Shown: piece by piece, positions 1 through 32,064 of the stretch | Position numbering within the stretch: position 1 is the stretch's first letter | How the letters are laid out: every line of letters begins with the position of its first letter | Origin: Gammaproteobacteria bacterium | GTDB lineage: Bacteria > Pseudomonadota > Gammaproteobacteria > GCF-002020875 | Assembly: GCA_013349825.1 (NCBI GenBank) | Contig: DUYW01000005.1 | Coordinates: forward strand, 1-32,064 | DNA length: 32,064 nucleotides | Reading direction: 5' to 3' | Program-made: the position numbers and the translations under genes | The notes under the pieces: model-generated | The model's database searches: none | What the model was told of the DNA's origin: nothing | The model's input: the letters and a program-made list of their open reading frames with translations, nothing else

Positions 1-673
1 GGCTACGGCGGCATTGGAGGCCTTCCCATCAACTTTTCCAGCCACTGTGGCAGCCCGTACCGTAGGCAATCCAGTGCGACAAGAGCTGTTTGAGATAGAG
101 CCAGCACAACCCCACCAGCCTTTAAGATTACTGGTGTTGGGTGGGAGTTTGGGGGCACAGCGACTCAATGAGCTGATGCCGATTGTTGCGAAAGAGTTGG
201 TTACAGCGGGAAAGCTGGAGATTGTTCATCAGAGTGGTGCGCGTAATCTGCAAGCGACGCTGGAGGGGTACCAGCAGCAAGGTGTAGCGGTGGATGCGTC
301 ACAGGGGGTGCGTGTAGTTCCCTATTTACAACAGATAGATGAGGTCTATCGTTGGGCTGATCTGGTGCTTTGTCGATCTGGTGCGATGACAGTGTCAGAG
401 CTGGCCATGGTAGGGCGCCCCTCAATTTTGATCCCGTTCCCGTTTGCTGTTGATGATCACCAGACAGCCAATGGTGCATTTTTGCAACAGCAGGGGGCCG
501 CTGAGATGGTTCAACAGCGTGAGCTGAGCAGTGATCAATTGATTCAGCGGGTAAACCAGTTTATCGAACAACCCGATAGAATAGAGCAGATGGGGCGAGC
601 GGCCAAAGCTGCAGCAGAGCCAGAGGCCACCCGCCAAGTAAAAGAGATCTGTAAAATGCTTTGTAGAGAGTAG
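1..673 (+). CDS. murG: MurG, lipid II-forming GlcNAc transferase (3' part)
   Basis: The gene enters from the left edge; the reading frame is open from base 2, so the true start lies outside the window. MurG transfers GlcNAc from UDP-GlcNAc onto lipid I at the inner face of the cytoplasmic membrane, giving lipid II. The visible part is the UDP-GlcNAc-binding C-terminal domain: a VGNPVR motif at its start, the glycine-rich LVLGGSLGAQRLNE loop, then CRSGAMTVSELA and a proline-rich IPFPFAVDDHQTANG segment, all characteristic of GT28 MurG. The C-terminus looks complete, ending at TAG 671-673. It is followed 6 nt later by murC, as is usual in the dcw cluster. The TTG at 14 is internal and is not a start. 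Confidence 0.96.
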   Translation, partial: ATAALEAFPSTFPATVAARTVGNPVRQELFEIEPAQPHQPLRLLVLGGSLGAQRLNELMPIVAKELVTAGKLEIVHQSGARNLQATLEGYQQQGVAVDASQGVRVVPYLQQIDEVYRWADLVLCRSGAMTVSELAMVGRPSILIPFPFAVDDHQTANGAFLQQQGAAEMVQQRELSSDQLIQRVNQFIEQPDRIEQMGRAAKAAAEPEATRQVKEICKMLCRE

Positions 674-679
674 CCATTG

Positions 680-2128
680 ATGATAATTGATTCACAACAA
701 CAGGGTATTGCTGAAGCGATGCACACCATACAACGTATCCACTTTATCGGTATTGGTGGAGCGGGGATGAATGGAATTGCCAAGTTACTCCTCAATCTGG
801 GGTTTGAGATCAGTGGTTCAGACCAGTCTGAATCGGTGGTGGTTCAGGAGTTGCGTAGCGAAGGGGCTGAAATTTGTATTGGGCATCGTGCAGCGCAGAT
901 CGAGGGGGTGGATGTTGTGGTCATCTCCAGCGCAATTGGTGAAGAGAATCCAGAGGTTGTTGCTGCGCGGCAGCAGGGGCTTCCAGTCATTCCACGTGCA
1001 GAGATGTTGGCTGAGTTGATGCGTTTTCGCTATGGCATTGCGGTAGCAGGTACCCATGGCAAGACCACAACCACCAGTCTGGTGGCAACCATACTGGAAG
1101 AGGCTGGTCTCGATCCCACCTATGTCATTGGTGGCAAGATTAACCGTGGTAGTGAAGAGGGAGGGACCCGTAGCGGAGGCGCTCAGTTGGGTAGGGGGCG
1201 TTACCTGGTTGCCGAGGCTGATGAGAGTGATGCCTCCTTTCTTCATCTGCAGCCAATGGTTGCGGTGGTGACTAATATTGATGAGGATCATATGTCCACC
1301 TATGGAGGGGATTGGTCCCGACTGGAAGACACTTTTGTTGAGTTTATCCACCACCTCCCCTTTTATGGTTGTGCGGTACTCTGTGTCGATGACCCTGGAG
1401 TCAGTGGAATTACCGAAAGGCTCTCCCGTCCCGTTCTGCGCTATGGATTCTCCAGTGAAGTTGATTTTGGTGCAGACCAGATTGAGTTGCATGAGGGTGA
1501 GAGTCAGTTTCTGCTGCGTCGGCCGGATCGAGCGCCACTTCCGGTGACACTGAAGCTGCCAGGGCGGCACAATATTCTCAATGCGTTGGCAGCCATAGCG
1601 GTTGCCAGCCATCTGGGGGTTGAGGACCAGAAAATGGTGACCGCACTCGCCAGCTTTCAGGGGATTGCACGGCGCTTTCAACGTTATGGTTGGTATCAGT
1701 TCCCGAAAGGGGGAGTCGAGGTTGTGGATGACTATGGACACCATCCCAGAGAGGTTGCTGCAACGTTGGCTGCTTTGAGAGAGGGGTGGCCGGGACGTCG
1801 GCTGGTGGTTGCTTTTCAACTACACCGCTATAGCCGTACCCGCGATCTCTATGACGATTTTGTGGAGGTACTCTCGAGCGCCGACCAACTGTTGCTATTA
1901 GAGGTTTATCCGGCTGGAGAGGAGCCGATTGCGGGAGCTGACAGCCGTAGTCTGGCCAGAACAATTCGTAGCCGTGGAGAGGTAGATCCTCTGCTGGTGA
2001 AGGGTGTTGATGAGCTTGTGCAGCTGCTGCCCTATCAAGTGGGGGAGGGCGATCTGCTGCTACTCTCTGGGGCCGGTAGTATTGGCACCGCAGCGCAACA
2101 GATCTCTGAAACCTGGCCATCGAAGTGA
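680..2128 (+). CDS. murC: MurC, UDP-N-acetylmuramate--L-alanine ligase
   Basis: MurC adds L-alanine to UDP-MurNAc, the first amino acid of the peptidoglycan stem peptide, using ATP in the cytoplasm. The N-terminal Rossmann motif [14 protein letters not shown], the ATP P-loop GTHGKTTTT near residue 124, [17 protein letters not shown] and the late [12 protein letters not shown] and DDYGHHP blocks identify the Mur ligase family and MurC in particular. At about 482 residues it has the family's usual length. I place the start at ATG 680. The TTG at 677 is directly before it in frame, and ATG 719 is a possible shorter start closer to the Rossmann motif. The stop overlaps the murB start by four bases (GTGA), which suggests translational coupling. 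Confidence 0.97.
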
Positions 2129-3024
2129 ATTCAACGGCGCAACGATTAGAGAATGTAGCGCTGGCTCCTTATACCAGTTGGCGGGTTGGAGGGGTGGCAG
2201 ACCGACTCTATATCCCGGAGACCCGGCAACAGTTGGTTGAGATCCTTCAGCAGCTTCCCGGAGCTGAGCCACTGCTGTGGGTGGGTAAGGGAAGTAATCT
2301 GCTGGTACGGGATGGAGGGTTTCGGGGTACCGTTATTCTGCTTGCAAATACGCTGGAGCGGCTGGAATGGCGTGACAATGATCGACTCTATGCAGAGGCG
2401 GGTGCCCCGCTTTCTCGTCTGGCACGTGTGGCTCGGAGTGAACAGTGGCGTGGCCTCGATTTTCTGGCAGGAATACCGGGCTCTGTGGGTGGCGCACTGG
2501 CGATGAATGCGGGAGCCTTTGGTCAAGAGATCTGGAGTCGGGTAGAGTCTGTTGAAGTGGTGGATCGTGGTGGTGTAGTGGAGACATTGATGGCAGACCG
2601 TTTCCAGGCCAACTACCGAGCGCTTATTCGTATTGATGACACGGCACCCTTTTGGTTTCTCTCAGCAATCTTTCAAAGGTCCAACCTGGACCGTGAGGAG
2701 ACGCATGAAAAGATGCAGCAGCAGCTGAAACAGCGTAACGCAACCCAGCCAATGTCATACTATAGTTGTGGTTCAGTGTTCAAAAACCCACAGGGGGACC
2801 ATGCCGGGCGTTTGATCGAGGCCGCAGGACTTAAAGGGTTTACCCTGGGGGGGGCACGAGTCTCAGAGCAGCATGCCAATTTTATTATCCATCAGGGAGA
2901 GGCTACAGCCACGGAGATCGAGGCACTGATGGACCATGTAGCACAAGAGGTTGAGCAGAAATTTGGGGTAAGTCTGCAGCGAGAGGTTAGAATTGTAGGT
3001 CAAGTCGAGAGGTGTTTGTCGTGA
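2125..3024 (+). CDS. murB: MurB, UDP-N-acetylenolpyruvoylglucosamine reductase
   Basis: MurB is the FAD enzyme that uses NADPH to reduce UDP-GlcNAc-enolpyruvate to UDP-MurNAc. FAD-binding motifs are clear: YTSWRVGG near the N-terminus, [13 protein letters not shown] and [18 protein letters not shown]. The C-terminal domain has SCGSVFKNP, with a serine in the general-acid position, and [12 protein letters not shown]. At 299 residues it is shorter than E. coli MurB (about 340) and resembles the compact type II class. The GTG start overlaps the murC stop in a GTGA. The gene contains an 8-G run at 2847-2854 within a Gly-Gly pair. Confidence 0.96.
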
Positions 3025-3947
3025 ATGAATTTTCGAATCAGCTACAATCTCCTGAATCGTTGGGAAAGATTGCTGTATTGATGGGGGGCAGTGCCTCAGA
3101 GAGAGAGGTCTCACTCAATAGCGGAAAGGCGGTGCTTCAGGGGTTGCTCTCTGCAGGTTGTGATGCGGCTCCATTTGATCCGGCGGAGCGTGAAATCTCA
3201 ACATTATTAGAGTTTGACCGCGCCTTTGTGGTGCTGCATGGGCGGGGTGGAGAAGATGGTGTTATTCAGGGTGTATTGGAGACACTCAAGCTTCCCTATA
3301 CCGGCTCTGGTGTGATGGCATCTGCATTGGCAATGGACAAGTTACGCACAAAGCAGCTCTGGAAGGGGGTTGAATTACCAACTCCAGATTTTCGGGTGTT
3401 GAGTGAAGGCGCTGATCTGCAAGAGATTGTTAAAGCGATGGGGCTACCATTGATGGTGAAGCCAGTCTGTGAAGGATCCAGTATTGGCATGGTAAAAGTA
3501 GAGTCACTGCAGACCTTTCAGCAAGCATGGGATGTGGCAAAAAGTTATGCTGGTGAGGTAATTGCAGAACAGTGGATTGAGGGTGCTGAGTATACGGTGG
3601 CTATCCTTGGCGAGCGGGCACTGCCGGCGATACAACTGAAAACTCCGCACGGTTTTTATGACTTTGAGGCCAAGTACCAGGCAGAGAGTACCGAATATCT
3701 CTGTCCCTGTGGATTGGGTAAGGTCGAAGAGTCAGCCCTGCAGCAGCTTGCGCTGGAGGCCTTTACGGTCCTGGGTTGCAGGGGTTGGGGACGTGTTGAT
3801 CTGATGGTGGATCAAGCAGGTATACCTTGGCTGCTGGAGGTCAATACGGTACCGGGTATGACAGACCATAGTTTAGTGCCAATGGCCGCCAAGGCAGCAG
3901 GGTTCGGTTTTCCTGAACTGTTACTTGAGATCATCCGGCTGAGCTGA
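3021..3947 (+). CDS. ddl: D-alanine--D-alanine ligase
   Basis: Ddl joins two D-alanines with ATP to make the terminal dipeptide of the peptidoglycan stem. The protein has the N-terminal VLMGGSASEREVSL loop, HGRGGEDGVIQG, KPVCEGSSIGM in the ATP-grasp domain, and RVDLMVD and LEVNTVPGMTDHSLVP metal- and substrate-binding blocks. I prefer the GTG at 3021: a GAGAGG ribosome-binding site lies 8 nt upstream (3007-3012), it overlaps the murB stop as GTGA exactly as murB overlaps murC, and it gives 308 residues, close to DdlB. A GTG at 3012 in the same frame would add three residues. ftsQ follows 5 nt after the stop. Confidence 0.96.
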   Translation: MNEFSNQLQSPESLGKIAVLMGGSASEREVSLNSGKAVLQGLLSAGCDAAPFDPAEREISTLLEFDRAFVVLHGRGGEDGVIQGVLETLKLPYTGSGVMASALAMDKLRTKQLWKGVELPTPDFRVLSEGADLQEIVKAMGLPLMVKPVCEGSSIGMVKVESLQTFQQAWDVAKSYAGEVIAEQWIEGAEYTVAILGERALPAIQLKTPHGFYDFEAKYQAESTEYLCPCGLGKVEESALQQLALEAFTVLGCRGWGRVDLMVDQAGIPWLLEVNTVPGMTDHSLVPMAAKAAGFGFPELLLEIIRLS

Positions 3948-3952
3948 AGACC

Positions 3953-4768
3953 ATGCCATTGCCACCCAGAAAACGTAAAGAGAGGCGCAACCGCTCCAGG
4001 AGTGAGGCACAAATGCGGCAGAAGTACCTGGTCAAACGGGTAGCGGTCATTGCCGTTTTGCTGGGAGTGGCTATACTTGTTTTTGCACTGAAAGATCAAA
4101 TGCACTGGGTTGAAACAGCCCACATCGCACCAGATCCGGTGATGGTTAAAAAGGTGATTCTGGTAGGCAAAACAACCTATATTCAGCCCACCAGAATCAG
4201 TGAATTGGTGGATGCGCATGGTAAGGATGGAATGCTGGCTCTGGATCCGGAGAGGCTGCGTATTGCGGTTGAGGAGGAGTCCTGGGTTTATCGGGCACGG
4301 GTGAGAAAGGTGTGGCCAGATCAAGTCGAAGTCTGGGTAGAGGAGCAACGCGCAGCTGCACGATGGGGAGATGATGGCTACCTGAACCTGAGTGGAGAGT
4401 TTTTTGAGTCTGCCGGTGTAGGGCTTGGCCAGGCAGAGTTACCCCGTATCGACTCGATGCTGGAGGATACTGAGGCCATTTATCGGCAGCTTACCCGTTT
4501 CTCCAGTATTCTGGGGCAGCACAGTCCGCAAGAGAAGGGCAAGATTATTGAGATGAAGGTTGATCAACGGGGAGCAATTACTCTGTTGTTTGCCGGGGAG
4601 CTGGAATTAAAGCTGGGGAGGAGATGGATGGAGCAGCGATTAACGAGGTGGGCAGCGCAATCACCGGTTATAATGGCAAAGTTTAGCCGGGGTGTGAGAA
4701 AAGTGGATCTTCGATATGAACGGGGAATGGTTTTAGAGCTCAACCAGCAGGGTCAGAGTAACGGGTAG
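3953..4768 (+). CDS. ftsQ: FtsQ, cell division protein of the divisome
   Basis: FtsQ is a bitopic inner-membrane protein that forms the FtsQLB complex and links early cytoplasmic division proteins to septal peptidoglycan synthesis. The sequence shows a very basic cytoplasmic tail (residues 1-28), a single hydrophobic segment of about 18 residues (about 29-47) and a periplasmic POTRA-like domain beginning VKKVILVGKTTYI. The FtsQ domain includes ESWVYRARVRKVWPDQVEVWVEEQ. Length (271) is near the E. coli protein (276). Overall identity is low, as is normal for FtsQ, but the position between ddl and ftsA makes the assignment firm. Confidence 0.93.
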   Translation: MPLPPRKRKERRNRSRSEAQMRQKYLVKRVAVIAVLLGVAILVFALKDQMHWVETAHIAPDPVMVKKVILVGKTTYIQPTRISELVDAHGKDGMLALDPERLRIAVEEESWVYRARVRKVWPDQVEVWVEEQRAAARWGDDGYLNLSGEFFESAGVGLGQAELPRIDSMLEDTEAIYRQLTRFSSILGQHSPQEKGKIIEMKVDQRGAITLLFAGELELKLGRRWMEQRLTRWAAQSPVIMAKFSRGVRKVDLRYERGMVLELNQQGQSNG

Positions 4769-4773
4769 CTACA

Positions 4774-6000
4774 ATGCGAAAAAAAGAGCATGAATTGATT
4801 GTTGGTCTTGATATCGGGACTACGAAAATTGCAGCCATTGTTGGGGCTATGCAGCCCTCTGGCGAGCTGGAAATACTGGGTATTGGAACACATCCTTCAA
4901 AAGGGCTGAAGAAGGGGGTTGTGGTCAATATTGAATCGACAGTAAAGTCGATTCAGCGTGCAGTAGAAGAGGCTGAGATAATGGCGGAGTGTGAGATCGG
5001 ATCGGTCTCTGCGGGTATCGCTGGCAGCCATATTCATGGCATGAATTCACACGGCATCATTGCGATCCGTACCCGGGAAGTGACCGCCATCGATGTAGAT
5101 CGAGTGATTGATGCGGCAAAAGCAATTGCTATACCGGCAGACCAGAAGATCATCCACTCTCTCCCCCAGGAGTTTATTATTGATAACCAGGAGGGGATCC
5201 ATGAGCCGATGGGGATGTCCGGGGTCCGTCTGGAGGCCAAGGTCCATATTGTCACAGGTTCAATCAGTGCAGCGCAAAATATTGTCAAATGTATCCGTCT
5301 TTGCGGTCTGGAGGCAGAAGATGTTGTACTGGAGCAACTCGCCTCAAGCTATGCAGTGCTGAGCGAAGATGAGAAAGAGCTGGGGGTCTGTATGATTGAT
5401 ATTGGTGGTGGGACTACCGATATTGCAGTCTTTACCGAAGGTTCTATTCGCCATACCGCGGTGATTCCGGTAGCGGGTGATCAGGTAACCAATGATATCG
5501 CAGTCTTTCTGCGTACACCGACACACCATGCGGAACAGATCAAGGTGAAGTATGCCTGTGCGATTTCTGAACTGGTTGACCCGAATGAAGAAGTTGCTGT
5601 TCCCAGTATTGGGGACCGCCCTGAACGCAGATTGGCACGACAAGGGCTGGCAGAAGTGGTTGGTCCCCGTTATGAAGAGCTGTTTACCCTGGTGCAGGCT
5701 GAACTGCGCCGAAGTGGCTTTGAGGATATGATCAATGCAGGTATTGTATTGACCGGTGGCAGCTCGAAGATGGAGGGTGCGGTTGAGCTGGCAGAGGAGA
5801 TTTTCCATAAGCCGGTCCGTCTCGGGGCACCACAGAATATTGAGGGGATGATTGATATTGTACGTACTCCAGTTCATGCAACCGGTGTCGGGCTGCTGAT
5901 TCATGCAGCGAAGAACAGGCAGCAATATGGCGGCTTACTGGATGGAGGATCAATCGGTATCTGGGAACGAATGAAACGCTGGTTTGTTAAAAATTTATAA
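4774..6000 (+). CDS. ftsA: FtsA, actin-like cell division protein
   Basis: FtsA is an actin-fold ATPase that tethers FtsZ filaments to the cytoplasmic membrane and recruits later divisome proteins. Phosphate-1 motif GLDIGTTK is at residues 11-18, phosphate-2 DIGGGTTD near 209-216 and the adenosine motif TGGSSKMEG near 327-335. The last dozen residues (WERMKRWFVKNL) form the amphipathic membrane-targeting helix that is a hallmark of FtsA, so the protein appears intact and functional at 408 residues. It starts 5 nt after the ftsQ stop. The unusual feature is downstream: ftsZ, which nearly always follows, is absent, and a two-component system begins after a 111-nt gap. Confidence 0.97.
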   Translation: MRKKEHELIVGLDIGTTKIAAIVGAMQPSGELEILGIGTHPSKGLKKGVVVNIESTVKSIQRAVEEAEIMAECEIGSVSAGIAGSHIHGMNSHGIIAIRTREVTAIDVDRVIDAAKAIAIPADQKIIHSLPQEFIIDNQEGIHEPMGMSGVRLEAKVHIVTGSISAAQNIVKCIRLCGLEAEDVVLEQLASSYAVLSEDEKELGVCMIDIGGGTTDIAVFTEGSIRHTAVIPVAGDQVTNDIAVFLRTPTHHAEQIKVKYACAISELVDPNEEVAVPSIGDRPERRLARQGLAEVVGPRYEELFTLVQAELRRSGFEDMINAGIVLTGGSSKMEGAVELAEEIFHKPVRLGAPQNIEGMIDIVRTPVHATGVGLLIHAAKNRQQYGGLLDGGSIGIWERMKRWFVKNL

Positions 6001-6047
6001 GATATCGTAGATGACTTGTTCAGGGGTACCTTAGACAAGCCTCTAAA

Positions 6048-6077
6048 TTAACATAAGGTGTGGCTCCGGGGGATAAT
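6048..6077 (+). promoter_or_regulatory. Candidate sigma-70 promoter for the response-regulator/kinase pair
   Basis: In the 111-nt gap after ftsA, TTAACA (6048-6053, one mismatch to TTGACA) is followed after 18 bp by GATAAT (6072-6077, one mismatch to TATAAT). A start near 6084 would leave a leader of about 28 nt before the ATG at 6112. The presence of a promoter here fits the two downstream genes being a separate transcription unit from the dcw operon. This is pattern matching only. Confidence 0.4.
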
Positions 6078-6111
6078 ATAGAGAGATGGGATCATAAGTA
6101 ACGGGTATGAA

Positions 6112-7821
6112 ATGGACTATTCTCTAAAAGATTTTCACTTTCTGGTTGTCGACGACTTTGGTAACTATCGCACCTCTCTGGTTGCGATGATCAGCGAAGG
6201 GGGGGTGCCCGGTCATCAGATTGATACCGCATCCAATGGTAAAGATGCGCTAACGTTATTGGAAAGTAAGCGTTATGATGTGGTGCTCTGTGATTTTCAT
6301 CTTGGAGAGGGTAAAGATGGGCAGCAGGTTCTGGAAGAGAGTCGTACACGACAAATCCTGGGGTACTCCACGATTTTTATCATGATCACCGCTGAAACGG
6401 CACGTACCATGGTGTTAAGTGTAGTTGAGAATCGACCGGATGATTATCTGACCAAGCCTTTTTCCCGTACCGTTTTGGCAGATCGACTGTTTCGCCTCGC
6501 GGCAGAGAAAGAGGGGCTGGTTCAGGTGGATCGTGCTTTGGAGATGAAGAGTACCAAGCGTGCACTCAGTTGCCTGAATCAATTAATTGCAAAACGTACC
6601 GAAACCCCCATGGAGTTGCTGCGAATCAAGGCGGAAATTCTGGAAAAAACCAGAAACTTTGACCATGCGCTAGGAATCTATGATGATGTCCTGAAGGATC
6701 GTGAACTGCTCTGGGCTTTGCTGGGGCGAGGGAGGGTGCTCTTTCAACAGGGGCAGTATGAAGAGTCGGTGAGTTATTTTAAGCAGGTACTGGAGGCGAA
6801 TGATGCCTACAATGTGGCACGTGACTGGATGGCCAAAGCACTGGTGAAGATGGGTGAAGGGGCTCAGGCACAGAAAATTCTTGAAGATGCGGTCGGGCAG
6901 TCCCCTAAAGTGCTGCGTAGACAAAAACTGTTGGCAACCGTTGCGGAATCCAATAACGATCTGGAGGTGGCAACCAGTGCGTATGAGAAGACGGTGCGCC
7001 TGGGAACCTACTCACTGTTTCGTGAAGTCTCCGACTACACTGGATATTCTGCGGTATTGTTGGAGTGTGGTGAACCCAATAAGGCACTGAAAAATCTGGG
7101 GAAAGCTCGACAAAATTTTGCCGGTGACCCAGGTGCTCAAATTGAGACGGCATTGCAGGAGAATCAAACCTATGGTCATATGGGAAATACCCGTGAGGCA
7201 GATAAGTCATTGCAGCGGGCCAGTGAAAGTTTCAAAAAGCGAACGGGTTCCATTGATACCCAAACAGCACTGAAGTTAGCCACTCAAATTACTGAAAATA
7301 GCCAGGGGTTGGATTTTCGCTCAGAAGGGTTGGAGGGGTTGAGCGCCAAGGTGGCCAAGCAGAAGAGTGAAAAACGGCGTGAAAGTAATAAAAATATGGT
7401 CAAGGAGATCCTGAGTCAAGTGATCCAGACCAACCATGATGACACCCAAGTGCATGAGGAGATTTTTGATCTGGCTGAACAGATTGGAATCGAGGGAGAG
7501 GAGCGGGATGAGATCAACTCTGCGCGTAAAGAGGTGTTGAAACTGAATAGCGAAGGGGTCGGTTACTACAAAAATGGAAATTTAGGGGAGGCGGTTGAAA
7601 TTCTCTATAAGGCAGCAGATCGCTTGCCAGGGAATCGTGTGGTCAACCTCAATGCAGCACAGGCGATTATGGGGTTGATTGTGAAGCAGGGGGTAACAGA
7701 GGAACGAATTGGCATGGTTGATGATTGTCTGAGCAGGATTCCTCCAGAGAATCAGGACCGGAGATACGAAAAACTACAAGACCTGTTTGAGCAGTTTGTA
7801 CATAAATTGCCAAAAAGCTGA
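6112..7821 (+). CDS. Response regulator with receiver and TPR domains
   Basis: The first 125 residues or so are a CheY-like receiver: acidic pair D14-D15, phospho-acceptor D61 (CDFHLG), switch T93 and K115 in TKPF. The rest, to residue 569, is helical with no DNA-binding or enzymatic domain that I can recognise. It contains tetratricopeptide-like repeats: a set over about residues 165-300 (for example GRVLFQQGQYEESVSYFKQV) and another near 477-520 (GVGYYKNGNLGEAVEILYKA), separated by a charged Lys/Glu-rich stretch. Such receiver-TPR proteins probably signal by protein-protein contact; the partner is unknown. The gene has its own candidate promoter and is followed 2 nt later by a kinase gene, so the two are very likely cognate. 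It contains a 7-G run at 6199-6205. It occupies the normal position of ftsZ. Confidence 0.88.
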   Translation: MDYSLKDFHFLVVDDFGNYRTSLVAMISEGGVPGHQIDTASNGKDALTLLESKRYDVVLCDFHLGEGKDGQQVLEESRTRQILGYSTIFIMITAETARTMVLSVVENRPDDYLTKPFSRTVLADRLFRLAAEKEGLVQVDRALEMKSTKRALSCLNQLIAKRTETPMELLRIKAEILEKTRNFDHALGIYDDVLKDRELLWALLGRGRVLFQQGQYEESVSYFKQVLEANDAYNVARDWMAKALVKMGEGAQAQKILEDAVGQSPKVLRRQKLLATVAESNNDLEVATSAYEKTVRLGTYSLFREVSDYTGYSAVLLECGEPNKALKNLGKARQNFAGDPGAQIETALQENQTYGHMGNTREADKSLQRASESFKKRTGSIDTQTALKLATQITENSQGLDFRSEGLEGLSAKVAKQKSEKRRESNKNMVKEILSQVIQTNHDDTQVHEEIFDLAEQIGIEGEERDEINSARKEVLKLNSEGVGYYKNGNLGEAVEILYKAADRLPGNRVVNLNAAQAIMGLIVKQGVTEERIGMVDDCLSRIPPENQDRRYEKLQDLFEQFVHKLPKS

Positions 7822-7823
7822 TT

Positions 7824-8438
7824 ATGCAGTGGTCTGAACTGGTTGCGAATCACCTGCATGACCTGAAAAATCGGTTAGGGGTCTTGATGCAGCAAATAGA
7901 CTCTAGTCAAGATGAAAAGAAGCTGGAGATGCAGCAGAGTAGCCGGCAGATCCATGATGACCTGATTGCACTGCTCACCCTTTTTCGGCTGGAGCAGCAG
8001 GAGCTGCGGGTTGATCGCTATGACCTTCCGTTGTCTGATGCACTGCAAGAGGCAGCAGGTCGAGAAGAGGTGCTGTTAAAGGCATCGGGAATCGAGCTTG
8101 AAATAGACTGTTCTGCAGCAGCAATGGGGTTTTATGACAGACCACTCATCGTCAGTGTGTTGGCGCACGGGATACTCAATGCGATTCATGCCGGGGCGAG
8201 CCGAATTGTACTTGGAGCCGAAGAGCAGGACCGGTGCATCTGCTTCTCTATCGACGATAATGGAAAAGGGCTGGGTAGTAAGCAGGTTGATCTCAGTGAG
8301 ATGAAAGGGGTTGGAGTCGGGCTTCGACTCGGGGAGGAGATTGCCAAGGCACATCGCAGAAGAGGTCAAACCGGCTCGATTCAATTACAGCCCAGTGAGC
8401 AGTTGGGTGGCGCACAGCTACTGCTGTGGATTCCATAG
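7824..8438 (+). CDS. Minimal cytoplasmic histidine kinase without sensor domain
   Basis: This 204-residue protein looks like only the catalytic core of a sensor kinase. A phospho-acceptor motif HDLKN is almost at the N-terminus (H12), followed by a second helix (about 38-62) completing a dimerisation hairpin. The HATPase_c domain has an N-box ending LNA (N119), G1 box DDNGKGLG (about 144-151) and G2 box GVGVGL (about 162-167). There is no signal peptide, membrane segment, PAS or GAF region, so input must come from another protein or directly from the cytoplasm. It begins 2 nt after the TPR response regulator, its probable partner. The usual Asn four residues before N119 is replaced by His115. 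Its stop codon TAG is the first three bases of a 13-bp repeat shared with the end of proA. Confidence 0.85.
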   Translation: MQWSELVANHLHDLKNRLGVLMQQIDSSQDEKKLEMQQSSRQIHDDLIALLTLFRLEQQELRVDRYDLPLSDALQEAAGREEVLLKASGIELEIDCSAAAMGFYDRPLIVSVLAHGILNAIHAGASRIVLGAEEQDRCICFSIDDNGKGLGSKQVDLSEMKGVGVGLRLGEEIAKAHRRRGQTGSIQLQPSEQLGGAQLLLWIP

Positions 8439-8475
8439 GAGCTTGTCCTCACTACGACTTCTGCTTTCTGGAAAC
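8436..8475 (-). repeat. REP-like quasi-palindromic repeat, copy A
   Basis: TAGGAGCTTGTCC (8436-8448) is identical to 14553-14565. Read on the minus strand, this copy contains AGAAGTCGTAG (8462-8452), then a short spacer, then GGACAAGCTCC. Copy B has the same AGAAGTCGTAG core preceded by GGAGCTTGTCC. Together they suggest an element of about 40 bp with inverted arms GGAGCTTGTCC/GGACAAGCTCC around the core, one arm degenerate in each copy. It fills most of the convergent gap between the kinase gene and ybeL. There is no T-run, so it is not an obvious terminator. Confidence 0.6.
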
Positions 8476-8486
8476 CTGGTCTCGGT

Positions 8487-8987
8487 TCAGGAGAGCTTAA
8501 AAAGAGTCCCGTTACACTCAGGACATCTGGGGATGATAGAGGTCTGATTAAACTGCAGGGTGTGTTCACACGCACTACATTTGAGTTGTCCCATACCAAT
8601 CACCTCACCGCTAAGATAATTCTGTGAGGCACGCGCGTCCGCATCAAGCCGTTCCAGTGCGATTCGTGTTGGGTCAGCCAGTTGAGTAAATAGTTCTTTC
8701 AGACGATCTTCAACCAGCGCCTCCTCCATGTGAAACCAGCGCCCCAGATCCTCACCAGTCTCTGCCAGATAGTTCCCTGTAGCCTCCAGATCTCGGTGTA
8801 GGTAGCGACTCACCTCATCCACCTCTTCCCGGGTCAGCTCACTCAGTTCGGCACTCTTCTCTCGAGTCTCTGCAATCAGTTCCTGAAGTGAAGGTAGTTG
8901 CTCTCTCCCCTCCTCTGCGATCTCCTGTAGCTGATCACGAAGAGTGTGATAGAGGCGGATCAGTGTGGACTCTTTTTCATTGGACAT
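8487..8987 (-). CDS. ybeL: YbeL-like zinc-ribbon protein (DUF1451)
   Basis: The 166-residue protein has a long acidic helical region (about residues 5-115, probably coiled-coil) and a C-terminal zinc ribbon with C137-x2-C140 and C155-x2-C158. This architecture and the LKCSACEH...PRCPECNG pattern match the DUF1451 family typified by E. coli YbeL, whose function is not established. The start has a good ribosome-binding site: GGAG lies just upstream of the ATG on the minus strand (8991-8997 region). It is transcribed divergently from leuS with a 154-nt gap, the same arrangement as ybeL/leuS in E. coli, which strengthens the identification. Confidence 0.88.
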   Translation of the reverse strand: MSNEKESTLIRLYHTLRDQLQEIAEEGREQLPSLQELIAETREKSAELSELTREEVDEVSRYLHRDLEATGNYLAETGEDLGRWFHMEEALVEDRLKELFTQLADPTRIALERLDADARASQNYLSGEVIGMGQLKCSACEHTLQFNQTSIIPRCPECNGTLFKLS

Positions 8988-9126
8988 GGTGAACTCCTAA
9001 AAATCATCTATATTCTAATCGTATCACTATTTCTTCGAAACGGTAGGTGCCTTGCGGTAAACTTTCCCCTTTTACAACTTTGTCAGGGCATCTGTTCAGA
9101 GTTCCCCTTATTTCATAGAGCGATAA

Positions 9127-11592
<2,466 letters not shown>

Positions 11593-11667
11593 ATGTCAAA
11601 ACATACGCAAAATGTATTTAAAGAGGCGCATTTTAATGGGCGCACCTAAACCATGACAGGTACCTTT

Positions 11668-12162
11668 ATGAAATCAATTAGAACAGTTTTATTGCCTCCT
11701 CTTCTTCTGGCCCTCACGCTGTTGCAAGGGTGCGGCTTCCATCTGCGTGGTGAAGTCTCACTGCTGAATGAGATGTCCTCTACATGGATTGCGGGGCAGG
11801 GGGTATCCAGTGGCTTGACCCATTCAGTTGGAAACGCCATTCGTAACAGTAATGGAGATACTGCACGATCAGAGAAAGAGGCTTCAGCAATACTGTTGCT
11901 CAGTAATGAGTCCTTTTCTCGTCAGGTGGCAACTGTCGGTAGTGATGGAAAAGTAAGCGAATATCAGTTGAGCTATCAGTTGGACTGGGAACTGAGTAAC
12001 AAGCAGGGTACCGTATTGCGTGAAGGTACCTTGAAGCAGCGTGAAAATTATCAGTATAGCGCCAACCAACTGCTGGGCAAGAGTCAGGAAGAGAAGCACC
12101 TGCGTCAGCGAATGGTGCGTGAAGTGACACGAGACCTGATGCGTAGTTTGCGTCAGAAATAG
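11668..12162 (+). CDS. lptE: LptE, LPS-assembly outer-membrane lipoprotein
   Basis: LptE plugs the LptD barrel and helps deliver LPS to the outer leaflet of the outer membrane. The sequence begins with a lipoprotein signal peptide, MKSIRTVLLPPLLLALTLL, ending in lipobox LQGC, followed by the family's GFHLRG motif. I chose ATG 11668 because AGGT lies 6 nt upstream and the peptide then has a normal length; ATG 11653 in the same frame would add five residues and has no ribosome-binding site. Mature protein has the alternating strands and the C-terminal helix (RQRMVREVTRDLMRSL) expected of LptE. The gene lies between leuS and holA, the conserved order. Confidence 0.93.
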   Translation: MKSIRTVLLPPLLLALTLLQGCGFHLRGEVSLLNEMSSTWIAGQGVSSGLTHSVGNAIRNSNGDTARSEKEASAILLLSNESFSRQVATVGSDGKVSEYQLSYQLDWELSNKQGTVLREGTLKQRENYQYSANQLLGKSQEEKHLRQRMVREVTRDLMRSLRQK

Positions 12163-12176
12163 AGAGCCTTCGACTC

Positions 12177-13223
12177 ATGAAGCTTCGTCCAGATCAACTG
12201 GCGAACCATCTCAAGCGGGCGTTGGCTCCAATTTATCTGATCAGTAGTGATGAGCCACTGTTGCTGCAAGAGGCTGCCGACCAAATACTGCAGGCCGCAC
12301 GACAGACCGGCTTTGAAGAGCGTGCTCTCTACTCCGTAGGCGCGGGGTTCCACTGGTCGGACCTGCAGCAAGAGGGGGCGGCACTCTCTCTGTTTGCAGA
12401 AAAGAAGATTATCGATCTCAGGCTCCCCACCGGCAAACCGGGCAAAGAGGGGGGGGCTATGCTCACAGAGTGGAGTCACTCTCCACCGGATGACAAGATA
12501 TTGGTTATCCGTAGCGGAAAACTGGATGGAGCCTCACAGCGAGCCAAATGGTTCAAAGCGATTGAAAAGGCTGGGGTAACGGTACAGATCTGGCCTATGG
12601 AGTTGCGTCAAATCCCCAACTGGATTATGCAACGGATGCGGGTAGCTGGTATTAACGCTACTCCCGGTGCGGCGGCACTGGTGGCAGAGCGGATCGAGGG
12701 CAATCTACTGGCAGCGGTACAGGAGATTGAAAAACTCTCTCTTCTCACCAACAAGGGAGATCAGGTCGATGAGACCATGGTGATGAACCTTGTAGCCGAT
12801 AGCGCACGTTATGATCCCTTTCAACTGGCGGATGCCATCCTTGGTGGTGAGCGTGCGCGCGCACTACATATTCTTTATGGTCTGAAGGAGGAAGGCGTCG
12901 CCATCCAGATTATACTCTGGGCCATCGTCAGAGACCTGCGTGAACTGGCGGCTATAGGCAACCTGCAACGTCTGGCAGCACACAAGCCGCTGGACTATAT
13001 CCCTCAGCCTCTCTGGAAGCGGAGGTTGCCCCTCTTCACCTCCGGCCTGAATCGACTTAAACAGCAACAGATTTACCAGTTGATACGCCGAGCGGGTGAA
13101 ATAGATCGTGCCGGTAAAGGGATGGGGGAAGGTGACCCCTGGAGTGGTTTGGAAGATCTGGTTCTGAAGGCGACCTCTAACCTCTCCAATCCAACCTCAC
13201 TCCCTATCCATGCTAAGCTATAG
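12177..13223 (+). CDS. holA: DNA polymerase III delta subunit
   Basis: HolA is the clamp-loader subunit that opens the beta sliding clamp. The N-terminus (LAPIYLISSDEPLLLQEAADQI) matches the delta-family start, followed by an AAA+-like fold without a usable Walker A motif, and EGNLLAAVQEIEKLSLL and DPFQLADAILGGERARALHILYGLKEEG in the second and third domains. Length 348 is close to E. coli delta (343). The gene starts 14 nt after lptE. It contains an 8-G run at 12449-12456 in a Gly-Gly pair. Confidence 0.95.
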   Translation: MKLRPDQLANHLKRALAPIYLISSDEPLLLQEAADQILQAARQTGFEERALYSVGAGFHWSDLQQEGAALSLFAEKKIIDLRLPTGKPGKEGGAMLTEWSHSPPDDKILVIRSGKLDGASQRAKWFKAIEKAGVTVQIWPMELRQIPNWIMQRMRVAGINATPGAAALVAERIEGNLLAAVQEIEKLSLLTNKGDQVDETMVMNLVADSARYDPFQLADAILGGERARALHILYGLKEEGVAIQIILWAIVRDLRELAAIGNLQRLAAHKPLDYIPQPLWKRRLPLFTSGLNRLKQQQIYQLIRRAGEIDRAGKGMGEGDPWSGLEDLVLKATSNLSNPTSLPIHAKL

Positions 13224-13301
13224 AGTATCGTAACAAGTGGGGTCTGGGCGCAGCTTTGACCAGAGCCAAATGAACAATTACCCTGAGTAGGTTTAGAGAA
13301 G

Positions 13302-14555
13302 ATGGACATCAAACAGTATATGCAACAGGTGGGTGAGCAGGCCCGCAGTGCGAGTCGTGCAATGGCTCGTGCAGAGACTACAGATAAAAATCGTGCACTG
13401 GAGATCACCGCAGCTCTGTTGGAGCAGTCAATGAGTGCGCTGTTGGCAGAGAACCAGAAAGATCTGGATGCCGGTAAAGCAAATGGACTCGATGCTGCAC
13501 TGCTAGATCGTCTGGCGTTAAATGAGGAGCGGGTCAGTGGCATGGCTGAAGGGTTGCGTCAGATTGCGACGCTGCCGGACCCTGTGGGTGAGATCTCTGG
13601 TCTCAACTATCGTCCTTCCGGTATTCAGGTCGGTAAAATGCGGGTTCCTCTCGGGGTCATCGGTATCATCTACGAATCGCGCCCCAATGTGACTGCAGAT
13701 GCGGCAGCACTCTGTCTCAAATCGGGTAACGCGGCAATCCTTCGTGGTGGTTCCGAGGCATTCAACTCCAATCAGGCGATTGCCAAACTGATCCATCAGG
13801 GGTTGACAGAGGCGGGGCTTCCCTCTGATGCGGTGCAGGTGGTGGAGACGGCAGATCGTGAAGCCGTCGGTGAGTTGATTACCATGAGTCGCTATGTTGA
13901 CGTGATTATCCCGCGCGGTGGTAAGGGGTTGATTGAACGTATTTCCGAGAGTGCCCGTATTCCGGTGATTAAACACCTGAACGGGATCTGTCATGTCTAT
14001 ATTGATGATCAGGCGAATCAGCAGAAGGCGATTGATATCGCCTTTAATGCAAAAACCCACCGTTACGGGGTCTGCAATGCGATGGAGACACTGTTGGTAG
14101 CAGAGGGTATTGCTGCAGAGGTGCTGCCTCCACTGGCAGCGCAGTACCAAAGTGAGGGGGTAGAGCTACGTGGCTGTGAACAGACACAAAAGATCCTTGC
14201 GGACGTGGTTGTAGCAACCGAGGCAGACTGGGATGAAGAGTATCTGGCTCCGGTACTCTCCATTCGTGTGGTGACAGATATCGACGCTGCGATGGACCAT
14301 ATCCACCAGCACAGTTCAGGTCACACAGAATCAATCGTCACCGAGAGTTATGCACGTGCGCGACGCTTTATGGCGGAAGTAGACTCCAGCTCTGTAATGG
14401 TCAATGCCTCCACCCGCTTTGCCGATGGTTTTGAGTATGGGCTGGGCGCGGAGATAGGTATCAGTACCGACAAGATTCATGTACGTGGTCCTGTAGGGCT
14501 GGAGGGACTCACCTCGCAGAAATTCATCGTACTGGGAGATGGTCATATCCGTTAG
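13302..14555 (+). CDS. proA: Gamma-glutamyl phosphate reductase
   Basis: ProA reduces gamma-glutamyl phosphate with NADPH to glutamate semialdehyde, the second step of proline synthesis. It is an aldehyde-dehydrogenase-fold enzyme; the catalytic cysteine is C230 in NGICHVYID. Other family blocks are [49 protein letters not shown] and the C-terminal [15 protein letters not shown]. Length 417 equals E. coli ProA. An AGAGAAG ribosome-binding site abuts the ATG. The gene lies between holA and nadD; proB is not nearby. Its stop TAG (14553-14555) is the first triplet of a repeat also found after the kinase gene. Confidence 0.97.
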
Positions 14556-14594
14556 GAGCTTGTCCGGGAATAGAAGTCGTAGCGAGGGAAAGCT
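14553..14594 (+). repeat. REP-like quasi-palindromic repeat, copy B
   Basis: It begins with TAGGAGCTTGTCC (14553-14565), identical to copy A at 8436-8448, followed by AGAAGTCGTAG (14572-14582), the core that copy A carries on its other strand. It ends GAGGGAAAGCT, a decayed form of the GAGGACAAGCT arm seen in copy A. The two copies together define the arms and core of the element. It lies in the proA-nadD gap. A separate short palindrome, GACAAATTTTGTC (14602-14614), follows a few bases later. Confidence 0.6.
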
Positions 14595-14654
14595 GATTTG
14601 AGACAAATTTTGTCGAATGGTTATTTCGTCTATTCTCATGCCATAGGGTGCTGA

Positions 14655-15305
14655 GTGGCGATGCGACCCATTGGAATTCTGGGCGGCACCTTTGATCCGG
14701 TCCACTTCGGACATCTGCGTCCTGCACTGGAGGTGTGTGAACAGTTGGGGATGGATCATGTGCGGCTGATCCCCAGTAAGATTCCAGTACATCGATCACA
14801 ACCGTTGGCCTCTTTGGAGCAGCGTGTAGAGTGGCTGCAGCAGGTGGCTGCAGAGGTGCCGCAGTTTGTGGTTGATCTGCGCGAGGTGGAGCGTGACACT
14901 CCCTCCTGGATGGTGGTGACACTAGAGTCACTGGTTACATCATTTTCACAGCGCCCACTCTGTCTGATTTTGGGGATGGATGCCTTTCTGCAGGTTGAGA
15001 GTTGGCACCGCTGGGATGAACTGCTGAGTCTTGCCCATATTGTAGTCACTCACCGTCCCGGTTTTGAGAGGCCGCAACAGGGGCGTGTTGCAGAGTTGTT
15101 GGCTGCACGAGAAAGTAATCAGGTAACGGATCTCTACCAGCTACCGCAGCAGCAAGGGGGGAGAATTTTGCTACTGCCGGTGACGCAGTTGGAGATCTCT
15201 GCAACGGTGATTCGGGAAATGGTTGCACAAGGTGAGGACCCACGCTTTCTATTGCCTGATACAATTCGCGCATCTGTTATTAATCAATACCCATTAGAAG
15301 AGTAG
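14655..15305 (+). CDS. nadD: Nicotinate-nucleotide adenylyltransferase
   Basis: NadD adenylates nicotinate mononucleotide to deamido-NAD, the penultimate step of NAD synthesis. It has the nucleotidyltransferase GGTFDPVHFGH motif at the N-terminus and ISATVIREM near the C-terminus, with GMDAFLQVESWHRW in between, as in the NadD/CoaD family. The start is GTG 14655 or ATG 14661; AGGGTG at 14645-14650 lies 4 nt from the first and 10 nt from the second, so ATG 14661 (two residues shorter) is equally plausible. nadD, rsfS and rlmH form the usual cluster. Confidence 0.95.
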   Translation: MAMRPIGILGGTFDPVHFGHLRPALEVCEQLGMDHVRLIPSKIPVHRSQPLASLEQRVEWLQQVAAEVPQFVVDLREVERDTPSWMVVTLESLVTSFSQRPLCLILGMDAFLQVESWHRWDELLSLAHIVVTHRPGFERPQQGRVAELLAARESNQVTDLYQLPQQQGGRILLLPVTQLEISATVIREMVAQGEDPRFLLPDTIRASVINQYPLEE

Positions 15306-15314
15306 AGTAAACAC

Positions 15315-15653
15315 ATGTTAAGTGTAGATCAGTTGGAACAGTTGGCGGTCGATGCCCTCGAGGCGTTGAAGGGAAATGAGATTACTGTGGTTGATGTATC
15401 CGAGATGACGGATGTTACCAGCAAACTGGTGATTGCCAGTGGAACCTCCAATCGTCATGTACGATCTTTAGCCGAGAATGTTGCGATGGAGGCGAAGAGA
15501 GCGGATTACCAGCCTTTGGGGCGAGAAGGTGAAGATTCTGGAGAGTGGGTATTGGTTGATCTGGGAGAGGTGGTGGTTCATGTGATGTTGCCGGAGACCC
15601 GTGACTACTACAATCTGGAAAAATTCTGGACGGACTTCAAGCGCGAAGAGTAG
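15315..15653 (+). CDS. rsfS: Ribosomal silencing factor RsfS
   Basis: RsfS binds ribosomal protein L14 on the large subunit and blocks subunit joining, which lowers translation in starvation. The 112-residue protein matches the family throughout: VDVSEMTDVTSKLVIASGTSNRHVRSLA in the first half and GEDSGEWVLVDLGEVVVHVMLPETRDYYNLEKFW in the second. It starts 9 nt after nadD and precedes rlmH, the widely conserved order. Confidence 0.96.
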   Translation: MLSVDQLEQLAVDALEALKGNEITVVDVSEMTDVTSKLVIASGTSNRHVRSLAENVAMEAKRADYQPLGREGEDSGEWVLVDLGEVVVHVMLPETRDYYNLEKFWTDFKREE

Positions 15654-15697
15654 CGTACCGCTACACAAATTTTCGCGCACTTTTCAGCAACTCCTGA

Positions 15698-16171
15698 ATG
15701 AAAATCACCTTAATTGCCGTAGGACGCAAGATGCCCGCTTGGGTTGAGCAAGGGTATGCCGAGTATGCCCGTAGAATGCCCCGCGAGTGTTCTTTGGCGT
15801 TGGTTGAGATTGAGGCTGAGAAACGGGGGCGTAGCGGCTCTCCACAGCGCTGGGTCGAACAAGAGGGAAAACGGATGTTGGCGGCAATCCCCAAAGGTGA
15901 TCAAGTGGTTGCACTGGATGTACAAGGTGCAACCTGGACAACAGAAAAACTGGCGACTCAACTGGAGAGGTGGATGCATACCGGTGGTGGTGTCTCGCTC
16001 TTGGTGGGTGGGGCTGATGGGCTTTCAGCGAAGTGTCTGCAGCGGGCAGACCAGCGCTGGTCTCTATCGGCGCTCACATTTCCCCATCCGCTGGTTCGGG
16101 TGGTGCTCTCAGAGCAGCTTTACCGTGCTTGGAGTGTGGTTAATCATCACCCCTACCACCGTAGCGATTAA
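15698..16171 (+). CDS. rlmH: 23S rRNA pseudouridine1915 N3-methyltransferase
   Basis: RlmH methylates pseudouridine 1915 in helix 69 of 23S rRNA on assembled ribosomes. It is a small SPOUT methyltransferase: the SAM-binding knot is formed by SLLVGGADGLS and by SLSALTFPHPLVRVVLSEQLYRAWS, and the C-terminal NHHPYHR is the family signature. Length 157 matches E. coli (155). The N-terminus KITLIAVGRKMPAWV also fits. After rlmH, where many relatives have mrdA-rodA, this chromosome has maf-rng. Confidence 0.97.
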   Translation: MKITLIAVGRKMPAWVEQGYAEYARRMPRECSLALVEIEAEKRGRSGSPQRWVEQEGKRMLAAIPKGDQVVALDVQGATWTTEKLATQLERWMHTGGGVSLLVGGADGLSAKCLQRADQRWSLSALTFPHPLVRVVLSEQLYRAWSVVNHHPYHRSD

Positions 16172-16219
16172 CCCCAGATTGTATCCGAGCAGGAGGCGGT
16201 ATTGAGGTAAAATCAGCCG

Positions 16220-16804
16220 ATGGATTTGCAGCCACACATTATTCTCGCCTCAGCCTCTCCAAGGCGTTCAGAGCTATTGACTCAGATTGGTGTTCGCTAC
16301 CGCATAGCGGTGGCTGATATTGATGAAACAATTGCGGATGAGTCGCCACAACAGGCTGTATTACGGCTGGCTGAAGAGAAGGCAAGTACTATTTGGAAAG
16401 AGCAGGAACAGCTCAACCGTTATCCTGTATTGGGGGCAGATACCATTGTGGTCCATCAACAGAATATATTACAAAAGCCCGCTTCAGAGACAGAGGGGAT
16501 GGCAATGCTGGAGTTGCTGAGTGGTGGTATGCATGAGGTGATGAGTGCGATTGCGCTGATCTCTGATACAGGGCTACAGACCGCATTAAGTGTCAGTCAG
16601 GTCACCTTTCGTGAAATTACCACGTCAGAACAGCGTGCATACTGGGCGAGTGGGGAGCCACAGGACAAGGCGGGTGGATATGCAATTCAGGGACAGGGTG
16701 CTATCTTTGTCCAGCAGCTTCAAGGCAGTTACTCTGGGGTAATGGGGTTGCCGCTCTATGAAACGTCACAGCTACTACAGCATGCGGGAGTGCAGCTACT
16801 TTGA
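16220..16804 (+). CDS. maf: Maf/YhdE-family nucleoside triphosphate pyrophosphatase
   Basis: Maf proteins hydrolyse non-canonical or excess nucleoside triphosphates to monophosphates; the YhdE subgroup acts on dTTP and UTP. The N-terminal LASASPRRSELL substrate loop, GADTIV with catalytic D74, and YWASGEPQDKAGGYAIQGQGA are diagnostic. Adjacency to rng, as for yhdE/rng in E. coli, supports the YhdE subgroup rather than YceF. The stop overlaps the TTG start of rng. Confidence 0.94.
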   Translation: MDLQPHIILASASPRRSELLTQIGVRYRIAVADIDETIADESPQQAVLRLAEEKASTIWKEQEQLNRYPVLGADTIVVHQQNILQKPASETEGMAMLELLSGGMHEVMSAIALISDTGLQTALSVSQVTFREITTSEQRAYWASGEPQDKAGGYAIQGQGAIFVQQLQGSYSGVMGLPLYETSQLLQHAGVQLL

Positions 16805-18273
16805 GTACAGAGATTCTGATTAACGTGACTCCGCGAGAGACCCGTTCTGCATTGGTGGAGAATGGGGTGTTGCAGGAGATCTATATCGAGCGAAATAATC
16901 ACCTTGGTATTGTGGGCAATATCTATAACGGAAAGGTGAGTCGTGTGTTACCTGGAATGCAGGCTGCGTTCGTCGATATCGGTCTAGAGCGGGCTGCTTT
17001 TCTCCATGTTTCGGATATTATCCCGCAGCATGTGAAAGAGGAGATTGAGTGTGAACAGGAGACTCTGCAGATCACCGACCTGGTCTCTGATGGGCAAGAG
17101 CTGTTGGTACAGGTGGTGAAAGATCCATTGGGAACCAAAGGAGCGAGGTTGACTATGCAGGTCTCAATCCCCTCGCGCTATCTGGTGTTTATGCCGATGG
17201 TGCAATGTATGGGGGTATCGCAGCGTATTGAAGAGGAGGAGGAACGTGAACGTTTGAGGACAATGATCCAGACTGCAGTTGCCGGTGGGGGGTATGGTGG
17301 TTTTATTGTGCGCACGGCCGGGGAGGGAATTCCGCAAGAGGATCTGCTGCATGAAGCAAAATTGCTCTATAAGATCTGGGCATCGATTCAGGAGAGTGGT
17401 AAACAGCTTAAATCACGTTCACTGGTCCACAGTGACCTACCGCTGGAGCTGCGCATCATTCGAGATCAGCTCAAGGATAGTGTGGAGCGGCTTAGAATTG
17501 ACTCGAAACGTAGCTGGGAGAAGTGTCGTGATTTTGCCGCCCGTTTCAATCCGGAGCTAGCCTCTCGGGTGGAGTATTATCCGGGAGAGTGCCCGATCTT
17601 TGACCTCTATTCTGTGGAGGATGAGATACAGAAAGCACTGCAGCGAAAGGTGCCGCTGAAATCAGGGGGCTATCTGATTATCGACCAGACCGAGGCGATG
17701 ACCACCATTGATGTCAATACCGGCTCTTTTGTGGGGCACCATAACCTGGAAGAGACCATCTTCAAGACCAATTTGGAGGCAACGCAGGCGATTGCACGTC
17801 AGTTACGGCTGCGAAACCTGGGCGGGATCATTATTCTTGACTTGATTGATATGGAAGATGAGCAGCACCGTCAGCAGGTAATGCGTTTGCTACAGAAGTG
17901 TCTGGATCAAGATCATGCGCGGACCCATATCAGCGTAGTCTCTTCGCTGGGGTTGGTGGAAATGACCCGTAAAAGAACCCGTGAAAGCCTGGAGCATGTA
18001 CTGTGTCAGACCTGTCCAACCTGTGAAGGGCGTGGTTACCTGAAAACCCCGGAGACTGTCTGTTATGAGGTCTTCCGTGAAATTATTCGCGAATCTCGAC
18101 AGTTTGAAGATGCCAGAGAAATTCTGGTTCTGGCAGCGCAGGAGATTACTGATCTATTACTGGATGAGGAGTCGAGCAGTCTTGCTGAGCTGGAAGAGTT
18201 CATCGGTAAACCAGTCCGGCTGCAGGTAGAGACCTTCTACACGACAGAACAATTTGATGTTGTACCCGTCTAG
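16801..18273 (+). CDS. rng: Ribonuclease G
   Basis: RNase G is the short RNase E-like endonuclease that matures the 5' end of 16S rRNA and degrades some mRNAs. An S1-like domain at the N-terminus (GNIYNGKVSRVLPGMQAAFVDIGLERAAFLH) is followed by the catalytic DNase-I-like domain (DQTEAMTTIDVNTGSFVGH and GGIIILDLIDM) and the zinc-link cysteines in TCPTCEGRG. Length 490 matches E. coli Rng (489), and there is no RNase E-like C-terminal extension. The start is TTG 16801, overlapping the maf stop, with GGGAG upstream. No in-frame ATG is suitably placed. Confidence 0.97.
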   Translation: MSTEILINVTPRETRSALVENGVLQEIYIERNNHLGIVGNIYNGKVSRVLPGMQAAFVDIGLERAAFLHVSDIIPQHVKEEIECEQETLQITDLVSDGQELLVQVVKDPLGTKGARLTMQVSIPSRYLVFMPMVQCMGVSQRIEEEEERERLRTMIQTAVAGGGYGGFIVRTAGEGIPQEDLLHEAKLLYKIWASIQESGKQLKSRSLVHSDLPLELRIIRDQLKDSVERLRIDSKRSWEKCRDFAARFNPELASRVEYYPGECPIFDLYSVEDEIQKALQRKVPLKSGGYLIIDQTEAMTTIDVNTGSFVGHHNLEETIFKTNLEATQAIARQLRLRNLGGIIILDLIDMEDEQHRQQVMRLLQKCLDQDHARTHISVVSSLGLVEMTRKRTRESLEHVLCQTCPTCEGRGYLKTPETVCYEVFREIIRESRQFEDAREILVLAAQEITDLLLDEESSSLAELEEFIGKPVRLQVETFYTTEQFDVVPV

Positions 18274-21200
18274 CCAGCAATTTTTACGTTCACTTTGGGG
18301 TACGTTCTGGATACTGTGTTCAACAGGGTTAGTGGTTGTGGCTGTGTTGGTGATACTGCTACGCCTCTCTCTTCCGGCACTGCCTTTTTATAAGCAAGAG
18401 ATCAGAGATTGGCTGCAGGCAGAAACGGGTGTGCCGATTGAGTTTGAGGGGGTCACTGCACAGCTGGATGGTCGGTTTTTACAGATTGAAGTGGTTGGTG
18501 TCAGCCTGCAGAAAGAGGGGGGAGGTAGTGCTCAGGTTACGCTGGCTGGTGGAAGCTTGAAGATTGACCTGCTGCACTCACTCAGTGCAGGAGAGCTGAT
18601 ATCTACCGGCATTCTGCTGCGTAACCCTTCGATAGCATTCGAGCATCAATTTCAATCCATTCTTGCGATGGCACAAATCAATACAGCAGAGGAGGGTAAT
18701 ATGCCTGTTCTCCTCTCCTGGTTATTGAGGCAACCAAGTGTGGTTGTTGAGAATGCAACACTGCAGTTGTTACAAGAACAGAGAGAGGGAAGTGAAAGCG
18801 GATTACAGTGGAAATTAGCAGATATTCATTTCGATTGGATCAACTCAGGTTATCGCCATCAGGCAACGGGAACCTTGGTGCTGGATGGAGAGAACCCTTC
18901 ACCCGTTACACTCAAGCTGGAGTGGTTTGGTGATCTGCTGAGTGAAAATGGTTGGGATGGGCTGATGTATCTTGAAGCCCCTTCGACCCATTTGGTTACC
19001 CTGATTGGTGGCGAAGCCAACCAGATGAAAGGTCTGGCCCAGGGGACGGGCCATATTGAATTTTGGGGGGAGTGGCTCTCCGGGAAGTTGGAAAAGGGAC
19101 GGGCTTCTCTGCGGCGGGACGAGGCGTTCAAGGATGAACCGGGTTTGAAAGTAGGGGAGTTCCACTGGAAGAGAGAGGGAGAGGTTGCGTGGCGCTTGCA
19201 AATGGAGAAACTGGCATGGGGTGGAGAGTCGGATAAGCAGAGCCATCCAACCTCGGCATTGGTCAAATATCTGCAGGACAAAACGGGTCAGGAGCTGATA
19301 TTGGGGGCAGTTGACCGTATCCGTCTGGTCCCTTCCCCCGCGCTCTCAGGACTCTATGCTACGGTCATGCACGGCGAGAGTGGGGCGCTGGTTTCCGGTG
19401 ATTTGCATGATGTGAAGTTTCGCTCCTACCCGAATAAAGAGAGTCTCTTTAATCAGATTGAATCCAAAATGGTGTTGAGTAATATCTCTGTGCAAGGGGT
19501 GAAGCAGGCGGCGGGGCTGGGTGTGGCGGGGGTCAATGGAAAACTCCATCTCAATGAACAGGAGGGGTTCTTTATGCCGGCTAATCAGCCCATATTTGCC
19601 TCGCTTCAGCACTATTATCCAGATCCTCAACAGTTGACGCTAGAGCAAGGGTTGGTCAGTTGGAGAAGACGCTCAAGAGCACTGTTGCTCTCCTTTCGTG
19701 GTATTGAAGGTGAGATTGGTGCGCTGCGCTTGCAGGGAGGAGGGCAGTTGCTGCTACCAGGGGGGGGGCAGTCCCCCTTTCTGGATGTTAATGCCCATAT
19801 TCAGGTACAGCGTATTGCCGATCTCATTCAGCAATTACCTGAACGCCAGTTGAGGCCGGAATTAGTTGGCTGGCTAAATGAATCACTACTCTCCGGTAAA
19901 TTGATTGATGGAAAAATTAAGCTCAAAGGAGCGCTGAATCAGTTCCCGTTTGAGCAGGGTGAAGGGCTGTTTCAGGCAGATTTACAAGTACAGGATCTCT
20001 ATCTGAAGTATGCCGATGAGTGGCCAACGGTGACCCATAGTCAGGCAGAAATTCACTTTAACAATGGAGCGATGCGCGCAAAATTGAAGGAGGGAAAGCT
20101 GGATGGCCATCCGATCCACAATATCTCTATCCATAGTGACAAGATTGTAGATGGGCCGTTTGAGGTGCATGGACAGTTGGTCAGTGAGAGTCCCAAACTG
20201 CTTCGCACACTCGAAAATACCCCCCTAAGCGCCCAGGCAAGACAGCTGAACTCTGTGGTGACCATGTCCGGCTATGCTCTGCTGGAGTTGGATGTTGTGA
20301 TCCCTGTTGATGAGAGTCCGCTGCAGGTCGATGGACGAGTTGAGTTGCATGATAATCAACTGAATGTTGCTGCACTGGATCTTCAGATTGATCAGCTGAA
20401 AGGGAATGTTGAGTTTAACCATGATGGAGTGATGATAGAGGGTGTTCAAGGGGTCATGTTGGGTGGGCCTGTCCTGATTACCGCATTTACCTCAGAAACT
20501 GAACAGCAACCGGAGGTGGTGATTGGTTTGGAGGGGGCGCTTCAGGGGGCTGCTTTAGAGCATTGGTTCGGTCTGGCAGAGATGAAGGCCCCGCTGTTTC
20601 AATCAGAAAGTAAAACAGAGTGGAGTGGGCGCCTCAAAATTCAGAGGGAAGATATCGATATTCATCTCTATTCTGAGTTGCAGGGCGTTCAATTAAATAC
20701 ACCAGAACCCTTTAATAAAAGTGCTGAGGCTCGATGGCCTGCGACGCTGTCGATGAAAGTACGTTCCGGAGAGGTTGAAAGTATGCAGGTCTCGATGCCG
20801 GAACATCTACATGCCACCCTCTACAAAGGCAAGGCAGCAGCACCGTGGAAAGGGCGTCTTTTTTTCGGAGATCGAGAGCAGACCTTGCCGGCGGGTGAGC
20901 TGCGTGATGGCCTGGAATTGATTGGGGCGCTGGAGGAGATTGATTTGGGGGCCTGGTATGATCTGTCGGTATTGATGCGGCAGGAGGGGGCGGTCAATCA
21001 TGGGTTGAATAGTGTTCGCTTCGGGCATCTATTATTGACAGCAGATAGAGCGAGCCTGTTTGGGCAAAAACTGGATCAGCTTGTGTTGAAGGTGGAGCGT
21101 AGAGAGCAGCAATCGATCCATGTGGAACTCAGTAGTGAACAGATTGAAGGAAGTATCTTGGTGCCGCATGATTCGGCAGAGAAGTGGGTGGTTGACCTGA

Positions 21201-22129
21201 GTCACCTGCAGCTGGGGGAAGAGGTTTCCGGAATGGAGGAAGATAGTGCTGTAGTGGTGCAGAGTCAGCGTGTTGAGTTTGATCCGTCAAAAATGCCTGC
21301 AATGGATCTGTCGAGTCAGAAAACGGTCATTAATGGTATCGATTTTGGTACCCTGGCACTGCAGGCACACTCTACGAAGAGTGGCCTGTTTTTTGATGAT
21401 GTGGTGCTCAAGTCGGATGTGATGAATGTCTCTGCACAGGGGAGTTGGTTACAGAGAGAGGGAAAACCGATCTCCAAATTCAATATCAACCTGTACGGGG
21501 ATCAGTTGGGGTCAATCCTCTCACTGTTCGGTTATGGGGGAGATATTGATCGGGGCAAGAGCTCGATACATGTGAAGGCAGAGTGGCCTGACCGTCCGAC
21601 CGAGTTCTCCTTGAGCACAATAGAGGGGGAGCTGGAGCTCTCTGTCGAGAAAGGGCAGTTGAAGGATGTTGATCAGGGGATTGGTAGAGTTTTCGGCTTG
21701 TTGGGAATCCATACGTTGGTGCGCCGCCTAACGCTCGATTTTTCAGACCTGACCGATCAGGGGTTTCCGTTTGATACCATTTACGGCACCTTTAGCCTGT
21801 TGGATGGAAACGCTCATACACGTAATCTTGTACTGGACGGTCCGGCAGCCAAGATTAAAGTGGAGGGTCGAACCGGGATTGTTGCACAGGATTATGATCA
21901 GATTGTTGCGGTGAGCCCGAAAATCTCTGAAACGCTACCTGCAACAGGGGCGCTGTTGGCAGGGCCGGCAGGTGCTGTAGTGGGATCGGTGGTGTTGCTC
22001 TACCAGAAACTGTTTAGTGAGGATGAGATTGCCTTGACACGATATACTCTGACAGGCCAGTGGGACGATCCACAACTCGAAGAGATTAGAAAAGTGAGTG
22101 CCCCTGTATTTGAGCCAGAATACCCTTGA
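18257..22129 (+). CDS. yhdP: YhdP, AsmA-like envelope-spanning phospholipid transport protein
   Basis: YhdP is a very long AsmA-family protein anchored in the inner membrane. In E. coli it is one of three redundant proteins (with TamB and YdbH) that carry phospholipids to the outer membrane. This 1290-residue protein has one N-terminal membrane segment (about residues 15-38), a long periplasmic run of beta-rich repeats, and the conserved C-terminus (GRVFGLLGIHTLVRRLTLDF, then FPFDTIYG and a hydrophobic stretch rich in Gly and Ala). E. coli YhdP is about 1266 residues. I use ATG 18257; TTG 18254 is adjacent. It overlaps the end of rng by 17 nt. It contains a 9-G run at 19760-19768, the longest in the window. 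Confidence 0.93.
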   Translation: MLYPSSQQFLRSLWGTFWILCSTGLVVVAVLVILLRLSLPALPFYKQEIRDWLQAETGVPIEFEGVTAQLDGRFLQIEVVGVSLQKEGGGSAQVTLAGGSLKIDLLHSLSAGELISTGILLRNPSIAFEHQFQSILAMAQINTAEEGNMPVLLSWLLRQPSVVVENATLQLLQEQREGSESGLQWKLADIHFDWINSGYRHQATGTLVLDGENPSPVTLKLEWFGDLLSENGWDGLMYLEAPSTHLVTLIGGEANQMKGLAQGTGHIEFWGEWLSGKLEKGRASLRRDEAFKDEPGLKVGEFHWKREGEVAWRLQMEKLAWGGESDKQSHPTSALVKYLQDKTGQELILGAVDRIRLVPSPALSGLYATVMHGESGALVSGDLHDVKFRSYPNKESLFNQIESKMVLSNISVQGVKQAAGLGVAGVNGKLHLNEQEGFFMPANQPIFASLQHYYPDPQQLTLEQGLVSWRRRSRALLLSFRGIEGEIGALRLQGGGQLLLPGGGQSPFLDVNAHIQVQRIADLIQQLPERQLRPELVGWLNESLLSGKLIDGKIKLKGALNQFPFEQGEGLFQADLQVQDLYLKYADEWPTVTHSQAEIHFNNGAMRAKLKEGKLDGHPIHNISIHSDKIVDGPFEVHGQLVSESPKLLRTLENTPLSAQARQLNSVVTMSGYALLELDVVIPVDESPLQVDGRVELHDNQLNVAALDLQIDQLKGNVEFNHDGVMIEGVQGVMLGGPVLITAFTSETEQQPEVVIGLEGALQGAALEHWFGLAEMKAPLFQSESKTEWSGRLKIQREDIDIHLYSELQGVQLNTPEPFNKSAEARWPATLSMKVRSGEVESMQVSMPEHLHATLYKGKAAAPWKGRLFFGDREQTLPAGELRDGLELIGALEEIDLGAWYDLSVLMRQEGAVNHGLNSVRFGHLLLTADRASLFGQKLDQLVLKVERREQQSIHVELSSEQIEGSILVPHDSAEKWVVDLSHLQLGEEVSGMEEDSAVVVQSQRVEFDPSKMPAMDLSSQKTVINGIDFGTLALQAHSTKSGLFFDDVVLKSDVMNVSAQGSWLQREGKPISKFNINLYGDQLGSILSLFGYGGDIDRGKSSIHVKAEWPDRPTEFSLSTIEGELELSVEKGQLKDVDQGIGRVFGLLGIHTLVRRLTLDFSDLTDQGFPFDTIYGTFSLLDGNAHTRNLVLDGPAAKIKVEGRTGIVAQDYDQIVAVSPKISETLPATGALLAGPAGAVVGSVVLLYQKLFSEDEIALTRYTLTGQWDDPQLEEIRKVSAPVFEPEYP

Positions 22130-22269
22130 CGTTCTGGCACTCCAAAGATCCACTATGCACCCCTCTATTTTCAGTTTCTTGTGCGATGTTTGAGGCGCGA
22201 ACAGGATCTGCAGAGTACCATTGCCCACAATCTAAGAAGAGCACTCAATACTAGGAGTTAAAGATCAGG

Positions 22270-23712
22270 ATGAACCATTTGGAGTTGGCAACAAATCAGC
22301 TACTCGTACCCGGAGGGATTTCACAGCAAGAGATCCAGAACACGTTGCACCATATTATGGAGCGAGGTATGGATTATGCTGACCTCTATTTTCAGCAAAG
22401 TACCCATGAGTACTGGTCGCTGGAAGATGGGGTAGTGCGTGATGCAAGTTACGATATCGATTCTGGGGTGGGGGTGCGAGCGGTACAGGGTGAAAAGACC
22501 GGTTTTGCCTATTCAGATGAGATGAGTGCAGCATCATTGATGCAGGCTGCGAGTTCGGCACGCATTATCTCCAGTAGCGGGCAGGCGGGAGAGGTCAGGG
22601 TAGCAGCTGCGAAGGACTCTGGAGGCTCTCTTTACCCGGCAGAGAACCCTTTGCAATCAGTGACGGCAGAGAAGAAAGTTGAGCTGTTGCAAAACCTGGA
22701 TCAGTGGGCACGGGGAGCAGACCCCAGGGTGATACAGGTGATGGCGAGTCTGACGGCAGCCTATGATGTGGTACTGGTTGCGGGTAGTGATGCTACCTTG
22801 GCGGCAGATGTCCGTCCGCTTGTACGTCTCAACGTCTCTGTGATCGTAGAGCAGGGGGGGCGTAGAGAAACGGGTTCCTACGGCTTTGGGGGGCGCTCAG
22901 ACCTCTCTTTACTGTTTGTCTCGGGGCGTGCTGAGGCGGCAGCCAAAGAGGCCGTTCGGCAGGCGCTGGTGAACCTGGAGGCAGAGGATGCTCCCGCAGG
23001 GAATATGGAAGTAGTGCTTGGAAATGGCTGGCCTGGTGTGTTGCTGCATGAGGCTGTGGGGCATGGGTTAGAGGGTGACTTTAACCGTAAGGGAACTTCG
23101 GCATTTTCTGGGCGCATCGGTGAACAGGTTGCCAACCCACTCTGTACCGTAGTGGATAATGGCGCGATGGAGGGGCGACGTGGATCGCTTAATATTGACG
23201 ATGAGGGGACCCCTACACAGAGCACTACATTAATTGAAAATGGAATTTTGAAGGGTTACATGCAAGATAAAGTGAATGGTAGATTGATGGGTGGGGCCTC
23301 AACGGGTAATGGTCGCAGAGAGTCCTACGCGCATTTACCGATGCCTCGAATGACCAACACCTATATGTTGCCGGGTGAGCACACCCGTGAGGAGATGATT
23401 GCTTCTGTTGAGCGTGGTATTTTTGCGGTAAATTTCGGGGGAGGGCAGGTTGATATCACCTCAGGTAAATTTGTCTTTTCAGCCAATGAGGCCTATCTCA
23501 TTGAGAAAGGGCAGATCAAACAGCCGCTGCGGGGGGTCACCTTGATAGGCAATGGCCCGGAGGTGATGTCGAATATCTGTATGGTGGGAGATGATCTTAA
23601 ACTCGATTCGGGGATTGGTGTGTGTGGTAAAGAAGGGCAAAGTGTCCCTGTTGGGGTTGGTCAACCTACGTTAAAAGTGAGTGAATTAACCGTAGGGGGG
23701 ACAGAAGTATGA
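22270..23712 (+). CDS. tldD: TldD metalloprotease subunit
   Basis: TldD and PmbA (TldE) form a heterodimeric zinc protease that cleaves unfolded small peptides; in E. coli it matures microcin B17 and degrades the CcdA antitoxin. TldD holds the metal site: HEAVGH at residues 260-265 (H260, E261, H264), with the probable third ligand a cysteine in GVCGKEG near the C-terminus. The intact site argues for an active enzyme. Length 480 is normal. It overlaps pmbA as ATGA, so the two subunits are co-translated. The 140-nt gap upstream (22130-22269) holds no gene I can recognise. Confidence 0.96.
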
Positions 23713-25043
23713 TCGATCAAGAGCAGAAGTTACTGGAAACACTCACACAACAGATTCTGGATGAAGCAAAGCGCCAGGGTGCAACAGCCGCTGAGGCGGG
23801 TAGTCAGGTGGATCAGGGGTATACCACCTCAGTGCGCATGGGTGACGTGGAGACGATTGAACACCATAAAGATCGCGGTATGGGGGTTACGGTCTATTTT
23901 GGAAACCGCAAAGGGACCGCGAGTACCAGTGACTTTTCACCGCAAGCGGTGCAACAGACGGTGCGTTCGGCCTGTGATATTGCACGTTACACCCAGGAAG
24001 ACCCTTATGCAGGGCTGGCAGATCCTGAGCAGTTGGCAACAGAGTTTCCTGATCTGGAGCTGAGCCAGTCTTGGTCTACAGGGGTGGAGGAGAGTGTGGA
24101 GCTGGCCAAGCGTTGTGAACAGGCGGCACTGGATTATGATGCACGGATTGTCAATTCAGAAGGGGGTTCTGTCAGTAGCCACCACTCAATTCGGTTCTAT
24201 GGGAACAGCAACGGTTTTCTATCCGGGTACGATGCGACTCGGCACGGAATCAGCTGTTCAGTGATCGCCCAGACCCAGGGGGCTGATGAGATGCAGCGAG
24301 ATTACTGGTATAGCTCGGCGCGTGACCCGGAACAGTTGGGAGATGCGGCAGAGATTGGCCGGCGTGCAGCACAGCGGGCAGTGGATCGACTCGATAGTCG
24401 AAAAGGGATGACCTGCCAGGTGCCGGTCCTGTTTGATGCAACCATTGCAGGGGGGTTATTAGGGCACTTGATTGGGGCGATTCGAGGTGGAAACCTCTAC
24501 CGTAAAGCCACTTTTTTGCTCGACCATTTAGGGAAACCTATTTTTCCTCAAGAGATTTCCATCTACGAAGAGCCATTGTTGAAGCGGGCCTCAGCCAGTG
24601 CCCCTTTTGATAGTGACGGGGTGGCTACACGTGCTCAAAATTTTGTGACCGATGGGGTCCTGTCCAGTTATGTGCTGGACAGCTATTCTGCGCGCCGCCT
24701 GGAGATGCAGACCACCGGTAATGGCGGAGGTGTGCGTAACTTGAGAATGACCCACGGGACGCTGGATCAAGAGGGGCTATTGAAGAAAATGGGGACAGGG
24801 TTGTTGGTTACCGAATTGATGGGGCAAGGGGTTAACACCATTACCGGTGACTACTCGCGTGGTGCTGCAGGTTTCTGGGTAGAGGGTGGAGAGATCGCCT
24901 ACCCGGTCGATGAAATCACCATTGCGGGTAATCTGAAAGAGATGTTTGGTTCAATTGTTGAATCAGGCGCAGATATCGATCCCAGAGGCAATATACAGGT
25001 AGGCTCTATTTTGATTGAACAGATGAGTATTGCCGGCGAGTAG
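23709..25043 (+). CDS. pmbA: PmbA/TldE metalloprotease subunit
   Basis: PmbA is the second subunit of the TldD/TldE protease and lacks the zinc-binding HExxxH motif; here too there is no such motif. Family blocks include [32 protein letters not shown], and a C-terminal [30 protein letters not shown]. Length 444 is close to E. coli PmbA (450). The ATG overlaps the tldD stop in ATGA. In E. coli the two genes are unlinked; here they form one operon. A MITE-like repeat follows a few bases after the stop. Confidence 0.96.
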
Positions 25044-25057
25044 CCGTTTAAAATTAG

Positions 25058-25253
25058 TAACGATTCAGCTCACCCCTGAAATCCGCCATTTCGGCGTTCA
25101 AAAATGGTCATTTACACGTGTAACACTACGAGCTATGCTCGCGGTCACCTAAGGATAAGCTCACATTTTCTGCCTTGAGCGGGTGAATTTCAGGGGCAAC
25201 CTGAACAGCTGCTATCAAATTCTTTAACCTTTTTCGTAACCTCTGAATCGTTA
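25058..25253. repeat. MITE-like element with nested inverted repeats
   Basis: This fills most of the 284-nt gap between pmbA and rpsT. Outer arms are an exact 11-bp inverted repeat, TAACGATTCAG (25058-25068) and CTGAATCGTTA (25243-25253). Inner arms are an exact 10-bp inverted repeat, CCCCTGAAAT (25073-25082) and ATTTCAGGGG (25187-25196). A perfect 12-bp palindrome TTACACGTGTAA lies at 25112-25123. TTAAAAT occurs at 25048-25054 and again at 25254-25260, abutting the right arm, and may be a target duplication, though it is AT-rich and 3 nt off the left arm. No open reading frame of note. It looks like a non-autonomous mobile repeat with a partly decayed interior. Confidence 0.65.
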
Positions 25254-25268
25254 TTAAAATCAACAGGT

Positions 25269-25300
25269 AAAAAAATGGCCGACCCGTAAGGGTCGACCAT
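25269..25300 (-). terminator. Rho-independent terminator of rpsT
   Basis: On the minus strand, beginning 28 nt after the rpsT stop, an 11-bp stem (ATGGTCGACCC pairing with GGGTCGGCCAT, one G-T pair) closes a TTAC tetraloop and is followed directly by a run of T's. This is a classic intrinsic terminator. Confidence 0.93.
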
Positions 25301-25327
25301 CTCTTATTCAGTTTTCCAAAGTAATAT

Positions 25328-25588
25328 TTACATTACACGGATCTGGGCATTCATCCGGCTCTTGTGACGAGCCGCTTTGTTGCGGTGAATGAGTCCATTT
25401 TTTGCTGCGATGTCCAGTGCTGAGGATGCGCTCTTGTAGAGAGCCTCTGCCTCTTCACGATTGCCGGATTCGATTGCAGCCAATGCCTTCTTGAGGCTGG
25501 TGCGCATCATAGAACGGCGGCCCTGATTGTGAGTACGTCTTTTGTCAGCCTGACGTGCACGTTTGCGAGCTTGTAGTGAATTTGCCAA
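25328..25588 (-). CDS. rpsT: 30S ribosomal protein S20
   Basis: S20 is a small, highly basic helical protein binding the 5' domain and helix 44 of 16S rRNA. The 86-residue sequence starts MANSLQARKRARQADKRR and contains RSMMRTSLKKALAAI and LIHRNKAARHKSRM, all standard for S20. The start codon is TTG (25588-25586), with a strong AGGAG ribosome-binding site 6 nt upstream; E. coli rpsT also starts with UUG, and there the weak start is part of autoregulation. The gene has its own promoter and terminator and is divergent from murJ, the usual gammaproteobacterial arrangement. Confidence 0.98.
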   Translation of the reverse strand: MANSLQARKRARQADKRRTHNQGRRSMMRTSLKKALAAIESGNREEAEALYKSASSALDIAAKNGLIHRNKAARHKSRMNAQIRVM

Positions 25589-25653
25589 GGGTCTCTCCTG
25601 AGGAAATTTGGTTTTACTTAAATAGAATAACAGTATCTAAAAACGAGCCGCGT

Positions 25654-25682
25654 ATTTTCTTCGTTTTCTAACGGGGTGTCAA
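25654..25682 (-). promoter_or_regulatory. rpsT promoter
   Basis: On the minus strand a perfect TTGACA (25682-25677) is followed after exactly 17 bp by GAAAAT (25659-25654). The -10 matches the consensus at four of six positions. This places transcription start about 60 nt before the rpsT TTG codon. Confidence 0.65.
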
Positions 25683-25686
25683 TTGT

Positions 25687-25692
25687 TATCAT
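25687..25692 (+). promoter_or_regulatory. Candidate extended -10 for murJ
   Basis: TATCAT, one mismatch to TATAAT, is preceded by TGT (25684-25686), giving an extended -10 element. The -35 region (25664-25669) is weak. Transcription would start near 25699, about 30 nt before the murJ TTG. It lies 4 bp from the rpsT -35 hexamer on the other strand. Confidence 0.3.
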
Positions 25693-25728
25693 GGGAATAA
25701 TGATGAACTTTCTGAAAAATCTTCTATT

Positions 25729-27294
25729 TTGACCACTAAACTACTGAAGTCTACCTTGATTGTCAGCCTGATGACCATGCTCTCCCGTGTTCTTGGGTTG
25801 GTGCGTGATATTGTCTTTGCCCGCTATTTTGGGGCGGGAGGGGTGATGGATGCCTTTGTGGTCGCCTTTAAAATCCCCAATTTCCTGCGTCGACTGTTTG
25901 CCGAGGGGGCCTTCTCGCAAGCTTTTGTGCCGGTACTGTCGGAGAGGCGCTCTAATGGATCAGAGCTGGAGGTGCGACAGTTGACGGATGCAGTGGCCGG
26001 TACATTGGGGGGGGTACTGTTGCTGGTGACGGTCATCGGCGTGGTCGCAGCACCACTCTTTATCATGCTGTTTGCCCCTGGATTTGTCGGTGAGAGTGAC
26101 CGTTTCGAGTTGGCAACGGGCATGTTACGCATTACCTTCCCCTATCTGCTGCTGATCTCACTCACCGCCTTTGCTGGTGGTATCCTCAACACCTATAGCC
26201 GTTTTGCCATTCCAGCGGTGACGCCGGTCTTTCTCAACCTCTCGATGATTGCTGCTGCAATCTGGCTCTCCCCAATGATGGAGGTGCCGGTGACCGCACT
26301 GGCCTGGGGGGTATTGGTCGGTGGAGTGGTGCAGCTGCTATTCCAGATTCCAGCACTACTCAAATTGGGGATGTTGCCACGCCCCCGTTTTCGCTGGCAC
26401 GACTCCGGGGTACGCAAAATCATCAAACTGATGATTCCTACGCTGTTCGGTGCCTCAGTGGCACAGATCAATCTGCTGTTGGATCTGGTGATCGCCTCAT
26501 TGATTACCGCAGGCAGTATGTCCTGGCTCTACTACTCCGACCGCTTAATGGAGTTTCCATTGGGAGTCTTCGGTATCGCCCTCTCTACAGTGATCCTTCC
26601 CAAACTTTCAGGGCACTTTGCGGAAGAGAACCATGAAGCCTTTAACCGCACCATGGATTGGGCATTAAGGTTGGTAGTGCTGATTGCGCTCCCCGCCAGT
26701 GCAGGGCTTTTTCTACTGGCTGAACCGATGTTGGCTCTGCTGTTTCAGCGTGGCGAATTTACGGCCTACGATGTTGATATGGCGGCTGTTAGCTTGATGG
26801 CCTATTCACTTGGTCTGGTGGGGTTTATTCTGGTAAAGGTGCTGATTAATGGCTATTTTTCACGTCAGGATACCCGTACACCGGTCAAATACGGGCTGGT
26901 GGCAATGGTCTCCAATATGGGGCTTAATATTCTCTTCGTCGGGTTGATGGTGCAGGCAGAGTATGGTGCACCCCATGCCGGTTTGGCGCTGGCCACAGCA
27001 GGGTCCTCTCTGCTCAATGCATGGCTGCTCTATCGTGGTTTGCAACAGCGGCAAGTCTATCGACCGCTAGCGGGCTGGCGGCATCATCTGCTGCAGGTGG
27101 TGCTGGCGTTGACTGCGATGTCCCTCTTTCTCTACTGGAGTGGCGGGCTGTTTGAGGGGTGGTTGGATGAGCTGCTCTGGTACCGAATTGCCCTGTTGAG
27201 CGGGGTCATTGTAGCTGCTGCCGGGATCTATTTTACTGTGCTCTATCTATTCGGAATGCGGTCTGCGCAACTGCGATACGATACGGTAGAATAG
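25729..27294 (+). CDS. murJ: MurJ, lipid II flippase
   Basis: MurJ is a multispanning MOP-superfamily protein that moves lipid II across the cytoplasmic membrane. The 521-residue sequence is hydrophobic throughout, with about 14 helices, and has the signature RDIVFARYFGAGGVMDAFVVAFKIPNFLRRLFAEGAFSQAFVPV near the N-terminus. The start is taken as TTG 25729 because the preceding frame has no other start and the encoded TKLLKSTLIVSLMTMLSRVLG aligns well with the E. coli N-terminus; the next in-frame ATG would cut into the first helix. There is no evident ribosome-binding site before the TTG. ribF follows 4 nt after the stop. An 8-G run is at 26007-26014. Confidence 0.95.
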   Translation: MTTKLLKSTLIVSLMTMLSRVLGLVRDIVFARYFGAGGVMDAFVVAFKIPNFLRRLFAEGAFSQAFVPVLSERRSNGSELEVRQLTDAVAGTLGGVLLLVTVIGVVAAPLFIMLFAPGFVGESDRFELATGMLRITFPYLLLISLTAFAGGILNTYSRFAIPAVTPVFLNLSMIAAAIWLSPMMEVPVTALAWGVLVGGVVQLLFQIPALLKLGMLPRPRFRWHDSGVRKIIKLMIPTLFGASVAQINLLLDLVIASLITAGSMSWLYYSDRLMEFPLGVFGIALSTVILPKLSGHFAEENHEAFNRTMDWALRLVVLIALPASAGLFLLAEPMLALLFQRGEFTAYDVDMAAVSLMAYSLGLVGFILVKVLINGYFSRQDTRTPVKYGLVAMVSNMGLNILFVGLMVQAEYGAPHAGLALATAGSSLLNAWLLYRGLQQRQVYRPLAGWRHHLLQVVLALTAMSLFLYWSGGLFEGWLDELLWYRIALLSGVIVAAAGIYFTVLYLFGMRSAQLRYDTVE

Positions 27295-27298
27295 TACG

Positions 27299-28237
27299 AT
27301 GGAACTGATTCGCGGACTGCACAACCTCAAGGCGCACCATCATGGCTGCGTTGCTACCATAGGCAATTTTGATGGGGTCCATCTGGGGCATCAACATGTC
27401 TTGGGTGAGCTGGCTGAGAAGGCAGAAGAGATGAAGTTGCCGGCAGTGGTCATCACCTTCGAACCACAGCCGCAGGAGTTTTTTATCCCAGACCGTTGTC
27501 CTGGACGTCTCACCCGTTTCCGGGAGAAGATCAAGGCGTTGCGACGTCTGGCTGTTGATCGGGTCTTTACCCTCCACTTCAGTCAGAAGCTGGCTGCGAT
27601 GGAGCCGGAAGATTTTATTCAGCAGGTTTTGGTTGATGGGTTGGGTGTGCGTTACCTGGTGGTAGGGGATGATTTCCGGTTCGGGCAGAAGCGCCGAGGT
27701 AGCTTTGAAATGTTGCAGCAAGCGGGGCAAGAACACGGTTTCCAGGTGGTCAACATGCACACCTTTCAGCTGGCGGGGGAGCGGGTCAGTAGCACGCTGA
27801 TTCGCCAATCATTGAAAGAGGGAGATCTTGACCATGCAGAGATTCTGTTGGGTCGTCCCTATCGGATGTGCGGGCGCGTTGCCCATGGACACAAGCGGGG
27901 GCGACAGATCGGTTTTCCAACCGCCAATATCCATCTTCACCGTAAGGTCTCGCCGATTGAGGGGGTGTTTGCGGTCGAAATGTTCGGGGTTGAGGGTGAG
28001 CCGGTATCCGGTGTTGCCAATGTCGGAACGCGTCCGACTGTAAATGGAACCCGGACCGTACTGGAGGTTCATCTGCTCAATTTTGAAAGGGATATCTATG
28101 GAAGTCATGTCTCGGTTGATTTTCTCAAGAAGATTCGCAATGAGCAGAAGTTTGACTCCTTTGAGCTATTGAAGGAGCAGATCCTGATCGATGCCACACA
28201 GGCTCGGGATTATTTTACGGCCCGTTATGCCATGTGA
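27299..28237 (+). CDS. ribF: Bifunctional riboflavin kinase/FAD synthetase
   Basis: RibF phosphorylates riboflavin to FMN and adenylates FMN to FAD. The N-terminal nucleotidyltransferase domain has TIGNFDGVHLGHQHV and VVGDDFRFGQKRRG and the C-terminal flavokinase domain has GRVAHGHKRGRQIGFPTANIHL and GVANVGTRPTVNGT. Length 312 matches E. coli RibF (313). murJ-ribF-ileS-lspA is a common gammaproteobacterial order. A 192-nt gap follows before ileS. Confidence 0.97.
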   Translation: MELIRGLHNLKAHHHGCVATIGNFDGVHLGHQHVLGELAEKAEEMKLPAVVITFEPQPQEFFIPDRCPGRLTRFREKIKALRRLAVDRVFTLHFSQKLAAMEPEDFIQQVLVDGLGVRYLVVGDDFRFGQKRRGSFEMLQQAGQEHGFQVVNMHTFQLAGERVSSTLIRQSLKEGDLDHAEILLGRPYRMCGRVAHGHKRGRQIGFPTANIHLHRKVSPIEGVFAVEMFGVEGEPVSGVANVGTRPTVNGTRTVLEVHLLNFERDIYGSHVSVDFLKKIRNEQKFDSFELLKEQILIDATQARDYFTARYAM

Positions 28238-28354
28238 TGACCACTACTGGAGCGTAGCTATAGCACTCGAACCAATTGGATGGGTTGAGCGCCTTGTTTC
28301 CAGACCTGCAATCGATGATCTCTGCCTAAGGAACCCCTGATAAAGTGAAATTAC

Positions 28355-28363
28355 TGGTAAAAT
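28355..28363 (+). promoter_or_regulatory. Candidate extended -10 promoter for ileS
   Basis: In the 192-nt ribF-ileS gap (28238-28429), TGGTAAAAT (28355-28363) matches an extended -10 element (TGn followed by five of six bases of TATAAT). No good -35 hexamer is present at 16-18 bp. A start near 28370 would give a leader of about 60 nt. The rest of the gap shows no other clear feature. Confidence 0.3.
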
Positions 28364-28429
28364 GGACTCCTTTCAGGCCCATTCCCCCCAAAGTGGAATG
28401 AACTATTGGTAGTTTTACGGATCAACGCA

Positions 28430-31252
28430 GTGGCAAATAATTACAAAGAGACACTTAACCTCCCCAAGACCGGCTTCCCGATGAAGGCGAACCTCGCCAA
28501 TCGTGAACCCAACTTCCTGAAGAACTGGGGGAAGATCGACCTCTACCGCAAGATGCGGGAACAGGGCGCTGATAAGCCAAAGTTCATTCTCCATGATGGG
28601 CCTCCCTACGCCAATGGCGATATTCATATCGGTCATGCGGTCAATAAAATTCTCAAGGATATGATCCTCAAATCACGCGCACAGATGGGGTTTGATACCC
28701 CCTATGTACCGGGTTGGGATTGCCACGGTCTACCGATTGAACTCAATGTGGAGAAAAAATGGGGTAAACCGGGGCGTAAGCTGGATGCCAAGGCCTTCCG
28801 TCAGAAGGCGCGAGAGTATGCGGCACGTCAGGTTGATGGGCAGAAGAGAGATTTTCAGCGTCTCGGTGTGCTGGGTGACTGGGAGAACCCCTATCTGACC
28901 ATGGATTTCCAGTTTGAGGCGGACATCATCCGCGCGCTGGGCAAGATTGTTGAAAATGGTCATCTACACAAGGGAGAGAAACCGGTCCACTGGTGTACGG
29001 ACTGCGGCTCTGCGTTGGCAGAGGCGGAGGTGGAGCATGAAGACAAGACCTCACCGGCGATTGATGTCCGCTTTAAGGTGGTTGATGAAAGCGGATTCCT
29101 TCAGCGTTGCAATCTGCAGGCTGAGGGAAATGGCCCGCTCTCCATGGTGATCTGGACCACCACTCCGTGGACTCTGCCGGCCAACCAGGCGGTGGCACTC
29201 CATCCCGATTTTGAATATCTGTTACTGCAGATTGGTTCCGGTGCAGCAAGAGAGCGTCTGTTGCTGGCTGAAGCGCTATATGAAGAGGTGTTACAGCGCG
29301 CTGATCTTGGTGAGTCGCAAGTTCTTGGGCGTTGTAGTGGCGCGGCTCTGGAAGGGGTACAGCTCAACCACCCGTTCTATGATCGACAAGTACCGGTCAT
29401 CCTCGGTGACCATGTGACCCTCGAAGCGGGTACCGGCGCAGTCCATACAGCTCCGGGTCATGGCCAGGAAGACTACGTGGTGGGCATGAAATACGATTTA
29501 CCGGTCCATAATCCAGTTGGCCCTAACGGCTGTTTTATCGATAGTACTGAAATCTTCGCGGGGGAGCATGTCTTTAAGGCCAATGACCATGTGTTGGAGG
29601 TATTAAATGAGCAGGGTGCACTGCTCTGTATGGAGAAGATCCGTCACAGTTACCCACACTGCTGGCGTCACAAGACCCCAATCATCTTTCGCGCAACACC
29701 ACAGTGGTTTATTGGTATGGATCAGGCTGCGTTGAGAAGCGATGCAATGAGGTCGATTCGGGGGGTGCGCTGGATGCCAGACTGGGGGCAGGCAAGAATT
29801 GAGGGAATGGTAGAGAATCGCCCTGACTGGTGTATCTCGCGTCAGCGTACCTGGGGTGTGCCGATTGCACTGTTTATTGATAAAGAGAGTGGTAATCCGC
29901 ATCCTGATACCGTGCGTTTGATCGAAGAGGTAGCGCAACGTGTTGAACAGCAAGGAATCGATGGCTGGTTTGAGATGGAACCGTCAGAGCTGCTGGGGGA
30001 TGAGGTGGAGCAGTACCAGAAGGTGACGGATACGCTGGATGTCTGGTTTGACTCGGGTGTCACTCATCGTGCAGTACTGGATCGTCATAACCAACTGTCG
30101 CGCCCTGCCGACCTCTATCTGGAGGGGTCTGATCAGCACCGTGGCTGGTTCCAGTCTTCACTGCTCACCTCGGTAGCAATGTATGGTGAGGCACCCTACC
30201 GGCAGGTGCTGACCCACGGCTTTACCGTCGATAAAGATGGTAAGAAGATGTCCAAATCGCTTGGTAATGTGGTTGCACCGCAGAAGGTGATTCAGCAGCT
30301 GGGTGCTGATATTATCCGTCTTTGGGTCTCATCAACCGATTACCGGGGGGAGATGACAGTCTCTGACGAGATTTTGCACCGGATGGCTGACGCCTATCGC
30401 CGAATCCGCAATACCACCCGTTTCTTGTTATCCAATCTCAATGGTTTTGACCCTGCAGTGGATGTATTGAAGCCAGAGCAGATGTTGTCGCTGGACCGCT
30501 GGGCGGTCGACCATGCAGTCCGTCTGCAGCAGGAGATTATTGAAGCCTATGAGGAGTACAACTTCCATCTGATCTTCCAGAAAATTCACAACTTCTGTTC
30601 GGTGGAGATGGGTGGTTTCTATCTCGATATCATCAAGGATCGTCAATACACCACCCAGAGCGAGAGTCGGGCGCGTCGCTCTACCCAGACGGCGATGTAT
30701 CACATTGTTGAGGCGATGGTGCGTTGGCTGGCCCCAATCACCAGCTTTACTGCTGATGAGATTTGGAGCTTCCTGCCGGGCGAACGGAGTGATAGTGTCT
30801 TTCTTGAGACCTTCTACAAGGGGCTGTTCAGGATGGAGGATGGACACCTGGATGCCGAGTCATGGGGGCAAATACTGGCGGTGCGTACCGAGGTGGCTCG
30901 TCCACTGGAGGCGTTACGTAGCAGCAAAACCATTGGCTCCGGCCTGGATGCTGAAGTCGATCTCTATTGTGATGAAACACTTTATGCGTTGTTATCTAAA
31001 CTGGAAGATGAACTGCGTTTTGTATTGATCACCTCCTATGCACGAATTTATCCAATGGGTGATGCACCTGAGGATGCGGAGAGTAGTGAACTGGATTCGT
31101 TGAAAGTGAAGGTCAGTGCCTCCGGGTATGAGAAATGCGTACGCTGCTGGCACCATCGTGAGGATGTGGGTAGTAATAGCGACCATCCAGAGCTGTGTGG
31201 TCGTTGTGTAGAGAATGTGGCGGGCGATGGCGAACAGCGCGACTATGCATAA
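28430..31252 (+). CDS. ileS: Isoleucyl-tRNA synthetase
   Basis: IleS charges tRNA-Ile and edits misactivated valine. Class I motifs are HIGH (residues 66-69) and KMSKS (606-610), the CP1 editing domain includes [14 protein letters not shown] and [16 protein letters not shown], and the C-terminal zinc finger has CVRCWHH and CGRC. I place the start at GTG 28430: the encoded [17 protein letters not shown] aligns with the E. coli N-terminus and gives 940 residues against 938. A TTG at 28406 in frame would add eight residues without family support. The ribosome-binding site is weak. The gene overlaps lspA. Confidence 0.97.
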
Positions 31253-31778
31253 TGGTGAGCCAGAATCTTCTGTTCAAGAGGAGGAAGATCGCGGTAGCCC
31301 ACTGTTGATATGGCTACGTCTCTCTGCCTTGGTACTGTTCCTGGACCAGGCTACCAAAATTCTGGCAGAGTACTCGCTGGAACTCTATCAGCGGGTCGAA
31401 TTGCTGCCGTTTATGAATCTCACCCTGATGCAAAATCATGGAGCCGCCTTCAGTTTTTTGGCCGATCAGGATGGTTGGCAGCGCTGGTTTTTTGTGGTGC
31501 TGACACTGGTGATTACAGTCTTTTTACTACGTTGGCTGCGCTCACTACCGGAGAGCGCTCAAGGGGAGGCGGTTGCCATCTCCCTGATTATTGGCGGGGC
31601 TGTTGGTAACCTGATTGACCGGGTACAGTATGGTTATGTGATCGACTTTCTGGATTTTCATGCCATGGGATGGCACTGGCCCACTTTTAATATCGCCGAT
31701 AGTGCGATTGCGATTGGTGCGATGATCCTCATCTGGGGTTCGTTTTTTGGAAACGAAGAAGAGAATAATGCGGTATGA
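31245..31778 (+). CDS. lspA: Lipoprotein signal peptidase (signal peptidase II)
   Basis: LspA is the inner-membrane aspartyl protease that removes the signal peptide from prolipoproteins such as LptE here. It has four hydrophobic segments and the family boxes [23 protein letters not shown] and FNIADS; the last two carry the catalytic aspartates, D125 and D152 with this start. I chose ATG 31245, giving 177 residues and an 8-nt overlap with ileS. ATG 31227 and ATG 31215 in the same frame would give longer hydrophilic N-termini and no clear ribosome-binding site distinguishes them. E. coli LspA is 164 residues. Confidence 0.95.
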
Positions 31779-31824
31779 TTCACTGTAACTTTTATTAAAA
31801 TAATCCGTAACGGATCGAACGATC

Positions 31825-32064
31825 ATGACTGACTCAACGCTCTCCAAACGTATCGATGACTATCGCCTGTCTCTGGGAGGGAAGGAGTATGTCCCGCTGA
31901 TGCTGGGGGGTATGGGAGTCGACATCTCTACGCGTGAACTGGCGCTGGTATTTGCTGAACAGGGCGGCATTGGACACCTCTCCGATGCAATGGTGCCGAC
32001 CGTGATCGACAAGCAGTTCAAGACCCGCTATGTGGGGGATCGACTGAAGCAGTTCAAGGCTAAT
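31825..32064 (+). CDS. Nitronate monooxygenase-like flavoprotein (5' part)
   Basis: The frame is open from ATG 31825 to the right edge, giving the first 80 residues. The sequence has PLMLGGMGVDISTRELALVFAEQGGIGHLSDAMVP, the FMN-phosphate-binding start of the nitronate monooxygenase/2-nitropropane dioxygenase family of TIM-barrel flavoproteins. The specific substrate cannot be told from this fragment; related groups include enoyl-ACP reductase FabK and PfaD-like proteins. It begins 46 nt after lspA, where many gammaproteobacteria have fkpB and ispH. A short palindrome, ATCCGTAACGGAT, lies just upstream (31803-31815). Confidence 0.8.
   Translation, partial: MTDSTLSKRIDDYRLSLGGKEYVPLMLGGMGVDISTRELALVFAEQGGIGHLSDAMVPTVIDKQFKTRYVGDRLKQFKAN

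What the first reader, a model, noticed from the sequence alone, without database searches (positions are those of the whole stretch)
25048..25260. MITE-like element between pmbA and rpsT
Two nested exact inverted repeats (11 and 10 bp), a central 12-bp palindrome and possible 7-bp flanking duplication TTAAAAT mark a non-autonomous mobile repeat inserted 4-14 nt after the pmbA stop and upstream of the rpsT terminator. The left half (GCCATTTCGGCGTTC and following) has no matching right half, so the interior seems decayed or recombined.
Basis: seen in the sequence. Interest (0 to 1): 0.5.

Follow-up and report, generated by a model that had tools for sequence, protein, structure and literature searches.

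The report
Jumping DNA hairpin borrowing an IS66 transposase
A 198-base piece of DNA between two genes is one copy of a small parasitic element that carries no gene of its own and almost certainly jumps by borrowing the transposase of a larger mobile element (IS66 type) living in the same genome; it is a well-made new example of a familiar kind.

Summary
With tools the borders move slightly. The element is window 25057-25254 (198 bp), ends GTAACGATTCAG / CTGAATCGTTAT, flanked by an 8-bp target duplication TAAAATTA / TAAAATCA (7 of 8), not the proposed 7-bp TTAAAAT. The same genome holds 13 places with family members. Across fetched loci, 105 of 244 end pairs carry an 8-bp duplication (7/8 or better) against 0.9 expected from shuffled partners. 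Three copies sit in other repeats whose uninterrupted paralogues show the exact empty site. The likely source of mobility was found: IS66-family (ISBst12-group, single-ORF) elements share the ends. In this genome, 13 contig ends carry IS66 termini beginning GTAACTATTCAG, and three left/right pairs match by exact 8-bp duplications (0.0006 expected). Complete IS66 elements with similar ends and exact 8-bp duplications exist in the same class. The interior is not decayed: it is an imperfect hairpin with double-sided changes at 5 of 22 pairs. Most likely a non-autonomous element moved in trans by the resident IS66 transposase; the local copy looks like neutral intergenic cargo. New member of a known kind.

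The parts
25057..25254 (+). MITE copy, 198 bp, 5'-GTAACGATTCAG ... CTGAATCGTTAT-3', no ORF of 60 aa or more inside
   Evidence: (matches a 198-nt family sequence over positions 1-197 at 95%)
25049..25056 (.). left copy of the 8-bp target-site duplication, TAAAATTA
25255..25262 (.). right copy of the 8-bp target-site duplication, TAAAATCA (one mismatch)
25057..25068 (+). left terminal inverted repeat GTAACGATTCAG (family consensus GTAACTATTCAG)
25243..25254 (-). right (outer) terminal inverted repeat, ATAACGATTCAG on the minus strand
25073..25082 (+). left arm of inner hairpin stem, CCCCTGAAAT
   Evidence: double-sided changes in relatives
25187..25196 (+). right arm of inner hairpin stem, ATTTCAGGGG
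25201..25212 (+). inner, second right-end-like repeat (CTGAACAGCTGC here; CTGAACAGTTAC in the 152-bp consensus), rarely used as an end
   Evidence: end use counted

Best explanation
The sequence is a non-autonomous miniature transposable element (MITE). It carries the terminal inverted repeats of an IS66-family, ISBst12-group insertion sequence (GTAACTATTCAG consensus), no gene, and a hairpin-forming interior that shares nothing evident with the IS beyond the ends. The IS66 DDE transposase made by IS copies resident in the same genome recognises these ends and inserts the element into new places, duplicating 8 bp of target. Shown from sequence: ends, duplications, copy number, empty sites for relatives, resident IS termini with the same ends and duplications. 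Inferred: mobilisation in trans by that transposase. At this locus the copy sits in the gap between the convergent genes pmbA and rpsT, with no sign of a function for the host.
For: 13 places in the own genome. 81 of 244 end pairs have an exact duplication of 8 bp and at most 1 of 244 an exact one at 5-7 or 9-13 bp; 105 of 244 at 7/8 or better against a shuffled mean of 0.9, maximum 5 of 244. Precise empty sites for three copies, gapless alignments of 120-126 nt across the rejoined site. Two identical 73-bp deletion derivatives at different sites with different duplications (TATTATTT, CTATCTAT), so a transposase-less derivative seems to have moved after it formed. IS66 termini with the same 12-bp end at 13 contig ends of the own genome; 3 of 40 left/right combinations share an exact 8-bp flank, 0.0006 expected. 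IS66 transposase (PF03050) directly inside these ends in genus mate G003 and others. Complete elements: L304, 1722 bp, ends GTAACCATTCAG, exact duplication AATTTTTT, 483-aa PF03050 protein 67% identical over 95 aa to the G003 fragment; further exact duplications in L307, L308, L309, L310. A published ISBst12-group IS66 element, ISDge4, has ends GTGACTACTCAGCA / GTAACTGCTCAGCA, an 8-bp duplication and one 449-aa transposase (PMC12898284, passages).
Against: No complete transposase gene is in the own assembly: the PF03050 search found one 48-position fragment and the protein search only contig-end pieces of about 31 aa plus that fragment; the middle of the IS is missing, which I read as a collapsed repeat. 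MITE and IS share only about 12 bp, so descent by internal deletion is not shown. Transposition in trans was not tested. The window copy has a mismatch in its duplication, both its ends differ from the resident IS at position 6 (G/C for T/A), and no empty site exists for it because pmbA-rpsT adjacency was not found in relatives. Of 10 fetched IS66 regions 5 gave no exact duplication (L302, L303, L305, L306, L311).
Confidence: 0.92

Rival explanations
1. A MITE moved by a different transposase family that also makes 8-bp duplications and shares the ends by convergence.
For: MITE and IS interiors share nothing evident beyond the ends; no full transposase in the own assembly.
Against: The same 12-bp end flanks IS66 transposase pieces in the own genome, in G003, G004, HyVt-486 and S140_32, with the same 8-bp duplication in the own genome.
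Confidence: 0.05
2. A repeat kept by selection as an RNA or DNA hairpin (terminator, RNA processing or insulator between convergent genes), its mobility being history.
For: Imperfect full-length hairpin, z -3.0; 464 of 474 cells paired and double-sided changes at 5 of 22 pairs over 22 aligned members; sites avoid long open frames (13 of 90 with >= 200 codons against 61% of control positions).
Against: Palindromes with double-sided changes could also arise if transposition or end-to-end exchange favours symmetry; avoidance of open frames is expected from selection on genes. No terminator-like site was found in the element and no Rfam family in the window. Not present at this locus in relatives.
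Confidence: 0.03
3. Ordinary intergenic DNA with chance inverted repeats.
For: Single inverted repeats of 10-11 bp do occur by chance in 32 kb (general knowledge).
Against: Multi-copy with duplications and empty sites.
Confidence: 0.005

Closest known systems
ISBst12 group of the IS66 family, e.g. ISDge4 of Deinococcus geothermalis (PMC12898284, passages read)
   Same: Single-ORF transposase of about 450-490 aa in the presumed partner, ends of the GTAACTxxTCAG type, 8-bp duplication
   Different: The window element has no gene and is 198 bp; it uses the ends only
MITEPsy1 of Pseudomonas syringae (PMC3189936, passages read)
   Same: Short, no gene, inverted ends, multi-copy; movement shown there in vivo
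   Different: Linked there to ISPsy2 (listed as 'IS5?'), not IS66; 100 bp
MITECca01 of Cardinium (PMC9769881, passages read)
   Same: Lineage-specific MITE with ends of a resident IS
   Different: IS982-family parent; keeps some parental sequence inside the ends
MITEs of Candidatus Thiomargarita nelsonii (PMC4853749, passages read)
   Same: Abundant MITEs, some folding into long hairpins, in a sulfur bacterium
   Different: The hupL type has 10-bp direct and 19-bp inverted repeats; no parental IS family was identified there

Membership tests
MITE (non-autonomous IS-derived element) | Short (below about 300 bp), no transposase gene | tested here: met
   198 bp, no ORF of 60 aa or more inside
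MITE (non-autonomous IS-derived element) | Terminal inverted repeats | tested here: met
   11 of 12 terminal bases exact
MITE (non-autonomous IS-derived element) | Target-site duplication | tested here: met
   Window copy 7 of 8; family 81 of 244 pairs exact at 8 bp
MITE (non-autonomous IS-derived element) | Multiple dispersed copies | tested here: met
   13 places in the own genome; 5 distinct copies there with full ends and duplication
MITE (non-autonomous IS-derived element) | Ends shared with an autonomous element in the same genome | tested here: met
   13 IS66-terminus contig ends with GTAACTATTCAG; the middle of that IS is not in the assembly
MITE (non-autonomous IS-derived element) | Mobilised in trans | not testable with these tools
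   Inferred from ends, duplication length and the spread of 73-bp derivatives
IS66 family, ISBst12 group (for the presumed partner) | PF03050 transposase in a single-ORF element | tested here: met
   L304 and L307: one ORF of 483 aa inside 1722 and 1711 bp; in the own genome only the two termini are assembled
IS66 family, ISBst12 group (for the presumed partner) | 8-bp duplication and GTAA-type ends | tested here: met
   definition from PMC12898284 and PMC3281130 passages

The most novel reading that the evidence does not exclude
The conserved hairpin and the doubled right end are working parts: the IS66 transposase, or the replication step it uses, requires or prefers the folded strand, and the inner right end is a second, alternative cleavage site. 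That would make this MITE a handle on the poorly known IS66 mechanism. The window copy's matching change at position 6 of both ends would then reflect homogenisation or a differently tuned transposase.
Probability: 0.12. Interest if true: 0.55.

Novelty: new member of a known kind. Interest (0 to 1): 0.3.

Why it matters
MITEs tied to the IS66 family seem little described: searches of the held library for MITE with IS66 gave 8 papers and for IS66 with non-autonomous and MITEs 3; in the passages I opened I saw no IS66-derived MITE, and a 2024 review of prokaryotic MITEs does not mention IS66. The end sequence GTAACTATTCAG occurs in no held paper. This does not cover most subscription journals or ISfinder. 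The family is abundant in uncultured gammaproteobacterial assemblies and would otherwise be read as intergenic noise.

Tried and rejected
Rfam search of the window: 0 families. Viral contig scan for the left end: 0. An IS21-type origin of the interior was a first thought from memory and was dropped: no data supported it, and the IS66 link explains the ends. Empty-site test at the window's own locus: not possible, since tblastn found rpsT next to pmbA only in the own genome among 6 loci; four of the five relatives had at least 1500 nt after pmbA without rpsT, the fifth (L265) only 380 nt. Empty-site alignments other than the three shown were not examined closely (several are gapped or lie in mixed repeats) and are not used. 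The promoter-like site at 25111-25139 was not pursued: 3 such sites were found in the region against a shuffled mean of 1.1. The end-like match at window 3913 lies in what reads as coding sequence and has no partner nearby.

Counting notes. The 244 end pairs include the same left end paired with the inner and with the outer right end, which is why 101 pairs of 121 bp have only 3 duplications while 75 pairs of 152 bp have 59. For the structure count, 22 elements from 20 loci named by me were taken out of 99 eligible; relatedness is not removed. The control is 20 random positions per site in the same locus.

Full report
What is there. The window region holds a 198-bp element at 25057-25254 with ends GTAACGATTCAG and, reversed, ATAACGATTCAG, flanked by TAAAATTA and TAAAATCA. 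The folded strand is more stable than shuffles (RNA parameters z -3.0; DNA parameters z -2.41).

Copies in the same genome. The own genome (2.87 Mb, 274 contigs) gives 16 rows at E below 0.001 that fall in 13 places. Five distinct copies have both ends and an 8-bp duplication: the window copy, C8 (198 bp, AAAACAGC), C27 (120 bp, CTAGATTT), C139 and C49 (73 bp each, TATTATTT and CTATCTAT). The two 73-bp copies are identical inside and have lost the hairpin, the loss joining two CCTGAA-containing stretches; since they sit at two sites with two duplications, the gene-less derivative moved after it formed, or the same deletion happened twice.

Copies elsewhere. All 5 other genomes of the genus have a match at E <= 0.001; with the 152-bp consensus at E <= 1e-6 it is 2 of 5, G003 with 25 matches. 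A scan of GTDB contigs for the left end stopped at its limit with 119 stretches, mostly unclassified gammaproteobacterial MAGs. IMG/VR: none. Over all loci, duplications are sharply 8 bp: exact matches in 81 of 244 pairs at 8 bp, against 0-1 at 5-7 and 9-13 bp. The common size is 152 bp (59 of 105 with duplication).

Empty sites. Removing element plus one duplication gives flanks that align without gap to uninterrupted paralogous repeats: L072 to L136 (122/126), L165 to L146 (117/121), L094 to L115 (111/120).

The partner. IS66 transposase fragments (PF03050) in relatives lie directly inside the same ends: G003 (L193), HyVt-486 (L194), S140_32 (L195). In the own genome exact GTAACTATTCAG occurs 30 times, against 0 for the reversed control pattern. 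Thirteen of these lie about 93-101 nt from a contig end and read into two common sequences: eight a left IS end, five a right IS end encoding the last 31 or so residues of the transposase. Three left/right pairs carry the same 8-bp flank (TACACTTT, TAAATAAT, TCTTAAAC); 0.0006 expected in 40 combinations. I read this as a multi-copy IS broken up in a short-read assembly. In 369 genomes of the class, 23 have a relative of the G003 fragment at E <= 1e-15, G003 itself included. Of ten regions fetched, five show an element with exact 8-bp duplication: L304 (GTAACCATTCAG ends, 1722 bp), L307 (1711), L308 (1865), L309 (1709), L310 (1699), the last four with GTAACTACTC-type ends; L307 and L308 are from one genome. 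L304 and L307 each hold one 483-aa PF03050 protein. The L304 protein is 67% identical to the G003 C-terminal piece over 95 aa and 50% to the S140_32 N-terminal piece over 246 aa. This matches the ISBst12 group as described for ISDge4 (PMC12898284, passages).

The interior. In 22 members (20 loci, my choice from 99 eligible elements) RNAalifold finds 22 consensus pairs, 464 of 474 cells standard, double-sided changes at 5 pairs, for example CCCCTGAAAT/ATTTCAGGGG against CCTCTAAAAT/ATTTTAGAGG in G003. The hairpin is thus kept, but the events are few and the copies related. Inside the outer right end lies a second end-like repeat; it served as the end in 3 of 101 pairs of 121 bp, the outer one in 59 of 75 pairs of 152 bp.

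The locus. Rejoined insertion sites lie in open frames of at least 200 codons in 13 of 90 cases against 61% of control positions, so surviving copies are mostly between genes. Here the site is between convergent pmbA and rpsT, an adjacency not seen in the relatives. I see no evidence of a host function.

Verdict. MITE of the IS66/ISBst12 type: structure and past mobility shown, trans-mobilisation inferred. Ordinary in kind, new as a member; the maintained hairpin and doubled right end are the only parts that might surprise.

Noticed in passing
window 25062 and 25249 (position 6 of both ends): Both ends of the window copy carry G/C where 104 of 112 listed members carry T/A: a matching change at both ends. 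A few relatives have it at one or both ends (L129, L170, L089).
   Followed up: partly
G000 C54:4811-4888 (L228), also L003, L033, L038, L232: A second small repeat type with the same or similar ends but another interior (GAAGCGAAGTAACACCCCTGGG-like), so the IS66 ends may serve more than one MITE type in this genome.
   Followed up: no
L072:2721, L075:2802, L094:1725 and others: Another dispersed repeat with AGTACTCNNTCAAGGTAA at one end, 31 matches with up to one mismatch in the genome-contig loci; the three MITE copies used for the empty-site test lie beside such an end.
   Followed up: no
L195:1719-2696: The S140_32 IS66 transposase frame breaks off and a frame resembling a REP-associated tyrosine transposase follows (name recalled, not searched).
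   Followed up: no
window 25043-25331: pmbA and rpsT are neighbours only in this genome among the loci compared, so the MITE lies in a lineage-specific junction; its duplication suggests it came in after the junction formed.
   Followed up: partly
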